From the NCBI RefSeq assembly GCF_004564135.1, contig NZ_CP038255.1, positions 466,501-530,500 of the forward strand: DNA of 64,000 bases, written 5' to 3'. This DNA comes from Terasakiella sp. SH-1 (GTDB taxonomy: Bacteria > Pseudomonadota > Alphaproteobacteria > Rhodospirillales > Terasakiellaceae). The translations under genes were made by a program, and so were the position numbers. Shown here piece after piece: positions 1 to 64,000 of the stretch (its first letter is position 1; the number at the start of each line of letters is the position of its first letter). Below the pieces are notes generated by a model. It did not search any database and was not told the DNA's origin. It worked only from the letters and a program-made list of their open reading frames with translations.

Positions 1-1
1 A

Positions 2-1297
2 AATTATGGCGTGTTTGATGAAATACGGATTTTCAACAAGGGGCGCGAAAGCAATCTGGTCCAGGTGAAAGACCACAAAGTCGGTGTGATGATTTGCGAA
101 GATATGTGGTTTGAAGATGTCTGTGCTGATTTGAAATTTGAAGGTGCCGAATTGCTGGTGGTGATGAATGGATCACCTTTTGAGGCCGATAAGCCCTCCT
201 TGCGCTATGATCTTGCGCATGAGCGTGTCCATGAAGCAGGTGTCCCACTTGTTTATGTCAATCAGATTGGCGGGCAGGATGAACTGGTCTTTGATGGCGG
301 CTCTTTTGTCATGGCAAAAGATGGGGAACGGGTGTGCCAGATGGCCCATTGGGCGGAAGATTTCAGCCTTGTCACCATTACCAATGACGGGGTAATTCAG
401 GGGCCGCAAGGCAAGGATAGTGAAGGGCTGGAAGCGATCTATCAGGCGATGGTTTTGGGCTTGCGCGATTATGTGAATAAAAACGGTTTCCCCGGTGTGG
501 TGCTGGGCTTGTCCGGTGGTATTGACAGTGCCCTGTCTGCCGCCGTTGCTGTGGATGCACTGGGCGCAGATCGCGTTAAATGCGTGATGATGCCGTCACC
601 TTATACGTCCCAAGACAGCTTGGATGATGCGCGTGATTGTGCCGAATTTTTGGGTGTGGACTATGACAGTGTGTCGATCGCCCCGGTGATGGGGGCCTAT
701 GATACCATGTTGTCCCCGTTGTTTGCGGGCTGCGATAAAGATATCACCGAAGAAAATATCCAGTCGCGCAGCCGGGGCCTGTTGCTCATGGCCTTGTCCA
801 ACAAGTTTGGTCACATGTTGCTGACCACAGGCAATAAATCGGAAATGTCTGTGGGCTATGCCACCATTTATGGCGACATGTGTGGTGGCTATTCCGTTTT
901 AAAAGATGTTTATAAAATGACAGTCTTTGCGCTGAGTGCCTGGCGCAATGACCATAAACCTGAGGGTTGTTTGGGACCAGACGGGCGCGTGATGCCTGAT
1001 AATGTAATCTCCAAACCGCCTTCGGCTGAACTTCGCCCTGATCAAAAGGATGAAGACAGCCTTCCGCCATACGAAATTCTTGACGACATACTGGAATGTT
1101 TGGTCGAGAAAGAGTATTCCCTTGATGATGTTGTGGCCTGTGGTCATGACGCTGATGTGGTGCGTCGCATCTGGAAACTGCTGGACCGCGCAGAATATAA
1201 GCGCCGTCAAGCCCCCCCAGGTGTGAAAATCACCTCACGTGCCTTTGGCCGTGATCGCCGCTATCCCCTTACCAATGGTTTTACGAGTCTGATATGA
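2..1297 (+). CDS. nadE: glutamine-dependent NAD+ synthetase (5' end outside window)
   Basis: Makes NAD+ from deamido-NAD+ with glutamine-derived ammonia in the cytoplasm. The reading frame is open from base 2 (residues NYGVFDE, typical of the nitrilase-type glutaminase half), so the true start lies left of the window. The first ~140 visible residues are the end of the glutaminase domain. The synthetase domain follows, with the pyrophosphatase P-loop LGLSGGIDSALS and the TTGNKSEMSVGYATIYGDM segment. The gene ends in ATGA, overlapping the gltX start by 4 bases, so translational coupling is likely. Confidence 0.95.
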   Translation, partial: NYGVFDEIRIFNKGRESNLVQVKDHKVGVMICEDMWFEDVCADLKFEGAELLVVMNGSPFEADKPSLRYDLAHERVHEAGVPLVYVNQIGGQDELVFDGGSFVMAKDGERVCQMAHWAEDFSLVTITNDGVIQGPQGKDSEGLEAIYQAMVLGLRDYVNKNGFPGVVLGLSGGIDSALSAAVAVDALGADRVKCVMMPSPYTSQDSLDDARDCAEFLGVDYDSVSIAPVMGAYDTMLSPLFAGCDKDITEENIQSRSRGLLLMALSNKFGHMLLTTGNKSEMSVGYATIYGDMCGGYSVLKDVYKMTVFALSAWRNDHKPEGCLGPDGRVMPDNVISKPPSAELRPDQKDEDSLPPYEILDDILECLVEKEYSLDDVVACGHDADVVRRIWKLLDRAEYKRRQAPPGVKITSRAFGRDRRYPLTNGFTSLI

Positions 1298-2628
1298 CCT
1301 TTAAAGTACGTTTTGCACCTTCACCAACTGGCATGATGCATATCGGCAATGCCCGTATGGCTTTGATCAACTATCTTTACGCTAAAAAAGAAGGCGGGAC
1401 ATTCCTGCTGCGCGTGGATGATACCGATCAGGAACGTTCCAAGCCTGAATATGAAAAGGCGATCAAGGATGCCATGAACTGGCTCGGCCTGAGCTGGGAC
1501 GAAGAAGAACGCCAGTCTGAACGGATGGATCGTTATGAAGAAGTTTTTGAAGACCTGAAATCCAAAGGTCTGGTCTATGACTGTTATGAAACGCCGGAAG
1601 AACTGGAATATATGCGCAAGCGTCTGCGCAGCCGTGGCAAGCCGCCGATCTATGACCGTTCTGCACTGGAATTGACTGAGGAAGCCAAAGATAAGCTGAA
1701 GGCCGAAGGTCGTCAGGCCCACTGGCGTTTCAAACTGCCGGATGGGGATATCCAATGGACTGATCTGGTTCAGGGTGAAAAGACATTTAAGTCTGAAAAC
1801 CTGGCGGACCCGGTGATCCGTCGCGCCGATGGTACCTTCCTTTACATGATGCCGTCTGCCATTGATGATATTGATCTGGCCGTGACCCATGTTTTGCGCG
1901 GTGAAGACCATGTATCGAATACTGCGGTGCAAATTGCCATGTTCAAGGTGTTGAATGATGGCAACTTCCCGGCCTTTGCTCACTTGCCGCTTCTGTCGGG
2001 CACAGAGGGTGAAAAACTGTCCAAACGTAAAGGCTCCATGTCTTTGGCGGAAATGCAGGAAGACGGCTTGGAAGCCATGTCTGTGACCAGCTTGCTGGCA
2101 CATTTGGGCACCTCTGAAAATATCGAAGCGGTTGATAATATGGAGGCACTGGTCGCCTCTTTTGATATCGGCAGCTTTGGTCGCGGGACGCCGAAATTTG
2201 ATTTTAAAGAGCTGGAGCGCCTGAACGCGAAACTGATCCACGATATGGATTGGGCAACCGCCTCTGCCCGTCTTGATCTGGAAGGCGCGGACGAAGCGTT
2301 CTGGGAAGCGGTGCGCCCGAACCTGTCACGTGTCAAAGATGCGGCTGATTGGGCAGCGATTGTCTTTGGTCAGGTGGAACCGAAAATCGAAGATGCGGAT
2401 TTTACGGCCAAAGCCATGGCTGTTCTGCCGGAAGGCGACTGGGATGATACCACATGGAAGACTTGGACCAATGCGGTGAAAGAAGCAACAGGGGCCAAGG
2501 GTAAAGGCTTGTTCATGCCGTTGCGCCAAGCCCTGACGGGCATGGACCATGGGCCGGAACTGGGCGTTTTGCTGCCCTTGCTGGGCCGTGAAAAGGTTGA
2601 AGCGCGCCTTAAGGGTGAAACTGCTTAA
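1294..2628 (+). CDS. gltX: glutamate--tRNA ligase
   Basis: Class I aminoacyl-tRNA synthetase that charges tRNA-Glu. The protein has 444 residues, at the short end for the family. The HIGH-type motif is HIGN (residues 16-19) in APSPTGMMHIGNAR, and the second signature is KLSKR (241-245). Alphaproteobacteria often carry two GltX paralogs, one charging tRNA-Glu and the other tRNA-Gln before amidation. Sequence reading alone does not say which this is. It follows nadE with a 4-base overlap and ends at a hairpin terminator. Confidence 0.95.
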   Translation: MTFKVRFAPSPTGMMHIGNARMALINYLYAKKEGGTFLLRVDDTDQERSKPEYEKAIKDAMNWLGLSWDEEERQSERMDRYEEVFEDLKSKGLVYDCYETPEELEYMRKRLRSRGKPPIYDRSALELTEEAKDKLKAEGRQAHWRFKLPDGDIQWTDLVQGEKTFKSENLADPVIRRADGTFLYMMPSAIDDIDLAVTHVLRGEDHVSNTAVQIAMFKVLNDGNFPAFAHLPLLSGTEGEKLSKRKGSMSLAEMQEDGLEAMSVTSLLAHLGTSENIEAVDNMEALVASFDIGSFGRGTPKFDFKELERLNAKLIHDMDWATASARLDLEGADEAFWEAVRPNLSRVKDAADWAAIVFGQVEPKIEDADFTAKAMAVLPEGDWDDTTWKTWTNAVKEATGAKGKGLFMPLRQALTGMDHGPELGVLLPLLGREKVEARLKGETA

Positions 2629-2638
2629 TAAATCACGT

Positions 2639-2698
2639 CGCCCTCGCGTATGCGGGGGCCTTTTTTGAAAGAGATCCCCGCGTTCGCGAGGATGACGA
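2639..2698. repeat. dispersed intergenic palindrome, double copy
   Basis: Two facing palindromic units lie between gltX and cysS: GCCCTCGCGTATGCGGGGGC on the left, and a right unit beginning GATCCCCGCGTTCGCGAGG. Related units occur near 13.4, 16.9, 24.6, 41.6 and 53.5 kb. The right unit translates as EIPAFARMT in the cysS frame, which resembles the PAFAGMT-type repeat reading seen in many alphaproteobacterial annotations. The left hairpin doubles as a terminator. Confidence 0.7.
2640..2666 (+). terminator. rho-independent terminator after gltX
   Basis: The 8-bp stem GCCCTCGC/GCGGGGGC (one G-U pair) with loop GTAT is followed by one C and six T. It is formed by the left unit of the dispersed repeat, so the repeat serves as the terminator of nadE-gltX. 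Confidence 0.7.
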
Positions 2699-2712
2699 TT
2701 AAGGTATTGATA

Positions 2713-4080
2713 ATGACATTACACATCTACAACACACTGACCCGTACAAAAGAAGAGTTTAAGCCGATTAATCCTGAGGCTGTCGGCATGTATGTCTGTG
2801 GGCCAACTGTTTATGATTTTGCCCATATCGGTAATGCCCGTCCGGTGATTGTGTTTGATGTGCTCTATCGTTTGCTCAAGACCATCTATCCCAAGGTGAC
2901 ATACGTGCGCAACATCACGGATGTGGATGACAAGATCAATGCCAAGGCAAAAGAAACGGGTGAAGATATCCGCACCATTACGGAGCGCACAGCAGCCATG
3001 TTCCATCAGGATATGGCTGCGCTCAATGCAGGGAACCCGGATATTGAGCCGCGTGCCACCGAACATATCGCGGAAATGATCGAGATGATTGAGCGTTTGA
3101 TCGAAAACGGTAATGCCTATGCCGCAGATGGTCATGTGCTGTTTCATGTACCGAGTATGGCGCAATATGGGGCACTGTCTGGTCGTAACATGGAAGATAT
3201 GATTGCCGGTGCCCGCGTTGAAGTGGCCTCTTATAAAAAAGACCCGGCGGACTTTGTTCTGTGGAAACCGTCAGAAGATGATATTCCGGGCTGGGATAGC
3301 CCGTGGGGGCGTGGTCGTCCAGGCTGGCATATTGAATGTTCTGCCATGAGCCGTAAATATCTGGGGGATACCTTTGATATTCATGGTGGTGGGCATGACC
3401 TGATTTTCCCACATCACGAAAATGAAATTGCCCAAAGCTGCTGTGCCAACAAGACTGAAAAAATTGCCAATTACTGGATGCACAACGGCCATTTGATGGT
3501 TGAAGGTGAGAAAATGTCCAAGTCCTTGGGCAATTTCTTTACGGTGCATGACCTGTTGGAAGACGTTCCCGGTGAGGCCCTGCGTTTTTACATGTTGTCG
3601 GCGCAATATCGCTCCCCCTTTGATTTTACCAAGGAAGGGGTGAATGAAGCGAAATTGACTCTGGATCGTTTCTATACAGCCTTGCGCCAGACAGAAGGGG
3701 TAGAAGCCGCTGAAGTCGAAGCCCCGGCAAATTTCCTTGCGGCTTTGAAAGATGACCTGAACACCCCGCTGGCGATTTCGATTCTCCATGAATTGTTGAG
3801 TGCGCTGAACAAGAATGCTACAGCTGAGAATAAGGGGAAGCTGATGGCCGCTGCCCAAATTCTTGGTGTTTTACAACAGGATGTGGATAGCTGGTTGAAG
3901 GGGGGCACACAAAATGCCTCTGGCCTTGATGAAGCTGAAATTGAGCGTATGATTGTTGAACGCCAGGAAGCAAAGGCCAATAAAGACTTTGCAACAGCAG
4001 ACCAAATTCGAGACGAACTGGATGCCCAGGGTATTGTCTTGGAAGATGGCGCCGGTGGAACCAACTGGAAACGCAAGTAG
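2713..4080 (+). CDS. cysS: cysteine--tRNA ligase
   Basis: Class I synthetase charging tRNA-Cys, 455 residues. It has the N-terminal zinc cysteine C29 in YVCGPTVYD, the HIGH-type motif HIGN (38-41), the WHIECS zinc segment, and KMSKS in [10 protein letters not shown]. The open frame runs upstream to 2650, but those 21 residues come from the dispersed repeat. The ATG at 2713 starts the conserved [10 protein letters not shown], so I place the start there. A periplasmic binding protein gene follows 17 bases downstream. Confidence 0.95.
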
Positions 4081-4097
4081 GACGAAAGGAAAGGTCG

Positions 4098-4862
4098 ATG
4101 AGGATGAAGCCCTATAGTCTGCTTCTTTTGATCGGTCTTTTGTGTTCTTTTACATCCTCTCTTTATGCGCAAACCCTGTCTATCGGTGTGGGCCTGTCCA
4201 AGCCCCCTTATGTGATTCAGGACTTAAATGCGGGCATGGAATATGAGGTTATTCAGCGCTCACTTGAAATTGCGGGCTATAAGATGCAACCCAAATATAT
4301 GCCGTTGAAACGCATTACATATGCATTAAATGGCGGGGCACTGGATGGGGGCATGCATATGCGTTCCCATATGAAGGTCGATGGTTTTTTCTCTGCTGAG
4401 GTCATGACCTATCGCAACTATGGCGTTACCTTGAAGTCTTCTGCTTTAAAAATTACGGATATTGGCGATTTACGCCACCATAGCGTGGTGGCCTTCCAAA
4501 ATGCCCATAAGGTGTTGGGAAAAGCCTTTCATAGTGCCGTAAAGGCAAATAAACAATATAGCGAACTGGCCAATCAGGAATTGCAGGTTCGACTGTTGGC
4601 TGCTGGTCGTAAGCAGGTCGTGGTCTCTGATTTTCGGATTTTCTTACATTTTAAAAAGAAGGTGGAAGCGGAACTCGGGCGGAAAATCGAGGTCCAGTTT
4701 CATGAACTTTTCCCCCCCTCATCTTATCGGGTGGCCTTTCGTCGCAAAGATATTCGAGACCGTTTTGATCAGGCACTGGCGTCTTTAAGGCAATCGGGTG
4801 AATATGAGAAAATTCTAGCAAAATATATTTCCCCGGATGATCTTGCGGGATTGACCCGATAA
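4098..4862 (+). CDS. orphan periplasmic substrate-binding protein (SBP_bac_3-like)
   Basis: 254 residues with a signal peptide (MRMKPYSLLLLIGLLC...LYAQ, cleavage probably near residue 24). A family 3 solute-binding fold follows: SKPPYVIQDLNAGMEYEVIQ, and near the end LRQSGEYEKILAKY, the usual last helix of this family. There is no permease or ATPase gene beside it, so it may serve a transporter encoded elsewhere or act as a sensory ligand-binding protein. The start has a clear AAGGAAAGG ribosome site. The ligand cannot be read from sequence. Confidence 0.75.
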   Translation: MRMKPYSLLLLIGLLCSFTSSLYAQTLSIGVGLSKPPYVIQDLNAGMEYEVIQRSLEIAGYKMQPKYMPLKRITYALNGGALDGGMHMRSHMKVDGFFSAEVMTYRNYGVTLKSSALKITDIGDLRHHSVVAFQNAHKVLGKAFHSAVKANKQYSELANQELQVRLLAAGRKQVVVSDFRIFLHFKKKVEAELGRKIEVQFHELFPPSSYRVAFRRKDIRDRFDQALASLRQSGEYEKILAKYISPDDLAGLTR

Positions 4863-4906
4863 GAAAATCACATATTTCTCGAAAAATATGGTCTAAACCT
4901 TTTATA

Positions 4907-6472
4907 GTGATAACAGGCTTCAATTTGTTGGGGGTTCTGGTGGGGTATCTTCGTTTTATTTGTCTGGTATGTGCGCTGGGTGTTGTCTTCCCTGCGTTTG
5001 AGAGTATGGCCCAACAAAATACGGATGCGTTTCATGCGGATAAACCATGGCGCAAAAAGCCGGACGAGAAGAAAAAGAAAGCGAAGAAAAAAGCATCAGA
5101 CCTTAAAAAATTCAAGACAATGGCCCGTGATTTATTGGGACGTCCTCATTGGAGTGAGAGATTTCTTAATCTGTTGGATCAAGAGGCCCCTAAAATTGCA
5201 GTTCATCCCTTTAAGGAAGATGAGTTACCGATTTCGTTGGAAGAGGCTCAAATCTATGTCGATGGCTTTACCCGTGCCTTGGTTAAACAGGCCGGGGACC
5301 GTTATGCGATTGTAGGGCGCAAGGAATTGGGGGCGGTGATCCATGATATCAATGAAATGGGGACGCGCAGTGACAGTATTAACCCGCTGGGGGATTTGAT
5401 CAGCCGTGCCCGTTCTGATTTGTTGGCGGTGGGGGAACTCAGCCTGAAAGGGGAGAAAATTATCCTGTCTTACAAGCTGGTGGAAACAGAAACCGGGCGT
5501 ATTGTTTCAGCCAGTCAAAAATCATTTAAACGTAAGGCGGGGGAAATCCAAGAAGCAGGTGGGCTGTCATTAAACGGGGCCGCGCAAAAAGCAGCGTCCG
5601 TTCTCATGCGCGATGTGGTGAACCCCCGTAAAATCATGGTGCAAGGATTACGCTATCAGACCAGTGGGGTGCATACTTCCTTTGGGCGTTATTTTATGGG
5701 GACGCTGGGCGATGCGTTTCGCAGGCAAGGGGCAAGTGGGCCGCGCAATATCAATGACTTTGATATCAGTGAGTTTGTTGTGGAAGAAGAGCAATTTCGC
5801 GGTTTAAAGCTCGCCAGTGGCAGTGTGGAAAGCCACCGTCTGGAGCGACATAAACGTGATTATGTTCTTAAAGGAACGTATTGGGTCTTTGATCAATGGG
5901 TTGAGGTTCGCCTGACGTTGATCGGGCAGGGCGGGACGTCTGTTTCCTGGCGGGGGCGTGTGATTAAAAGTGAAATTCCGGCCAATCTCGATTTGATCCC
6001 ACCTCCTGCGCCCATTGAGGAAGAGGCCCGCAAGCCGATTGGGCCGATGAACCTGTATTTATCCAGTAACAAGGGGGAGAATCCGCTTTTCAAGGTCGGC
6101 CAGAAAATGGTGCTGGCCTTAAGAGTGGATCAGGATGCCTATGTCAGCTGTTATTATTTGCAGGCAGATCATCAGATTTTCAGAATTTTTCCCAATCCAT
6201 TTGTGACGTCCCACAAAATGAATGGTGGCTTTACACAGAAAATTCCAGCAGCAGGCATGCCGTTTTCGTTTGAATTTACACCTCCGACAGGGGTTGAGGC
6301 GGTGAAATGTTTTGCGCTGGACCGCGATGCGTTGCTCGAGGTTGGTCGGCAAATAGGAAAGGCTGCGTTCGAACCTTTATCCCTGACAACAGAAAGGGAA
6401 TTAACCAAGGTCTATCGCAGCCTTCCAAATGTGGCGTTAAGCGAGGCATCGCTTATTGTGACGGTCCAGTAA
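4907..6472 (+). CDS. exported CsgG-like/DUF4384 protein
   Basis: About 510-521 residues. After an export signal (LRFICLVCALGVVFPAFESMAQ) comes a Lys-rich stretch (residues ~45-70). Next is a CsgG/FlgO-like part (IAVHPFKEDELPISLEEAQIYVDGFTRAL...), which in related proteins sits in the periplasm or outer membrane. The last ~150 residues contain FKVGQKMVLALRVDQDAYVSCYYLQ, typical of DUF4384. The start is uncertain: GTG at 4907 gives the full length, while GTG at 4940 sits behind a G-rich stretch and begins nearer the signal peptide. It ends one base from the convergent apt gene. Function unknown; an envelope role is inferred. Confidence 0.65.
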   Translation: MITGFNLLGVLVGYLRFICLVCALGVVFPAFESMAQQNTDAFHADKPWRKKPDEKKKKAKKKASDLKKFKTMARDLLGRPHWSERFLNLLDQEAPKIAVHPFKEDELPISLEEAQIYVDGFTRALVKQAGDRYAIVGRKELGAVIHDINEMGTRSDSINPLGDLISRARSDLLAVGELSLKGEKIILSYKLVETETGRIVSASQKSFKRKAGEIQEAGGLSLNGAAQKAASVLMRDVVNPRKIMVQGLRYQTSGVHTSFGRYFMGTLGDAFRRQGASGPRNINDFDISEFVVEEEQFRGLKLASGSVESHRLERHKRDYVLKGTYWVFDQWVEVRLTLIGQGGTSVSWRGRVIKSEIPANLDLIPPPAPIEEEARKPIGPMNLYLSSNKGENPLFKVGQKMVLALRVDQDAYVSCYYLQADHQIFRIFPNPFVTSHKMNGGFTQKIPAAGMPFSFEFTPPTGVEAVKCFALDRDALLEVGRQIGKAAFEPLSLTTERELTKVYRSLPNVALSEASLIVTVQ

Positions 6473-6473
6473 T

Positions 6474-6992
6474 CTAGTCGTCGTAAGACACCAAGGCATC
6501 AAAGGGCACACCATTAAGGCGCTCACGTCCATTGAGGAACGTCAGTTCAATCATGCTGGCCGTACCGACCACTTCGGCTCCGGCATCTTTAAACAGCTTA
6601 ATCGCTGCTTCCATAGTGCCACCTGTGGCGAGAAGATCGTCCAGAATAACAACGCGCTGGCCCGGTTTTACACAGTCGACCTGAATTTCAATGGTGTTGG
6701 AACCATATTCCAGATCGTAATCATATGTGATGGTTTTACCGGGCAGTTTGCCTTTTTTACGAACCATGGTAAAGCCAAGGCCGAGCTTAAGGGCAAGCGG
6801 TGCTGCGACCAAAAAACCACGGGCATCAAGGCCAGCTAGAATATCGGGCTGATGGCGACTGACAATTTTCGCCATACGCCCCATGGCAACCTGCCAGGCA
6901 TCAGGATGTGCCAGCAGGGTGGAAATATCATAAAATAAAATGCCCGGTTTCGGAAAATCAGGAATACCGCGAATATGGTCTTTCAGGTCCAT
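6474..6992 (-). CDS. apt: adenine phosphoribosyltransferase
   Basis: Purine salvage enzyme: adenine plus PRPP gives AMP. 172 residues from the ATG at 6992 ([23 protein letters not shown]), matching the family's usual length. The open frame extends to 7307 but the extra residues look non-coding. The PRPP-binding motif is [14 protein letters not shown], and [10 protein letters not shown] is the other conserved segment. Transcribed away from the TAXI protein gene and convergent with the DUF4384 gene. Confidence 0.95.
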
Positions 6993-7061
6993 GTCTGCCC
7001 CCAGTTTATAGTGAATGGCCCCATCATAGTCAGGGAGGCAAACGGTGTCATTCAAAAAACT

Positions 7062-7090
7062 TTGGTCAAAACCGGGGATGTGCCTATACT
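7062..7090 (+). promoter_or_regulatory. predicted sigma-70 promoter for the TAXI protein gene
   Basis: TTGGTC (7062-7067) and TATACT (7085-7090) are separated by 17 bases, ahead of the gene starting at 7128. It lies in the apt upstream region, so the two genes diverge. Confidence 0.55.
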
Positions 7091-7127
7091 GCCTTGTTAT
7101 GGTTATGTTGAGAAAAGGAAGAAAGTC

Positions 7128-8105
7128 GTGATCTATCGTCCCGTTGTTTTGGGTTTTTCTGCCTTTCTTCTGGCAATGACTTTTGTGAGTTTCTCTGTGC
7201 AGGCCAGCCAGATGTTTATTACCATTGGGACGGCTGGTGTAACCGGGGTGTATTATCCGACAGGTGGGGCCATTTGCCGTTTGGTGAATAAAGGGCGCAA
7301 AGAGCATGGTATTCGTTGTTCTGTGGAATCAACGGATGGTTCAGCACATAACATTACCTCTATTCGTGAAAATGACCTGAACTTTGGGGTGGCACAATCA
7401 GATGTGCAGGCCGCAGCTTGGCTAGGGACCCATTCCTTTGAAAAAGCAGGGAAATATAAAGACCTGCGTGCTGTCTTTTCTGTCCATGGAGAGCCCTTGC
7501 AGTTGGTGGTACGCAAGGATGCGGGCATTGACCGGTTTGAAGATGTTAAAGGCAAGCGGGTGAATTTAGGCAATCCGGATTCAGGCCAACGTGAAACCAT
7601 GATGCGTATACTGGGGCATTTGGGATGGTCGAAAAAAGATTTCTCTTATGTTGGCGGGTTGAAATCGGCGGAACAGTCCAAGGCGTTGTGTAATAATCAG
7701 CTGGATGCGGTGTTTTTTACAGCAGGTATTCCAAACGGATCGGTGAAAGAGGCTACGACATCGTGTGAGACAAAACTGATTTCATTGACTGGGCCATGGG
7801 TTGATGGCTTTTTGAAAAAATATCCGCAATATTCCAAAGCGGTGATCCCGGCGCGAACGTATCGTGGAACAGATGTTGATATTCAGACATTTGGGCCAAA
7901 GGCAACGGTGGTGTCTTCAACCGATACCGATGATGAAGTCGTGTATCAGATTGTCCGTTCGGTTATGGAAAATTTCACGTCTTTCAAGCGGTTGCACCCG
8001 GCTTTCAAGAATGTAGAGAAATCAAAAATGATCAAAGATGGTTTGTCCGCCCCGTTGCATAAAGGAGCCTTGCGCTATTACAAGGAAGCCGGGTTAATCA
8101 AATAA
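7128..8105 (+). CDS. TAXI-family TRAP solute-binding protein
   Basis: Periplasmic binding protein of the TAXI type, 325 residues. I use the GTG at 7128 because it has an AGGAAG ribosome site and begins a clean signal peptide ([16 protein letters not shown]...VQA); the frame stays open to 6975. The mature part starts with [25 protein letters not shown], the TAXI signature, then [16 protein letters not shown] proteins normally deliver ligand (often glutamate or other carboxylates) to a fused TRAP permease. None is encoded here, so the partner must be elsewhere or absent. Confidence 0.85.
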
Positions 8106-8109
8106 TCCG

Positions 8110-9660
8110 CTATTTTTTGATGCGTTCAATCGGCAGATTAAAGGGTGGGCGCAGTTTATCCGTGACTTTGGCAAGAGCCTTGCCACAAATAAGGTCACTT
8201 CCCAAATCAATCATGTGAGCGAGCTGCTCACGGCTTTTAAGCCCAAAGGTATAAAGCTTTTGGCCCTGTTGGTTTGCCTGTGTTCGCAATCGAGTGATTG
8301 TTTCTTCTGAGATCGCCTGATCGGGACGCGATTGTTTTAAATCAACCCCAATCCAGTCAATGCCCTTGAGCGTGAGTTCCTGTTTATGGTGCCCTAAAAA
8401 GGCCAGCGCCAAGATCTGTTTTTTCAATTTGATCAGAACGGCCTGTAAGGATTTGTTGTTCCATTTCCCATCATCAATGATTTCTAAAATAAGGTAGCCT
8501 TTGCGCAGATTATCGGTGAAACGTGTTAATGTTTCCAAAAAGACCGCCAGATTTTCACCTCTGAGGGAGGAAGAATGAACCGGGACGAAAACAGGGGTCT
8601 GCACCCGTTTGCTGATCATCGGGAACAGGCTTTTGGCTGTTTCCTGTAAAACACGCAGGTCAATTTTCAGGCGGTCTTGGGTAGAGCTGTAGCCGGAATA
8701 GGCGCTTAACCCTTCGATTTTACGCTGGTCTGCGGCGACATAACATAAGGTCGCACGATAGATATGCAGGCTTTGTTTCTTTTTGTCCCAACAGGGTTGG
8801 TAATTAAAAAGATATTGGGGTTTTTGCAGGGTGATATCAACATTAGGTTTAGCTGCCTGATTTTCTTGTGCGATGGCCTGCCAGTTTGGGTCTCGTGGGC
8901 GTGCTTCACAGCCTTCTACCTGCTGTTTTTGCCAGTCCGGGTCAGCCCCACATAAGTTATCTAAATTCTGTTGTTCCCAGTTTGTATTGACCTCGGCATT
9001 TTCAAGCTGTTGTTTTTCCCAATCTGTTTTGGCTTCTTCATGTTCCCACTTTTTCTTTTGCCAGGCGAGCTTTTCAGCATCTTCATCATCCTGACCAGGA
9101 TCAATTTTTTTACCGTCTTCATCGTGGACGCCTTTACCGGCGGTAATACCGTCACGCCCAGCGGCTTCCAACAGTTCGATATCAAGAGTGCCGTCTTCGT
9201 TAAAGGCATCGGCGAGATCCACATCGGCAACACGAACCAAGGGGCGGCGCGAGCCATCAAAGCGTTCACCGATGATCTTGAAACCGATTTCTTCTGCAAT
9301 CTCAAAGGATCGCGCTTGGGCTTCGACTTCTGAAAGTTTGGGAAACAGCATGACATAGATTTCTTTACTGCGATGTTCCCAGCGGTTGCCGGGGCCAATT
9401 CTGTCACGCAAGACCCCTTCGGTCAGCATAAAGATTTTATCTTCACGGGCATCCCAGGTATCGCCAAGAACCTTATGAAATTCCGTTAAACTGAGAATAT
9501 GAAGTTTACCCAGGTCTTCCGTTTCTTCCTGATTGGCAAAGTCTTCGATGCTGACGGAGATGTCTTCAGACAGAAAACCATCGTCTTCAATACGGACAAG
9601 TGAGCGCTGGTTGCCTTTCCCCGTTATTAATCGTTTTGCTTTTTTCACCCACTTGAACAC
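8110..9660 (-). CDS. degenerate GGDEF/EAL-type protein with Trp-rich repeat insert
   Basis: 516 residues, GTG start. Residues ~50-135 resemble a GGDEF domain without the GGDEF motif (RSKEIYVMLFPKLSEVEAQARSFEIAEEI). Residues ~290-505 resemble an EAL domain without the EAL catalytic residues (PVFVPVHSSSLRGENLAVFLETL, GIDWIGVDLKQ). Between them (200-263) is a hydrophilic insert of repeats built on WEKQQLENAE / WEQQNLDN / WQKQQVEGCE. Without catalytic residues it is unlikely to make or cleave cyclic-di-GMP and more likely acts as a scaffold or sensor; that is inference. It converges on the TAXI gene with a 4-base gap. Confidence 0.6.
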   Translation of the reverse strand: MFKWVKKAKRLITGKGNQRSLVRIEDDGFLSEDISVSIEDFANQEETEDLGKLHILSLTEFHKVLGDTWDAREDKIFMLTEGVLRDRIGPGNRWEHRSKEIYVMLFPKLSEVEAQARSFEIAEEIGFKIIGERFDGSRRPLVRVADVDLADAFNEDGTLDIELLEAAGRDGITAGKGVHDEDGKKIDPGQDDEDAEKLAWQKKKWEHEEAKTDWEKQQLENAEVNTNWEQQNLDNLCGADPDWQKQQVEGCEARPRDPNWQAIAQENQAAKPNVDITLQKPQYLFNYQPCWDKKKQSLHIYRATLCYVAADQRKIEGLSAYSGYSSTQDRLKIDLRVLQETAKSLFPMISKRVQTPVFVPVHSSSLRGENLAVFLETLTRFTDNLRKGYLILEIIDDGKWNNKSLQAVLIKLKKQILALAFLGHHKQELTLKGIDWIGVDLKQSRPDQAISEETITRLRTQANQQGQKLYTFGLKSREQLAHMIDLGSDLICGKALAKVTDKLRPPFNLPIERIKK

Positions 9661-9722
9661 GAATTTTCTACCTTATAAATGCGCTTCTTTCCTGTTTGTT
9701 TAGCAGGTTGTTTAGAACAGGA

Positions 9723-9757
9723 AAAGAGCGAAGACGGATAAGCAGTCCTCGCTCTTT
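9723..9757 (-). terminator. terminator of the P460-like gene
   Basis: Inverted repeat AAAGAGCGAAGAC / GTCCTCGCTCTTT (13-base arms, one mismatch) with a 9-base loop. On the minus strand it is followed by TTTTCC, just downstream of the gene ending at 9781. Confidence 0.6.
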
Positions 9758-9780
9758 GTAGATTTTCATTCAATCTGAAG

Positions 9781-10617
9781 TTAACGGCGGTATTCTTCTG
9801 GCAGGAACAAGAGGCCATCACTCTCTTCTCCGGCCGCATTATGGCATTCAAAACAGAAATTCATCCCGCTGGAATTTGTTCCCTTTGTTTGCCCCCAAAG
9901 ACTGCCATCGGCATTGATCATGGTGTATTTCCAGTCCATCGAGGCTGCATTCCAGCCTGTGGGCATTTTTTCCATCATAAAGAGGGGGCCGATGTCTGCA
10001 CTGCCATCTGTTTTGCCAACAATGGTGGGTTTTGCAATGATTGAACCTGCGGGCAATTGGCCAGCTTCTTCCCATTTGGCATAATCTTTCCCTGTGTCGT
10101 TAACGATATTGACGAGGTAGCGATCCCCATGGGTACTGGATTGATAAGGGTTTTTGGTGACATTGATCCAGTCAAAGAACTGGGCAGCAGCCGGGATATT
10201 GGACAGGGCGTAGGTGGTTCTCATGGTTGCAACAAGACGGTCCCATTCAGCTGTGGCCTGAGCATCGCTTAATTCAGCAGGTTGTGCTGCTGCACATGGG
10301 TTGGCGGCACACGGATTTGCAGCGCATGGGTTTGCCGCACACGGGTTCTTAGCAGCGCATGGATTTTTCGGAGCGCATGGGTTTGCTGCACACGGGTTCT
10401 TGGCAGCGCATGGATTTTTTGGAGCACATGGGTTTGCCGCACACGGGTTCTTGGCAGCACACGGATTTTTTGCGCAGCAAGGATTTTCCATACAGGCTTT
10501 GGCAGCGCAAGGGTTTGCCTGGGCAGGGGGGATGGTGCCCAGGCTCGCAAAACCAATTCCGAGCCCAAGGGCAATAGGTGAAAGTGAACTACAGAAAAGC
10601 ATTTTGCGATAGGTCAT
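9781..10617 (-). CDS. cytochrome P460-like c-type protein with NPC-repeat N-terminal tail
   Basis: 278 residues, exported. The signal peptide ends near PAQA (residue ~34). Residues 35-109 are 13 copies of an NPC core in units such as NPCAAK, NPCAA and NPCAPK. The remainder resembles the cytochrome P460 family (GDRYLVNIVNDTGKDYAKW, DWKYTMINADGS) and ends with one heme c site, CFECH (255-259). P460 proteins oxidise hydroxylamine or handle NO, but many paralogs have no known substrate. A strong GGAGG site precedes the ATG. The Cys array suggests metal binding; inferred only. Confidence 0.75.
   Translation of the reverse strand: MTYRKMLFCSSLSPIALGLGIGFASLGTIPPAQANPCAAKACMENPCCAKNPCAAKNPCAANPCAPKNPCAAKNPCAANPCAPKNPCAAKNPCAANPCAANPCAANPCAAAQPAELSDAQATAEWDRLVATMRTTYALSNIPAAAQFFDWINVTKNPYQSSTHGDRYLVNIVNDTGKDYAKWEEAGQLPAGSIIAKPTIVGKTDGSADIGPLFMMEKMPTGWNAASMDWKYTMINADGSLWGQTKGTNSSGMNFCFECHNAAGEESDGLLFLPEEYRR
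10291..10515 (-). repeat. in-gene tandem repeat encoding NPC(A)n units
   Basis: Irregular tandem array of 15- and 18-base units coding for 13 NPC cores at residues 35 to 109 of the P460-like protein. Higher-order units (NPCAANPCAPKNPCAAK) are themselves repeated, suggesting expansion by slippage or unequal exchange. Confidence 0.85.
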
Positions 10618-10725
10618 GGTACCTCCAGGGAAGAGTAGGATGGGAAATGTCTTGGAAAATACTATGCGCCTTTCAAGGAGAAGGGTCTTTAAACAAAGCC
10701 CTCACAAGTGATCAATAAAATGTGA

Positions 10726-10754
10726 TGAACAGCTATGCCTGATCGGGTTATACT
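10726..10754 (+). promoter_or_regulatory. possible sigma-70 promoter for the DUF6969-like gene
   Basis: TGAACA (10726-10731) and TATACT (10749-10754) with a 17-base spacer, 38 bases before the ATG at 10793. The -10 is good; the -35 is weak. Confidence 0.4.
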
Positions 10755-10792
10755 GCTTTAGAGTCAGGGCTCTAGAGCGTAATGAGGATAGA

Positions 10793-11500
10793 ATGCGTGT
10801 AGATTTTTCTAATGTATCAACGGATCGTTTGAAAAAAATGCTTCGTGCTGGGCGGGAAGTGTCCGATTGTCAGCGTGTTCTGTCAAAGGTAGGGGAAAAT
10901 ATTGTTTCTGACCTGTTGAAAGGCAGTGATACCTTTTATCAGATGAACCATTACCCGGAAGGCGATGTTTATGACCATGAAACCCATGGTCAGTATTATT
11001 ATCATGCTCATCGCAACGGTGAACATGGTCACTTCCATTTGTTCTTGCGCCCCAAAGGGATGCCGGAAGGTGTCCTGCCTGCCCCGCTGGATGATTATGA
11101 AAAACCATCAGGTGTGAATGACGCCTTGAGCCACTTAATTGCGATTTCCATGGATTCATTTGGGGCAGCACAAGGGCTGTTTACCACCAATCGGTGGGTG
11201 ACGGCAGAATATTGGTATGATCATGAAGACGTCATTAAAATGCTGGATCATTTTGATATTGACCATGCCATTCCGTCCTGGCCTGCAAACCGTTGGGTCG
11301 GGGCGATTGTTCAGCTTTATTATCCACAGATTTGTGAGTTGCTCCGTATTCGTGACGAGGTGATTGTAGACTGGGCCAATGAACACCCCGAAGATAATGC
11401 TTATGAAGATCGCCGTTTGGAAATCACCTCGGAAATTGACTGTAATGTGGATTATCAAGTCGCTTTGATTGAGGAAGAGCTGGCGAAACGTTCAAGCTAA
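10793..11500 (+). CDS. His-rich conserved protein, DUF6969-like
   Basis: 235 residues, no signal peptide or membrane segment. The core HETHGQYYYHAHRNGEHGHF (residues ~63-82) has many His and could bind metal. I recall this pattern from the DUF6969 family, whose function is unknown; that assignment is from memory. The gene has a GAGGATAG ribosome site and stands alone between the divergent P460-like gene and the ABC exporter gene. Confidence 0.65.
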   Translation: MRVDFSNVSTDRLKKMLRAGREVSDCQRVLSKVGENIVSDLLKGSDTFYQMNHYPEGDVYDHETHGQYYYHAHRNGEHGHFHLFLRPKGMPEGVLPAPLDDYEKPSGVNDALSHLIAISMDSFGAAQGLFTTNRWVTAEYWYDHEDVIKMLDHFDIDHAIPSWPANRWVGAIVQLYYPQICELLRIRDEVIVDWANEHPEDNAYEDRRLEITSEIDCNVDYQVALIEEELAKRSS

Positions 11501-11542
11501 ACTATATAATGTGGCTGATAATAAATTAAGAAAGCAGCCCTC

Positions 11543-13405
11543 ATGCGCCATTTTGCCCAAGATGCCCCCAAACAGACGGGTCCCAGAAATGACTGGAGAA
11601 CCTTAAAAACACTTCTTCCCTATCTGTGGCCGAAGAATGCGACCAACTTGCGAGTTCGTGTGCTGATTGCCTTGTTGTTACTGGCCGCAGCCAAGGCGAC
11701 CAACGTATCGGTGCCTCTTTTTTACAAAGAAGTCGTTGATGCTTTAAGTCTGGGGGAAGAGGCAGGCGTGATTGTGGTACCGGTGATGTTACTCATTGCC
11801 TATGGTCTGGCCCGTGTGATGGCGCAAGCCTTTGGGGAATTGCGCGATGCGGTCTTTGCCCGTGTGGCCCAGCGTGCCATTCGCGATGTGGCGCTTAAAA
11901 CCTTTGAACATCTTCATCGTTTGGCTTTGCGTTTTCATGTGCAACGCCAAACAGGGGGCTTGAGCCGTTCCATTGAACGCGGCACCAAGGGGATTGATTT
12001 CCTTCTTAATTTTATGTTGTTCAACATATTGCCCACTTTGTTGGAAATTGTGCTGGTTTGCGGCATTTTATGGGTGCTTTATGACTGGACCTTCGCGGTT
12101 GTCACCTTTGGCACCATTGCCAGCTATATTGCCTGGACCTTGATTGTGACGGAATGGCGGATCAAATATCGCCGGACCATGAATAAAAGTGATAACGAAG
12201 CCAATACCAAAGCGATTGATTCCTTGCTCAATTTCGAAACGGTGAAATATTTCACCAATGAAGAGCATGAGGCCCGGCGTTATGACGTGGCCTTACGCGA
12301 ATTTGAAGAAGCCTCCATTAAATCAAAAGTGACCCTCAGTCTGCTTAATATCGGGCAAGGGGCGATTATTTCTGTTGGTTTGACAGCCGTGATGTTGATG
12401 GCAGGCTATGGTGTGCAAGACGGTTCCATGACATTGGGGGATTTCGTGCTGGTGAACAGTTATCTCATTCAGCTCTATATGCCACTCAACTTCCTGGGCT
12501 TTGTCTATCGTGAGATTAAGCAATCCCTGACTGATATGGAACATATGTTTGCCTTGCTGGATCAGGAAGCGGAAATCGCTGATCAAGACGGGGCGATTGA
12601 CTTGCCTCAGGGTGGTGGGGATGTGCGCTTTGAAAATGTATCCTTTGCCTATGATGAACGCCGCCCGATTTTAAAAGGGGTGAATTTCCATGTGCCTGCG
12701 GGGAAGACCACGGCAATTGTGGGCTCCAGCGGGGCGGGGAAATCAACCCTGTCACGCTTGCTTTTTCGTTTTTATGACGTTTCAAACGGGGCGGTGAAAA
12801 TTGATGGGGCGGATATTCGTGATGTCAAACAGCATGCGTTGCGTTCTGCCATTGGTATTGTGCCCCAAGATACCGTCTTATTTAACGATACAGTCTATTA
12901 CAATATCGCCTATGGCCGACCGGATGCCACACCGGGGGAGGTGGAAGAAGCCGCCAAACTGGCACGTATTCATGATTTCATTATGGATTTGCCCGATGGG
13001 TACAACACCATTGTGGGCGAACGTGGCTTGAAGCTTTCCGGTGGGGAAAAACAACGTGTTGCTATTGCGCGCACCATCCTTAAACGTCCACGTATCTTGT
13101 TGTTTGATGAAGCGACTTCGGCGCTGGATACCCATACGGAAAAAGAAATTCAGGTGTCTTTGCGTGAAGTGTCCAGTGGCTTAACCACCCTTGTTATTGC
13201 CCACCGTTTGTCCACTGTGGTGGATGCCGATGAGATTATTGTGCTGGATCAAGGCGAGATTATTGAACGGGGCAGTCATGGGGCTTTGCTGGCGCTGGAG
13301 GGGGCTTATGCTTCCATGTGGGCAAAACAGCAAGAAGCCGCCTTGGCGATGGAGACTTTGGAAAAGGTCGGGGAGATCAAAGACGAACTGTCATTCCAAA
13401 CTTGA
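11543..13405 (+). CDS. Atm1-type ABC exporter (fused permease-ATPase)
   Basis: 620 residues. The membrane half (~residues 20-340) begins LRVRVLIALLLLAAAKATNVSVPLFYKEVVDAL, characteristic of the ATM1/HMT1 half-transporters. The ATPase half has Walker A VGSSGAGKST (~393-402), signature LSGGEKQR and Walker B ILLFDEATSALD. Such transporters move glutathione-linked sulfur or metal species across the inner membrane in support of iron-sulfur chemistry or heavy-metal detoxification. The last codons (ELSFQT, stop) are read from the edge of a dispersed repeat, so the C-terminus may have been reset by the repeat. Confidence 0.85.
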   Translation: MRHFAQDAPKQTGPRNDWRTLKTLLPYLWPKNATNLRVRVLIALLLLAAAKATNVSVPLFYKEVVDALSLGEEAGVIVVPVMLLIAYGLARVMAQAFGELRDAVFARVAQRAIRDVALKTFEHLHRLALRFHVQRQTGGLSRSIERGTKGIDFLLNFMLFNILPTLLEIVLVCGILWVLYDWTFAVVTFGTIASYIAWTLIVTEWRIKYRRTMNKSDNEANTKAIDSLLNFETVKYFTNEEHEARRYDVALREFEEASIKSKVTLSLLNIGQGAIISVGLTAVMLMAGYGVQDGSMTLGDFVLVNSYLIQLYMPLNFLGFVYREIKQSLTDMEHMFALLDQEAEIADQDGAIDLPQGGGDVRFENVSFAYDERRPILKGVNFHVPAGKTTAIVGSSGAGKSTLSRLLFRFYDVSNGAVKIDGADIRDVKQHALRSAIGIVPQDTVLFNDTVYYNIAYGRPDATPGEVEEAAKLARIHDFIMDLPDGYNTIVGERGLKLSGGEKQRVAIARTILKRPRILLFDEATSALDTHTEKEIQVSLREVSSGLTTLVIAHRLSTVVDADEIIVLDQGEIIERGSHGALLALEGAYASMWAKQQEAALAMETLEKVGEIKDELSFQT

Positions 13406-13469
13406 TTTGGAATCCAGAATCCCCTTCAAAGTTTAATTGGATCCTCGTATCAAGTACGAGGATGACGGG
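13390..13469. repeat. dispersed intergenic palindrome, divergent copy
   Basis: Two hairpin units: TCATTCC...GGAATCCAGA, which overlaps the end of the ABC exporter gene and provides its stop codon, and the perfect 9-bp palindrome ATCCTCGTA/TACGAGGAT (13441-13463) followed by GACGG. It keeps the GGATGACGG ending of the other copies but has a changed stem. Confidence 0.6.
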
Positions 13470-13480
13470 ATTTAGCTGAT

Positions 13481-13513
13481 AAAAAAATGCCCCTCTTGTC
13501 GGGAAAGAGGGGC
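13481..13513 (-). terminator. terminator of the small lipoprotein gene
   Basis: 9-bp perfect stem GCCCCTCTT/AAGAGGGGC (13489-13513) with a 7-base loop. On the minus strand it is followed at once by an A/T stretch with seven T (13481-13487). Confidence 0.8.
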
Positions 13514-13534
13514 AAGGTTTGGGGAGAGTTATCT

Positions 13535-13861
13535 TTAATAGTTGGCCGGATGTACGGTGGAGTCTTCGGGCAAAGGCTCTTCATCTCGTACATAATGGGC
13601 CACCGGGCGCGGCGCTGCTGGTTCCAACCGATCGGGAGGTGAGGGCGTGTCAAATCGGCTGGGATGAGGGCCATAGTAATTAACCAACCTGGCCGCGTCC
13701 CGGTGAACTGGTTCGCTGAAACATTGGATGGAGCCGAGTTGCTTGTAACAATATCTCGGTTCCCAGTCATAGACGGCCTCTTCGTATTTATCGACATAGC
13801 CGCATGCCGCCAACAAAGTTAAGCCGCCTATCACCGCTCCTAGCTTCAACGCTCTAATCAT
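13535..13861 (-). CDS. small Pro-rich lipoprotein
   Basis: 108 residues. Signal peptide MIRALKLGAVIGGLTLLAAC with lipobox LLAAC, so acylation at C20 and membrane anchoring are expected. The mature part is short, with a Tyr/Trp-rich start (YVDKYEEAVYDWEPRYCYKQLG), two further Cys and a Pro-rich tail. No family recognised. It has its own terminator and a long leader. Confidence 0.7.
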   Translation of the reverse strand: MIRALKLGAVIGGLTLLAACGYVDKYEEAVYDWEPRYCYKQLGSIQCFSEPVHRDAARLVNYYGPHPSRFDTPSPPDRLEPAAPRPVAHYVRDEEPLPEDSTVHPANY

Positions 13862-13902
13862 TTTTCATCTCCTCTTCCCTGTTTTTATTTTTTAAGGTGT
13901 CA

Positions 13903-13938
13903 CCCCTGCCTTTAGGGCAGGGGCCCGTTTTATTTTTA
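13903..13938 (+). terminator. terminator-like hairpin, plus strand
   Basis: Stem CCCCTGCC/GGCAGGGG with a 5-base loop, then CCCG and a T-rich run on the plus strand. No plus-strand gene ends close by. It may stop read-through from the ABC exporter across the antisense lipoprotein gene. Confidence 0.4.
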
Positions 13939-13998
13939 TGGGTTCCTTTTTAGGAATGACGGTTCTCTTATGCCTAAGAGTAAAGCAAAGGGGATGCC

Positions 13999-14037
13999 AA
14001 AAAAGAAAAGGGGCTGTTAAAAAGTTAACAACCCCTT
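13999..14037 (-). terminator. terminator of the YhdH/AcuI-type reductase gene
   Basis: Long inverted repeat AAGGGGCTGTTAA ... TTAACAACCCCTT (14009-14037) with a short A-rich loop. On the minus strand it is followed by TTTTCTTTTTT, 26 bases past the stop codon. Confidence 0.75.
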
Positions 14038-14062
14038 AAAATTCAAATGGTTAATAAAGTGT

Positions 14063-15046
14063 TTACGAATTTACATCGACCAGGATACGTCCCTGTGTTT
14101 CCCCTTTAAGGATTTTTTTGCCTACCTCGGGCAGTTCAGACAGGCAAATTGTGCTGCTCATGCCATCCAGTTTGTCCATGGGCAGCTCGTTAACCAGTCG
14201 GTTCCAGGCAGTGACGCGTTTGTCATAAGGGCAGGTTGCGCTATCAATGCCTTGCAGGGTGATCCCGCGCATCAAAAACGGTAAAACTGTTGTGTTAAGC
14301 TCGTTCGACGCCGCCAACCCGACAGAGGCACAACAGCTCCAGTATTTTAAGGTTGCCAGAACGTGATGCAGGGTTGGGCCGCCCACATTATCAATGGCCC
14401 CAATCCACTTTTCACCCCCTAGTGGTCCACGTGGGCCTTCTTCCAGTTCGCTTCGCGGCACAATGGTGGTGGCCCCCAGTCCGATGAGGTAGTTATGGGA
14501 ACTTTCTGATCCGGTTGAAGCCGCAACCTGATAGCCAAGGCGTGATAAAATAGCCACAGCAATGGAACCCACGCCACCAGAAGCCCCTGTTACCAGCACT
14601 TCGCCGTCTTGTTTGGGGTCAAGGCCATGATCTTCCAGTGCCATGACCGAGAGCATGGCGGTATAACCGGCTGTTCCAATTTCCATGGCGCGTTTGGTGG
14701 AGATTTCTTCTGGCAAGGGGACCAGCCAGTCGGCTTTCACACGGGCCTTTTGGGCATAACCACCCCAATGGATTTCGCCTACACGCCAGCCATTAAGTAC
14801 CACACGATCACCGGGTTTATAGCGATCATCTTCTGATTGTTCGACCGTGCCGGCAAAATCAATACCTGGGACATGGGGGTATTGTTTGACCAGTTTGACC
14901 AGCCCGTTCATGATCAAGCCATCCTTATAGTTCAGGGTGGAATAATCCACCTTCACTAGAACTTCGCCAGCAGGTAGGTCATCTTCGCTGATGGATTGGA
15001 TGCCAATGGACATATCTTCATTGAGTTGGAGCGCGTTAAAAGCCAT
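14063..15046 (-). CDS. acuI: YhdH/AcuI-type NADPH oxidoreductase (acryloyl-CoA reductase family)
   Basis: 327 residues of the medium-chain dehydrogenase family. It has the quinone-oxidoreductase-like N-terminal fold (LVKVDYSTLNYKDGLIM, PGIDFAGTV) and the NADPH-binding motif VTGASGGVGSIAV. No zinc-binding Cys set is apparent. Relatives reduce acryloyl-CoA to propionyl-CoA (AcuI in DMSP breakdown) or protect against acrylate. The ATG at 15046 behind GAGAGGC is preferred to the upstream frame extension to 15088. No dmd or prp genes are nearby, so the substrate is inferred from family only. Confidence 0.8.
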   Translation of the reverse strand: MAFNALQLNEDMSIGIQSISEDDLPAGEVLVKVDYSTLNYKDGLIMNGLVKLVKQYPHVPGIDFAGTVEQSEDDRYKPGDRVVLNGWRVGEIHWGGYAQKARVKADWLVPLPEEISTKRAMEIGTAGYTAMLSVMALEDHGLDPKQDGEVLVTGASGGVGSIAVAILSRLGYQVAASTGSESSHNYLIGLGATTIVPRSELEEGPRGPLGGEKWIGAIDNVGGPTLHHVLATLKYWSCCASVGLAASNELNTTVLPFLMRGITLQGIDSATCPYDKRVTAWNRLVNELPMDKLDGMSSTICLSELPEVGKKILKGETQGRILVDVNS

Positions 15047-15324
15047 GGGAGCCTCTCTCTGTTCATTCTTTATTCGACTTAAAATCAACGATATAGAATG
15101 TTCGGGGTACGATCAATCTGTTTAAGCGAATCTTATGCTGGATTAGAAATGGTAATTATCTGGGGTAATTTCATTTCAAATAAAAGGTTTGGATTGTTTC
15201 TCTATTTCAAAAGTGACGGGTTTTGCCTGCTTTTAAATTGAAATATGACAGTTTCTTGACTTCTTGGTTAAGTCTTCGCAGAGTTGACCTTCCATTCATG
15301 TCCTTCAATCCATACATCAAAGAT

Positions 15325-16098
15325 ATGACAAAAGATTTTCCAGCCCTTGAGGTCACAGACATCCATAAATCCTTTGGTGAACTTGAGGTGCTGAAAGGCA
15401 TTTCACTGACCGCCCATTATGGTGATGTGATTTCCATTATCGGATCATCTGGTTCCGGTAAAAGCACGTTCCTGCGTTGCCTCAATTTGCTGGAGCGTCC
15501 CACCAAAGGGGCGATTTCAGTAGCCGGTGAGCCCATGAAGCTGAAACGGGAAAAAGATGGTCAGTTGGGGGCGGCAGATAAAAAACAGATCACGCGGCTA
15601 CGCTCTGAAATCGGGTTTGTTTTCCAAAGCTTTAATCTCTGGTCTCATATGGATTTGATGGAAAATATCATCGAAGGCCCAGTGCAGGTTAAAGGGATTT
15701 CCAGGAAAGAAGCCATCGAAAAAGCAGAAGGGCTGCTGCAAAAAGTGGGGCTTTATGAGCGAAAAGGTCATTTCCCTGCCCAGCTTTCAGGCGGGCAGCA
15801 ACAACGTGCGGCCATTGCGCGTGCACTGGCGATGGAACCGGAACTTTTATTATTTGACGAACCAACCTCAGCCTTGGACCCGGAGCTGGTGGGCGAAGTG
15901 TTGAAAGTCATGCAGATGCTGGCGGAAGAAGGGCGCACCATGTTGGTTGTGACCCACGAGATGGGTTTTGCCCGTGAAGTTTCCAGCCATGTGATGTATC
16001 TGCATCAAGGGCAGGTGGAAGAGTTTGGACCACCTCAAGAGGTTTTTGAAAACCCGAAATCCGAACGTATGAAACAATTCATCAGTACGGAACTTTAA
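15325..16098 (+). CDS. polar amino-acid ABC transporter, ATPase subunit
   Basis: 257 residues from the ATG at 15325, which begins MTKDFPALEVTDIHKSFG; ATG 15298 is possible and neither has a clear ribosome site. Walker A is GSSGSGKST, the Q-loop is in FVFQSFNLWSHMDLMENI, the signature is LSGGQQQR and Walker B is LLLFDEPTSALD, all typical of HisP/OccP-like subunits. First gene of a four-gene import operon with its binding protein and two permeases. Confidence 0.9.
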   Translation: MTKDFPALEVTDIHKSFGELEVLKGISLTAHYGDVISIIGSSGSGKSTFLRCLNLLERPTKGAISVAGEPMKLKREKDGQLGAADKKQITRLRSEIGFVFQSFNLWSHMDLMENIIEGPVQVKGISRKEAIEKAEGLLQKVGLYERKGHFPAQLSGGQQQRAAIARALAMEPELLLFDEPTSALDPELVGEVLKVMQMLAEEGRTMLVVTHEMGFAREVSSHVMYLHQGQVEEFGPPQEVFENPKSERMKQFISTEL

Positions 16099-16157
16099 TA
16101 AAAATCCGGCTGGTTAGGGACAAACAAGCAATCATCTATAACGGGAGATTTTCTCAC

Positions 16158-16901
16158 ATGAAAAAAATTGCAATCGCATTGGCTGCTGTACTCGGCCTTG
16201 GTATTTCTGTCGCAGATGCTGGCGACAAGCTGCGTATCGGGACAGAAGGGGCTTACCCTCCGTTCAACGGTATTGACAAAGCGGGCAAAGCCTTTGGTTT
16301 TGACGTGGATATTGCCAATGCGCTGTGTGCCGAAATGAAAGTGGAATGTGAAATTGTTGCGCCGCTGGAATGGGATTCCATCCTTATTGGTTTGAAGAAA
16401 AAGAAATATGATGCGGTTGTAGCATCCATGTCCATTACCGAAGAACGCAAAAAAGCGGTGAACTTCACTATTCCTTATTATTCCAACAATCTGACGATGG
16501 TGGCGAAAAAAGGCTCCGGCTTTAAACCGCATATGCTGCGTGGGAAAAATATCGGTGCGCAACGTGCAACGATTGCGGCGAACTATGTGACTGATAGCAT
16601 GATGGGCGTGAATGCCAAACTGTATGACACGCAGGAAAATGCCTATCTTGATCTGGCTTCTGGTCGCATTGAAGTGCTCGTCTCTGATAAGCTGCCAGCC
16701 TATGACTGGTTGCGTTCTGATGCCGGTCAGGGCTTTGAATTCCTGGGGAAAGCCATTGACGTAAATGACAAGATCGGCATTGCGGTGCGCAAGAAAGACA
16801 ATGATTTGCGTGAAAAGCTGAATGCTGCGATTAAGGCAATTGTCGCCAATGGTACATACGCCAAGATCAACGAGAAATATTTCCCGTTCTCTATTTACTA
16901 A
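16158..16901 (+). CDS. polar amino-acid ABC transporter, periplasmic binding protein
   Basis: 247 residues. Signal peptide MKKIAIALAAVLGLGISVADA, then the family 3 binding fold: LRIGTEGAYPPFNGIDKAG, GFDVDIANALCAEM, and GSGFKPHMLRGKNIGAQRAT. It resembles lysine/arginine/ornithine- or histidine-binding proteins (ArgT/HisJ type). A 10-bp hairpin from the dispersed repeat family lies between it and the next gene, a usual place for a structure that keeps binding-protein mRNA more abundant. Confidence 0.9.
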   Translation: MKKIAIALAAVLGLGISVADAGDKLRIGTEGAYPPFNGIDKAGKAFGFDVDIANALCAEMKVECEIVAPLEWDSILIGLKKKKYDAVVASMSITEERKKAVNFTIPYYSNNLTMVAKKGSGFKPHMLRGKNIGAQRATIAANYVTDSMMGVNAKLYDTQENAYLDLASGRIEVLVSDKLPAYDWLRSDAGQGFEFLGKAIDVNDKIGIAVRKKDNDLREKLNAAIKAIVANGTYAKINEKYFPFSIY

Positions 16902-16913
16902 GACGATTACATG

Positions 16914-16937
16914 TCGCCCTCACCCATGTGGGGGCGA
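16914..16937. repeat. dispersed palindrome inside the ABC operon
   Basis: Stem TCGCCCTCAC / GTGGGGGCGA (10 pairs, one G-U) with loop CCAT, 13 bases past the binding-protein stop codon. There is no T-run after it, so it is more likely an mRNA-stabilising structure than a terminator. Similar in sequence to the left unit after gltX. Confidence 0.65.
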
Positions 16938-16958
16938 TGGTTTACACGGGATAGAGAC

Positions 16959-17654
16959 ATGATCGACCTACAAGGATTTGGCCCGCAGATTGCCATGGGT
17001 GCCTGGATGACCGTTCAGGTGGCTTTAGGTGGTTTGGTGATTGGTTTGGTCTGTGGCCTGTTGGGGGCTGCGGCCAAGCTGTCATCATATCGTATGCTGC
17101 GTGGTATCGGGAAAAGCTATACCACGGTTGTGCGCGGCATTCCTGAAATCCTTGTGGTCTTGTTGGTCTATTTCGGTGGTGAAGATATCATCAACCGCAT
17201 TGCTGAAAATGTCGGTTATGATGATTATATCGAGATCAATGTGTTTGTCGCAGGCATTTGCGCATTGGGCCTGTCCTTTGGGGCCTATGCGACTGAGGTG
17301 TTTCGCGGGGCTATTCAGTCGGTTCCAGCAGGCCAGATTGAAGCTGGCGTTGCCATGGGCATGCGTTCAGGCCAAATTTTCTGGCGCATTACATTGCCGC
17401 AGGCCATGCGCCTTGCCATTCCAGGGTTGGGCAACCTGTTTCAGGTCTTGCTCAAAGATACCTCTTTGGTCTCGCTGATTTCACTGCCTGAATTGATGCG
17501 TACATCGGGTATTGCCATCAGTAATACCAAGGAACCTTTTACCTTTTATTTTGTTGCCGCCCTGATTTATCTGGCCATTACCTCTGTTGTGATGATCGGG
17601 CAGCTTTATGCTGAACGATGGGCTAACCGGGGTGTGAAGAGGGCCACGTCATGA
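16959..17654 (+). CDS. polar amino-acid ABC transporter permease (HisQ-like)
   Basis: 231 residues. The ATG at 16959 (MIDLQGFGPQIAMGAWMTV) follows GGGATAGAG; an open frame to 16911 would translate the hairpin repeat and is rejected. Several membrane segments and the ATPase-coupling segment EAGVAMGMRSGQIFWRITLPQAMR. The stop overlaps the next start (ATGA). Confidence 0.9.
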   Translation: MIDLQGFGPQIAMGAWMTVQVALGGLVIGLVCGLLGAAAKLSSYRMLRGIGKSYTTVVRGIPEILVVLLVYFGGEDIINRIAENVGYDDYIEINVFVAGICALGLSFGAYATEVFRGAIQSVPAGQIEAGVAMGMRSGQIFWRITLPQAMRLAIPGLGNLFQVLLKDTSLVSLISLPELMRTSGIAISNTKEPFTFYFVAALIYLAITSVVMIGQLYAERWANRGVKRATS

Positions 17655-18328
17655 ATTGGGAAGAAATCTTTATTGCCCTTCCCAAATTGATGGACGGGGC
17701 CTGGCTGACATTGGAACTGGTGCTGATTGCCTGTCTTGTCGGTTTTGTGATTGCCATACCTGTGGCCCTGATGCGGGCCTCGCAGAACTGGTGGGTGCGC
17801 AATATTCCACTGGTTTACACTTTTTTCTTTCGCGGGACGCCGTTGCTGGTGCAGTTGTTCCTGTTCTATTACGGGGCAGCACAGTTTGAAGCGGTGCGTG
17901 AAAGCATTTTTTGGTCGGTGCTGAAAGAGGCTTATTGGTGCGCTTTAATCGTCTTTGCCTTGAATACCGGGGCCTATACGGCTGAGATTTTCCGTGGTGC
18001 CATTCAGGCGGTTCCACATGGGGAGGTTGAAGCCGGTGTTGCCATTGGCATGAATAAATTTACGCTTTATCGTCGCATCGTCCTGCCCCGTGCGATCCGT
18101 ATGGCCCTGCCTGCTTATGGGAATGAGATTATCCTCATGATCAAAAGTTCAGCACTGGCTTATACAATTACACTGTTGGACCTGACAGGGGTGACACGCA
18201 CCATTATCGCACGCAACTATCTTGCCATTGAGATGTATTTTGCCGCAGGCGTGATCTATCTGTTGATGACCTTTATCTTCATCCAAATCTGGATGCGGGT
18301 GGAAAAGCGTTTGTTGCGTTTTCAATAA
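17651..18328 (+). CDS. polar amino-acid ABC transporter permease (HisM-like)
   Basis: 225 residues, second inner-membrane subunit of the importer. Coupling segment EAGVAIGMNKFTLYRRIVLPRA; hydrophobic segments throughout. It overlaps the first permease gene by 4 bases. It ends 2 bases from the convergent sigma-factor gene, leaving no room for a terminator between them. Confidence 0.9.
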   Translation: MNWEEIFIALPKLMDGAWLTLELVLIACLVGFVIAIPVALMRASQNWWVRNIPLVYTFFFRGTPLLVQLFLFYYGAAQFEAVRESIFWSVLKEAYWCALIVFALNTGAYTAEIFRGAIQAVPHGEVEAGVAIGMNKFTLYRRIVLPRAIRMALPAYGNEIILMIKSSALAYTITLLDLTGVTRTIIARNYLAIEMYFAAGVIYLLMTFIFIQIWMRVEKRLLRFQ

Positions 18329-18330
18329 GT

Positions 18331-18855
18331 TTAACAGTCACAGTTTTTCTGTTTCTGTTCGATCTGACTGACCCGGCCTTTGGGGTCAAATTCCATATGA
18401 CAGCATTGCTGGTAGCGTTTTGCCAGAAGCTGGCGGGCTTTTTTCAATTGAGATTTCAGGGTTGAATATGGAATATTCTGTGCTTCGGCATAGTCCTTCT
18501 GGCGGACATGAGCCAGATCAATATGGCGCAAAAGCGCTTGTTCTTTTTCAGGTAAGTCATTGATGAAGGGTTCAAGACAGCCTTCCATTTCCTGCAAGGG
18601 GGCTGTGTCGGTTTCATCTGTCAAAAACTCTGAAAGTGGTATTTGTTTTTGCCTGAAATGGTCAATCAAGCGATTGCGGGCAATACCGAATAACCAGGCT
18701 TTCAGGTTTTCTTCCTGTTGAAGCTGGTCCTGTTTTTGCCATGCTTTAAAGAGAATATCTTGTGTCAGGTCTTCGCCATCAGCCTGATTGAGCCCTTGTT
18801 TGCTCAACCAGGCGATTAATAATTGGCGATGGTTCTGCCAAATTTCAGCCTTCAT
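18331..18855 (-). CDS. ECF sigma factor, SigZ-like, with Cys-rich C-terminal tail
   Basis: 174 residues. Region 2 (GEDLTQDILFKAWQ, AWLFGIARNRLIDHFRQ) and region 4 (LPEKEQALLRHIDLAHVRQKDYAEAQNIPYSTLKSQLKKARQLL) are intact. The tail CCHMEFDPKGRVSQIEQKQKNCDC carries four Cys, a pattern I associate with SigZ-type factors. No anti-sigma gene is adjacent, so the tail itself may sense redox state or metal (inferred). It lies 3 bases after the glutathione S-transferase gene, so the two are co-transcribed. Confidence 0.8.
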   Translation of the reverse strand: MKAEIWQNHRQLLIAWLSKQGLNQADGEDLTQDILFKAWQKQDQLQQEENLKAWLFGIARNRLIDHFRQKQIPLSEFLTDETDTAPLQEMEGCLEPFINDLPEKEQALLRHIDLAHVRQKDYAEAQNIPYSTLKSQLKKARQLLAKRYQQCCHMEFDPKGRVSQIEQKQKNCDC

Positions 18856-18858
18856 GTG

Positions 18859-19548
18859 TTACTCGCAACAGCTTAGTGGTTTTTTCGGGGCTTGGTCGCA
18901 GTCTTCTTGCCCATGGATCAGATAGCGTTCTTCTGCCAGATAAAAGTGACTAAAACGCTCTTCAAAATCAGGTGGGACTGATTTTTCTGTCCATTCTTGT
19001 GTGAGCAGTTTTCTTTGCCAGTCTTGTAGTAAGGGTAAGTTTTCCAACATGTCAAAGCAAGTCTTACGTTGGATGATGTCGGCACGATGCAGCAGCACAA
19101 GCCAGGCGCTGCTTAACAGGGATATGTCTGTTTTGGCAGTCGTTTGGTTTGTGCGCAGGGCCTGTTCCATTTTTTCAAAGGCAGCACGTAATTTTTCATG
19201 GTGAGTTTCAAAGCTACTTTGGTTCTTACTGCTCATGGTCGAACATTGAACCAGATAGTTTTTAACCGCAAGGCTGGCCCAGGCTTTTTCAAGGGCGCGG
19301 GCTTCTGGTGAAGCTGTGGTTAAATATGTATCGGCAACATAATCCGCAATCGCATCTGATTCAAAAAGGATGGTTTCGTCTTCTGTAATCAGTAAAGGAA
19401 CTTGACCGTGCGGCGAGATATCCAAAAACCATTGGGGCTTGTCTGACAGTTGGATGAATGTGGTTTCGTAAGGAACGCCTGCGCCTTCTAGCAGGGCGGC
19501 AATGCGCTGGACAAAGGGACAGATGGTAAAGCTGATTAGTTTGATCAT
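18859..19548 (-). CDS. glutathione S-transferase with CC tail
   Basis: 229 residues. The N-terminal thioredoxin-like domain begins MIKLISFTICPFVQRIAALLE, with the catalytic-position Cys in CPFVQ, as in omega/lambda/DHAR-like enzymes. DISPHGQVPLL is the cis-Pro glutathione site and LFESDAIADYV completes it. The protein ends DQAPKKPLSCCE, an unusual di-Cys tail. First gene of a pair with the SigZ-like factor. Its start codon and Shine-Dalgarno lie in one arm of a long inverted repeat. Confidence 0.8.
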   Translation of the reverse strand: MIKLISFTICPFVQRIAALLEGAGVPYETTFIQLSDKPQWFLDISPHGQVPLLITEDETILFESDAIADYVADTYLTTASPEARALEKAWASLAVKNYLVQCSTMSSKNQSSFETHHEKLRAAFEKMEQALRTNQTTAKTDISLLSSAWLVLLHRADIIQRKTCFDMLENLPLLQDWQRKLLTQEWTEKSVPPDFEERFSHFYLAEERYLIHGQEDCDQAPKKPLSCCE

Positions 19549-19601
19549 TTCTCAAAACTCCATTTTATAAGGTTCTGACCCTAAGACGGAGCTTTGAGAA
19601 A
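19548..19601 (-). promoter_or_regulatory. inverted repeat covering the GST ribosome-binding site
   Basis: Arms TTTCTCAAAACTCC (19548-19561) and GGAGCTTTGAGAAA (19588-19601) pair over 13 of 14 positions around a 26-base loop. On the minus strand the downstream arm contains the GGAG ribosome site and touches the ATG, so folding would hide the start. It could equally be an operator. Confidence 0.55.
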
Positions 19602-19619
19602 AAAGACGAAAAAAAACTT

Positions 19620-21497
19620 CTAAAATCCGTAGAAAAACGGAATGAACAGGCTGAAGGCAATCCAGATGATGAAGACCAGAGGTGTGCCTGCGATGATAAA
19701 ATCCTTAAAGCTATAGCGTCCCGGTGCCATGACCAACAGGTTGGTTTGATAACCAATCGGGGTGGCAAAGGCACAGTTGGCGGCAAAGACAACCGCCACG
19801 GCAAAGGCACGCGGGTCAACACCCAGCTCGTTCGCCATAGAGACCGCAATGGGTGTAAAGAGAACCGCACAGGTCTGAGTGGACAGAACGTTGGTCAGCA
19901 AGGCAATCAGCAGGAACAGGGCTGAGAGCACCGTCCTTGGTCCGGCCCCATCCAGCATATCCACCACCCCGTGGGCAAGGTAAGTCGCCGCCCCCGTGGC
20001 TTGCATGGCAGACCCCAGGGCAAGGGCAGCGCCAACCATGGTGACAATCTTGGAATCAACGGCGCGAACGGCCTGGCGAACATTGAGTGCGCCAATGGCA
20101 ACCATGGCGGTCGCACCGATAAGGGCACAGGTGACAGTTGGCAACAAGCCACTACCGGCCATAAAGACAACACCGACGAAAATGGCCAGTGCGCGGCGGG
20201 CATGGTGGATAGCGGGAAGTTCTTCCTTAGACCATTCCAGCAAGATCACATCGCGATTGGAACGCAGGCTGTGGATATCACTGGGGTGGCCCTGAACCAG
20301 CAGCACATCACCGGATTGCAGGCGAATATCATCCATACGTGCGCGGATCATGCGTGAACGGCGCTGAATACCAATAACCTTACAGCCGCTTTTGGCTGCA
20401 AAACTGGTATTTTGCAGGGTCTGACCAGATAGCTGGGAGGTCGGGGGCAACATGACTTCGACGAGCATCTGATCTGGGCTTTTTGCTTCTTCGTCTCCCT
20501 CTTCTTCCGTTTGTGAAACAGCTTTGTCCGGCTGTTCTGAATGATGGGGTTCCAGAAGGCCCTTGTTTTGGGTCAAGACTTCGGTGATGGTTTTGCGCGT
20601 TGCTGCCACAACCAGAATATCACCGGGCTGAATTTTGTGATCTTCAAAAGGCGGCAAAATGGCTTGGCCGTGGCTTTGGATCATACGCACGGTCATATTG
20701 GGCAGGTCGATGAAAAAACCACCCATGGATTCTTTCCCCACCAGTTTGGCACCAGGCGCAACGGTAAGCTGGGCAATGAAATGTTTGCCACTATGTTTGT
20801 TTTCACCTTCTTCCCCACTGCGATCAGGCAGCAGGCGGGGCATGACAAAGACCACATAGACCAGCCCGATAGAGGCCAGAACAAGGCCAGGCAGGGTAAA
20901 GTCAAAAAACTTGAACGGCACTTCGCCAAGCTGGATCAGGGCGGAGTTCACCAGCAGGTTGGTTCCTGAACCGATCAGGGTAATCATCCCGCCTAAAACC
21001 GCTGCGGCACTCAGGGGCATCATCACCTTGGAGGCGGATTTGTTAATGCGTGCGGCCAAAGCCTGCATAATCGGGATAAAGATAACGACAACCGGGATAT
21101 TGTTGAGCATGGAAGAAATCAACATGCCCACAATCAGGGTGAGCAAAATGGTGATCCAGGTATTTTTCCCCCCTAGCCGCAAAAGAAGCTGGGCACCACG
21201 TTCTAACACCCCTGTGCGTACCATGCCCTGACCAACAACAAGCAGGGCCAGTACGGTAATCAGGCCGGTATTGGCAAAACCAAGCAAGAGGTTATGGGGG
21301 GATAGAAGATTGGTTCCCCCCTCGTCAATAACCGGGAATACATGAAAGACAACCATGACCAAACCAAGCGTGACCAAAGACGTCAGCTCTACGGGAATAT
21401 CTTCAATGGCATATGCGATCAGGGCAGCCAAAATGATGATGTAGGTTAACCACATCTGGAAATTCGCCCCAAAAAGATCTATCGCAAGCTCAGTCAT
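19620..21497 (-). CDS. SLC13-family permease with two TrkA-C domains
   Basis: 625 residues. Membrane segments fill residues ~15-215 and ~410-625. The middle (~220-400) holds two TrkA-C-like regulatory domains (LTVAPGAKLVGKESMGGFFIDLPN; VMLPPTSQLSGQTLQN...IRLQSGDVLLVQGHP). It carries the family signature IPLVVIFIPI-like NNIPVVVIFIPI and the second helix pair FAANCAFATPIGYQTN. Relatives transport sulfate, dicarboxylates or other anions with Na+. The substrate cannot be told from sequence. Confidence 0.85.
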   Translation of the reverse strand: MTELAIDLFGANFQMWLTYIIILAALIAYAIEDIPVELTSLVTLGLVMVVFHVFPVIDEGGTNLLSPHNLLLGFANTGLITVLALLVVGQGMVRTGVLERGAQLLLRLGGKNTWITILLTLIVGMLISSMLNNIPVVVIFIPIMQALAARINKSASKVMMPLSAAAVLGGMITLIGSGTNLLVNSALIQLGEVPFKFFDFTLPGLVLASIGLVYVVFVMPRLLPDRSGEEGENKHSGKHFIAQLTVAPGAKLVGKESMGGFFIDLPNMTVRMIQSHGQAILPPFEDHKIQPGDILVVAATRKTITEVLTQNKGLLEPHHSEQPDKAVSQTEEEGDEEAKSPDQMLVEVMLPPTSQLSGQTLQNTSFAAKSGCKVIGIQRRSRMIRARMDDIRLQSGDVLLVQGHPSDIHSLRSNRDVILLEWSKEELPAIHHARRALAIFVGVVFMAGSGLLPTVTCALIGATAMVAIGALNVRQAVRAVDSKIVTMVGAALALGSAMQATGAATYLAHGVVDMLDGAGPRTVLSALFLLIALLTNVLSTQTCAVLFTPIAVSMANELGVDPRAFAVAVVFAANCAFATPIGYQTNLLVMAPGRYSFKDFIIAGTPLVFIIWIAFSLFIPFFYGF

Positions 21498-21635
21498 GCT
21501 GTTCCCAATTATTGTTATTTATCTTCAAGGTATCGCTTATGGCAGCGTTTCACACAAGTTTTTTTGACAAAAACAAGGTTTTACAGCTGTTTTCCCTGTC
21601 GCAAAATGGCAATTGTCAATTTTGCCCGATGATCT

Positions 21636-22514
21636 TTAGGCCCGTCGGGTGATCATAATGCCTGCAAGAATAGCAATCGTTGAAATTGCGATTTCAAGGG
21701 TGAGACTCTCACTCAGAAAGCTGATGGCAAGGGCTATGCTGACAATGGGTTGGGCAAATTGCAAAGGGGCGATGGGGCCGACACCGCATTCACCGATGGC
21801 CCAGAACCAGCAGACATAGCCCAAAATGCAGATGAAAATGACAAGATAGGCCATTGCCCACCATGCTGATGGCTGGATTAATGAGGGGTCAAGGTTTAAA
21901 GAGAGGGGGATAAACAGGGGAAGCAGCAGTAATCCGCTGAATACCAAGGTCCAGGCCGTGGCAGCCCATGTGCCAATAGCGGCACTCAGGCGTCCGCCTG
22001 CAACATATCCAGCACTGACGCACAGGATACTTAAGAAAACCAGCAGATCACCTTGAAGGGTTGCACTGCTGGTTTCTTTTTGTTGGGACAGGATCAGGTA
22101 TATTTCCCCGATAAATGCAACGCCTGCACCCATCCACCATAAAGACCGAGGCCAGTTTTTCTCAACACTAAAACCGATTAGCCCGGTGAAAATCGGGGCT
22201 GAGGCAATGATCAAGGCAGCATGGATGGTTGACGTTTGTGTCATTCCCATACTGAACAGGAGGGCATAGCCGATGGTTCCCAAAAGACAAGCAATGGCGA
22301 GGGCAAACCAGTCTGTTCGGTTTTTGGGAAGGGGGAGACGTTTAAAAAGAGCAAAAGGCAAAATGAGCAAGGCGGCCAGGAAAGTGCGAAACACGGCTGC
22401 TTCCATGGCACTGAAACTTTGGACAGCAAGTTTGGTTGCCGCTGGCGAGGCCCCCCAGATGAGAATACCCAAGCCTGCGATCAGATAGACCCGAAGAGAG
22501 TTGGGGCTGCTCAT
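21636..22514 (-). CDS. EamA/DMT-family transporter
   Basis: 292 residues, ten predicted membrane segments in two EamA repeats (GLGILIWGASPAATKLAVQSFSAMEAAVFR; LLVFLSILCVSAGYVAGGRL). Drug/metabolite exporters of this family often export amino acids. Its start overlaps the PhzF gene stop by 4 bases. With AlaX and LysE nearby this suggests an amino-acid export and quality-control group; inferred. Confidence 0.85.
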   Translation of the reverse strand: MSSPNSLRVYLIAGLGILIWGASPAATKLAVQSFSAMEAAVFRTFLAALLILPFALFKRLPLPKNRTDWFALAIACLLGTIGYALLFSMGMTQTSTIHAALIIASAPIFTGLIGFSVEKNWPRSLWWMGAGVAFIGEIYLILSQQKETSSATLQGDLLVFLSILCVSAGYVAGGRLSAAIGTWAATAWTLVFSGLLLLPLFIPLSLNLDPSLIQPSAWWAMAYLVIFICILGYVCWFWAIGECGVGPIAPLQFAQPIVSIALAISFLSESLTLEIAISTIAILAGIMITRRA

Positions 22515-23299
22515 ATATAGATAGAGCCCTTCATATAGAGAACGGCCTTTCCATAGATTTCAAGACGCGTTTCTTTTAAATCACAGCGTAAATCCCCGCC
22601 ACGTTTGGAAATCTGGCGGGCATGTAATGTTTGTTTTCCAAGAATTTTCGCCCAGTAAGGGACAGATATACAATGGGCAGAACCTGTCACCGGGTCTTCG
22701 GGGATACCGTGTTCAGGTACAAACACACGCGATACAAAGTCATAATCTGGGGAGGGAGCTGTGATAATAAAATTTCCCGGTGCAATAGATTGAAGGGTGG
22801 GGAAGTCTGGTGAGCAGTTTTTGACCTGCTCTTCATTTTTGGCACGGACAATGGCAAAAATACTGTTTTCACAGGCCAGGACCTCTTGCGGTTCAAAGCC
22901 AAGAGCCTGAGACAGCCCTTCTGGCACCTCAATATGTTTGCTATCATATTTGGGGAAGTTGAGGACAAAGCCTTCGTCTTGGCGGCGAACGGTTAAATCG
23001 CCAGACATGCTGGAAAAGACGATTTCTTCTTCTCTATAACCCAATTCACTATAGGCAATAAAGGCAGAGGCCAGAGTAGCATGGCCGCAGAGTGGGATTT
23101 CCACTGTCGGTGTAAACCATCGCAGATGAAATTTGTTTCCTTCTGGAACGAAAAAAGCGGTTTCCGCCAGATTGTTTTCTGCGGCAATGTTCTGCATAAC
23201 GGTGTCATCCAGCCATTTTTCCAATGGAATGACAGCTGCGGGGTTGCCTTCAAAAACAGAGTTGGCGAAGGCATCAACTTGATAAATGTTAATCATCAT
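22511..23299 (-). CDS. PhzF-family isomerase/epimerase-like protein
   Basis: 262 residues of the diaminopimelate-epimerase-like PhzF fold: IYQVDAFANSVFEGNPAAVIPL, ENNLAETAFFV (with the family's catalytic Glu), FTPTVEIPLCGHATLA, and EDPVTGSAHC. PhzF itself acts in phenazine synthesis, but most family members are of unknown function and no phenazine genes are here. The start could be ATG 23299 or 23296; the frame opens at a GTG at 23303-23305, overlapping the AlaX stop. Confidence 0.85.
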   Translation of the reverse strand: MMINIYQVDAFANSVFEGNPAAVIPLEKWLDDTVMQNIAAENNLAETAFFVPEGNKFHLRWFTPTVEIPLCGHATLASAFIAYSELGYREEEIVFSSMSGDLTVRRQDEGFVLNFPKYDSKHIEVPEGLSQALGFEPQEVLACENSIFAIVRAKNEEQVKNCSPDFPTLQSIAPGNFIITAPSPDYDFVSRVFVPEHGIPEDPVTGSAHCISVPYWAKILGKQTLHARQISKRGGDLRCDLKETRLEIYGKAVLYMKGSIYI

Positions 23300-23301
23300 A
23301 T

Positions 23302-24006
23302 TCACGCAAAATGGATGTTGATACGACGGTTAAGTTTGCCTTTTTTCTCAACCTTTCCAATACGGACAGGGCCGATTTCACCTGTGGATTTGACATGGGT
23401 CCCGCCACAGGGTTGATAATCCACATCTCCCACACGAATGGTACGTACAGACCCTTGGCCCATAGGGGGCTTAACCGACATTGTGCGCACCAGATCAGGG
23501 TTACTTTCAAGTTCTTGATTTGTAATGGCACTGATTTCAACAGGTTGGTTGGCTGTGATTTCTTGATTGATCGCTGCGGCCAGGGCCTCTTTATCCGGGG
23601 CTTCGGGGAGATCAAAGTCCAGACGGCTTTTTTCCAACCCGACAGAACCACCGGTAACGGCCCCGTCCACCTTTGAACACATGATGTGTAAGGCCGTGTG
23701 CATCCGCATTAGCTGATGGCGGCGTTCCCAGTCGATAATGGCTTTGAGCTTTGTGCCAACTTCTGGCAGTGGAGTACCTTCTTCAACCAGATGCAGGTGG
23801 GCACCTGTTTCGCGATCTTTTATCGTATTGGCAATGGTGATGGTTGATCCATCAGCCAATTCAAAGGTGCCGCTGTCACCGGGCTGGCCACCACCAGTGG
23901 GATAGAAAACGGTTTGATCCAGAATAATTGCCCCTTCTTGTGTGGCAATCACTTCTGCCTCACAGGATTTAAGGTAGGAATCGTCACGAAACAGTTCTTT
24001 AGTCAT
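23302..24006 (-). CDS. alaX: alanyl-tRNA editing protein AlaX
   Basis: Stand-alone editing domain that deacylates mischarged Ser- or Gly-tRNA-Ala. 234 residues. The zinc ligands of the HxxxH and CxxxH motifs are present: H103 and H107 (MHTALHIM), then C200 and H204 (CGGTH). VFYPTGGGQPGDSG is the conserved N-terminal loop. It belongs to a compact minus-strand group LysE-AlaX-PhzF-EamA with overlaps or 10-base gaps. Confidence 0.9.
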   Translation of the reverse strand: MTKELFRDDSYLKSCEAEVIATQEGAIILDQTVFYPTGGGQPGDSGTFELADGSTITIANTIKDRETGAHLHLVEEGTPLPEVGTKLKAIIDWERRHQLMRMHTALHIMCSKVDGAVTGGSVGLEKSRLDFDLPEAPDKEALAAAINQEITANQPVEISAITNQELESNPDLVRTMSVKPPMGQGSVRTIRVGDVDYQPCGGTHVKSTGEIGPVRIGKVEKKGKLNRRINIHFA

Positions 24007-24016
24007 GTATCTTTCC

Positions 24017-24562
24017 TCACAAGAAAATTGTCGCCACCATAATCAGGGACAAGATGATATAGAGTATGCGTGTGCGCAAGGGATTGTCGATGAGAAAGCG
24101 ACGCATCCAGGCACCGGCAAAAATCCATGAGGCACAAACCGTATTGGTCAGGGTGAAAATGACAGCACCGGTTACGGTATCTAATCCATACGAGGTCGCC
24201 CCGGCAAAAGCCATCATCAGGGCCTTGGGGTTGATCCATTGAAAGGCGGCTGCGCGAAAGAACCCCCAGGGTTTTTCGTCGGCTGATGGATCTGCAAACT
24301 CAGTGGAGGCTGTCGCAATCTTAAAGGCGATGTAAAACAACAAGGCCATCGCCACCCATTCCAAAACCTCCATACTGCCTTCAGGCAATAAAGGCAGGAT
24401 GGAGCCAACCAGTAAAAACATAAAGCCGAAGCCAAGGTTAATGCCAAAAAGATGGGGCAAGGTTCGTTTGATGCCAAAGCGCACACCAGAAGCCATCAAC
24501 AGGGAGTTGTTCGGCCCCGGTGTGATCGAGGTTACAAATGCAAAGAGGGCGAAATTAAGCAT
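24017..24562 (-). CDS. LysE-family amino-acid exporter
   Basis: 181 residues, about five membrane segments. It begins MLNFALFAFVTSITPGPNNSLLMASG, the diagnostic LysE/RhtB N-terminus with the PGP motif, and has FQWINPKALMM. Exports amino acids such as threonine or homoserine lactone-type compounds; exact substrate unknown. It is the first gene of the run through AlaX, PhzF and EamA. Confidence 0.85.
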   Translation of the reverse strand: MLNFALFAFVTSITPGPNNSLLMASGVRFGIKRTLPHLFGINLGFGFMFLLVGSILPLLPEGSMEVLEWVAMALLFYIAFKIATASTEFADPSADEKPWGFFRAAAFQWINPKALMMAFAGATSYGLDTVTGAVIFTLTNTVCASWIFAGAWMRRFLIDNPLRTRILYIILSLIMVATIFL

Positions 24563-24604
24563 TTTTTAGACCTGTCATTCTTAGAAAAAATAAAAGAGGC
24601 AAGG

Positions 24605-24631
24605 CGGTCCCCGCGTGTGCGAGGACGACAC
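24605..24631. repeat. dispersed intergenic palindrome, single unit
   Basis: GTCCCCGCGTGTGCGAGGACGAC (24607-24629) lies between the DUF1127 gene end and the LysE gene start. The pattern is the same as in copies at 2.7 and 53.5 kb: a GC-rich stem, then GAGGACGAC. Confidence 0.65.
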
Positions 24632-24641
24632 CCTTGTCCGT

Positions 24642-24893
24642 TTATGCTGTCCAGAAAGGCTTATTTGCTTCCTTTTGGATTTGATCGCGGCTCAGCCCCA
24701 CATCTTTCAGGGTTTCGTCTGAAAGAGTATGAAGAGAGCGACGCTGTTGTGCGCGTTTTGTCCAAATTCGCCATATCTGCATAAGCTGGAGAATGTCTGC
24801 ACGGACCATATGTACCCCAGCTTTTGCCCATTGGCCCCAGCTTGGTAGCGGGGCAGTTGTTGTGTCGATTGTATCGATACAATTCTGTCTCAT
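24642..24893 (-). CDS. small DUF1127 protein
   Basis: 83 residues from the ATG at 24893, which has a GGAG ribosome site; a longer open frame to 24980 is rejected. The C-terminal half carries the DUF1127 pattern (RRSLHTLSDETLKDVGLSRDQIQKEANKPFW). Small Arg-rich DUF1127 proteins are linked in other alphaproteobacteria to RNA turnover and phosphate or stress responses; that is family knowledge. It diverges from the MocR regulator across a palindrome-rich region, and one palindrome lies inside its first codons. Confidence 0.8.
   Translation of the reverse strand: MRQNCIDTIDTTTAPLPSWGQWAKAGVHMVRADILQLMQIWRIWTKRAQQRRSLHTLSDETLKDVGLSRDQIQKEANKPFWTA
24868..24883. promoter_or_regulatory. 16-bp perfect palindrome in the DUF1127 5' coding end
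   Basis: ATTGTATCGATACAAT, a perfect palindrome. Its half-site GATACAA recurs near 24947, and GATACAtT occurs at 24968. A plausible operator for the divergent MocR regulator. Confidence 0.55.
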
Positions 24894-24965
24894 CGGTCCA
24901 TTCTCCGCTTGAAGTGATAAATATTTAATGACATTTACGGTAAAATAGATACAATATCGCGTCAA

Positions 24966-24994
24966 TTGATACATTGTCACCGTGACAATATAAT
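24966..24994 (+). promoter_or_regulatory. predicted mocR promoter with a 17-bp palindrome as spacer
   Basis: TTGATA (24966-24971) and TATAAT (24989-24994) are separated by exactly 17 bases. The palindrome ATTGTCACCGTGACAAT (24973-24989) almost fills the spacer, so a protein bound there would block RNA polymerase. The predicted transcription start falls about 7 bases before the ATG, after the GGAG. Confidence 0.7.
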
Positions 24995-25007
24995 TTGGAG
25001 TACCTCA

Positions 25008-26408
25008 ATGTCCTTATGGGTTCCTGAAATCGAAAGCCGCCGTGGTCCGCGCTACCTTGCCATTGCCGATGCTATTGGTGAAGCCATTCGACAAGGGGAG
25101 CTAAAGCCGGAGGAACGCCTGCCGACCCATCGTGATCTGGCCTATCATCTGGGGGTGACGGTGGGAACGGTGAGCCGGGCTTATGGGGAAGCAGTGCGTC
25201 GTGATTATGTGATTGGTGAAGTTGGGCGGGGCACGTACGTTAAGCCGGAAGAAGATGGCACGATGGATACGCCGTTTCATATCCCTGATATGTTGGACCC
25301 TAACCTGATTGATTTCAGCATGAATATTCATTCCGAAGGTGAAGGGGTGGAAAAACTGCGCATTGCCTTACAGGTCTTGGCGCAAGACCCTGGACTTGGG
25401 GCCTTGATGCGTTATCAGGCCGAACAGGGGATGGAACATCATCGGGTTGCCATGGCGAAATGGGCGCATTGGCATGGTGCACCTTATGATCCGGATCGGA
25501 TTGTGGTTTCAAACGGGGTGCAACATGCCATGGCATTATCCTTAATGGCGTTGTGCAAGGCAGGCGATACCTTGCTGTGTGAAGAATATTCCTATCCCGG
25601 TATCAAGACGCTGGCGACGCAATTAGGGGTGAAAATGCAGGGCCTGCCCATGGATGAACATGGCCTTATTCCCGATCGGTTGGAAAAGGCGATTGTTCAA
25701 ACGGGTGCGCGTGTTCTTTATTGCATGCCGAACTATCAAAACCCCACAAGTGTTAGTATGGATCTTTCACGACGCCAAGAAATTGTAGAGATTGCCAAAC
25801 GTCATGGGCTCTGGATCATTGAAGATGATATTTATGGTTTTGTACATGAAAAGATGGGCAGTCTTCAGCCCTTTGCCACTTTGTTGCCAGAGCAGACTTT
25901 TTATCTGAATGGGGCGTCAAAAAGTATCAGTCCGGGCTTGCGTGTCGGCTTTGCTTTGGTGCCAGAACAAAAAGTCCAGACGGTTGCAGCCTGTGTGCGC
26001 TTAACCAATTGGATGGTTGCACCGCTGACGGTTGAAATTTTATCTCGCTGGATTGAGGATGGGACGGCGCAGTATTTTATGGATTGGCATCGCAAAGAGG
26101 CATCAAAGCGCCAAGAGGTGATGCTAAAATATATCACACGCGGCGAGCTGCAAACCTCGCCTAATAGCTATCATAACTGGTTCACCCTGCCAGCCCCTTG
26201 GACGGCAGAAATGTTTTGCCTGCGTGCGCGAGAACGTGATGTCTCAATTATGCCCGCTCATATTTTTTATATTGGCAAGGGGGCACCGGTTAATGCGGTG
26301 CGATTGTGTTATGGTGCCCCTGCAAGTGTGGATGTGGTCGAAGATGGCATGTCTCGTTTGGCAACGCTTTTAAACGAAGAAATCCATGCTTTCCATTCGG
26401 TTATGTAA
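25008..26408 (+). CDS. MocR-type regulator (GntR HTH fused to aminotransferase domain)
   Basis: 466 residues. The winged helix is at ~12-78 (ERLPTHRDLAYHLGVTVGTVSRAYGEAVRR), and the fold-type I aminotransferase domain at ~100-460. PLP contacts D273 and Y276 (IEDDIYG) and the Schiff-base K305 (NGASKS) are present, so it should bind PLP. The start at 25008 has TTGGAG upstream. MocR proteins often control a neighbouring gene in response to PLP or an amino acid; the divergent DUF1127 gene and itself are the obvious targets. Its 3' end overlaps the convergent lrgB gene by 8 bases. Confidence 0.9.
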   Translation: MSLWVPEIESRRGPRYLAIADAIGEAIRQGELKPEERLPTHRDLAYHLGVTVGTVSRAYGEAVRRDYVIGEVGRGTYVKPEEDGTMDTPFHIPDMLDPNLIDFSMNIHSEGEGVEKLRIALQVLAQDPGLGALMRYQAEQGMEHHRVAMAKWAHWHGAPYDPDRIVVSNGVQHAMALSLMALCKAGDTLLCEEYSYPGIKTLATQLGVKMQGLPMDEHGLIPDRLEKAIVQTGARVLYCMPNYQNPTSVSMDLSRRQEIVEIAKRHGLWIIEDDIYGFVHEKMGSLQPFATLLPEQTFYLNGASKSISPGLRVGFALVPEQKVQTVAACVRLTNWMVAPLTVEILSRWIEDGTAQYFMDWHRKEASKRQEVMLKYITRGELQTSPNSYHNWFTLPAPWTAEMFCLRARERDVSIMPAHIFYIGKGAPVNAVRLCYGAPASVDVVEDGMSRLATLLNEEIHAFHSVM

Positions 26409-27117
26409 GCCAGAAATACAATAAGGGCAGTAAAATAGCCGTTGCTAGTGCATTCAGCCCCATGCCAAGTCCGGCAAAAGCCCCAGCCGTTTCATTCAGG
26501 CTAAGCTTGCGTGCGGTGCCAATGCCGTGTGAGGCAATGCCCACGGCAAGGCCACGGGCTTTTTTATCTTTTACACGCACCAATGTGAGGACCATGCCGC
26601 CAAGGACAGCGCCCGTCACACCGCTAAGAATAACAAGGACAGCAGTGAGTGAGGGTGTCCCGCCAATGATTTCAGCCAAGCCCATGGCAACCGGGGCAGT
26701 CACGGATTTTGGTGCAAGGGAAAGCAGGGTGGTTTGTGATGCCCCAAGAAATGCAGCCACCCCAACACCGCTGGCAATGGCAAAGATGCACCCTAATATG
26801 ATTGTTATCATAATAGGGAGAAGGGCGGCTTTGACATGGTGGATATTTTTATAAAGGGGCACGGCCAAAGCCACTGTGGCAGGGCCAAGCAAGAAGTGAA
26901 TGTATTTTGCCCCGTCAAAATAGGTCAGATAGTCTGTTCCTGTTGCCCATAGGGTCAGGGATACGGTGATGATGGAAAAAAGGACCGGATTGGTCAGCGG
27001 ATGCTTGTTGGCTTTTTGATGGAGCCAGTCACCGAGAGCAAAACAGGCCAGTGTCAGGGTAATCCCCAGAAGCGGCGTTTGGGCAAGATATTCCCACAAT
27101 GAGATTAACTTATCCAT
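26401..27117 (-). CDS. lrgB: LrgB/CidB-family membrane protein
   Basis: 238 residues, multi-spanning. Conserved features include FLLGPATVALAVPLYK and SHGIGTARKL, a family hallmark. LrgA/LrgB pairs were first described as holin-like regulators of murein hydrolase activity; in some bacteria and in plastids they transport pyruvate or glycolate. Overlaps lrgA by 8 bases; third gene of oxyR-lrgA-lrgB. Confidence 0.9.
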   Translation of the reverse strand: MDKLISLWEYLAQTPLLGITLTLACFALGDWLHQKANKHPLTNPVLFSIITVSLTLWATGTDYLTYFDGAKYIHFLLGPATVALAVPLYKNIHHVKAALLPIMITIILGCIFAIASGVGVAAFLGASQTTLLSLAPKSVTAPVAMGLAEIIGGTPSLTAVLVILSGVTGAVLGGMVLTLVRVKDKKARGLAVGIASHGIGTARKLSLNETAGAFAGLGMGLNALATAILLPLLYFWLT

Positions 27118-27451
27118 GGGACCTGTCCAACAGTTTCATCACCAGCCCACAAAAGGCAATGGTCAAAAGTGTTGCAAAAATAATGGAGGCCGTAATGGGC
27201 AACCATTCCTTGGTGATCAAGTTAAAATGCAAGGTCACGCCGACCCCGGCCGGGACAAACAATAAGGCAAGATAGCTTAAAAGGGTGTTGGCTGTTTTAT
27301 CCAGATTTTCCGGTAAGCCTTTCTTGATCAACAAGCCGACAAGCAACAGGGCCATGCCGATGACCGGGCCGGGAATGGGAAGCCCGCTTAGATAGACAAT
27401 GGCTTCGCCCACCAGTTGAAGAAAACAAAGGAGGAAAAAGAAGGCAATCAT
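27110..27451 (-). CDS. lrgA: LrgA/CidA-family holin-like protein
   Basis: 113 residues, four membrane segments, with LPIPGPVIGMALLLVGL, the family signature. Partner of LrgB. The start overlaps the oxyR stop by 4 bases. Confidence 0.9.
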   Translation of the reverse strand: MIAFFFLLCFLQLVGEAIVYLSGLPIPGPVIGMALLLVGLLIKKGLPENLDKTANTLLSYLALLFVPAGVGVTLHFNLITKEWLPITASIIFATLLTIAFCGLVMKLLDRSHG

Positions 27452-28350
27452 GGGGCTAATGTCTCCTTAAGAAAGGTCGCAAGCATTTTAAATTCTTCTG
27501 CACGACCAGATGTTTTGCGCCAGACCAGCCCAATATCGCGTGGCGGGCTGTTTTGGGCCAAGGGAATGGTTTTAATATCGCAGCCTTTGTCAATGCCGGC
27601 TTCAATTGCCATTTGGGGCAATAAAGTGATCCCAAGACCATTGGCAACCATTTGAACGATGGTGGACAAGCTGGTGGCCCCAAATTCATTTGGACCTTTG
27701 TTGCTGGGCCAGGAGCAGGCCGCCATGGCATGTTCACGAATGCAATTGCCTTCTTCAAGCAAGAGAAGGTCCTCATCATAAAGGTCATGCGGCATGATGG
27801 CTTTGTGATCGCACATTGGGTGGGATAAAGGCAGGGCGCAGTAAAAGGAGTCCTGCATAAAGGTCAGGGTTTCCACGCCTTCTGCTTCATAAGGTAAGGC
27901 AAGAATCAGCAAGTCCAGATGCCCCCCATGCAGGCTGTCAAGCAGGCGAGCTGTTTGATCTTCTTTCAGATATAGGGTGAGATCGGGAAACTCATCGCGA
28001 ATGGCATGCATCAGTTTTGGCAGTAAAAAAGGGGCAATCGTGGGGATCACGCCTAAGCGCAGATCGCCGTTTAAGGGATTGCCCTTGGATTGGGCAAATT
28101 CCATCAAGGCATTTGCTTCCAATATAATGGCCTTGGCGCGTTCTAGGAGTTCTTCGCCAATCGGGGTGACAAGGACATGACGTTTGGTGCGTTCAAACAA
28201 TTGTACACCCAGTAAATCTTCAAATTCCTTGATGGCCGCGCTTAAGGTCGGTTGGGTTACAAAGCAGGCTTGGGCGGCGCGGCCAAAGTGCTTATGTTCG
28301 CCAACAGCAATGAAATATTTCAGATGTTTGAGGGAAAAAGATGCATTCAT
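27448..28350 (-). CDS. oxyR: OxyR-type peroxide-sensing LysR regulator
   Basis: 300 residues. LysR helix-turn-helix at the N-terminus (KYFIAVGEHKHFGRAAQACFVTQPTLSAAIKEFE). The effector domain keeps both redox cysteines in LEEGNCIREHAMAAC, C203 and C212, nine residues apart exactly as C199/C208 of E. coli OxyR. It should therefore sense hydrogen peroxide by disulfide formation. It overlaps lrgA by 4 bases, so the peroxide sensor is co-transcribed with lrgAB, which is not the usual oxyR setting (katG, ahpC). Confidence 0.85.
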   Translation of the reverse strand: MNASFSLKHLKYFIAVGEHKHFGRAAQACFVTQPTLSAAIKEFEDLLGVQLFERTKRHVLVTPIGEELLERAKAIILEANALMEFAQSKGNPLNGDLRLGVIPTIAPFLLPKLMHAIRDEFPDLTLYLKEDQTARLLDSLHGGHLDLLILALPYEAEGVETLTFMQDSFYCALPLSHPMCDHKAIMPHDLYDEDLLLLEEGNCIREHAMAACSWPSNKGPNEFGATSLSTIVQMVANGLGITLLPQMAIEAGIDKGCDIKTIPLAQNSPPRDIGLVWRKTSGRAEEFKMLATFLKETLAP

Positions 28351-28466
28351 AAAAATAACCTATAAATCAAACAGTCTTGATAGGCAAATGTCTTTGGTTG
28401 ATATTTTTTGTACTAATCCGCGTAAAATGTAATATATCTATAAAGATAGAAATTAGGGGTACATAC

Positions 28467-29411
28467 GTGGTTATGGCAGCGATGGGGCACGAGCAATTTG
28501 AAGAAGTAACCGTAGTGATTGCGGACCCGGACCCACGGGCACGAACGGTTGCAAAAAAGACATTGGTTCAGGCAGGCTTTCGTAAAATTTTGACAGGTCA
28601 TTCGTTAGATTTTGTCCGGCAAAGTTTTGAGATTGAAATGCCTGAGTTATTGATTGCGGAAACAGAATTACCTGATGGCGACTTTACCGATTTTGTAAAT
28701 GATATTCGTCATCATAAAATTGGGAATAATCCGTTCCTTGTTATTTCAGCCCTGACGGCAAACCCATCACCGGAGCTGGTGAAGAAAGTGATTCAGGCGG
28801 GGGCGGATGATCTGCTGTCTAAACCCTTTGATGTGGACACCCTCATGCGCCGTGTCGGGCGTTTGATTTATCAGCGCAAACCCTTTGTCGTGACTGGGGA
28901 TTATATTGGGCCGACCCGTCAGGCTAAATCCCAAAAAGAAGCCAATGCAGAACATTTTATTCCGCCCAATACCTTAAAGGCGCGGGCATTGAACCAAGGG
29001 TCGGTGGATGATGTTCAGGCCATGGTGGATGCGGCTATTGAAACGGTGAATACGCAGGCTCTGGAATCTCATGCCGAAGATATTGAAGAACTCGTGACCA
29101 TTTTAACACCGCGTTTGATCAATGGTGAGGTTGATGCCACATCAAAGCTGTGTCTGGATCGCCTGCGTTATGCGTCAGAAGATGCCAATCGCCGTTTGGA
29201 TGGGACGGCTTATGATCATGTTTCTGATTTGTGTCAGACCTTGTTGGGGGTGGTTAATCGTATTCGTAACAGCGGTGGCTTTCCTGCTGATCAGGATGTG
29301 AAACTATTGCTTCCATTGAATAAAGCCATTCAGCTTGGGTTTGACAAGAACGCCGATGTGGCAGCAGCTCGCCAAATTTCCCAAGCTGTTTTGGCAAAAA
29401 TTGCGGGTTAA
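28467..29411 (+). CDS. response-regulator-like protein with Glu at the phosphorylation site
   Basis: 314 residues from the GTG at 28467 (AGGGG 8 bases upstream). Residues ~14-125 are a receiver fold, but the phosphoacceptor position is Glu (E65 in LLIAETELPDG) and the acidic pair reads DPD (20-22). The Thr (T97) and Lys (K119 in SKPFD) are kept. The remaining ~190 residues are helical without a recognised output domain and contain no helix-turn-helix that I can see. It may be a fixed-state scaffold or a partner of the chemotaxis/ChpT genes downstream. Confidence 0.7.
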   Translation: MVMAAMGHEQFEEVTVVIADPDPRARTVAKKTLVQAGFRKILTGHSLDFVRQSFEIEMPELLIAETELPDGDFTDFVNDIRHHKIGNNPFLVISALTANPSPELVKKVIQAGADDLLSKPFDVDTLMRRVGRLIYQRKPFVVTGDYIGPTRQAKSQKEANAEHFIPPNTLKARALNQGSVDDVQAMVDAAIETVNTQALESHAEDIEELVTILTPRLINGEVDATSKLCLDRLRYASEDANRRLDGTAYDHVSDLCQTLLGVVNRIRNSGGFPADQDVKLLLPLNKAIQLGFDKNADVAAARQISQAVLAKIAG

Positions 29412-30598
29412 CCTTCTTTTTCCAAGGTAATATAACGGCTTGCGGGTTTTAGGTCTTTGGGGGTACCACCATTTTTAACAATCTCGATGGCTTTTTCAGT
29501 ATCCACGATAATGCGCCCGGACAATACGTTTAATCCATAATCAAACAGGGCTGGGGCCAGTGGGGTTTCAGGACCGACCAGAACCGTTTCTGCCAGCCCC
29601 TTGGTTTCCAGCAAGGTGGGGAGCAAGCCATCACCGAATGTGTGGGACGGCAGGATCACCCCGTCATAGGCATTTTCAATCAGATGTTGAAGGGCACGTT
29701 CCGTTGGCAGCATGGTGAAGTCATTGCTGTAATCTTTGTTTGGGGGAAAGTGTCCGGCAATCAGGACACGTTCATCGCGCCCCTGAAAATGGGTCAGGCC
29801 ACTATGATCTGATCCTGTCATGTCAGAACGGTTGTAATGGGCAAGGATGGCTGCGACACCGATGGCATGTTCAATCGGGTTATGCATCTGTGTGGCCCCA
29901 AGGGCTAAAGATTTCAGGCTTTGGTGAAGGGGGTGGTCCAAAGCTGTTTTCCCCAATGGGTTGGCCGTTACACCACAGCCATGAGCACCTGCGACCAAAA
30001 TGGCGTTTTCCCCGACCTCTACATGTAAAACCGGGGTGTCATCCACATTTTGGGCGAGTTCCTGATATAAATTCCATTTCGGCCACCATTGCCACAGGGC
30101 TTCCTGATCATGGGGCAGTAAGGCCCCTAAGCGCCCAGTGAAATCATTCCAGATTTCAAGGGCGCTGGCAGGTACGGCAACCAATGTGGGAATGCCAGCC
30201 AGGGCGGCTGCGATGATTTCTTCTGCCAGCCCGTTGCCGTCTTGTTCGCGCTCACCGAATTTTTCCACCACTAACAAGTCTGCTTTTTCTTCAATAGCGC
30301 GCCGCAGAACGCTGGAAGCTTCACACAGCAGGCTGACGTCAAATCCACAGGTGTTGTTTTCTCTATCTTCCTTGCTGGGACGTGCCAGCGGGTAATGATC
30401 GCCATTTTTAATGTCGATGGCATCCAGACCGATTTTTTCCCCCTTGTCATCATAGGCGAGTTCTTGGGTTAAGCCAGCCACATGCCAGCCCCGGTCTTGC
30501 AAAATTTTTGCAAAATCCAGCAAAGCGTTCCGTTCGGGGGTGTTTGCGGCGTAAAGAACCCCGCCAAGGCGGGTTGGTCGGGTTGTTTGAATTGACAT
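29408..30598 (-). CDS. DUF2478-DUF4213-DUF364 fusion protein
   Basis: 396 residues. Residues ~10-155 look like DUF2478, a P-loop-NTPase-like fold without a clear Walker A (LGGVLYAANTPERNALLDFAKILQDRGW, DLLVVEKFGERE). The middle (~170-265) resembles DUF4213 (AHGCGVTANPLGKTALDHPL, NPIEHAIGVAAILAHYN). The end (~285-385) resembles DUF364, a proposed heavy-metal chelation domain (LVGPETPLAPALFDYGLNVLSG). DUF2478 often travels with molybdenum genes, so a metal-handling role is suggested but not shown. It overlaps the end of the convergent response-regulator gene by 4 bases. Confidence 0.7.
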   Translation of the reverse strand: MSIQTTRPTRLGGVLYAANTPERNALLDFAKILQDRGWHVAGLTQELAYDDKGEKIGLDAIDIKNGDHYPLARPSKEDRENNTCGFDVSLLCEASSVLRRAIEEKADLLVVEKFGEREQDGNGLAEEIIAAALAGIPTLVAVPASALEIWNDFTGRLGALLPHDQEALWQWWPKWNLYQELAQNVDDTPVLHVEVGENAILVAGAHGCGVTANPLGKTALDHPLHQSLKSLALGATQMHNPIEHAIGVAAILAHYNRSDMTGSDHSGLTHFQGRDERVLIAGHFPPNKDYSNDFTMLPTERALQHLIENAYDGVILPSHTFGDGLLPTLLETKGLAETVLVGPETPLAPALFDYGLNVLSGRIIVDTEKAIEIVKNGGTPKDLKPASRYITLEKEG

Positions 30599-30667
30599 TG
30601 TCAGCGATTCGCTTTTCTTCTATGTTGTGTTTTGGGGTTAGCTTAACAAAAGAAGGAACAGATTTCC

Positions 30668-31333
30668 ATGGGTGTGCAAGTCGATATGAGAGTAGCCGAA
30701 TTATTATGTTCGCGTTTGTGTCATGACTTGGTGGGTCCGGTCGGGGCTGTGAACCATGGAATTGAACTGATTGAAGAAACCAACAGCCCGGTTATGGCCG
30801 AAGCTGCCCAGATGATTGGTCAAAGCGGGCAACAAGCTGCAAGCCGTCTGGAATTCTTTCGTCTTGCCTTTGGTCTGTCTGGCGGGGGCAGTGGGCGGAT
30901 GTCCATGCTACAAGGACGCCAGCTTGCTCAGGGCTTTATTGAAAAGCATATTCAGCTTCACTGGCCGCAAAACCCTGAATTACCCTGGAAAGATAATGAA
31001 CCCTGCGTGCCCAAAGATGTCATCAAGGTTATTTTAAACCTGTTGATGTTGGGGATTGATTGTTTACCCCGTGGTGGCACTTTAACACTTAATCAGGCGG
31101 CCTTGCCGGAAGGTTTGGGTATCGCCTTGGTTTGTGAGGGGCAAAAAGCCCATATCAAAGATGAAATTCAAAGCGCAATTGCACCCAATGCCAGTTGCGA
31201 TTCTTTGACGGCGCGAACTGTTCAGGCTTTCTTTATGGCGCGTCTGGCTGATGATTTAGGGTTGGATTTTGAAATTTCCTGCCCACAGGCTGACTATGTG
31301 CAAATTGCTGCACTTATCCCTCTTGATTTATAG
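30668..31333 (+). CDS. chpT: ChpT-type histidine phosphotransferase
   Basis: 221 residues. The dimerisation helix carries the phospho-relay His, H19 in ELLCSRLCHDLVGPVGAVNHGIELIEE, diagnostic for ChpT, followed by a degenerate ATPase-like domain. ChpT passes phosphate from CckA to CtrA and CpdR. ctrA itself is 8 kb downstream in this window. It precedes the chemotaxis operon with a 220-base gap. Confidence 0.9.
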   Translation: MGVQVDMRVAELLCSRLCHDLVGPVGAVNHGIELIEETNSPVMAEAAQMIGQSGQQAASRLEFFRLAFGLSGGGSGRMSMLQGRQLAQGFIEKHIQLHWPQNPELPWKDNEPCVPKDVIKVILNLLMLGIDCLPRGGTLTLNQAALPEGLGIALVCEGQKAHIKDEIQSAIAPNASCDSLTARTVQAFFMARLADDLGLDFEISCPQADYVQIAALIPLDL

Positions 31334-31553
31334 GAAGTCCCCGTATGGTGCGGGCTGCGTGATTGCCTGAAATAGAAAATAAAATAGTTTCATTTCTAAA
31401 CTAAAATGAAAAAAATATTACATTTACGGAATGATGTCGTTTTTTTCTTTGTGCCCGTAGGGGTTTTACGTAATAGTAACGCCAACATTAGTCTATTTTC
31501 GAATGCCGTCGTATGAAATTTAGTGCGGTACAGATAAGGAGAAAGGTAGAACC

Positions 31554-34340
31554 ATGGATGATCTACTCAGTGAATTCATAACAGAAACATCCGAAAGCCT
31601 CATGGTGCTTGACTCAGAATTGGTAAAATTCGAGCAAGACCCCAATGACACAGAAATCCTTTCCAATATCTTCCGCTTGATGCACACCATTAAGGGGACT
31701 TGTGGTTTCCTTGGTCTGCCACGTCTTGAAAAAGTGGCACATGCGGGTGAAAACGTACTGGGTAAATTCCGCGATGGTTCGCTGGAAGTGACACCACAAG
31801 CTGTGACACTGATTTTGCATGCGATTGATACCATTAAAGAATTGCTGCAAATTCTGGAAGAAACAGAAGCTGAACCAGATGGCAATGATCAGGAATTGAT
31901 TGATCAGCTGAACGCTATGGCAGAAGGTCGCCCGGTTGAAGCCGCTGCCCCTGCGCCAGAACCTGCCCCTGCTCCTGAAGCGGCTCCAGAACCGGTTGTT
32001 GAAGAAGCTGCCCCGGCTGCAAGTTCCGGCCCGGTCACTGATGCCAATGGCTTCCCTGTTGCTGCAGAATTGCTGGCTGAAGTTGAAGAAGCGGTTGCTG
32101 CTGGTGTTGTCGCGCCAAGTCAGGATGAACTTGATGAGCAGATGAAGGCGGAAATGGACGCGGAAAAAGCAGCAGAAGCACCTGCTGCCCCGCCTGCACC
32201 CGCTGCACAGGTGCCTGCTGCTCCGAAAGAAGAGAAAAAAGAACCTGCAAAAGCCGCCGAAGCGAAAAAAACTGTCGGTGCGGCAAAAGAATCTGTTGCC
32301 AACCAGACAATTCGTGTGAACGTTGAATTGCTTGAAAACCTGATGACATTGGTGTCCGAGCTGGTTCTGACGCGTAACCAGCTGTTGCAGATGGTTCGTG
32401 GGTCTGATGACAGTGTCTTCAAAGTGCCGTTACAGCGTTTGTCTCATATTACATCTGACCTGCAAGAAGGTGTGATGAAAACACGCATGCAGCCAATCGG
32501 GAACGCTTGGGCGAAACTGCCACGTATTGTTCGTGATCTGGCCGTTGAATCGGGCAAGAAGATTGACCTGCAAATGATCGGTGCGGAAACCGAACTTGAT
32601 CGTCAGGTTTTGGAACTGATTAAAGATCCGCTGACACATATGGTGCGTAACTCTGCCGACCACGGTCTGGAAATGCCAGATGAACGTATTGCCATTGGCA
32701 AGCCGCAGGTCGGTACGGTGACATTGAACGCTTTCCATGAAGGTGGTCACATCATCATTGAAATTACCGATGATGGTAAAGGTTTGAATACGGACCGTAT
32801 TAAAGCGAAAATTCTTGAAAATGGCCTGGCGTCTGAAGCTGATCTGGAAACAATGTCTGATCAGCAAATTCATCAGTTTATTTTCCGTGCTGGTTTCTCT
32901 ACAGCTCAAAAGGTGACATCTGTTTCCGGTCGTGGTGTGGGTATGGATGTGGTTCGTACCAATATTGAGAAAATCGGTGGTACGATTGAACTGAAATCTG
33001 TGGAAGGTAAAGGCTCAACCTTCACCATCAAGATTCCGCTGACATTGGCAATTGTGTCTGCACTGGTTGTTGAATGTTCTGGTGAACGTTTTGCGATCCC
33101 ACAAATCAGCGTTCTGGAACTGGTTCGCACTTCTGCAGCATCTGACAATGCGATTGAGATGATCAATGATGCACCGGTTCTACGCTTGCGCAACCGCTTG
33201 CTGCCGCTGGTTTCGCTGCATGATCATCTGAAACTGGATGAAAACAAGAAAGACCTGGCTAATGATGAGCTGTTCATCGTTGTGACGCAGGTTGGGACAT
33301 ATCAGTTCGGTATCATCGTGGATCGCGTCTTTGATACGGAAGAAATCGTTGTGAAACCTGTTGCACCGATTCTGCGCCACATCTCGCTCTTCTCCGGGAA
33401 CACAATCCTTGGTGATGGTAGCGTGATCATGATTTTGGATCCGAACGGTATTGCTGCAACAACAGGCGAGGTTGCTATGGGCTCTTCTCAGGAAGCGCAA
33501 AGCACAACAGTGGCAACCCGCACAGACGGCGAAACAACCTCGATCCTTATTTTCCGCGCCGGTGGCGAAGAACTCAAGGCGGTTCCGCTGGCTCTGGTTG
33601 CTCGTCTGGAAGAAGTCGATGTGACGAAGATCGAATACTCTGGCACGAACCCGGTCGTTCAGTACCGTGGTCAGTTGATGCCGTTGATCCCGATCGACAC
33701 TGGTCACGAATGGAAAGAGGAAGGCCGTCAGCCTGTTCTGGTCTTCACTGATAAAGATCACTCTATGGGGCTGGTTGTTGATGAGATCGTTGATATTGTT
33801 GAAGACCACCTCAACATCGAACTGGCGTCTGAGCGTGATGGCTTTGTCGGTTCGGCTGTGATCAGCGGTAAGGCAACTGACCTGATTGATGCGGGCTTCT
33901 ATCTGACGAAAGCTTTCCCGGATTGGTTTGGCCGTCCGGAATCGGCAACATCTTATGGTGACGATGCTGTTGGTGGGCCGCGTGTTCTATTGGTGGATGA
34001 CAGCCCGTTCTTCCGCAACCTGTTGACGCCGATCCTGTCAGTGGCTGGTTATAATGTGGTTACGGCAGAAAGCGCGAAGAAAGCATTGGAGCTGCGTTCT
34101 GCCGGGGCGATCTATGATGCGATCGTTAGTGACATCGAAATGCCGGATATGAACGGTTTTGAGTTTGCAGAAGCGGTACGCAGTGATACACGTTGGAAGG
34201 AAATTCCAATGATTGCCCTGTCTTCACATGCAACCGAAGCGGACTTCGAACGTGGCCGTGAAGTTGGGTATAATGACTATTGTGCGAAGTTTGATCGTGA
34301 TGGTTTGTTACAGACTTTGAGCGAAACTCTGTCCGTATAA
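31554..34340 (+). CDS. cheA: hybrid chemotaxis kinase CheA with extra CheW-like and receiver domains
   Basis: 928 residues. Order: HPt domain (~1-105, H44 in LMHTIKGTCGFLGL); a long Ala/Pro/Glu-rich linker (~125-255) in place of a clear P2; dimerisation helices (~260-320); ATPase (HMVRNSADHGLE, DDGKGLN, GRGVGMDVV); a CheW-like P5; a second CheW-like module (~650-780); and a C-terminal receiver (~800-925, Asp in IVSDIEMPDMNG). It phosphorylates CheY and CheB from receptor input. No separate cheW lies in this operon; the second CheW-like module may replace it or tie in extra receptors. Confidence 0.9.
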   Translation: MDDLLSEFITETSESLMVLDSELVKFEQDPNDTEILSNIFRLMHTIKGTCGFLGLPRLEKVAHAGENVLGKFRDGSLEVTPQAVTLILHAIDTIKELLQILEETEAEPDGNDQELIDQLNAMAEGRPVEAAAPAPEPAPAPEAAPEPVVEEAAPAASSGPVTDANGFPVAAELLAEVEEAVAAGVVAPSQDELDEQMKAEMDAEKAAEAPAAPPAPAAQVPAAPKEEKKEPAKAAEAKKTVGAAKESVANQTIRVNVELLENLMTLVSELVLTRNQLLQMVRGSDDSVFKVPLQRLSHITSDLQEGVMKTRMQPIGNAWAKLPRIVRDLAVESGKKIDLQMIGAETELDRQVLELIKDPLTHMVRNSADHGLEMPDERIAIGKPQVGTVTLNAFHEGGHIIIEITDDGKGLNTDRIKAKILENGLASEADLETMSDQQIHQFIFRAGFSTAQKVTSVSGRGVGMDVVRTNIEKIGGTIELKSVEGKGSTFTIKIPLTLAIVSALVVECSGERFAIPQISVLELVRTSAASDNAIEMINDAPVLRLRNRLLPLVSLHDHLKLDENKKDLANDELFIVVTQVGTYQFGIIVDRVFDTEEIVVKPVAPILRHISLFSGNTILGDGSVIMILDPNGIAATTGEVAMGSSQEAQSTTVATRTDGETTSILIFRAGGEELKAVPLALVARLEEVDVTKIEYSGTNPVVQYRGQLMPLIPIDTGHEWKEEGRQPVLVFTDKDHSMGLVVDEIVDIVEDHLNIELASERDGFVGSAVISGKATDLIDAGFYLTKAFPDWFGRPESATSYGDDAVGGPRVLLVDDSPFFRNLLTPILSVAGYNVVTAESAKKALELRSAGAIYDAIVSDIEMPDMNGFEFAEAVRSDTRWKEIPMIALSSHATEADFERGREVGYNDYCAKFDRDGLLQTLSETLSV

Positions 34341-34369
34341 CAACTTATTTTTCAAACTTTGTTGAGTTT

Positions 34370-34410
34370 GGCGGCTTACTCCTTTATTTTGTTTTTGTGT
34401 GTAAGCCGCC
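34370..34410. terminator. stem-loop between cheA and cheY
   Basis: Perfect 10-bp stem GGCGGCTTAC/GTAAGCCGCC with a 21-base T-rich loop. There is no strong T-run after it, so partial termination or mRNA processing is more likely than a full stop. Confidence 0.45.
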
Positions 34411-34466
34411 TTCTATCTGGGAGACGGTACGCTTAAGGTGTTATAGCCGATAGGAACCGTGAAATA

Positions 34467-34832
34467 ATGAAATCTTGTCTGATTGTTGATGACTCAAAAG
34501 TTATCCGAATGGTAGCTCGTAAAATCCTGCAGGAGCTGGGCTTTGAAACTATTGAAGCTGCAGATGGCCAGCAGGCTCTGGACGAATGTATCAAAGAGAT
34601 GCCAACAGTTGTGTTGCTTGACTGGAATATGCCTGTCATGAGTGGCATTGAATACCTGAGAGAACTGCGCAAACAGCCCGGTGGGGATGAGCCCGTTGTT
34701 GTTTTCTGTACAACAGAAAATGATATCGAGCATATTCAGGAAGCCATCGAAGCTGGTGCAAACGAATATATTATGAAGCCGTTTGATAGTGAAATTATCC
34801 AGGCGAAATTCTCGCAAGTCGGTCTTCTGTAA
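34467..34832 (+). CDS. cheY: chemotaxis response regulator CheY
   Basis: 121 residues, a single receiver domain: acidic pair in SCLIVDDSKVIRM, phospho-Asp in VLLDWNMPVMSG, Thr in FCTTEND, Lys in MKPFD. Expected to bind the flagellar switch (FliM) when phosphorylated by CheA. Followed by cheB and cheR. Confidence 0.92.
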   Translation: MKSCLIVDDSKVIRMVARKILQELGFETIEAADGQQALDECIKEMPTVVLLDWNMPVMSGIEYLRELRKQPGGDEPVVVFCTTENDIEHIQEAIEAGANEYIMKPFDSEIIQAKFSQVGLL

Positions 34833-34879
34833 TTTGAATTTGATTTGAGGTTCTTTTGACGGGTCTCGTTGGGAAAAAT

Positions 34880-36013
34880 ATGTCGGTAAACGCAACACAA
34901 AAAAGTGATAATCCGATCCGGGTCATGGTCGTAGACGATTCTGCGGTTGTACGGGGTCTGATCACGCGTATGCTGGAGGCTGAGGCCGATATTTCCGTTG
35001 TTTCCTCAGTAGGTAACGGAAAAATGGCCGTTGACAGTTTGGCACGAAATGAAGTTGAGGTCATTGTCCTTGACATCGAAATGCCTGTCATGGATGGCCT
35101 GACGGCACTACCAAAATTATTGGAAGTTGATAGCTCTATCCGGATCGTGATGGCCTCGACACTGACGGCCAGAAACGCGGATATCAGTCTGCGTGCCTTG
35201 CAGGCGGGTGCGGTTGATTACATTCCGAAACCGTCCTCATCTCGTGAACTCTCCGGTGGCCGTGACTTTGCGAAAGAGTTGGTGGAAAAAGTCCACATTC
35301 ACGGTGCAGCACGTCGCAAAGTAAAAGGTGCCCCGAAGATTTCATCTGCAAAAGCGCGTCCTACAACGCCACGCCCCCTTTGGCAAACGCAGGCACCAAA
35401 GGAAATTAAAATCCGCCCAAGCACAGGTGTTAAGGAACGCCCGGACATTATTGCGATTGGGAGTTCAACAGGGGGGCCGCAAGCCCTGTTTACTGTGCTG
35501 AAAGGGATGCATGGTAAGGTCAAGCAGCCTGTTGTGATTACACAGCATATGCCTGCGACATTTACAAAAATCCTGTCTGAACATATCAATCGGATGACAG
35601 GCTGGACCTGTTCAGAAGCAACTGACGGTATGGTGATTGAGGCTGGGCAGGTCTATCTGGCACCAGGGGACTACCATATGACGGTGGTTTCGCAGGGAAC
35701 GCAGAAAATTTTGCGCCTTGATCAAAATCCGCCTGAAAACTTCTGTCGTCCGGCTGTGGACCCGATGTTGCGCAGTGTATCAGCAGCTTATGGTCGCAAG
35801 GTTTTAACGGTTATTTTGACAGGCATGGGCTCTGATGGCATGAAGGGCGGTGAAATCGTTGTGAATAACGGTGGGGATTTGATTGCTCAGGACGAAGCTT
35901 CAAGCGTCGTTTGGGGCATGCCCGGTGCCGTGGCTCAGGCTGGTATTTGCAGCGCAGTTCTACCGCTTGATGATATTTCAGGCTATGTTGTGAAGGCTGC
36001 GGGGGGTGTGTGA
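34880..36013 (+). CDS. cheB: chemotaxis protein-glutamate methylesterase CheB
   Basis: 377 residues from the ATG at 34880; a TTG at 34856 with a GAGG site is an alternative start. The receiver (~15-130) has its Asp in VIVLDIEMPVMDG. The methylesterase domain has Ser in AIGSSTGGPQAL, His in ITQHMPATFT and Asp in GMGSDGMKG. Removes receptor methyl groups for adaptation. Its stop overlaps the cheR start. Confidence 0.92.
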   Translation: MSVNATQKSDNPIRVMVVDDSAVVRGLITRMLEAEADISVVSSVGNGKMAVDSLARNEVEVIVLDIEMPVMDGLTALPKLLEVDSSIRIVMASTLTARNADISLRALQAGAVDYIPKPSSSRELSGGRDFAKELVEKVHIHGAARRKVKGAPKISSAKARPTTPRPLWQTQAPKEIKIRPSTGVKERPDIIAIGSSTGGPQALFTVLKGMHGKVKQPVVITQHMPATFTKILSEHINRMTGWTCSEATDGMVIEAGQVYLAPGDYHMTVVSQGTQKILRLDQNPPENFCRPAVDPMLRSVSAAYGRKVLTVILTGMGSDGMKGGEIVVNNGGDLIAQDEASSVVWGMPGAVAQAGICSAVLPLDDISGYVVKAAGGV

Positions 36014-37014
36014 TGAAAACAGATGATTTCCTTTTCCTCTCCACATTGGTGAAAGAACGTTCTGGCCTGGTGCTGACGGAAGACAAGGCATATTTGCTGG
36101 AAAGCCGTTTGATGCCTGTGGCGCGCAAGCGTGGCATGAAGGGGCTGGAAGAACTTGTCAGCTCGCTAAAGGCACGCATGGATAATGCTCTGGCTGATGA
36201 AATCACCGAAGCGATGACGACGAATGAGTCGTTCTTCTTTCGTGATATCAAGCCGTTTGACATTTTTCGTGATACGGTTCTGCCAAATTTGCTCAAGACA
36301 CGGGCAAGCAAAAAGTCTTTCCGCATCTGGTGTGCTGCGGCTTCCAGTGGGCAGGAACCTTATTCCATTGCGATGGTCTTGAAAGAGGCAGCAGCCCAGC
36401 TTCAAGGTTGGCGCATTGAGATCGTTGGGACCGATATTTCCAAGGAAATGCTCGATAAAGCCAAGGCGGGTCTTTACTCCCAGTTTGAGGTACAGCGCGG
36501 TTTGCCTGTGCAGCATTTGGTGAAATATTTCAAGAAGCGCGATGACCTGTGGCAGATTGACTCAGCCTTGCGCGGCATGGTGCAATATAAGGAATTCAAC
36601 CTGCTGGACGATATGAAGTCACTCGGCACCTTTGATGTGGTTTTCTGCCGCAACGTGTTGATCTATTTTGATCAGCAAACCAAAGGTGAAGTTCTGGGCA
36701 AGATTGCCCAGCAGATGACCGATGATGGTGTGCTCTACCTTGGGGGGGCGGAAACTGTTCTCGGGATTTCAGATGCCTTTAAACCTGTTCAGGGGTTGCG
36801 CGGTATTTACAGCCGTCCGCTTTGTAATGAATCACTGGGCACCGTTGATCCAAATGCCAAGCCAGCTGCTGCACCAGCCGCACCGGCTGCGGGTGGGTTA
36901 AGCTTTGCAAAGCCGAAACACATGCAAGAAGGCCGTGCCCCAAAAGGGGCAGAGCCTGCTGCGGGCACAACGGCGCGTCCACTGGGGACAACACCGGGCT
37001 TTAAAAAGACGTAA
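36013..37014 (+). CDS. cheR: chemotaxis protein methyltransferase CheR
   Basis: 333 residues. N-terminal helical domain, then a SAM-binding fold with RIWCAAASSGQEPYS and FDVVFCRNVLIYFD; MTTNESFFFRD is the conserved entry motif. The last ~60 residues are an Ala/Pro/Gly-rich tail with no fold, longer than in typical CheR. Methylates receptors, opposing CheB. Last gene of the cheAYBR operon, ending at a terminator. Confidence 0.92.
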   Translation: MKTDDFLFLSTLVKERSGLVLTEDKAYLLESRLMPVARKRGMKGLEELVSSLKARMDNALADEITEAMTTNESFFFRDIKPFDIFRDTVLPNLLKTRASKKSFRIWCAAASSGQEPYSIAMVLKEAAAQLQGWRIEIVGTDISKEMLDKAKAGLYSQFEVQRGLPVQHLVKYFKKRDDLWQIDSALRGMVQYKEFNLLDDMKSLGTFDVVFCRNVLIYFDQQTKGEVLGKIAQQMTDDGVLYLGGAETVLGISDAFKPVQGLRGIYSRPLCNESLGTVDPNAKPAAAPAAPAAGGLSFAKPKHMQEGRAPKGAEPAAGTTARPLGTTPGFKKT

Positions 37015-37040
37015 CTCGTCTTTCAAGTGAAACTCTTAAA

Positions 37041-37072
37041 AACAGCTCCTGACCTCAGGGGCTGTTTTTTTG
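37041..37072 (+). terminator. terminator of the che operon
   Basis: 12-bp stem AACAGCTCCTGA / TCAGGGGCTGTT (one G-U) with a 2-base apex, running into seven T. Strong rho-independent shape. Confidence 0.85.
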
Positions 37073-37158
37073 TGTTTTTCCTTGTGGCAGAAAAGTAGTC
37101 CATTCACCCTAAGTTGTGTTATGTTTTAACAATCGCATAAGACCGTAAAGAGAAATAT

Positions 37159-38766
37159 ATGACACAACTCGATTCCCGTGATCAGTTTGAAGCATGGTTG
37201 AAGACGCAGGATGCTTGGGTTGCTATAGCACTAACTACACGGATCGGATTACGCGTTATTCCAAATCTATGTGCTTTTATTTTGCGAAATAAGAAAGAAT
37301 ATAGTTCAACGATTGCTTTGCCTGTTTTTCGTGCTATTGCAACAGCTTGGTGTGGAGGATTGCGATTAAAGAACGTCGCTGGATTAAGAGGGGCAGCGAT
37401 CCGAGCGATTTATGCAGGCAGGGCTAGCCGTTATGCTGTGGAAGCAGATGCTGGGTATTTTAGTGATTATGCTGCTGATATTGCGGCCGATGCGGCTTAT
37501 AAGGCAACCTGTGCAGTAACGGCTTATATCTCTGATAATGCTTTTGATGAAGTGGTGGATGTGGTTCTACGTTCTACTTTAAGCTCATGGCAGGAAATTA
37601 GTCATGATATTTCTCTTATCGAGAAAGGGGAAACATGTGAGCAGCTGATGTCTCGCCCCTTATGGGGGGAAGTGCCTCAAACGCGTGATGAAGATTGGCA
37701 AGAACTAAAAACAATCCTGCTGGCTTTAAATCAAAATTGGCAGGTTTGGACGCAGTGGTATGAAGACCGCCTTATTGGTGGTCCCAACCCCAATGGACGG
37801 CAATTCCTTTACCCATTGGAAAAGGAACGTGTGTTAATCCCGGATGGGGATTGGAAGAAGGGGCCTGCTCATGTCAATCGGTTGATTGCGGAAATTGAAA
37901 ATCGTTATCGCGGGGTACCTGAGCCTCGACAGATGATGCAGCGCCCGGCGGTTATTACGTTACAAAGGGGCGATGATGATGTGGTTCGCCTGCGCCCGGA
38001 TGATGCGCCGACAGCAGCCACGCAGCAGCAAGCGGACCATTGGCAACAAGCCTGGGAAGGGGTGTGTGAATCTTTTGAGGATTTCATGGAGCTGGAGCCA
38101 GGGCGCAATAACCGGGCCTTGGCGAAAACCTTGAAACGCTATGGGGAGGCTCTGGCCAGTCAGTATACTGACTTAAGCGTGATCAAGCTTGGTCAACATG
38201 GCAAACGCCTTGCCAGCTTGTTGCAATCTGCCTCTGATGAATTGATGGTCGATGTACAGGCCGAATTGGCCGCCTTGCTCGTGAACCACAATGAGTTTAT
38301 TCAACAAATCCCTGAATGGCTTGACTATTTAAAAGGTTTAAAAGCCACTGTTGCCAATGCCGATGTTGAATTTGCCTTTCATACGATTGAAAATATTGAA
38401 GAGTTGATCGGCATTGTCGATGACGAGGTGATTGAATCTTTCGAGCAATATCTTGAAGATATTATGGAAGATTATGTGCCTTCCTCGGAAGGGACGACAT
38501 CTGATCCTCTTGTTATTGATTTTGTGCGAAGTGTTGGCAACCTGCTCTCTATTATCGCCAAGCCGGTGGCCCGTTATATTCGTGAAGTTGGCAGGGTGGC
38601 TGTAAAGGGCAGCTTGACTGCTTTTGAAAAACTCTCTGAGAAATTTATTCTTACCATTGGTGCAGGAGCTGCGGCAGCGGGGCTTTCTCAATTATCCGGG
38701 ATTGTCAGTGATTATGCCTGGTTATTGCCCATTTTGACCTTTTTACAAGGCGGGAAAAAGAAATAA
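37159..38766 (+). CDS. large conserved protein of unknown function with C-terminal membrane segment
   Basis: 535 residues, no family recognised with certainty. Residues ~1-140 are Ala-rich and helical (ADIAADAAYKATCAVTAY). Residues ~193-250 hold a Trp-rich motif, WQVWTQWYEDRLIGG ... DGDWKKGPAHVNRLI, which I have seen in other alphaproteobacterial hypothetical proteins. The middle (~300-470) is charged helix. Residues ~495-531 are hydrophobic (LTIGAGAAAAGLSQLSGIVSDYAWLLPILTFL), suggesting membrane anchoring. It stands alone between the che operon terminator and ctrA. Confidence 0.6.
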   Translation: MTQLDSRDQFEAWLKTQDAWVAIALTTRIGLRVIPNLCAFILRNKKEYSSTIALPVFRAIATAWCGGLRLKNVAGLRGAAIRAIYAGRASRYAVEADAGYFSDYAADIAADAAYKATCAVTAYISDNAFDEVVDVVLRSTLSSWQEISHDISLIEKGETCEQLMSRPLWGEVPQTRDEDWQELKTILLALNQNWQVWTQWYEDRLIGGPNPNGRQFLYPLEKERVLIPDGDWKKGPAHVNRLIAEIENRYRGVPEPRQMMQRPAVITLQRGDDDVVRLRPDDAPTAATQQQADHWQQAWEGVCESFEDFMELEPGRNNRALAKTLKRYGEALASQYTDLSVIKLGQHGKRLASLLQSASDELMVDVQAELAALLVNHNEFIQQIPEWLDYLKGLKATVANADVEFAFHTIENIEELIGIVDDEVIESFEQYLEDIMEDYVPSSEGTTSDPLVIDFVRSVGNLLSIIAKPVARYIREVGRVAVKGSLTAFEKLSEKFILTIGAGAAAAGLSQLSGIVSDYAWLLPILTFLQGGKKK

Positions 38767-38796
38767 AAAACGGCCCCTCAAATCTGGGAGCCGTTT
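38767..38796. terminator. shared terminator between the unknown gene and ctrA
   Basis: AAACGGCCCC...GGGAGCCGTTTT stem with A-tract and T-tract on either side, able to stop transcription from both converging genes. Confidence 0.65.
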
Positions 38797-38805
38797 TCTG
38801 TCTTT

Positions 38806-39510
38806 TTATGCCGAAGCCTGCGCCGGTTCTGCCGGGGCATCCGGGTCGCGCAGCACATAGCCGCGTCCCCAAACCGTGTGGATGTAATTGTCATCCGTGG
38901 CCTTGGTCAGTTTTTTGCGCAGTTTACAGACAAATACATCAATGATTTTCAGTTCCGGTTCGTCCATGCCGCCATAAAGGTGGTTGAGGAACATTTCCTT
39001 GGTCAGGGTGGAGCCTTTGCGCAAGGACAACAGTTCTAGAATGCCGTATTCCTTGGACGTCAAATGCACCGGCTTGCCATCGCTTTCCACCGTCTGGTTA
39101 TCCAGATTAACCGACAGTTTGCCTGTTTTGATCACAGACTGGGAATGACCTTTAGAGCGGCGCACAATTGCATGGATACGTGCAATCAGCTCGTCCTTGT
39201 TATAAGGTTTGGTCAGATAGTCATCTGCACCGATCTCAAAGCCCTTAACCTTGGAAGGGGGCTGATCAAGACCAGACAAAATCAGGATGGGTGTATCAAT
39301 CTTGGCACTACGCAAGGCACGCAAAACCTCAAAGCCATCAATATCCGGCAACATGAGATCAAGAATGATAATGTCGTAATCGTAGAGCTTACCAATCTCA
39401 ATGCCTTCTTCGCCGTAGTTGGTGACGTCTACCACCATACCTGCGGATTTTAGCATCAATTCAATTGCTTTTGCTTCGCTTGGGTTGTCTTCAACGAGTA
39501 ATGCACGCAT
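38806..39510 (-). CDS. ctrA: cell-cycle master response regulator CtrA
   Basis: 234 residues. Receiver with D51 ([13 protein letters not shown]) and Lys in [10 protein letters not shown]; OmpR-type winged helix with [13 protein letters not shown] and [20 protein letters not shown], nearly invariant among CtrA proteins. In many alphaproteobacteria CtrA controls motility and sometimes the cell cycle. It is fed by ChpT, also encoded here. The promoter region holds two overlapping consensus CtrA boxes and GANTC sites, pointing to autoregulation. Confidence 0.95.
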
Positions 39511-39535
39511 GGCCTATCCCCGATTGCTGTGTGCG

Positions 39536-39561
39536 TTAACCTTTTCTTAACCTTTCGTTAA
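39536..39561. promoter_or_regulatory. two overlapping perfect CtrA boxes
   Basis: Three TTAA tetramers at 39536, 39547 and 39558 give two consecutive TTAA-N7-TTAA boxes sharing the middle half-site. They lie 26-51 bases upstream of the ctrA start codon and about 170 bases upstream of fliI. Confidence 0.8.
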
Positions 39562-39623
39562 CCTTTAGCACAATCATGATTTTATTAAAACATTTTTTTT
39601 CGCTCAACGCTATATTTTCTCGC

Positions 39624-39645
39624 GAGTCGCAAAAAATGTTGAATC
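39624..39645. promoter_or_regulatory. two GANTC (CcrM) methylation sites
   Basis: GAGTC at 39624-39628 and GAATC at 39641-39645 in the ctrA-fliI intergenic region. In Caulobacter the ctrA P1 promoter is tuned by methylation of a GANTC site; a similar control is plausible here. Confidence 0.5.
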
Positions 39646-39657
39646 TTGTCAAGGGGT

Positions 39658-39685
39658 TTGTCATTTTCCCGAATAAGAGTATAGT
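39658..39685 (+). promoter_or_regulatory. predicted sigma-70 promoter of fliI
   Basis: TTGTCA (39658-39663) and TATAGT (39680-39685) with a 16-base spacer, 46 bases before the fliI GTG. Confidence 0.55.
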
Positions 39686-39730
39686 ATAAATGCCCTATAC
39701 CCGTAGTTTCACTGAGATGGAGCATTGAAC

Positions 39731-41128
39731 GTGGCCCTTTTGGTCAATAACGTAATCGCAGAAGTTGATAAGCTTCCCGGCTACAACGTATATGGACGTG
39801 TAGCTGCCGTTAAAGGATTGATGGTTGAAGTCGGCGGGGTGCAAGGTGCCTTGTCCATTGGGGACCATTGCCGCATCCATGTGCGCAGGCGTGACTGGAT
39901 TACCTGTGAGGTGGTAAGCTTTCGCGATGGTCGTGCCCTTGTGATGCCCTTTGGTTCTGTTGACGGGATTGCCATGGGGGATCGGGTGGAGGTTGGTCAG
40001 CGTGAGCCTGTACTCTATCCTTGTGAAGAATGGTTGGGGCGCGTCATCAATGCCATGGGTGAACCTGTAGATGGGAAAGGTCCCTTGCCGGTGGGGCCAA
40101 ACCCCTATGTGATTAAAGGTTTGCCACCGTCCGCCCATGAACGTACACGGGTGGGTGGAAAAATGGATTTGGGGGTGCGTGCGATTAATACCTTCCTGAC
40201 TTGTTGCCGGGGGCAGCGGATGGGTATTTTTGCGGGCTCAGGTGTGGGTAAATCGACCATCCTGTCCATGATGGCACGTAATACCGAGGCTGAAATCAGT
40301 GTCATCGGGCTGATCGGGGAACGGGGACGTGAAGCGCGTGAATTTATCGAAGATGATTTGGGTGAAGAAGGATTGGCGCGTTCTATCGTTGTGGTTGCCA
40401 CATCCGATGAACCGCCCTTGATGCGTCGTCAGGCTTCTTATGTCACTATGGCGGTGGCGGAATATTTCCGTGATCAGCAAAAAGATGTGCTGTGTTTGAT
40501 GGATAGTGTGACCCGTTTTGCCATGGCCCAACGTGAAATCAGCCTGTCTGTGGGGGAACCACCGGCTTCAAAAGGGTATACGCCGTCTGTTTTTGCGGAA
40601 TTGCCGCGTTTGCTGGAACGTGCTGGACCGGGGAATGCGCAACAGGGCAATATCACCGGGCTGTTCACTGTTCTGGTGGAAGGCGATGATCATAACGAAC
40701 CGATTTCAGATGCGGTACGTGGTATTTTGGATGGTCATATTGTTTTGGATCGTGCGATTGCTGAACGGGGACGTTATCCGGCGATTAACCTGCTGCGCAG
40801 TGTGTCGCGGACCATGCCTGATTGTAATGATGATCAGCAGAACGCCTTGGTCTTTAAGGCGCGCCAGTTGTTATCAACCTATGAAGATATGGCAGAACTG
40901 ATCCGTTTGGGGGCCTATCGTCAAGGGACAGACCCCAAGGTGGATGAGGCGGTTTATTATAATCCGGCCTTGGAAGCCTTCTTATCACAAAACAAGAATG
41001 AACCGATGGATTTGGAAACCGGCTATATGGCGTTGGCGCAGTTGTTAGGTATGCAATATCGTGATTTTAATGGTGATGTCAGCCAGTTGGGTGTAGCGCA
41101 AGATCAGCTTCAGGCTCCACCACAGTAA
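39731..41128 (+). CDS. fliI: flagellar export ATPase FliI
   Basis: 465 residues, F1-beta-like ATPase that powers or assists flagellar type III export with FliH and FliJ. Walker A is FAGSGVGKST, and the Walker B region is DVLCLMDSVTRFAMAQRE. The GTG at 39731 lies 9 bases from ATGGAG; a TTG at 39725 is too close to that site. It starts a short operon with fliJ, divergent from ctrA. Confidence 0.95.
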   Translation: MALLVNNVIAEVDKLPGYNVYGRVAAVKGLMVEVGGVQGALSIGDHCRIHVRRRDWITCEVVSFRDGRALVMPFGSVDGIAMGDRVEVGQREPVLYPCEEWLGRVINAMGEPVDGKGPLPVGPNPYVIKGLPPSAHERTRVGGKMDLGVRAINTFLTCCRGQRMGIFAGSGVGKSTILSMMARNTEAEISVIGLIGERGREAREFIEDDLGEEGLARSIVVVATSDEPPLMRRQASYVTMAVAEYFRDQQKDVLCLMDSVTRFAMAQREISLSVGEPPASKGYTPSVFAELPRLLERAGPGNAQQGNITGLFTVLVEGDDHNEPISDAVRGILDGHIVLDRAIAERGRYPAINLLRSVSRTMPDCNDDQQNALVFKARQLLSTYEDMAELIRLGAYRQGTDPKVDEAVYYNPALEAFLSQNKNEPMDLETGYMALAQLLGMQYRDFNGDVSQLGVAQDQLQAPPQ

Positions 41129-41140
41129 GGCATGTGATCT

Positions 41141-41569
41141 ATGGGAAAGACACTTGCCAACCTGATCCGCTTACATAAATATAATGTGGACGAAAAACGC
41201 CGGGTTCTTGGCCTACTTTATGGTGAGCTCCATGCCATGGAACAAAGGCTTCAGGATTTAGAAGACCAGATTGTACGGGAAAAGGAAATTGCCGCCAGTT
41301 CCCCTGAACAGGCGATGTTTTCTTATGGCCGTTTTCATGAGCGTGCCATGTCTATTCGTGAAGAAATCAACGCCGCTATGGCTGCTAAGGAAGAAGAGAT
41401 TGACGCGGCTCGTGAAGAGGTCAATGAGGCGTTTCGCGAGCTGAAAATCTATGAAGAAGCTGAAAAAAACCGTATTCAGCGGGAAAAAGATGAACAGACT
41501 CGCAAGGAAAATATCGAGATGGATGAAATCGCGATGAACCTGTATCGTGCCCATCACGATGACACGTGA
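41141..41569 (+). CDS. fliJ: flagellar export chaperone FliJ
   Basis: 142 residues, almost entirely predicted coiled coil rich in Glu, Arg and Lys (LGLLYGELHAMEQRLQDLEDQIVREKEIA). FliJ sits in the central pore of the FliI hexamer. Assigned from position right after fliI and its shape, as the sequence itself is poorly conserved. Confidence 0.85.
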   Translation: MGKTLANLIRLHKYNVDEKRRVLGLLYGELHAMEQRLQDLEDQIVREKEIAASSPEQAMFSYGRFHERAMSIREEINAAMAAKEEEIDAAREEVNEAFRELKIYEEAEKNRIQREKDEQTRKENIEMDEIAMNLYRAHHDDT

Positions 41570-41603
41570 TTGTTATTTCCACGAAAGTGAGAATCTTTAT
41601 GTG

Positions 41604-41634
41604 GAAAGAGATCCCCGTATTCGCGAGGAGGGCT
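41604..41634. repeat. dispersed intergenic palindrome, single unit
   Basis: GATCCCCGTATTCGCGAGGA (from 41610) between the fliJ end and the end of the convergent small gene. Same right-hand unit as at 2.7 and 53.5 kb. Confidence 0.65.
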
Positions 41635-41641
41635 GATAAAA

Positions 41642-42019
41642 TTAAACCTTGCTTAGCCGTGCCATGAAATGGGGATTGTCCCATTGCGGTTGCTGATCTT
41701 CAACAATGACGAAATGCTGGTTTGCCTCGTCAAAATCTTCACTGACTTTAACCTGAACCCAACGGGCGACCAGTTCGTTATTGATATCTTCCAACAAGGT
41801 ATTGGCGATGGTTTCAATCGGTAGATTTGCATCAGCAAACAAAGCGACCATATAATTCTGAAAGCAGTTTCGTTCCATAATCAGGCGATCTGGGGCATAG
41901 CGCAGGGTAAGGTGGCGTTTTGCTTGCGGGCATTGGCCTTTTAAACTCACGAGATAATCAATGGCTTTATTGGGGTTATCCTGTGTTTTAATCAGATTGC
42001 GTCTTTGAGAAAGGTCCAT
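41642..42019 (-). CDS. small protein resembling a QueF-type T-fold, active-site segment missing
   Basis: 125 residues. NPNKAIDYLVSLKG and LTLRYAPDRLIMERNCFQNYMVALF, with the downstream NELVARWVQVKV, align by eye with QueF ([48 protein letters not shown]). QueF reduces preQ0 to preQ1 in queuosine synthesis. The SLCPKTGQPDF segment with the catalytic Cys is shortened or replaced, so catalysis is doubtful. It is the last gene of the flhG-fliK-like run, 2 bases after the previous stop. Assignment is an inference. Confidence 0.5.
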   Translation of the reverse strand: MDLSQRRNLIKTQDNPNKAIDYLVSLKGQCPQAKRHLTLRYAPDRLIMERNCFQNYMVALFADANLPIETIANTLLEDINNELVARWVQVKVSEDFDEANQHFVIVEDQQPQWDNPHFMARLSKV

Positions 42020-42021
42020 GT

Positions 42022-43659
42022 CTACACCAGCATGCCAAGGTTGATTTCCCCTTTTTGCACCTCAATCCCGTCGACATCAACGAAATTCGGTGTGACTTGA
42101 TACGAGATGTTGCCGTCAAAACCGATCACCTGCATGCCTTTTTCATAAATTTCAAAGATATCTTTGCGCATGAAACCGGGCAGGGCAGTGTGTGTGCGAA
42201 TGATCAGGTCGAATTTCTTACTTTTATCCTTAGCGAGGCCGTCGAGCTGCATCGGGCCTGTTTTTGATAAGTCCAGATCAATCACGAAGCGCACGCCGGG
42301 TTCATCTTTATCGCCATCTTTTTCTTCCTGATGATCACGCTGGGCAATTCGAATTTGATTGATTTCCCCATTATTTTGTAGGGGCACATAGGCGATTTTC
42401 CAATCGGTTGAATTGGGTGTTTTTGCCTTATCAGCCAGTTGGGTAAAATCTTTCTCCAGTTTGCTGAGCAATTCCGGTTTTGATTTGGCCAGTGCTTTGA
42501 TAGTGCGATCATCGGCCCAGTTTTTGAAACTGCCGCGTCCCAATGCCTTTAAAAAGAAAATCATGTTTAAGGCAAGTCGGGTATCGGGCTTGGGCATGAG
42601 CGCATTGCTCAGATTATCTGCCAAGGCGGGGTTTATGTCTTTTAAGGCACTAAAGGCTTCTTCTAATGCAGGCCATTTCTGGCTAAGGGGGGCGTTGCCC
42701 TGATTGAGGGGATTGGGGTGGAAAGAAGTCGCCTTCGCCATAGGTTTAGAGGAAGACAGGACTTCCAGTTTTACCATGGTGCCATCGGGCATTTTGGCTT
42801 GCGTATCCAAAGAAATATTACCTTGGGGCAATTTGATAACAGGTTGACCCTGTGGGCTTTTTCCTTGAACGCTGCCTTGAGTGATGACCGAATTGGGACT
42901 GACTGGTTTTGTATCTGTTTGGAGAGGCGTTGCAGCCTGACCGGGCTGTTGAACACTGATCAGGCGGATGTTGAGCTGACGACCTGTTTGGAAATGAGCC
43001 GCTGTGTTGAGCTGGGTCGTTGTGTTTGGTGTTGCCGTTTGAGCGGTTGCTGAGGGCTGTTTGCTCTGGCCGGGCAAAATATTCTTTAAGGCTTTTTGCA
43101 ATGGATTCTGCATGACAGCTTGGGCAGTGCCAGGCGTTGCATTATGGGGCGTGGCCTGTGGATTGGTACTCAAGACAAAGGCTTTCATGCCCGATGCTGT
43201 ATTTAAGTTCAGCAGGGTTGCCGGGGCTTTGGCTGTCGTGGCATTTTGGGCTGCTTGCCCGCTATTTTGCCCCAGTGCTGTTGGTGTAGAGGTTCCTTGC
43301 ATCAATTGATTGGCAAGAGAGTTTATCCGTGAAGCGGCGGTGTTGAGCGCAATAGGCTTGCCATGAATATGGCTCAGTTGGAGCTGTACAGCTGGTTGTG
43401 TCTGCACGACCTTGAAGGTTGCAGGCGTTTCAGGTGGCAGGTTGAAGGGGGCTTTAAATTGCAACGGGCCGAAACTGGTTTGCAAGGTTGTGAGACCTTG
43501 GGCATTAGGCGCTTTGATCAGGCCGGACAGAAAGCTGTCAATCGGGAGCTTGCCCAGCTGGGCTGTGGCTGTTGCAGTCAGGGTTACGGTTAATTGCGCA
43601 GCACTGCCGCCGCCACTTGGCGGTAGGGGAGGCGGGGGCGGGGGCGCAACGCTCGTCAT
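42022..43659 (-). CDS. FliK-like hook-length control paralog
   Basis: 545 residues. Starts with a Pro run (APPPPPPLPPSGGG), then a long Gln/Thr/Ala-rich region (~100-320) of low complexity. The folded C-terminal part (~400-545) has FVIDLDLSKTGPMQLDGL and FDLIIRTHTALPGFMRKDIFEIYEKGMQVIGF, similar in layout to the FliK/Flg_hook C-terminal domain. A clearer fliK lies at 56.7-58.5 kb, so this may be a second molecular ruler or a related secreted protein. Lies 15 bases after flhG. Confidence 0.55.
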   Translation of the reverse strand: MTSVAPPPPPPLPPSGGGSAAQLTVTLTATATAQLGKLPIDSFLSGLIKAPNAQGLTTLQTSFGPLQFKAPFNLPPETPATFKVVQTQPAVQLQLSHIHGKPIALNTAASRINSLANQLMQGTSTPTALGQNSGQAAQNATTAKAPATLLNLNTASGMKAFVLSTNPQATPHNATPGTAQAVMQNPLQKALKNILPGQSKQPSATAQTATPNTTTQLNTAAHFQTGRQLNIRLISVQQPGQAATPLQTDTKPVSPNSVITQGSVQGKSPQGQPVIKLPQGNISLDTQAKMPDGTMVKLEVLSSSKPMAKATSFHPNPLNQGNAPLSQKWPALEEAFSALKDINPALADNLSNALMPKPDTRLALNMIFFLKALGRGSFKNWADDRTIKALAKSKPELLSKLEKDFTQLADKAKTPNSTDWKIAYVPLQNNGEINQIRIAQRDHQEEKDGDKDEPGVRFVIDLDLSKTGPMQLDGLAKDKSKKFDLIIRTHTALPGFMRKDIFEIYEKGMQVIGFDGNISYQVTPNFVDVDGIEVQKGEINLGMLV

Positions 43660-43674
43660 GAAGAGCCTATCGTT

Positions 43675-44466
43675 TTAAAAACTGTTAATCAAACTGTTCG
43701 CAATAGCGGCAACATCCTTGGCTGCAACGCAGTTGGGCGCATGGCTAAGCAAGGGTTGTTGGTGTTTGATTGTATCACGAACCCGCTTGTCCCAACGAAT
43801 CACACCCGCCAAGGGGGGAGAAATACCCAGAAAACCTTCACAGGCGCGACGCAGTGTATTGTAGGTCCGTTCCCCATCACGGATCGAATCGCTCATATTC
43901 ACGACAACGCGCAGATCCAGACCGGGGCGATCCTTACTGATGGTTTTAATAAAGGCATAGGCATCGGTCATGGCTGTGGGTTCATCAGCGGTGACAACAA
44001 GACAAGTTCCGGCCTTGGAGGTTAATTGCCGTGTTGGTCGTTCAATCCCGGCTCCCAGATCAACAATCACCCGGTCATAAGAGGCAGATAAGACACTCAG
44101 GTCATTGCCCAGATGTTGAATTTGGTTGGCTGGAATATGATTAAGCGTGCTGGAACCAGATCGTCCGGGAATAATATCAAAGCCCCCTTCGTCAAAAGGC
44201 TGGGCGGCTTGATTGAGAGTCAGGTTGCCCCCGACAACACCGGAAAGATCATGTTTGGGCATCAGGCCAAGCTGGATATCCACATTGGCAAGACCAAAGT
44301 CCCCATCAAACAATAAGGTCCGTTGACCCAAATCTGCTAACGCATGAGATAACGTTACTGCAAACCAGGTCTTTCCCACACCGCCTTTTCCTGACGCAAC
44401 AGCAAAAACATTGCTGCCTTTACGTGCAGCCGGTGCTGGAGTGGTTTTTTTCATAGCTGCAAACAT
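43675..44466 (-). CDS. flhG: flagellar-number ATPase FlhG (MinD/ParA-like)
   Basis: 263 residues. Deviant Walker A KGGVGKT (27-33), LLFDGDFGLANVDIQLGL, and VIVDLGAGIERPTR, all typical of FlhG/YlxH. FlhG limits flagellar number or placement, usually with the GTPase FlhF. No flhF lies next to it here; a lipoprotein gene and then flhA are upstream instead. Confidence 0.9.
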   Translation of the reverse strand: MFAAMKKTTPAPAARKGSNVFAVASGKGGVGKTWFAVTLSHALADLGQRTLLFDGDFGLANVDIQLGLMPKHDLSGVVGGNLTLNQAAQPFDEGGFDIIPGRSGSSTLNHIPANQIQHLGNDLSVLSASYDRVIVDLGAGIERPTRQLTSKAGTCLVVTADEPTAMTDAYAFIKTISKDRPGLDLRVVVNMSDSIRDGERTYNTLRRACEGFLGISPPLAGVIRWDKRVRDTIKHQQPLLSHAPNCVAAKDVAAIANSLINSF

Positions 44467-44504
44467 AGTTATTATATGTACAGCGAAATGGTTACCGAAG
44501 CGTT

Positions 44505-44525
44505 AGGCAAAAATATTTTTTGCCT
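44505..44525. promoter_or_regulatory. AT-rich dyad in the flhG leader
   Basis: AGGCAAAAA and TTTTTGCCT flank a 3-base centre, a near-perfect palindrome about 40 bases upstream of the flhG start. Could be an operator or an RNA hairpin. Confidence 0.4.
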
Positions 44526-44536
44526 GTTAAATGAAT

Positions 44537-44566
44537 AAAGGCATCACTGTAAAAAGTGATGCCTTT
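44537..44566 (-). terminator. terminator of the small lipoprotein gene
   Basis: 11-bp perfect stem AAAGGCATCAC/GTGATGCCTTT with an 8-base loop, 22 bases past the stop codon. T-rich sequence follows on the minus strand. Confidence 0.7.
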
Positions 44567-44587
44567 GATTCTTAAAGTATAATTACT

Positions 44588-44980
44588 TTATTTTTTTGCA
44601 GATGCTTCTGTTGTAAAGCCGCAATTCTTTTTAAGAGAGGCGCGGTGCAGTGCTTCTGCTTCACCTTTTAGGCGAGCGAGTTCATTTTCTTTATCATCAG
44701 TGCCTGCAAGCATGAACAGGGCAGGCCAAAAGAGGACGAGACCAACACCCATGGAAACGGCATCTGTCGTGGCGGCTTCTTGTTGTTGTCCTGTTACTTC
44801 TGCAACACGTGCATTAAGGCGCGCGCTTTCTTCCCCAATCTGTTGACAGGACAAGCTATTATATTGGATTTCAGAAACGTATTGCGCTTGAATAGAACTT
44901 GGGTCTGATGCACAGCCTGCGATGCTTAATGCATAGCCCCCTAATACTGTGGATAAGACAGATTTTTTAAATAATTTCAT
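44588..44980 (-). CDS. small lipoprotein in the flagellar cluster
   Basis: 130 residues from the ATG at 44980. Signal peptide MKLFKKSVLSTVLGGYALSIAGC with lipobox SIAGC. A coiled-coil stretch (~35-65) and a hydrophobic segment (AVSMGVGLVLFWPALFMLAG) follow, then a charged tail with one Cys. Similar small proteins occur in many Gram-negatives, unnamed. It has its own terminator and stands where flhF is often found, between flhA and flhG. No link to motility can be shown. Confidence 0.65.
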   Translation of the reverse strand: MKLFKKSVLSTVLGGYALSIAGCASDPSSIQAQYVSEIQYNSLSCQQIGEESARLNARVAEVTGQQQEAATTDAVSMGVGLVLFWPALFMLAGTDDKENELARLKGEAEALHRASLKKNCGFTTEASAKK

Positions 44981-45066
44981 ATTCCCAACCCTTGGCAATT
45001 TTTAGTAGTTGGGGAAACTAGCAATTTGTATATTGCGTTGTCTAGTTATAATTCTCTTATAAGTGG

Positions 45067-47196
45067 TTAAATTTGTCCAATAGTTTTGATTTTCGCCTTC
45101 GGATGGACTTCACTTTGTGACAGGACAGCCGTTGAGGGGCGGAAACGTTCAATGATGGAACGGACATATGGGCGAATGGCCGGGCTGGTCAGCAGGGCGG
45201 GGGTTTCACCCATCATGGCCTGGCGTTCAAACGTCTGGCGAACCGCATTGATGAATTCTTGCATCTTGCTGGGGGCCATGGACAGTTGGCGTTCATCCCC
45301 GCTCCCAACCAGTGATTCTAAAAAGACCTGTTCCCATTCAGGAGACAAAGTGACCAGAGGCAAGACACCTTGCGGGTTGGTCAGCATGTCGCTGATCTGG
45401 CGACCCAGACGGGAGCGCACATGTTCTGTAATCATATTGACGTTACGGGTATAGCCGGTGGCTTCTGAAATGCCTTCCAAAATGGTCGGCAGGTCACGAA
45501 TGGAAATTCGTTCAGTCAACAGGTTCTGCAACACACGTTGGACGCCACCGACACTCATGGCATTTGGAATAATATCACCGATGAGTTTTTGATGTTCTTT
45601 ATCCAGATCATCCAGCAATTTTTGTGTTTCAGAATATGACAACAGTTCGGCCATATTGTCTTTGACCAGTTCGGTCAGATGCGTGGTGATGACAGTGCCG
45701 GGTTCCACAACCGTATAGCCCCGAAACAGGGCTTCTTCGCGGTTGGTGGAATCCACCCACAGCGCAGGCAGGCCAAAGGTGGGTTCTTTGGTGGCTTCAC
45801 CGGGAAGAGAAATATCTTCGCCGCGTGGGTCCATAATCATCAACTGATTAGGGCGCAGATCGCCCCGGCCCGCTTCAATCTCTTTGACCCGAATGACATA
45901 GTTATTGGCCGGAAGCTGCATATTATCCTGAATACGCACAGATGGCATGACAAAGCCCATTTCTTGCGCAAGCTGGCGGCGCAGTGCCTTGATCTGGTCG
46001 GTCAGGCGTTGACCGTCCAGTCCGGCATTGACAAGGGTGAGAAGACCATAGCCAAGCTCCAGACGCATCATGTCGATTTTCATGGTCTGGGAGATCGGCT
46101 CTTCGCTTGGGGCAGGGGGGGCTGTGGCCTCTGCCATTTGGCGTTTTTCTTCTTCTACTTTTTCTTCTTGCTGCTTTTGATGAACATAATAAGCTCCACC
46201 ACCTGTTAGAATGCCAAGGATCATGAAGGGCAGCATGGGAATACCCGGCATGGTCGCCATGGCAAACAAGATGGCGGAACTGACACCCAATGTTTTCGGG
46301 TTTGCGCCAAACTGGCCGATCAGTGCCTTATCAGCGGTACCAGATACACCAGCTTTGGTGACAAGAAGACCGGCTGCGGTTGATACGATCAAGGCCGGGA
46401 TTTGAGAAACAAGACCATCCCCAACAGTCAGTCGGGTATAGCTGTCAGCAGCCACCCCCATTTCCAGATCTTTTTGAACCACCCCAATGATGATCCCGCC
46501 GATGACGTTGATAAAGGTAATCAAAATCCCGGCAATAGCATCCCCGCGTACGAATTTGGAGGCACCATCCATGGCCCCGAAGAAGGTGCTTTCGTCTTGC
46601 AGTTCTTGGCGGCGTTCTTTGGCCTGGTCTTCATCAATCAGGCCCGTGGACAGATCGGCGTCAATCGCCATTTGTTTACCGGGCATGGCATCCAGGGTGA
46701 AACGTGCCGTTACCTCGGCAATCCGGCCGGAACCTTTGGTGATAACAATGAAGTTTACAATCACCAGAATGGAGAAAACGATAATCCCGATGACGAAATT
46801 ACCGCCCATGATAAAGCCACCGAAGGCTTCAATCACCGCCCCTGCGGCATGGGTGCCTTCGTGACCATTGGTCAAAATCAATCGGGTGGAGGCCAGGTTC
46901 AAGGCCAGCCGGATCATGGTGGCAATCAGCAAAACTGTTGGGAACGCGCTGAAATCCAGTGGCTTTTCCAAGAAAATGACTGTCATCATAATCATGACAG
47001 AAAAGGTAAAGGAAAAGGCCAGTGAAACGTCCAGCAACCAGCTGGGCATAGGGAAGATCAAGACCACAAGGATGGTTGAAATCCCAACGGCCATGCCGTA
47101 GTCGCCTTTTAAAAAGGCGTTTTTAACCTTGTCAAAAAAAGCGCCGACCTGATCGCCGCCTTGTCCTTGTTGGCCCGGTGTTGCTGGATCTGCCAT
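45067..47196 (-). CDS. flhA: flagellar export apparatus protein FlhA
   Basis: 709 residues. N-terminal half with about eight membrane segments (STILVVLIFPMPSWLLDVSLAFSFTFSVMIM...), the FHIPEP-type stretch AFPTVLLIATMIRLALNLASTRLIL, and a cytoplasmic C-terminal domain from ~370 that docks export substrates. Forms the export gate ring in the basal body. Last gene of the fliF operon, 18 bases after flbD. Confidence 0.95.
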   Translation of the reverse strand: MADPATPGQQGQGGDQVGAFFDKVKNAFLKGDYGMAVGISTILVVLIFPMPSWLLDVSLAFSFTFSVMIMMTVIFLEKPLDFSAFPTVLLIATMIRLALNLASTRLILTNGHEGTHAAGAVIEAFGGFIMGGNFVIGIIVFSILVIVNFIVITKGSGRIAEVTARFTLDAMPGKQMAIDADLSTGLIDEDQAKERRQELQDESTFFGAMDGASKFVRGDAIAGILITFINVIGGIIIGVVQKDLEMGVAADSYTRLTVGDGLVSQIPALIVSTAAGLLVTKAGVSGTADKALIGQFGANPKTLGVSSAILFAMATMPGIPMLPFMILGILTGGGAYYVHQKQQEEKVEEEKRQMAEATAPPAPSEEPISQTMKIDMMRLELGYGLLTLVNAGLDGQRLTDQIKALRRQLAQEMGFVMPSVRIQDNMQLPANNYVIRVKEIEAGRGDLRPNQLMIMDPRGEDISLPGEATKEPTFGLPALWVDSTNREEALFRGYTVVEPGTVITTHLTELVKDNMAELLSYSETQKLLDDLDKEHQKLIGDIIPNAMSVGGVQRVLQNLLTERISIRDLPTILEGISEATGYTRNVNMITEHVRSRLGRQISDMLTNPQGVLPLVTLSPEWEQVFLESLVGSGDERQLSMAPSKMQEFINAVRQTFERQAMMGETPALLTSPAIRPYVRSIIERFRPSTAVLSQSEVHPKAKIKTIGQI

Positions 47197-47214
47197 TTAC
47201 CTGTTACCCGCCGT

Positions 47215-48573
47215 TTAAGTGCCGCTACCTGCTGCGGGGACATCAAAACCTTCATCCCCATAAAGCTTTAGCTTGTTGCGTAACGTGCGAATGGAAATGC
47301 CCAAAATATTGGCCGCATGGGTTCGGTTGCCCAAACAGTGATCCAATGTGGCGATAATCAGTTTGCGTTCCATATCAGCAACGGTTTGGCCGACAAAATC
47401 AGCCGGGTTTTCCGCTTGTGCAGCCAGTAACGGCGCGCCAGCTTCTTGGGTCGGTGCACTGGGCGCTGTCATGGGGCTGCCGCTCAGCATAATAGCTTCT
47501 TCGCCAATTTCTGTCGGGCCACCGATAAGCACGGCACGGTGCATGGTGTTTTCCAGTTCCCGCACGTTGCCCGGCCAGTTATGGGCAAGGATCTTTTGCA
47601 ACGCCCCTTTTGACAGTGGGCGTTCATCCATCTCGTTGGCTTTAGCGTATTTTTTAATGAAGTGTTCAGACAGAACCGCAATATCTTTGGGGCGTTCTTT
47701 CAAAGAAGGAAGTTGCAGGTTCACCACATTGAGGCGGAAGTACAAATCTTCGCGAAACTCGCCCTTGGCAACCGATTGTTCCATATTGCGGTTAGAGGTC
47801 GCCAGAATGCGGACATTGACCGGGACAGGTTTCTTGCCGCCAACGCGGTCGATTTCGCGTTCTTGGAGAATACGCAATAGCTTGGCCTGCAGGCGCACAT
47901 CCATCTCGGAAATCTCATCGAGCAGGATGGTGCCGTTATTGGCCTCTTCAAACTTACCAATTCGACGTGCAACGGCTCCTGTAAAAGCGCCTTTTTCATG
48001 GCCGAACAGTTCTGATTCCAGCAGGTTTTCCGGGATGGCGGCACAGTTCACGGCAATAAACGGGCCGTCTTTACGTTTGGAATTGCGATGGATGAAACGG
48101 GCCATAATCTCTTTACCCGTTCCGCTTTCCCCGGTGATGAGTACACTGGCATCACTGGGGGCGATTTGTTTCCCCAAACGCACCACATTATCCATGGCTG
48201 GATCGTTATAGATCATGGCGTGGCTTTCTTCAGCCACAGCGCTGAGAACCGCGCCAATCAATTCTGCATCAGGGGGCAGGGGCAGATATTCTTGTGCGCC
48301 GGCACGAATGGCGCGCACGGCGGCTTGTGCATCTGTTGCTACGCCGCAGGCGACCACAGGTGTGCTGATCCGTTCTGCATTCACATTGGTGATGAAGGTT
48401 TCAATATCCAGCTGAATATCGACAAGCACAAGGTCAATGCCCTTGCCTTGGCGCAAACTGTCCAGACCTTGGGTGATATCATCGGTGTGAATGACCTTTG
48501 CACCGCGTTTTACCGCGATCTGGCTGGCAGCGCCAACTTGTCCATTCAAGGTTCCGACAATTAAAATCTTCAT
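47215..48573 (-). CDS. flbD: sigma-54 activator FlbD (flagellar class III/IV regulator)
   Basis: 452 residues. The receiver-like N-terminus is atypical: D52 is present, but the N-terminal acidic pair and the conserved Lys are missing ([19 protein letters not shown]), as in Caulobacter FlbD. The AAA+ domain has Walker A GESGTGKE (148-155) and the sigma-54 contact GAFTGA (195-200). A Fis-type HTH lies at the C-terminus ([30 protein letters not shown]). It should activate sigma-54 flagellar promoters such as the one before fliK. Confidence 0.9.
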
Positions 48574-48597
48574 CTAACTTCAACCTTTTAAATCACG

Positions 48598-49404
48598 TTA
48601 ATCGAAATATTGAACGCGACGGTTCGGTGGTAAAATACTGTTTAACATCATTTCTAGACGGCGCGGGTTTTCCTGACGCCCAATGGAAGCGGTAGCAAGA
48701 ATATAGAGCTGATTGACGAGAAGTTCCTCATCTGAATTCCGCTCTAATTTCGCAGCCAAGGGAATGAGTACCATATTTGATAGAACTGCGCCATAAAAGG
48801 TCGTCAACAAGGCCACCGCCATGGAGGGGCCGATGGTAGACGGGTCATCCAGATTACCCAGCATCTGAACCAGACCGATCAGGGTGCCGATCAATCCCAT
48901 AGCCGGGGCAAATTCAGCGGCCTTGCGTAACACGTTTGCCCCCTTGTTGTGGCGCCCTGCCATGGCTTCAAGTTCGCCAACCATCATGTTTTCAACTTCA
49001 TCAGCAGGTGTTCCATCCACAACCATGGACAGCCCCTTGTAGAAAAACTCTTCCCTGCGGATGCTATCTAAAACTCCTTGGAGCTGAAGAACGCCTTGTT
49101 TGCGGGCAATTTCAGCAATGCGAATGGTTTGGATGGCAATAGCACTGGCATCATGGCTTTTATAAAAGACGGTTTTGACGATCAGCTGGCCGCTGCGCAA
49201 CATTTCACCAAGGGAAAAACACACCATGGTGACGCCGATGGTTCCGCCAAGCACAATCAGAACCGAGGGCGGGTTAAAGAAGGAGTCCGGTGATCCGCCC
49301 AGTATGATTGCAGCCCCGACCAATGCAAAGGCCACGACAAGACCAACGACCGTGGCTGTATCTACCCCTGACTTTGGGCGACCAATTCCTTCACCATCAC
49401 TCAT
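48598..49404 (-). CDS. motA: flagellar stator protein, PomA/MotA type
   Basis: 268 residues, four membrane segments. The pattern FAPAMGLIGTLIGLVQMLGNLDDPSTIGPSMAVALLTTFYGAVLSNM is closer to PomA of sodium-driven motors than to E. coli MotA, suggesting Na+ coupling (an inference that depends on the partner MotB/PomB, which is not in this window). Located inside the fliF-flhA operon between fliN and flbD. Confidence 0.88.
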   Translation of the reverse strand: MSDGEGIGRPKSGVDTATVVGLVVAFALVGAAIILGGSPDSFFNPPSVLIVLGGTIGVTMVCFSLGEMLRSGQLIVKTVFYKSHDASAIAIQTIRIAEIARKQGVLQLQGVLDSIRREEFFYKGLSMVVDGTPADEVENMMVGELEAMAGRHNKGANVLRKAAEFAPAMGLIGTLIGLVQMLGNLDDPSTIGPSMAVALLTTFYGAVLSNMVLIPLAAKLERNSDEELLVNQLYILATASIGRQENPRRLEMMLNSILPPNRRVQYFD

Positions 49405-49415
49405 GATACTGTAAC

Positions 49416-49790
49416 TTAGCTCCGGTCGGATTTAATAATCTCAGTCATGGTCACGCCGAGGCGTTCTTCAACCACCACAACCTCACCACGGGCAACCAGT
49501 CGGTTGTTAACGTAAATGTCGATCGCTTCACCAACTTTACGATCCAGTTCGACAACCGCACCGCGCCCCAGTTTCAAAAGGTCACTAACTGGCATAGTGG
49601 CTTTCCCCAAAACAGCAGAAACCCGTACCGGGATATCATAAACGGCTTCTAGCTCACGTGCACTGGTTGGCAGGTCCTGTACGGCACCGCCCATGCCGGG
49701 ACCACCTTGTCCCATCTGGGCTTCCGGGGCCATGGGGCCTTCGGGGTTTTCCAGATTGTTGAGTTCTAAATTATTTTCATCATCAGCCAT
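49416..49790 (-). CDS. fliN: flagellar motor switch protein FliN
   Basis: 124 residues. C-terminal SpoA domain (YDIPVRVSAVLGKATMPVSDLLKLGRGAVVELDRKVGEAIDIYVNNRLVARGEVVVVEERLGVTMTEII). Part of the C-ring. The ~45-residue N-terminal extension is acidic and Gly/Pro-rich. Starts right at the fliH stop. Confidence 0.95.
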   Translation of the reverse strand: MADDENNLELNNLENPEGPMAPEAQMGQGGPGMGGAVQDLPTSARELEAVYDIPVRVSAVLGKATMPVSDLLKLGRGAVVELDRKVGEAIDIYVNNRLVARGEVVVVEERLGVTMTEIIKSDRS

Positions 49791-49791
49791 C

Positions 49792-50592
49792 TTATGATGT
49801 CTCCTCTAGTCCTGTGTCGATGTTGCCTACAATATCCTCACTTACAACACCGCCAAGAGCTTCTTGCGCATCAGCCGTGGGCTGAGTTTCGCCGGAATGA
49901 CTACCTTGCGTCAAGTTCCGTTCTATAATTTCATCAATTACTTGCCACAAATCGTCACTGTTGCGTTCTGCCCCGCCTTCTGACCATTCCACACGGCAAT
50001 CACCAGGCACAATATCTTCTTCTGCCAGAACGATAACACGCCCGTCAAAGCCAACCTGATCGGCAATTTCAATCAGCTTGTCATGAACATCATCGCGCAA
50101 GGAGTCGTGAACCTTGACGATAATGCGTGGTTCTGCGCGTAAAGGTTCCAGACACAGGCGCACCACATGAATAATTTCTTCCAGCCCGTTTTTTTCGGCA
50201 TAGGCCGGAATGATTTTGCGGGCAACAGCCGTGGCAACAGACAAAGCATGCGCTTCGTGGTCTTGCTGGCCTTGCCCATGGGCGTCAAAAATGGTCGGCA
50301 TGGTTTGGGAAATTTGGGTCAGGGCTGTGGCAATCAGATGCTCAAACTGTGCATTGGCTTCCTGAAGGCCCGCTGTTTTTCCCTCATCAAAGGCAGTTTG
50401 CTGGGCAGCAAGAACTTCTTCCTCACTAAAGGTCGGGGGAGGGGGAACTTCTTCTTCCTCTTCCAGTTCTTCCTCATCTTCTTCAAACTCGCCTTCTTCT
50501 TCCCCGTCATAATCATAGCTATGATCAGCATCCGGGTCATAATCCGGGTCGAAGTTTCGGTTTTCAAACAGATATCTTTTTACAGTGCCCAT
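49792..50592 (-). CDS. fliH: flagellar assembly protein FliH
   Basis: 266 residues. The first ~55 residues are extremely acidic (long runs of Glu and Asp between residues 17 and 48), followed by a Pro patch. A helical stalk and the C-terminal FliH/VATPase-E-like domain (KNGLEEIIHVVRLCLEPLRAEPRIIVKVHDSL) follow. Holds and restrains the FliI ATPase at the C-ring. Identified by position after fliG and by the C-terminal domain. Confidence 0.85.
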   Translation of the reverse strand: MGTVKRYLFENRNFDPDYDPDADHSYDYDGEEEGEFEEDEEELEEEEEVPPPPTFSEEEVLAAQQTAFDEGKTAGLQEANAQFEHLIATALTQISQTMPTIFDAHGQGQQDHEAHALSVATAVARKIIPAYAEKNGLEEIIHVVRLCLEPLRAEPRIIVKVHDSLRDDVHDKLIEIADQVGFDGRVIVLAEEDIVPGDCRVEWSEGGAERNSDDLWQVIDEIIERNLTQGSHSGETQPTADAQEALGGVVSEDIVGNIDTGLEETS

Positions 50593-50610
50593 AAAAAATT
50601 ACGATCCCTA

Positions 50611-51630
50611 TTAGAAGACGAGTTCGTCTTCTTCGCCCGGCTGCGAAATGTTGATCTCACCAGCATCGGCCAATTGTTTTGCGACAAGGACGATTTCAGC
50701 CTGTGCTTCATCCACATCACGCAGACGCACAGGCCCCATGGCTTCCATATCTTCGCGCATCATCTTGGCTGCACGTTCAGACATATTCTTGAAGAAGAGA
50801 TCCTTGACCTCTTCGGACCCACCTTTGAGAGCCATGGACAGTTTGTCTTTTTCCGCCTGGCGCAGCAGAACCTGAATACCAGCCTGATCCACACGGGTCA
50901 GATCGTCGAAAGTAAACATCAACGCCTTAATACGTTCTGCAGACTCACGGTTACGTTCTTCAAGGGCGGTGATGAAGCGGTTTTCGGTGTTACGATCCAG
51001 GTTGTTGAAGATATCGGCCATCAATTCATGGCTGTCACGACGTTGTGTACGCGCCAGGTTGGACATGAATTCTGAACGCAGGGTTTTTTCCACACCATCC
51101 AGAACTTCTTTTTGGACCGCTTCCATACGCAGCAGACGCATGATAACTTCCATCGCGTAGTTTTCCGGTAAAAGCGAAAGCACGCGTGCGGCATGGTCCG
51201 GTTTAATTTTGGACAAGACCACGGCCACGGTTTGCGGATATTCGTTTTTGAAGTAGTTGGCCAGAACAGCTTCGTGAACGTTGCCCAGCTTATCCCACAT
51301 GGTACGACCCGCCGGACCGCGGATTTCTTCCATGATGGAAGCCACACGGTCTTTGGGCAGGGAATTTTTGAGCAGGCGTTCGGTACTGTCAAATGTACCC
51401 ACAAGAGAGCCTGCCGAAGACAGCTGGTCGGCAAATTCAACAAAAAGACGCTCAATTACAGTGGAGCTGACAGAACCCAGTGATGCCATGACCTGTGACA
51501 TTTCACGGATTTCTTCATCATCCATCATGTCAAACAGCTTGCCGGAATGTTCCTCGCCAAGCGAAAGCATGAAAATAGCAGCCTTTTCCTGGCCTGTCAG
51601 ACTTCGGTAATCGTCCTTTACGCGTGCCAT
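50611..51630 (-). CDS. fliG: flagellar motor switch protein FliG
   Basis: 339 residues, all three FliG domains. N-terminal ([23 protein letters not shown]), middle ([24 protein letters not shown]) with the EHPQ-like face, and the C-terminal torque helix ([32 protein letters not shown]). Links the MS-ring to the stator. 12 bases after fliF. Confidence 0.95.
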
Positions 51631-51642
51631 ACTTCTTTACCT

Positions 51643-53274
51643 CTAACCTTCCTGATACATCCAGTTGCGGATAATAGCCAAAGCTTCTTCCGGGTGTTTG
51701 TCCACGATCTCGCCAACCTTCTTCACAGAGGATGCCTTCACTCGACCTTCTACGCGGTCGATGTCAATAAGTTCTTCGAAACTGTCATCATCTTCAGCAA
51801 CGGTATCCGATGGGACCGGAACGCCAGCCGGGCCTGCCAGGGCTTCTTGTTCTGCTTCGGCCAGAGCGGCGGCTTCGGCAGCGGCTTGTTGTTCGAATAC
51901 ACGTTTGATGAGCGGGCGAACCACCAGAAGGATGACCAGCAGGGCAACAAAGCCCAGAACCACCATCTCTGCGTAGCGCATCAGCTCTTCTTTGGTGAAA
52001 ATCCAGAAGACAATTTCCGGTGCGTCATCAAATTCTTCAACGGCGGCAAAGCGCATGTTGATGACATCTACACGGTCACGTTCGTCCTGATAACCAATGG
52101 CACTTTTGACCAGAGTGGAGATTTGATCCATCTCTTCCTGTGTGCGTGCCTCATAGGTTACATTGCCGTCCTCATCTTTAGCATAAAGGCCGTCAACCAA
52201 GACAGCGACAGACAGACGATTAACAACGGCGGTTTCCCGAACACGGTTTGTAACCCGTTTTGAAATTTCATAGTTTACGGTTTCCTGTGTGCGGTTTGCA
52301 CTGGATCCTGCGGTGGCACCACTCCCACCTTGTTGGGCATCCGGCAGGTTGTTCCCCACCGTGACGGCCATATCGTTTTCACTCTCGTTGCTTTGCTCGT
52401 TTTCTTCCAGGGTGGAACTGGAACGTACAACCTGACCTTCCGGGTCAAAGGTTTCTTCTACAGAAGTTTCACGCGAGAAATCCATGTCGGCATGAACCTG
52501 AGCACGGACCTTGCCAAAACCGACGGTCCGTTCCAGCAGGCTTTCAATCTTGCGCGCAATATCTTCCTGTTTTTTCAGACGCTGGCGTTCAATTTCCTGG
52601 GACTTATCAGCCCCGGTTGGGTCATCAAACCCTTTAGCCAGCAAGGTGCCCTTATCATCAACGATAGAAATACGATCCGGTTTCAGGTCAGGCACGGCCG
52701 AAGCTACCAAATGTTGGACGGCTGCAATCTGTTCTTTTTTCAGTCGTTCCACGTTGGCCATTTTCAGGACAACGGAGGCACTGGGTTGTTGGCGCTCGCG
52801 TGAAAAGAGTTCACGACGTGGTAAAACAAGGTGAACACGGGCGGCTTTTACACTGCCGATGGATCGAATGGTACGGGCCAGTTCCCCTTCAAGGGCGCGG
52901 ACAAGGTTGACGTTTTGTTGGAAGTTAGTGGAACCTATTGCATCTGAATTGTCAAAAACTTCATAACCGACAGAGCCACCGCTGGGCAGGCCGTTTTCAG
53001 CGATTTTTAATCGCATGGGACCAACCTGGTCGGATGCGACAAAAATTTCGGTGCCTTCCTTGGCAACATCATAAGGGACTTGTTGTCGCGACAGGATTTC
53101 CACGATCTGGCGGGAGTCATCAGCACTCAGGTTCGTATAGAGCAATTCCATCTGCGGGGTGCCGATACGGGTCATCAAATAGATGAAAAAGGCAACGAGC
53201 GCCAGGATCACACCGCCGACGACAGCCAAGCGCTGAGGGCCTAAATTCTTTAATGCGTCTACAAAACCACTCAC
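51643..53274 (-). CDS. fliF: flagellar MS-ring protein FliF
   Basis: 543 residues. Two membrane segments, ~16-34 (LAVVGGVILALVAFFIYLM) and ~437-456 (MVVLGFVALLVILLVVRPLI), enclosing the periplasmic ring domains (YTNLSADDSRQIVEILSRQQVPYDV, ARVHLVLPRRELFSRE). The C-terminal FliG-binding tail reads ASSVKKVGEIVDKHPEEALAIIRNWM. First gene of the operon fliF-fliG-fliH-fliN-motA-flbD-flhA. Confidence 0.95.
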   Translation of the reverse strand: MSGFVDALKNLGPQRLAVVGGVILALVAFFIYLMTRIGTPQMELLYTNLSADDSRQIVEILSRQQVPYDVAKEGTEIFVASDQVGPMRLKIAENGLPSGGSVGYEVFDNSDAIGSTNFQQNVNLVRALEGELARTIRSIGSVKAARVHLVLPRRELFSRERQQPSASVVLKMANVERLKKEQIAAVQHLVASAVPDLKPDRISIVDDKGTLLAKGFDDPTGADKSQEIERQRLKKQEDIARKIESLLERTVGFGKVRAQVHADMDFSRETSVEETFDPEGQVVRSSSTLEENEQSNESENDMAVTVGNNLPDAQQGGSGATAGSSANRTQETVNYEISKRVTNRVRETAVVNRLSVAVLVDGLYAKDEDGNVTYEARTQEEMDQISTLVKSAIGYQDERDRVDVINMRFAAVEEFDDAPEIVFWIFTKEELMRYAEMVVLGFVALLVILLVVRPLIKRVFEQQAAAEAAALAEAEQEALAGPAGVPVPSDTVAEDDDSFEELIDIDRVEGRVKASSVKKVGEIVDKHPEEALAIIRNWMYQEG

Positions 53275-53498
53275 TTGACGTGTCCCTTCTGACTAAACCT
53301 TTTCGTCTTTGACACCATACGCAAACCCATGCGCGCGTATGAAACTACACTGTAGAATCTTACGTCGCTACCCTAAATAAGAAGTTAACAACCCGGCAAT
53401 TTTTGCCTACCGCCATATGTCTGGCGAATCGCTTCCTATAAAATGGCCTGAAAACCATGAAGATTCTAGTGTTTTTTGTGCAAAACTAAAAAGTATTT

Positions 53499-53580
53499 TG
53501 TCGTCCTCGCGTAGGCGGGGACCTCTGAGGTCCTGACCCTAACTGGTTGAAATAGATCCCCGCTTTCGCGAGGGTGACGG
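53499..53580. repeat. dispersed intergenic palindrome, double copy
   Basis: Left unit GTCGTCCTCGCGTAGGCGGG and right unit GATCCCCGCTTTCGCGAGGG face each other across a ~35-base spacer that contains AGGTCCTGACCCT. Closest in layout to the copy after gltX. Confidence 0.7.
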
Positions 53581-53600
53581 AATTCGGCTGTTTCATTCCC

Positions 53601-53637
53601 ATAAAAAATACCCCGACGCGCAGGAAGCGTGCCGGGG
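53601..53637 (-). terminator. terminator of the hook operon
   Basis: Stem CCCCGACGC / GCGTGCCGGGG (53611-53637, a bulge in one arm) with loop GCAGGAA. TATTTTTTAT follows on the minus strand, 60 bases past the flgE stop. Confidence 0.75.
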
Positions 53638-53696
53638 CCAAGTCTTAAAGAGAACCGATAAAATCGGAGATAAACTGAAAGTGAAAAGTCAGTTAA

Positions 53697-55871
53697 TTAA
53701 CGTTTCACTCTCAGAAGTTCTTCCAACATCTCATCTGATGTTGAAATAATCTTGGCCGCAGCGGAATAAGCCCGCTGGGTTGTGATCATAGAGGTAAATT
53801 CTTCACCCAAATCCACGGTGGAGGCTTCGAGGGAGGACTGGTTCACCGTACCGGCCCCGGCAGAGCCTGCTTCACGTACTGTGGGTTGACCGGAATAATC
53901 GGTTTCAATCCAGACGTTACCGGACAGGCTTTCCATACCGTTCGGGTTCACCATGGTCGCAACCGGGATCATAAAGACCGGGCGGGTCACACCGTTATCG
54001 AACAGGGCGGTGACAACACCGTCTTCACCGATGGTCACACCTGCAAAGTTACCAAACGAGGCACCGTTTTGGGAGATATAGTTGATCTGGTAGGTGTCAC
54101 CAAATTGTGTCAGGCCGTCTGCCACGTTATAGTTACCCAAGGCAACGGATAGGGCTGGGCTGTCAGAACCGTTCATGTCTTCAGCACCGTTTGCCCAGTC
54201 AATCTTATACTGGATACGTGGATCAGAAGCCGTGGCTTCGTCTGTGCCAAAGAATTTGTCTGGTGTACCGTCACCGTTGAATTCAACCGTATAGTTGCTT
54301 GTCTGTGTCCAGGCAGCAGCAGAGTCCAGTTTTTCAACCGTATAAACTTCGTTTTGGTCAACAGCGGCGACGCCACCTGTGGTCAGGTTGGTCATGTCAA
54401 CGGAGATATCATAAGAGGTGGACCCATTATGGAAGAAAAGGGAGTTTTCGCCCGCAATACGTTCACCCCAAGTATAAGGTGGTTTTTTCGGTGTCCCGCC
54501 ATATTCTGTTTGTAGAATGTTGTTTACGCGATCGGCTACTTTATCCATCACCTGAGACAGGGAGCGACCATTCACGTTAACACCCAATGTCCGGTCTGCT
54601 GCGGCAGCCAGGGTTGCAGGGGACAGGCCACCGTCTGTCAGGGTCAGGGCCGAAGATTCTGAGAATGTAACTGCGTTTGCAGGGGCAGCAGCATTGACCG
54701 GGTTGTTAAAGGTAATGACGTTACCAGAAACGGAGAACCAATCCCCATTCCCCAGAACAGCATCAGCACGGGTATTTAGGGCTGTGTTGAGGTTACTGAC
54801 TGTGGAGTTAATGGTTGTTCCGATGGAAACAGAGTTATTGCCTGCGGTTACAGAACCGTCATCATCAAATTCAAATACATAAGCTGTACCGCCCACATCC
54901 ATGGTGAAGGTTTCCCCATCGGCCGGGTTTGCCCCCGCAAATGTCAGGGAACGGGTTTGTAGGTAGTCGTCATCGGCACCGGTGAATTGAATGGTATATT
55001 CAGTATTATCAATATTGATGGTCATTTCCGTCCCGGCATCAGGGATGGAGTTAAAATCCATACGACCAATAGACATATAGTTGTTACGAACCGAGTTCTG
55101 GTCTTCGATAACGATGGAGGCTGCACCTTTTGGCGGGATGACATTCAAGTCCCAGGAGTTGGAAGCCCGTTTTGTCCAGGTGTGGTTGATGTTATGGGCG
55201 GCACCCAAAGAGTCATAAATCAGAACGTCTGTTTTATTCTGTGTGCCAATATCGGCAGAAGACGGCAGGTTTGCCCCCATGGAAATGGTTGTGGAGGCCA
55301 CAGCCGTACCACCGATTGTTTTCAGGTTCAACGGTTTCAGGTTGGTGTTATCCACGATGTTATCGTTGATATAAACCGTATCGCCTTCATCGTTTTTGTA
55401 GGCTTTCATATAAGTATCGTTGCCCACTGTTTTTTGAACGGCCTGTGTGGAACCATCCCATGTTTGCAGCGGCCAGCCTTGCATGTAGTAGCCAGATACG
55501 TTTTGCAGGTTACCTTCTTTATCCACCTTGAATGAACCGGCACGAGAATAAGCGTAGATATCACCTGTGGAGGGATCGCCTGCTTCGTTCACAATGAAGA
55601 AGCCGCTACCGGAAATCGCAACGTCGGTTGCAGAGGTGGTGGATTGCAACAGGCCCTGAACATCAATGCCTTGGCGGGGTTTGGATTGTACACCACCGGC
55701 AGAATATTTAGTCAGTGACGCTTGTTTTGTTACCAGTGACTGGAAGTTCACAGTCGTGTTTTTATAACCGGATGTGTTAACGTTTGTGACGTTATCAGCA
55801 ATGGCACCCATGGCGCTGGATTGCGCTTGCAAGCCTGATACGCCTGAGAATAATGCACCGTAAAGGCTCAT
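53697..55871 (-). CDS. flgE: flagellar hook protein FlgE
   Basis: 724 residues, well above the ~400 of enteric FlgE. The N-terminal rod/hook motif (SLYGALFSGVSGLQAQSSAMGAIADNVTNVNTSGYKNT) and C-terminal motif (EFTSMITTQRAYSAAAKIISTSDEMLEELLRVKR) are standard. The extra length sits in the middle (~240-480), with Gly/Asn/Thr-rich beta-type sequence that would lie on the hook's outside. Polymerises under the FlgD cap. Third gene of fliK-flgD-flgE. Confidence 0.93.
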   Translation of the reverse strand: MSLYGALFSGVSGLQAQSSAMGAIADNVTNVNTSGYKNTTVNFQSLVTKQASLTKYSAGGVQSKPRQGIDVQGLLQSTTSATDVAISGSGFFIVNEAGDPSTGDIYAYSRAGSFKVDKEGNLQNVSGYYMQGWPLQTWDGSTQAVQKTVGNDTYMKAYKNDEGDTVYINDNIVDNTNLKPLNLKTIGGTAVASTTISMGANLPSSADIGTQNKTDVLIYDSLGAAHNINHTWTKRASNSWDLNVIPPKGAASIVIEDQNSVRNNYMSIGRMDFNSIPDAGTEMTINIDNTEYTIQFTGADDDYLQTRSLTFAGANPADGETFTMDVGGTAYVFEFDDDGSVTAGNNSVSIGTTINSTVSNLNTALNTRADAVLGNGDWFSVSGNVITFNNPVNAAAPANAVTFSESSALTLTDGGLSPATLAAAADRTLGVNVNGRSLSQVMDKVADRVNNILQTEYGGTPKKPPYTWGERIAGENSLFFHNGSTSYDISVDMTNLTTGGVAAVDQNEVYTVEKLDSAAAWTQTSNYTVEFNGDGTPDKFFGTDEATASDPRIQYKIDWANGAEDMNGSDSPALSVALGNYNVADGLTQFGDTYQINYISQNGASFGNFAGVTIGEDGVVTALFDNGVTRPVFMIPVATMVNPNGMESLSGNVWIETDYSGQPTVREAGSAGAGTVNQSSLEASTVDLGEEFTSMITTQRAYSAAAKIISTSDEMLEELLRVKR

Positions 55872-55960
55872 CGTTTATCTCCTGATTGATACATTGTGCG
55901 GTTCTCGCTGTTTTCTTGTTTATAGCGTTTCATTCTAAAACACCGGTTCTCTAAGTTTTA

Positions 55961-56707
55961 TTATTCTGTTGTTGTTGCTTCAGGGTCAGCTTCAGCCTCG
56001 GCCTCTTCAAGGGCCTTGTCTGCTTCTGTCAGGGTCATTGCCTGTTCCTGAATAGTGATAACCTTGTCAAGGCCAAGAGCCTGATTTGTCATCATCAATT
56101 GTGGTGCGGTATCAGCATAAGAAACGCCGGTTACCTTACCGATTGTTGTGGTGGTCACATCCACTGGTGCCCCGTCTTTATCCATCGCGGTGACTGTCAG
56201 TTTATAGAGACCATCTGGAAGTTGCTGGCCGCCGAGGTCCGTACCATCCCAGACCACGCCGTGCTTACCAGCAGAAACATTACCATCAGAGGAGAAGACC
56301 GTGCGGCCTGTATCATCCTGAATGTTAAGCAATGTGCTGGCAGCATCGTCATGAAGGACATAGTTGAATTCAGCTTCGCCGTTGTAGACTTGAACCTGAT
56401 TACTCTCAGCCTCAACCATGCGGCCAACATAGCTGGCAACAGAGGCAAGCTGAGCGTTTTCTTGTGCCTGAAGCAATGCTTCCAGGTTAGCGTTCTGGGA
56501 AATCTGCTGTTCAACACTCGCAAACTGAACCAGCTGGGTTGTGAACTCGTTTGCATCCATGGGATCCAATGGATCTTGGTGTTGCAGCTGAGTTGTCAGC
56601 AGGGTCATGAAATCGTCGAGGTCGTCCGCCAGTTTCTGAGCATCGGCAGCAGCATTGGATGATCCTGATGCGGCTGATGCGCCAATTCCGGTAATTGCTT
56701 CAGACAT
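55961..56707 (-). CDS. flgD: flagellar hook cap protein FlgD
   Basis: 248 residues. N-terminal FlgD signature (LDDFMTLLTTQLQHQDPLDPMDANEFTTQLVQFASVEQQI), then the beta-sandwich FLG-type domain (VVWDGTDLGGQQLPDGLYKLTVTAMD). The acidic tail is rich in Glu/Ala. Scaffold for hook assembly; 32 bases after fliK. Confidence 0.93.
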   Translation of the reverse strand: MSEAITGIGASAASGSSNAAADAQKLADDLDDFMTLLTTQLQHQDPLDPMDANEFTTQLVQFASVEQQISQNANLEALLQAQENAQLASVASYVGRMVEAESNQVQVYNGEAEFNYVLHDDAASTLLNIQDDTGRTVFSSDGNVSAGKHGVVWDGTDLGGQQLPDGLYKLTVTAMDKDGAPVDVTTTTIGKVTGVSYADTAPQLMMTNQALGLDKVITIQEQAMTLTEADKALEEAEAEADPEATTTE

Positions 56708-56739
56708 TGTTCTTATCCTTCTTTATCGAAACCTGAGTT

Positions 56740-58533
56740 TTACGCGCTCATGTCCACGCCGCCATAAGAGGCACGCAGTGCTGCACGTATTTCTTGGGCT
56801 TCTTGTTCGGTGGCAACCACATCTTCACCACGAGCAAGGGAGTCTTCTTCGGCCATGGTGTTGGCTGAACCGCCGTTTCCATTACCGTCTCCGTTTTGTT
56901 GGGCTTCTTGTTGTTGCTGGCGCAGGTTGAAGTTCATGTCACCCATGTCCAGACCTGCTTCGCGCATGGCTTTTTCCAGATCACGCGCATCGCCTTTCAA
57001 CATATCCAGTGTTTCCGGACGATCTGCAGTCACCGTTGCCATCACCTTGTTGCCCATCATGTCGAGCTGAACCTCAATACGGCCCAGTTCAGCAGGCTTG
57101 AGCTGAATTTTGATGTTGTCGGCACCCACACGCAGGGCTTTGGAAATTTCAACCTTAACATCTTCGGGGGTGGCGGTTGTCTGCACAGTTTGTTTTGTCT
57201 GCTGTGCTTCCTTGGCATTGGCCGATTGCTGTGTCTGGTTGGTTGCCTGATTTTGGTTGGTGGTGCTTGTTTGTGCGGTTTCACCACCAGCCGTTTGCGC
57301 AACCTGGGCTGTTGTTCCTTGGTTGGCATTGGTTTGGACACCTTTGGCCTCACTTACCATTTGGGAGAAGCTTTGGCTTTGTGTCTGCTGGTTGGTGTTT
57401 TGCTGCACATTTTGCGCCTGTGCATTTACCATCGCGGCCTGTGGGTTTTGACCCATGTTACCTTGGGCGTTGCCCTGGTTGGCATTTGTTGTTGTGGCCG
57501 TTGTGGTGCTAGAAGCATTAGCAGCGACGCCTGCGGCATTGGACAGGGACGAGGATGTTTGCGATGTGGTTGTTTGCGCCGCATCACTCACCTGAACCTG
57601 AATGTTTGCCTGCTGGTTTGCACCCAGTTTTTTGGCAATGCCAGCAGCTTGTTGCTGCGTTTGGCTGGCCGTTTCAGCTTGCTGGTTTGCATTGACATTT
57701 TGCTGGTTCAGATTGTTGGCTTGTGCCTGTTGCTGACCTTGGTTCTGAGCCTGTGCCTGCTGACCGGATTTGTTTTGCTGGCCTGCTGCCTGCATATTGC
57801 TGATGGAAGAGCTGCTGGTTTGTGCACCATCGGCATCAACTGTTAACACATCCTGAACAGCTTCTTTAACGACCTGTGTCTGGTTGGTGTTTTGTTGCAC
57901 CATTGAGGCACCGGCCAGAACAGAAGGGTCTGTTGCCACCTGAGCTGTCGTTGTGGCAGCCTGCGCCAGATTGCTTACAGCTGCGGCATCAGCTGTATCG
58001 TCGCTCTGGGCATTTTGGTTACCGGACTCTTGATTATTGGAATTGGTCTCAGACTGGGATCCGTCATCAGCTTGTGCTGTTTCTTGAGAACCGCTGTCTT
58101 CTGAAGAATTGTCGTCTGAGGATTTATTTTCCTGTTTTGGGGCATGATCGTCATGACCATCGTCGTGAGAAGAGTCTGCTGTTTCCTGACGATCATCACG
58201 GGGGCGATCATCTGCTGCGCGATCTTCGCGACCGTAATCGCGTTCATCTCCACGCGGCTTGTCGTTTTGATAGTCCCCTTTGTCGGCCCCATGGGCTTCG
58301 TGGTTGTCATTGTATGACTGTTCATAACCACTGTCTGCACCACGATCGTATGACGGTTCCGTCGGTACTTTCGCTGTGGACATGGTTAAGTTTGCATTCA
58401 AATTACTACCCGAAAAAGCAAGGAGATCGGCAAAGCCGGAACCTGCTACGCCTTGGACTTTTTGTCCATTGAGCGCGCTGGCTGCCGCTGCTGCCGCTAC
58501 ATTGTTTTTCGCGTCTAACGCTAAGTTATCCAT
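56740..58533 (-). CDS. fliK: flagellar hook-length control protein FliK
   Basis: 597 residues from the ATG at 58533 (GCGAGGAAG upstream). Residues ~60-180 are Asp/Gly/Ser-rich and hydrophilic, and ~180-470 are mostly Gln, Asn, Thr and Ala, a flexible ruler. The C-terminal Flg_hook domain (VGADNIKIQLKPAELGRIEVQLDMMGNKVMATVTADR) is clear. Secreted; it sets hook length and switches the export gate through FlhB. First gene of the hook operon, behind a sigma-54 promoter. Confidence 0.9.
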   Translation of the reverse strand: MDNLALDAKNNVAAAAAASALNGQKVQGVAGSGFADLLAFSGSNLNANLTMSTAKVPTEPSYDRGADSGYEQSYNDNHEAHGADKGDYQNDKPRGDERDYGREDRAADDRPRDDRQETADSSHDDGHDDHAPKQENKSSDDNSSEDSGSQETAQADDGSQSETNSNNQESGNQNAQSDDTADAAAVSNLAQAATTTAQVATDPSVLAGASMVQQNTNQTQVVKEAVQDVLTVDADGAQTSSSSISNMQAAGQQNKSGQQAQAQNQGQQQAQANNLNQQNVNANQQAETASQTQQQAAGIAKKLGANQQANIQVQVSDAAQTTTSQTSSSLSNAAGVAANASSTTTATTTNANQGNAQGNMGQNPQAAMVNAQAQNVQQNTNQQTQSQSFSQMVSEAKGVQTNANQGTTAQVAQTAGGETAQTSTTNQNQATNQTQQSANAKEAQQTKQTVQTTATPEDVKVEISKALRVGADNIKIQLKPAELGRIEVQLDMMGNKVMATVTADRPETLDMLKGDARDLEKAMREAGLDMGDMNFNLRQQQQEAQQNGDGNGNGGSANTMAEEDSLARGEDVVATEQEAQEIRAALRASYGGVDMSA

Positions 58534-58573
58534 GATTGCTTCCTCGCAAAATTCACGTGTTCGCCGAATTAAA

Positions 58574-58589
58574 TGCAAGGGGTGTGCCA
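58574..58589 (-). promoter_or_regulatory. sigma-54 promoter of fliK-flgD-flgE
   Basis: On the minus strand TGGCACACCCCTTGCA: the -24 GG and -12 GC are exactly 10 bases apart and match the TGGCAC-N5-TTGC consensus fully. The start codon lies 40 bases downstream. Target of FlbD, encoded at 47.2-48.6 kb, by inference. Confidence 0.82.
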
Positions 58590-58795
58590 AAAGGTATTTT
58601 TGTTGTTAAGTGTTTGCTTTTAAATGATATATTTGACCTTCTATTTTGTAGTTTGTTCTCTGAAGTAGCAAGAAAGGAGGGGCGTATCTGCCTGCCTATG
58701 GAAAAAATTACCGGGTGCGGGGAAGGGGGATTTGTTAATCTTCTTACGTTAATCTTTTGGGGAATAGACTAAATTCGTTGTTTTGAGGTTTGGGT

Positions 58796-59932
58796 ATGTC
58801 TCCTAAAAATGTGTCTTTTATTTTAGGTCTGGAAGATGATCAGATTTGTAACCATCTTAGCCGGGAATTTGTTCACGGGTTTCAGGCCCTTGGCGTGCAG
58901 GCACATCTTTTTCAATTGAAAGAGGGGGGAGACATAAAACGTTTTGCAAAGCACATTGATCAGTGGGATTGTGATTTAGTGATTTCTTTAGCTGGGATGG
59001 GGATAGACAGGGTTAAAGAGTTTCAGCACATTTATGAGAGAAATATTCCTTCGCTTACCATGTTATTAGACCCTTCAATTCTTTATTGGCCTGTGGTGCA
59101 ATACCCGCTAGAGAATAACTATGTTGCTTGCCTTTCCCAGTCGGATGTGCATTTTGTTGCTGAACATGAGGCATCAAAAGTCGGTTGTTTTCAACTAAAC
59201 CATGCTGCGATTGAAAAAGAGGTGACGCCTTGGAGTAAGAAAGATATTGGTCTTTTTTATTGTGCTTCGTTGCGTAACTCGCCTGAAGAAACTCGCCGGA
59301 GCTGGGATAGCTTCAAGCCAGGAATTGCAAAAATCCTTAATGAAATTGTTGAGTGCCATATGGTTCGACAAGGTATTAACTTGATGGAAGATGTTGCCAC
59401 TGTATTGAATTGTTACCCTTCACCTTATGATGTTAATATTTTCAGGAACTTCTTTTCTCAAGTTGATTTGTACTTTCGCGATTTTCGCCGGGTGGAAACT
59501 TTATCTAGATTGATTGATAAAACATCTATTCTGTTAGCAGGACCTGGCTGGGATCAGGTAATTGATACCACACACTCAAATGTAACTTATTTGGGGCGTA
59601 TTCACCCGACAGAGGTTCGGAAATATAATGAGCGTTCCAAAATTGTATTGAATGTCATTAACTATTATCATGAGAGTCACGAGCGCGTCTTTAGTTCTAT
59701 GGCAGATGGCGCAGTCGTTTTGAGTAGTAATAGCCCGTTTTATGAAAAATCTTTTACTGAGAAGGAAGGAGTTTTCTTTAACTGGGCGGATACTGGTGTA
59801 TTTGATAAGGTTAATGACTTACTAGATGATGATGTTTCTTTACAGGAGATGGCACATGCGGGGAATCAGGCTTTCCTGAAAGGGCATACTTGGAAGCATA
59901 GAGCTCAAACTGTAATGGAAAATATCAAATAG
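58796..59932 (+). CDS. glycosyltransferase-like protein in the flagellin region
   Basis: 378 residues from the ATG at 58796 (GAGG 7 bases upstream). C-terminal half resembles CgeB/GT4-like transferases: VTYLGRIHPTEVRKYNERSKIVLNVINYYHESHERVFSSMADGAVVLSSNSPFYEK, with the sugar-nucleotide-binding Glu expected near HERVF. The N-terminal half is a Rossmann-like fold. No signal peptide. Position between hook and flagellin genes suggests it modifies flagellin or the surface; inferred. Confidence 0.7.
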   Translation: MSPKNVSFILGLEDDQICNHLSREFVHGFQALGVQAHLFQLKEGGDIKRFAKHIDQWDCDLVISLAGMGIDRVKEFQHIYERNIPSLTMLLDPSILYWPVVQYPLENNYVACLSQSDVHFVAEHEASKVGCFQLNHAAIEKEVTPWSKKDIGLFYCASLRNSPEETRRSWDSFKPGIAKILNEIVECHMVRQGINLMEDVATVLNCYPSPYDVNIFRNFFSQVDLYFRDFRRVETLSRLIDKTSILLAGPGWDQVIDTTHSNVTYLGRIHPTEVRKYNERSKIVLNVINYYHESHERVFSSMADGAVVLSSNSPFYEKSFTEKEGVFFNWADTGVFDKVNDLLDDDVSLQEMAHAGNQAFLKGHTWKHRAQTVMENIK

Positions 59933-59935
59933 GGG

Positions 59936-61054
59936 TCAGACGTTTAGATTGAAGAGGCTCTGTGCCAAAGAGTTCCCTGTCGGAATAAGATTCTGGTATT
60001 CATTCTTAACAACTAGGGCTTGAGCTAAGCTGCTTTGAACAGCCTGGAATTGTTGGAACATTTTACTTTGCTTTTCAGCTACGGCGCGGGCAGCTTCTGC
60101 TTCAATGCTAATTCGCTCTTTCCGGTTTCCGTTTATGTCATTTTTGGCGCGTTCGTAATAAAAGTTTAGTGTGGCTTCGTGCATGTCATATTTTGAAAGC
60201 TCGACATTAATGGCCTCTTTAGCGGCGTTAATATCTTCAAGTGCACGCTCGCGATTGCTTGAATCAGCTAACCCACCATAAAGCCAAGCGTTTGTGATCC
60301 CAATCCCTTCCCGTGTAATCGTCGCTGTATAATTTTGAGGGGAAGCTGTATTTGCTGCTGTTGTAAAGGCAACAGTATCTGGGGCTGTGTAACTATCGAG
60401 TTGAAGCCCCTGGTCGTATTTCATTGAAGCGACTTCTGTGCCTTCTTCAAAAGGATAGGACTCATATACTCTTAGTAATTGGCCGGATTGTTCAGGGTAC
60501 CAAGTCTCATCGTTTTGGTCAGTTAGGTAGTAATTTGTTTTGATGTCGCTGCCGTAAATAAGGGCGCTTACACCGTTTTCGTTAAGGGGGTAGCGGACAG
60601 AAGTCGTATCAGAAACAAGTAGGTTCGTTGTGCGGGTGTTGTTGATTAAGTCTTCAATCCGTCTGTAATATGAATCATGGGCAGCAGCATACCCATGAGC
60701 CATGAAGTTAACGTCTGGGTCATTTTCAGACTCTGTGGCTTTATTGACATTGATAATCATATTATCAAGGCTAGAGAGAACCCCTTCAAGCCTTGTTTTG
60801 GTATTTGATATGACGTCAAGGCTGTCTGTAAGTTCCTCTCTGTATTTTTTGAGGAGGTCTCCTTCTCGGAGGACGCTATTTCTTTCAATGCTATAAGAAT
60901 CATTAATGCGAGTAACTTCTTCTTCTATGCGTTTATTAAAGTCGTTAGACATTTGCTTGTTTAAACGCGTGGTGGCAGCATCGTGTTGCACATTAAAAAT
61001 GGAAGCTGATCCGGCTGCTGAGAAGCTTGATATTGTATCAAAGATATTAACCAT
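59936..61054 (-). CDS. flagellin-like coiled-coil protein of unknown role
   Basis: 372 residues, no signal peptide. The N-terminal ~110 residues and C-terminal ~90 are long amphipathic helices (RLNKQMSNDFNKRIEEEVTRINDSY; EAEAARAVAEKQSKMFQQFQAVQSSLAQALVV), flanking a variable, beta-rich middle (~140-260). That layout is shared by flagellin and hook-associated proteins, whose end helices pair to form the filament core. The residues themselves do not match the flagellin signature. It may be a minor filament or hook-associated protein or a flagellin chaperone. It has its own sigma-70 promoter. Confidence 0.5.
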   Translation of the reverse strand: MVNIFDTISSFSAAGSASIFNVQHDAATTRLNKQMSNDFNKRIEEEVTRINDSYSIERNSVLREGDLLKKYREELTDSLDVISNTKTRLEGVLSSLDNMIINVNKATESENDPDVNFMAHGYAAAHDSYYRRIEDLINNTRTTNLLVSDTTSVRYPLNENGVSALIYGSDIKTNYYLTDQNDETWYPEQSGQLLRVYESYPFEEGTEVASMKYDQGLQLDSYTAPDTVAFTTAANTASPQNYTATITREGIGITNAWLYGGLADSSNRERALEDINAAKEAINVELSKYDMHEATLNFYYERAKNDINGNRKERISIEAEAARAVAEKQSKMFQQFQAVQSSLAQALVVKNEYQNLIPTGNSLAQSLFNLNV

Positions 61055-61111
61055 TTTCTTCGGTTCCTAAGAACTTTATTCGTAAAAGTTACACACTTCT
61101 AGTGATTCTTA

Positions 61112-61140
61112 ATTCTAGCTAAGTGAGGCTGTATAGTCAA
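61112..61140 (-). promoter_or_regulatory. predicted sigma-70 promoter of the flagellin-like gene
   Basis: On the minus strand TTGACT (61135-61140) and TAGAAT (61112-61117) with a 17-base spacer, directly after the stop codon of the upstream acetyltransferase gene and 58 bases before the start at 61054. Confidence 0.65.
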
Positions 61141-61141
61141 T

Positions 61142-61783
61142 CTATATTGCTCGGATGTCTTTGATGAGGTCTATGCACATTTTAATATTGTGATGTGGAA
61201 GTTTCTCGATAATGTCATGAGGGAGAGACCACCATTTTGTTTCGAGTAGATCGGTAATGATTTCGGGTTCGAAGCGGTATTTAATGATTCTGCCGGGATT
61301 TCCGACCACGATGGCGTATGGTGGGACGTCTTTTGTGATGATGGAGCCTGCTCCAATGATGGCACCGTGGCCGATTTTGACGCCTTGTAGGATGACTGTG
61401 TTGGCTCCGATCCAAACGTCGCATCCTAAGGTTGTGTATTTCGGTTCTGGTGCGATATAGTCTGGTGAAGTTGGGGCGAAATTTGTGCTAAGGCAGTCCA
61501 TGTGGTGATTGCTGTTGCCAAGGAATACGTCCTTGGATATGGAGCAGTATCGCCCGATCAGAGTGTGGGCGGTAAACATGCCACCGGGCATCATGTATGA
61601 ATTTCGACCAATGAAAAAATCAGGGAAATTCTGAGGGTTTTCTTTCAGGAGCGATGTGACGCCTTCTTCGGTAAAGAAAAAAGCGTTTTCATCGTGGAAG
61701 TCGATATTAAGGGTCCAGTTTTCTTTTAACCAGCCTGTTGCATCCATCATTTTATTGAGACGCTCGTAAGAACTTTCGGTCAT
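61142..61783 (-). CDS. hexapeptide-repeat O-acetyltransferase (CatB/XAT-like)
   Basis: 213 residues. Left-handed beta-helix pattern in [68 protein letters not shown]; His in NSNHHMD is the likely catalytic base. Acetyl-CoA-dependent acetylation of a sugar is the usual activity. Beside a glycosyltransferase and flagellin, so sugar decoration of the filament or O-antigen is plausible. Confidence 0.8.
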
Positions 61784-61884
61784 GTTTTTCTGCAGTACTC
61801 TGTTTGTTATAGGGTAGTGTGTCCTCTGTACCTTTAAGAAAAGGTGAATAGGGAGGGGGATTGGTTACAGTTTGTGGTTTATTT

Positions 61885-61909
61885 TATTGTTTATATGTGA
61901 TAAACAATA
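61885..61909. promoter_or_regulatory. AT-rich perfect dyad upstream of flagellin
   Basis: TATTGTTTAT and ATAAACAATA form 10-bp perfect arms around a 5-base centre, 70 bases before the flagellin ATG. A likely operator or promoter-linked element; no standard sigma-28 or sigma-54 site was found near it. Confidence 0.5.
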
Positions 61910-61938
61910 TTCTTGAGAGCGCAGTATGCGCATTTTCT

Positions 61939-61955
61939 TTTGCCTTCGTGGCAAA
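61939..61955 (+). promoter_or_regulatory. small hairpin in the flagellin mRNA leader
   Basis: TTTGCC/GGCAAA stem with loop TTCGT, ending 23 bases before the ATG and just before the GGAG site. In Caulobacter FlbT acts on the flagellin mRNA leader, and flbT is the next gene here, so this is a candidate site for it. Confidence 0.45.
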
Positions 61956-61978
61956 CTCTATAGAAATGGAGACTTATT

Positions 61979-62887
61979 ATGACTGATATCGCACTTTCTT
62001 CAACGGTACGTTCTAACTTGATGGCTCTGCAAGATACATCAAGCTTTATTGGTCGTACTCAAGGTCGTCTTTCCACTGGTCTTGCTGTTGCAAGCCCGGT
62101 TGACGATGCGGTGAAATTCTTCCAAGCTAAATCACTTTCAAACCGTGCCTCTGACTTGTTGGAGCGTAAGGATGCTGTGGATCAGGGTGTTAACGCTCTG
62201 AACGCTGCCTTGAAAGCGACTGATGCGATCGAAGAGCTCGTTAAACAAATGAAAGGTGTGGTTGACTCTGCACGTTCTGCGGATGAGACGCAGCGTACAG
62301 CATATACTACACAGTTCGAAGAGCTGGCCACTCAAATCCAGAGACTTGTCGATGATGCGTCTTATCAAGGTTTGAACCTGGTTAACTCTTCTTCTTCTCA
62401 GTTGTCTGTTCGTTTTAGTGAGAAGTCTGATTCCAAGCTGGATGTAGATGGTGTTAACTTTAACACTTCTGCGTTCTTTAAGGATGAGAACGGCGCTATT
62501 GCTAGTGCCGGTGGTGCTGGTACTGTCTTGTCTCAAATGGGCTTGGGGAATACTGGTTTTGAAGACTACGACACAACTGATGCTGATGAGTTGGCGTCTT
62601 TCAACGCCCATGCCGATACTGTGATTAATGCGTTGGATAAAACAATTTCCAACCTTCGTTCAGAAGCTGCAACAATGGCCGGTAACGTTGCTATTTTGCA
62701 GGTTCGTTCTGATTTCACATCTGAGTACACCAACGTACTTACAGAAGGCGCAGGTCAACTGACCTTGGCTGATCTGAACGAGGAAGGCGCCAACTTGTTG
62801 GCTCTTCAAACTCGTCAACAGATGGGTATTCAGGCTCTGTCATTTGCCGGTCAATCCGAGCAAGCTGTACTGGGTCTGTTCCGTTAA
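61979..62887 (+). CDS. fliC: flagellin
   Basis: 302 residues. N-terminal D0/D1 helices (LSSTVRSNLMALQDTSSFIGRTQGRLSTGLAVASPVDDAVKFFQAKSLSNRASDL) and C-terminal D1/D0 (ADLNEEGANLLALQTRQQMGIQALSFAGQSEQAVLGLFR). The middle (~150-205) is short, so the outer domain is minimal, as in many alphaproteobacterial flagellins. Secreted filament subunit. GGAG lies 8 bases before the ATG. Followed by a terminator, then flbT and flaF. Confidence 0.93.
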   Translation: MTDIALSSTVRSNLMALQDTSSFIGRTQGRLSTGLAVASPVDDAVKFFQAKSLSNRASDLLERKDAVDQGVNALNAALKATDAIEELVKQMKGVVDSARSADETQRTAYTTQFEELATQIQRLVDDASYQGLNLVNSSSSQLSVRFSEKSDSKLDVDGVNFNTSAFFKDENGAIASAGGAGTVLSQMGLGNTGFEDYDTTDADELASFNAHADTVINALDKTISNLRSEAATMAGNVAILQVRSDFTSEYTNVLTEGAGQLTLADLNEEGANLLALQTRQQMGIQALSFAGQSEQAVLGLFR

Positions 62888-62902
62888 GCCTACAGTCTAC
62901 GG

Positions 62903-62947
62903 AAAGGGGTTGGTGCTTTCCATCAACTCCTTTCTTCTGTTTTTTTA
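62903..62947 (+). terminator. terminator after flagellin
   Basis: 13-bp stem AAAGGGGTTGGTG/CATCAACTCCTTT (two G-U pairs) with loop CTTTC, then TCTTCTGTTTTTTT. flbT lies 32 bases further, so partial read-through would give a high flagellin to FlbT ratio. Confidence 0.75.
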
Positions 62948-62978
62948 TCCCTTTAAAATAATTAATACGGGGTGAGTT

Positions 62979-63425
62979 ATGCCATTAAAAATCAACCTTA
63001 AAAAAGGGCAGAAAATCATCTTGAATGGGGCTGTTATCGAAAATAATAGTCCGCGTTCAGTTAGCTTTACCCTGATTAATGAGGCATCCATTCTTCGTGA
63101 TAGTGATGTAATGACGGCTGAAGAAGCGTGTACGCCAGCCAGCCGAATTTATTTTTCCCTGCAGGGTTTATATCTTTTTCCTGAAAAAAGAGAGTTGTAT
63201 TTCCAAAATCTTAACGACTTGCTGAAAGATTATGAAAGTGCAGCTCCTTCTGCAAATTCCATAATTGAAGAAGTGCGTGAAAAAATAGATAATGGTGATT
63301 ATTATCCTGCTTTAAGAAAAGCACGTGAGATAATCGAACATGAAGGGAAGATCTTGAGTAATGTACAAGCCACCATTACAGAATTACGACACGGGGCCGA
63401 TCGAGGGGAATCCGACGCAAAGTGA
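62979..63425 (+). CDS. flbT: flagellin mRNA regulator FlbT
   Basis: 148 residues matching the FlbT family (MPLKINLKKGQKIILNGAVIENNSPRSVSFTLINEASILRDSDVMTAEEA; ARIYFSLQ-like SRIYFSLQGLYL). FlbT represses flagellin synthesis after transcription until the hook is finished. Sits directly behind flagellin and overlaps flaF by 65 bases. Confidence 0.92.
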   Translation: MPLKINLKKGQKIILNGAVIENNSPRSVSFTLINEASILRDSDVMTAEEACTPASRIYFSLQGLYLFPEKRELYFQNLNDLLKDYESAAPSANSIIEEVREKIDNGDYYPALRKAREIIEHEGKILSNVQATITELRHGADRGESDAK

Positions 63426-63852
63426 AGCCTGGGCCTTGACCCAAGCGGCTTTGAAAATGCGCGATGCGGTAAATTCTGGTGATCCGGAAATCATGAAGGC
63501 GGCAGTTCGGCTGAACTGGCGTCTTTGGACAATTTTCCAAGCGGATCTGTTTGCACCTACATGTGAGGTGCCGACCGACATTCGCCAAAATGTACTCTCT
63601 CTCGCAAAATTTGTTGATAAACATTCTATCGACTTTATGGGGGATCCGAAAGCTGAACGTGTTGATGTACTGATCAATATTAACCGTGAAATTTCCGGTG
63701 GCCTTTATGATGGAGCAGTAGCCAGTCAGGCTCAGGCACAAGACCCTAATAATCGTAGTAGTGAACAGCAAGCGCTACCATCAGAGCCTTCACAGGGCGA
63801 ACAAGCGCAACCCGTAGAGGGTTTGGGCGGTCTATCTGATATTGAAGCATAA
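63361..63852 (+). CDS. flaF: flagellin synthesis activator FlaF
   Basis: 163 residues. FlaF core ~1-120 (MYKPPLQNYDTGPIEGNPTQSEAWALTQAALKMRDA; RLNWRLWTIFQADL; LSLAKFVDKHSIDFM), then a Gln/Ser/Pro-rich tail of ~40 residues not usual in FlaF. It counteracts FlbT and helps flagellin translation or secretion. The ATG at 63361 lies inside flbT; the early residues fit the family, so the 65-base overlap looks real. Confidence 0.88.
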   Translation: MYKPPLQNYDTGPIEGNPTQSEAWALTQAALKMRDAVNSGDPEIMKAAVRLNWRLWTIFQADLFAPTCEVPTDIRQNVLSLAKFVDKHSIDFMGDPKAERVDVLININREISGGLYDGAVASQAQAQDPNNRSSEQQALPSEPSQGEQAQPVEGLGGLSDIEA

Positions 63853-63872
63853 TAAGAAAAATGAGGACACCA

Positions 63873-64000
63873 ATGGGCGGCGTGGAAAATTTTGTGAAAT
63901 CTGGGGAGTGGGAACAGGTTGTTCAAATTCTTGAAGAAAAGTGGCAAACCGAAGAACCTGGTTCTTCAGATAGTTTCTTCAGGGCTTTAGCTGCCTTTGA
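63873..64000 (+). CDS. unknown protein, 3' end outside window
   Basis: ATG at 63873 behind AAAATGAGGACACC; 42 codons are open to the window edge (MGGVENFVKSGEWEQVVQILEEKWQ...FFRALAAF). The start GEWEQVVQILEEKW resembles the first helix of a TPR-type repeat. It follows flaF by 20 bases, so it is probably in the same operon. No more can be said from 42 residues. Confidence 0.6.
   Translation, partial: MGGVENFVKSGEWEQVVQILEEKWQTEEPGSSDSFFRALAAF

Follow-up and report, generated by a model that had tools for sequence, protein, structure and literature searches.

Three TTAA half-sites in strict 11-bp phase upstream of ctrA in Terasakiella form a probable CtrA operator for negative feedback

In Terasakiella sp. 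SH-1, the stretch between ctrA and the divergent flagellar gene fliI carries an array of three TTAA half-sites that we regard as probably a CtrA operator, through which ctrA would be held under negative feedback. CtrA is, by its domains, a response regulator of the OmpR/PhoB type. The array is conserved with fixed geometry throughout the genomes of the genus that we compared, it goes with ctrA and not with fliI, and no nATAnT hexamer follows it downstream; from these features we infer binding by CtrA and a repressive effect. All positions below refer to the window, the 64,000-nucleotide stretch of DNA that was analyzed.

The gene on the minus strand at 38806-39510 encodes a 234-aa product that matches the NCBIfam equivalog for response regulator CtrA (NF045991) at 399.7 bits (cut-off 350), as well as Pfam Response_reg and Trans_reg_C (PF00486, 76.8 bits). 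With this equivalog-level match, an intact DNA-binding domain and an alignment of 10 sequences, we identify the product as CtrA; its best PDB match, 4qpj chain C ("Cell cycle response regulator CtrA"), covers the receiver domain only. On the plus strand, fliI (39725-41128, with a TTG start at 39725 or a GTG start at 39731) encodes the flagellar export ATPase and matches TIGR03498 (FliI_clade3) at 660.5 bits (cut-off 587.45). It is followed by fliJ (41141-41569, plus strand), which matches Pfam PF02050 above its cut-off (31.3 bits against 28.4) and TIGR02473 below its cut-off (31.6 bits against 50.45). The naming and divergent arrangement of ctrA and fliI in an earlier note on this DNA are therefore correct, with both family matches above cut-off. 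Between a cheR-like gene and ctrA lies an ORF of 535 aa (37159-38766), for which no Pfam or NCBIfam match was found at E 0.001.

The array TTAACCTTTTCTTAACCTTTCGTTAA spans 39536-39561 and, as a feature without strand, has TTAA at 39536, 39547 and 39558, an 11-bp period in which the middle TTAA is common to two perfect, overlapping TTAA-N7-TTAA boxes of the canonical CtrA type. A direct check of the sequence thus bore out the earlier description of three TTAA, 11 bases apart, forming two N7 boxes with a shared half-site. The array is separated by 25 bp from the ctrA ATG (39510, minus strand) and by 163 bp (TTG 39725) or 169 bp (GTG 39731) from the possible starts of fliI. Besides the alignment of the genus genomes described below, the array was assessed by pattern search and local shuffles. 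The window holds 3 single N7 boxes, where shuffles average 1.02 and 6 of 100 reach at least that number; it holds one triple, where the shuffle average is 0.01 (seen in 1 of 100). Of 20,000 dinucleotide-preserving shuffles of the 214-bp intergenic stretch itself, 3 produced the triple, 573 a single N7 box and 26 a TTAA triple of any even spacing (period 8-13). The triple is present only once in the 3.83-Mb genome, at ctrA, but this count is unremarkable by itself because the backward-read control pattern also occurs once; the weight for the array rests on its position and conservation, not on the genome-wide count. We also considered genome-wide enrichment of CtrA boxes as a regulon signal and set it aside, as none was clear: the genome has 73 TTAA-N7-TTAA and 51 TTAA-N6-TTAA sites, compared to 127 and 117, respectively, when the patterns are read backward.

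For comparison, ctrA was searched in 60 genomes, comprising our own, 5 of the same genus and 54 of the same order. Five order genomes without a match better than E = 1e-38 were left out as having no evident CtrA orthologue, and the remaining 55 gave 56 ctrA loci, one genome carrying two copies. The triple is present in all six genus genomes examined (our own included), with one copy 5' of ctrA in each. The earlier note had tied its claim to retention of the 11-base phasing in close relatives, and the phasing is kept in 6/6. Invariant alignment columns make up 12/12 of the TTAA positions, 9/14 of the spacer positions and 26/56 of the adjoining middle stretch upstream. The ctrA-proximal TTAA begins 25-29 bp before the ATG in these genomes, and the gap between array and ATG (21-25 bp) varies in both length and sequence. 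Since the closest pair shares 85% intergenic identity and all other pairs 64-77%, the six genomes are diverged yet are not independent observations. Two of the six carry a second triple elsewhere, which we take as chance; in one of them (genome G003, locus L173), this copy lies away from ctrA, is made of the short tandem repeat TTAACTTAAAC and is probably a chance occurrence.

To look beyond the genus, we combined the 56 loci with the best 80 from a named collection, giving 136, and dropped loci that offered under 100 bp of upstream sequence or were at least 80% identical over the last 100 bp. Of the 120 that remained, 44 belong to the order but not to the genus, 71 are named loci (from the best 80, judging by their titles a mixture that includes Rhodobacterales and Sphingomonads) and 5 come from the genus itself. 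The 80 bp immediately before ctrA contain 1.95 TTAA per locus in the 44 order loci, compared to 0.43 at -240 to -160 and to 0.23 for AATT; at least one TTAA is present in 41 loci, two in 27 and three in 16. The spacing of these pairs is chiefly N6 (24 pairs), followed by N9 (7), N7 (3) and others (9), such that 22/44 loci hold an N6 pair and 3 an N7 pair. The 11-bp phase is therefore not kept beyond the genus, and N6 pairs predominate in the order. Consecutive TTAA in an N7-N7 run were not found within 100 bp upstream of ctrA at any of the 115 non-genus loci (the named ones from the best 80). Other phased runs do occur: N6-N6 in L028 and L029, N6-N7 in L016 and L057, N6-N9 in L021, L031, L036 and L046, and N6-N6-N6 in L135.

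Many order loci also share a particular placement of the first TTAA. A TTGAnn-N17-TAnnnTTAA promoter, in which the first TTAA lies over the predicted -10, is present in 14/44 order loci; with the spacer varied between 8 and 26, the same elements occur elsewhere only once at N18 and twice at N25. Excerpts of PMC4287350 and PMC11264516 describe Caulobacter CtrA half-sites over the -10 as repressing, ctrA P1 included, and by analogy the TTAA over the -10 in the order would occupy a repressor position. The 71 named loci (from the best 80) are likewise rich in TTAA near ctrA, with 2.03 per last 80 bp and 66/71 having at least one; their spacing is mixed (N6 8, N7 6, N8 7, and others). Since the N17 promoter is seen in only 1/71 of these named loci (from the best 80), the rule of a TTAA overlapping the -10 is limited to the order.

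The earlier note had also proposed that the same element might control fliI, which the comparison does not support. Among the 115 non-genus loci (named ones from the best 80), a divergent fliI lies within 700 bp of ctrA in 64 and not in 50 for which at least 900 bp was seen, and one could not be judged. Near ctrA, TTAA are equally dense in both situations, at 1.97 with fliI adjacent (n = 35) and 1.89 without (n = 9) in the order, and at 2.03 (n = 29) and 2.00 (n = 41) in the named loci (from the best 80). At least one TTAA within the last 80 bp is found in 8/9 order loci without an adjacent fliI compared to 33/35 with it, and a TTAA is present near ctrA in 39/41 named loci (from the best 80) that lack the adjacent fliI. 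Because the density is equal with and without fliI, the half-sites go with ctrA. Moreover, among the 33 order loci whose intergenic stretch measures 40-395 bp, 19 carry a separate TTTA-N7-TTAA box for fliI on the fliI strand (often TTTACCAAACCTTAA), for example L010, L015, L028 and L036; the opposite strand has 3, and other spacers from N4 to N10 give 0 to 2. This box is followed by nATAnT at N11 or N12 in 12/33; at spacers of 5-24, the only other occurrences are at N19, in 2 of the same loci. The arrangement has the predicted layout of a CtrA-activated promoter.

No TTTA-N7-TTAA box was found near fliI in the focal genus (0/6 genomes). The TTAA nearest to fliI begins 172-174 bp before its start in the genus genomes; the array and the -35 of the predicted fliI promoter are 96 bp apart in the focal genome. 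That promoter, TTGTCA-N16-TATAGT (39658-39685, plus strand), was among 4 promoter-like sites that a promoter scan of 1201 bp returned, where shuffled sequence gave 1.8 on average; it has no CtrA box at its -35, and TTGTCA-N16-TATA[GT]T is present toward fliI in 6/6 genus genomes. Within the window, a relaxed box-N10-13-nAnnnT pattern occurs at two places, inside an ORF (27456-27489) and at the array facing fliI (39547-39580). We rejected the latter as a CtrA-activated promoter toward fliI, as its -10-like CATGAT at N13 is restricted to the focal genome and is not kept in the other five. Altogether, a shared element tied to both genes is not supported, since the TTAA persist without fliI, fliI has its own box in 19/33 relatives and, in 6/6 genus genomes, fliI has a conserved promoter-like element some 97 bp from the array. 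At most, fliI has left CtrA control in the focal genus or is reached from a distance. CtrA self-control, on the other hand, is well supported by sequence comparison, with the array kept at ctrA in 6/6 genus genomes and TTAA clusters across the order.

Upstream of the array lies an invariant 17-bp block (TGTCAAGGGGTTTGTCA on the plus strand, 39647-39663, without assigned strand), identical in 6/6 genus genomes. Its sequence reads as a pair of -35 elements placed back to back: TTGTCA toward fliI (39658-39663), the half also picked up by the promoter scan, and TTGACA toward ctrA (39652-39647), after which no convincing -10 was found. Read on the ctrA strand as TGACAAACCCCTTGACA, the block begins exactly 102 bp before the first TTAA of the array in all six genomes, and TTGACA lies 91 bp from that TTAA. 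No length change occurs within this 102-bp stretch, whereas the distance from block to fliI varies between 66 and 68 bp. Up to 400 bp upstream of ctrA in the 115 non-genus loci (named ones from the best 80), no match to the block with 3 or fewer mismatches was found. In its own genome, the copy at ctrA-fliI alone has fewer than 3 mismatches. When up to 3 are allowed, TGACAAACCCCTTGACA has 17 forward and 7 reverse matches compared to 12 and 8 for the backward control, and we rejected it as a widespread or regulon-wide motif.

GANTC (CcrM-type) sites accompany this block. One, at 39624-39628, is kept in 6/6 genus genomes, and another, at 39641-39645 directly after the ctrA-side TTGACA, in 5/6 (neither with a strand). 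The last 140 bp before ctrA in the 44 order loci contain 0.95 GANTC per locus and the next 140 bp 0.66, compared to 0.41 for GTNAC, 0.14 for CTNAG and 0.41 for ACNGT over the former interval. GANTC in the 71 named loci (from the best 80), at 0.51 per locus, does not exceed GTNAC (0.55). These frequencies are suggestive of GANTC enrichment near ctrA in the order only. An inverted repeat GCGACTC/GAGTCGC with GANTC in both arms lies upstream of ctrA in L025 and L030, and the stretch TTGCGACTCGTGGCAAG is found upstream of ctrA in L025 and in the Thalassospira loci L094 and L095. The focal genus retains one TTGCGACTCG arm.

The sign of control was judged from the hexamers downstream of the array. 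Among those 10-14 bp past each TTAA toward ctrA, nATAnT is absent in 6/6 genus genomes; a looser nAnnnT does follow some TTAA (at N14, for example, L004, L005 and L007 have CAATTT or CATTTT). The layout of a CtrA-activated promoter, with a box near -35 and nATAnT 11-12 bp past the second TTAA (a reference spacing measured at fliI of the order relatives), is therefore not seen at ctrA. In the genus alignment, a possible ctrA -10 beside the array (39567-39572, minus strand) reads TGTGCT here, TATGGT in three genomes, TATGAT in one and TGTGTT in another, with no consistent -35. Since nATAnT is absent toward ctrA, negative autoregulation over the ctrA start or leader is the best reading. The DNA-binding domains of CtrA would lie head to tail on TTAA half-sites 11 bp, or about one helical turn, apart, and three half-sites would accommodate a dimer together with one further subunit, or a dimer that could sit in two alternative registers. 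CtrA on the array would cover the transcription start or leader of ctrA and damp its expression once active CtrA accumulates; we place the occlusion there because only 25 bp lie between array and ATG and no nATAnT follows. Initial transcription of ctrA would come from the conserved upstream TTGACA/GANTC stretch, which may be analogous to the GcrA- and methylation-controlled P1 that precedes CtrA feedback in Caulobacter, as excerpts of PMC3751295 describe it.

Several observations speak against autorepression, and its main rival is positive autoregulation like that of Caulobacter ctrA P2, in which CtrA on one N7 box would bring RNA polymerase to a start that coincides with the ctrA ATG or lies just 5' of it, giving a short leader or a leaderless transcript. 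No good -10 follows the TTGACA block, and the focal genome has a degenerate form of the TATGGT-like hexamer, which lacks a -35. N7 is the spacing of the activating Caulobacter boxes in the part of PMC4287350 drawn on here, compared to mostly N6 at ctrA in the order, and the same source places full N7 boxes typically near the -35 of activated promoters. Autorepression is further weakened by the -10-overlap promoter being present in 14/44 order loci but in 1/71 named loci (from the best 80), and TTAA-N7-TTAA shows no plain enrichment over the genome. The opposite sign is possible by analogy, since the multi-half-site cluster of Caulobacter P2, with three TTAA, is CtrA-activated (PMC3751295, in excerpt), and the loose nAnnnT hexamers would suit such a promoter. 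We consider P2-like activation unlikely, though a serious contender: the absence of nATAnT in 6/6 genus genomes, compared to its presence at N11-12 at fliI of the relatives (12/33), speaks against it, and the stretch between array and ATG varies in length and sequence.

We judge it quite improbable that the array also, or mainly, controls fliI as a shared element. Such control would fit the adjacent, divergent position of fliI, the exactly constant distance between the array and the block holding the fliI -35, the absence in the genus of the dedicated box of its relatives and the report, in a portion of PMC6180460, of one CtrA site common to the divergent flgB and fliO promoters in Caulobacter. 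It is countered by the distance to fliI, the persistence of TTAA clusters at ctrA loci that lack fliI and the restriction of CATGAT to one genome. That the array is no CtrA site at all, but an AT-rich leader or the site of another regulator, seems very improbable to us. TTAA is short and common in AT-rich DNA, and the genome-wide triple count equals its backward control; however, the triple arose in just 3 of the 20,000 local shuffles, the array is kept in 6/6 genus genomes amid less conserved surroundings, and TTAA clusters recur at ctrA across the order.

The earlier note had taken the shared half-site to imply cooperative binding, which is overstated, since sharing fits mutually exclusive registers equally well. 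By analogy to PhoP, whose direct 7-bp repeats with a 4-bp spacer (an 11-bp period) are bound by a cooperative dimer in the excerpted account of PMC4832192, the three-unit array could hold a third CtrA subunit; it could equally offer two exclusive registers. As the shared half-site fits these as well as a three-subunit chain, we dropped any ranking of cooperativity by sequence. A more far-reaching and, in our view, improbable scenario is that, in this genus, ctrA-fliI was rewired as one fixed nucleoprotein unit. A housekeeping-type promoter, standing back to back with a ctrA promoter flanked by GANTC, would have replaced the N7 CtrA box that fliI had for itself, and the ctrA-proximal site would have gone from the order's customary N6 spacing to the three-unit N7 array, kept exactly 102 bp from the promoter block. 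A chain of three CtrA would then contact or bend the DNA to both polymerase sites and set both genes.

Self-control of ctrA is already known, best from Caulobacter, and the array is a local variant of this feedback loop with a new local geometry, not a new kind of system. As in the P1/P2(/P3) region of Caulobacter crescentus, with multiple TTAA near ctrA and three of them in one cluster (P2, a TTAA-N6-TTAA with one more TTAA 1 bp on; PMC3751295, in excerpt), the focal locus has a cluster of three, and GANTC in the upstream promoter is a further likeness (PMC4287350, in part). Unlike that system, the locus described here has a strict 11-bp phase, no nATAnT after the cluster and a divergent fliI. 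The Caulobacter reference spacing is itself reported two ways, since the excerpts give N7 in PMC4287350 and N6 in PMC3751295. The half-site repressor class of Caulobacter, as partly quoted from PMC4287350, is matched by the 14/44 order relatives with TTAA over a predicted -10 and a -35 at N17, whereas the focal-genus array lies a few base pairs further downstream and has no clear -10/-35 pair. In the sections of PMC6180460 used here, N6 CtrA sites are functional in Rhodobacter sphaeroides and described for Magnetospirillum magneticum; the divergent flgB2-fliI2 promoters of R. sphaeroides resemble our region in including fliI and have separate CtrA sites, but the partner is flgB2 and not ctrA, and both promoters are CtrA-activated. 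The 11-bp half-site period recalls the tandem repeats of the OmpR/PhoB family member PhoP (PMC4832192, as excerpted), unlike which the array has three units instead of two and a palindromic TTAA, so that the core does not fix subunit orientation. CtrA sites have been predicted in promoters of cell-cycle genes across alphaproteobacteria (PMC2877005, in the part consulted). A literature search on CtrA sites, covering titles and abstract openings and few subscription journals, returned no phased TTAA triple at ctrA.

The order comparison suggests that ctrA-proximal sites often stand at a repressor-like position and that fliI often has a separate activator-type box. On this view, feedback on ctrA and control of the flagellum would act through physically distinct elements, either of which may be gained or lost without the other. 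The genus-specific array, with three units in fixed phase, offers a clean test object for whether a third OmpR/PhoB-type subunit joins on a tandem site. A match to the GcrA family (PF07750) above cut-off is present in the genome; the control search was positive in Caulobacter and, unexpectedly, also in Sulfolobus acidocaldarius. No family match to SciP (DUF1153) was found in the genome, and control of ctrA here may operate without the SciP arm of Caulobacter. Elsewhere in the window, a TTAA-N6-TTAA pair at 43675-43688 lies shortly 5' of the ATG (43659) of a minus-strand ORF (42022-43659).
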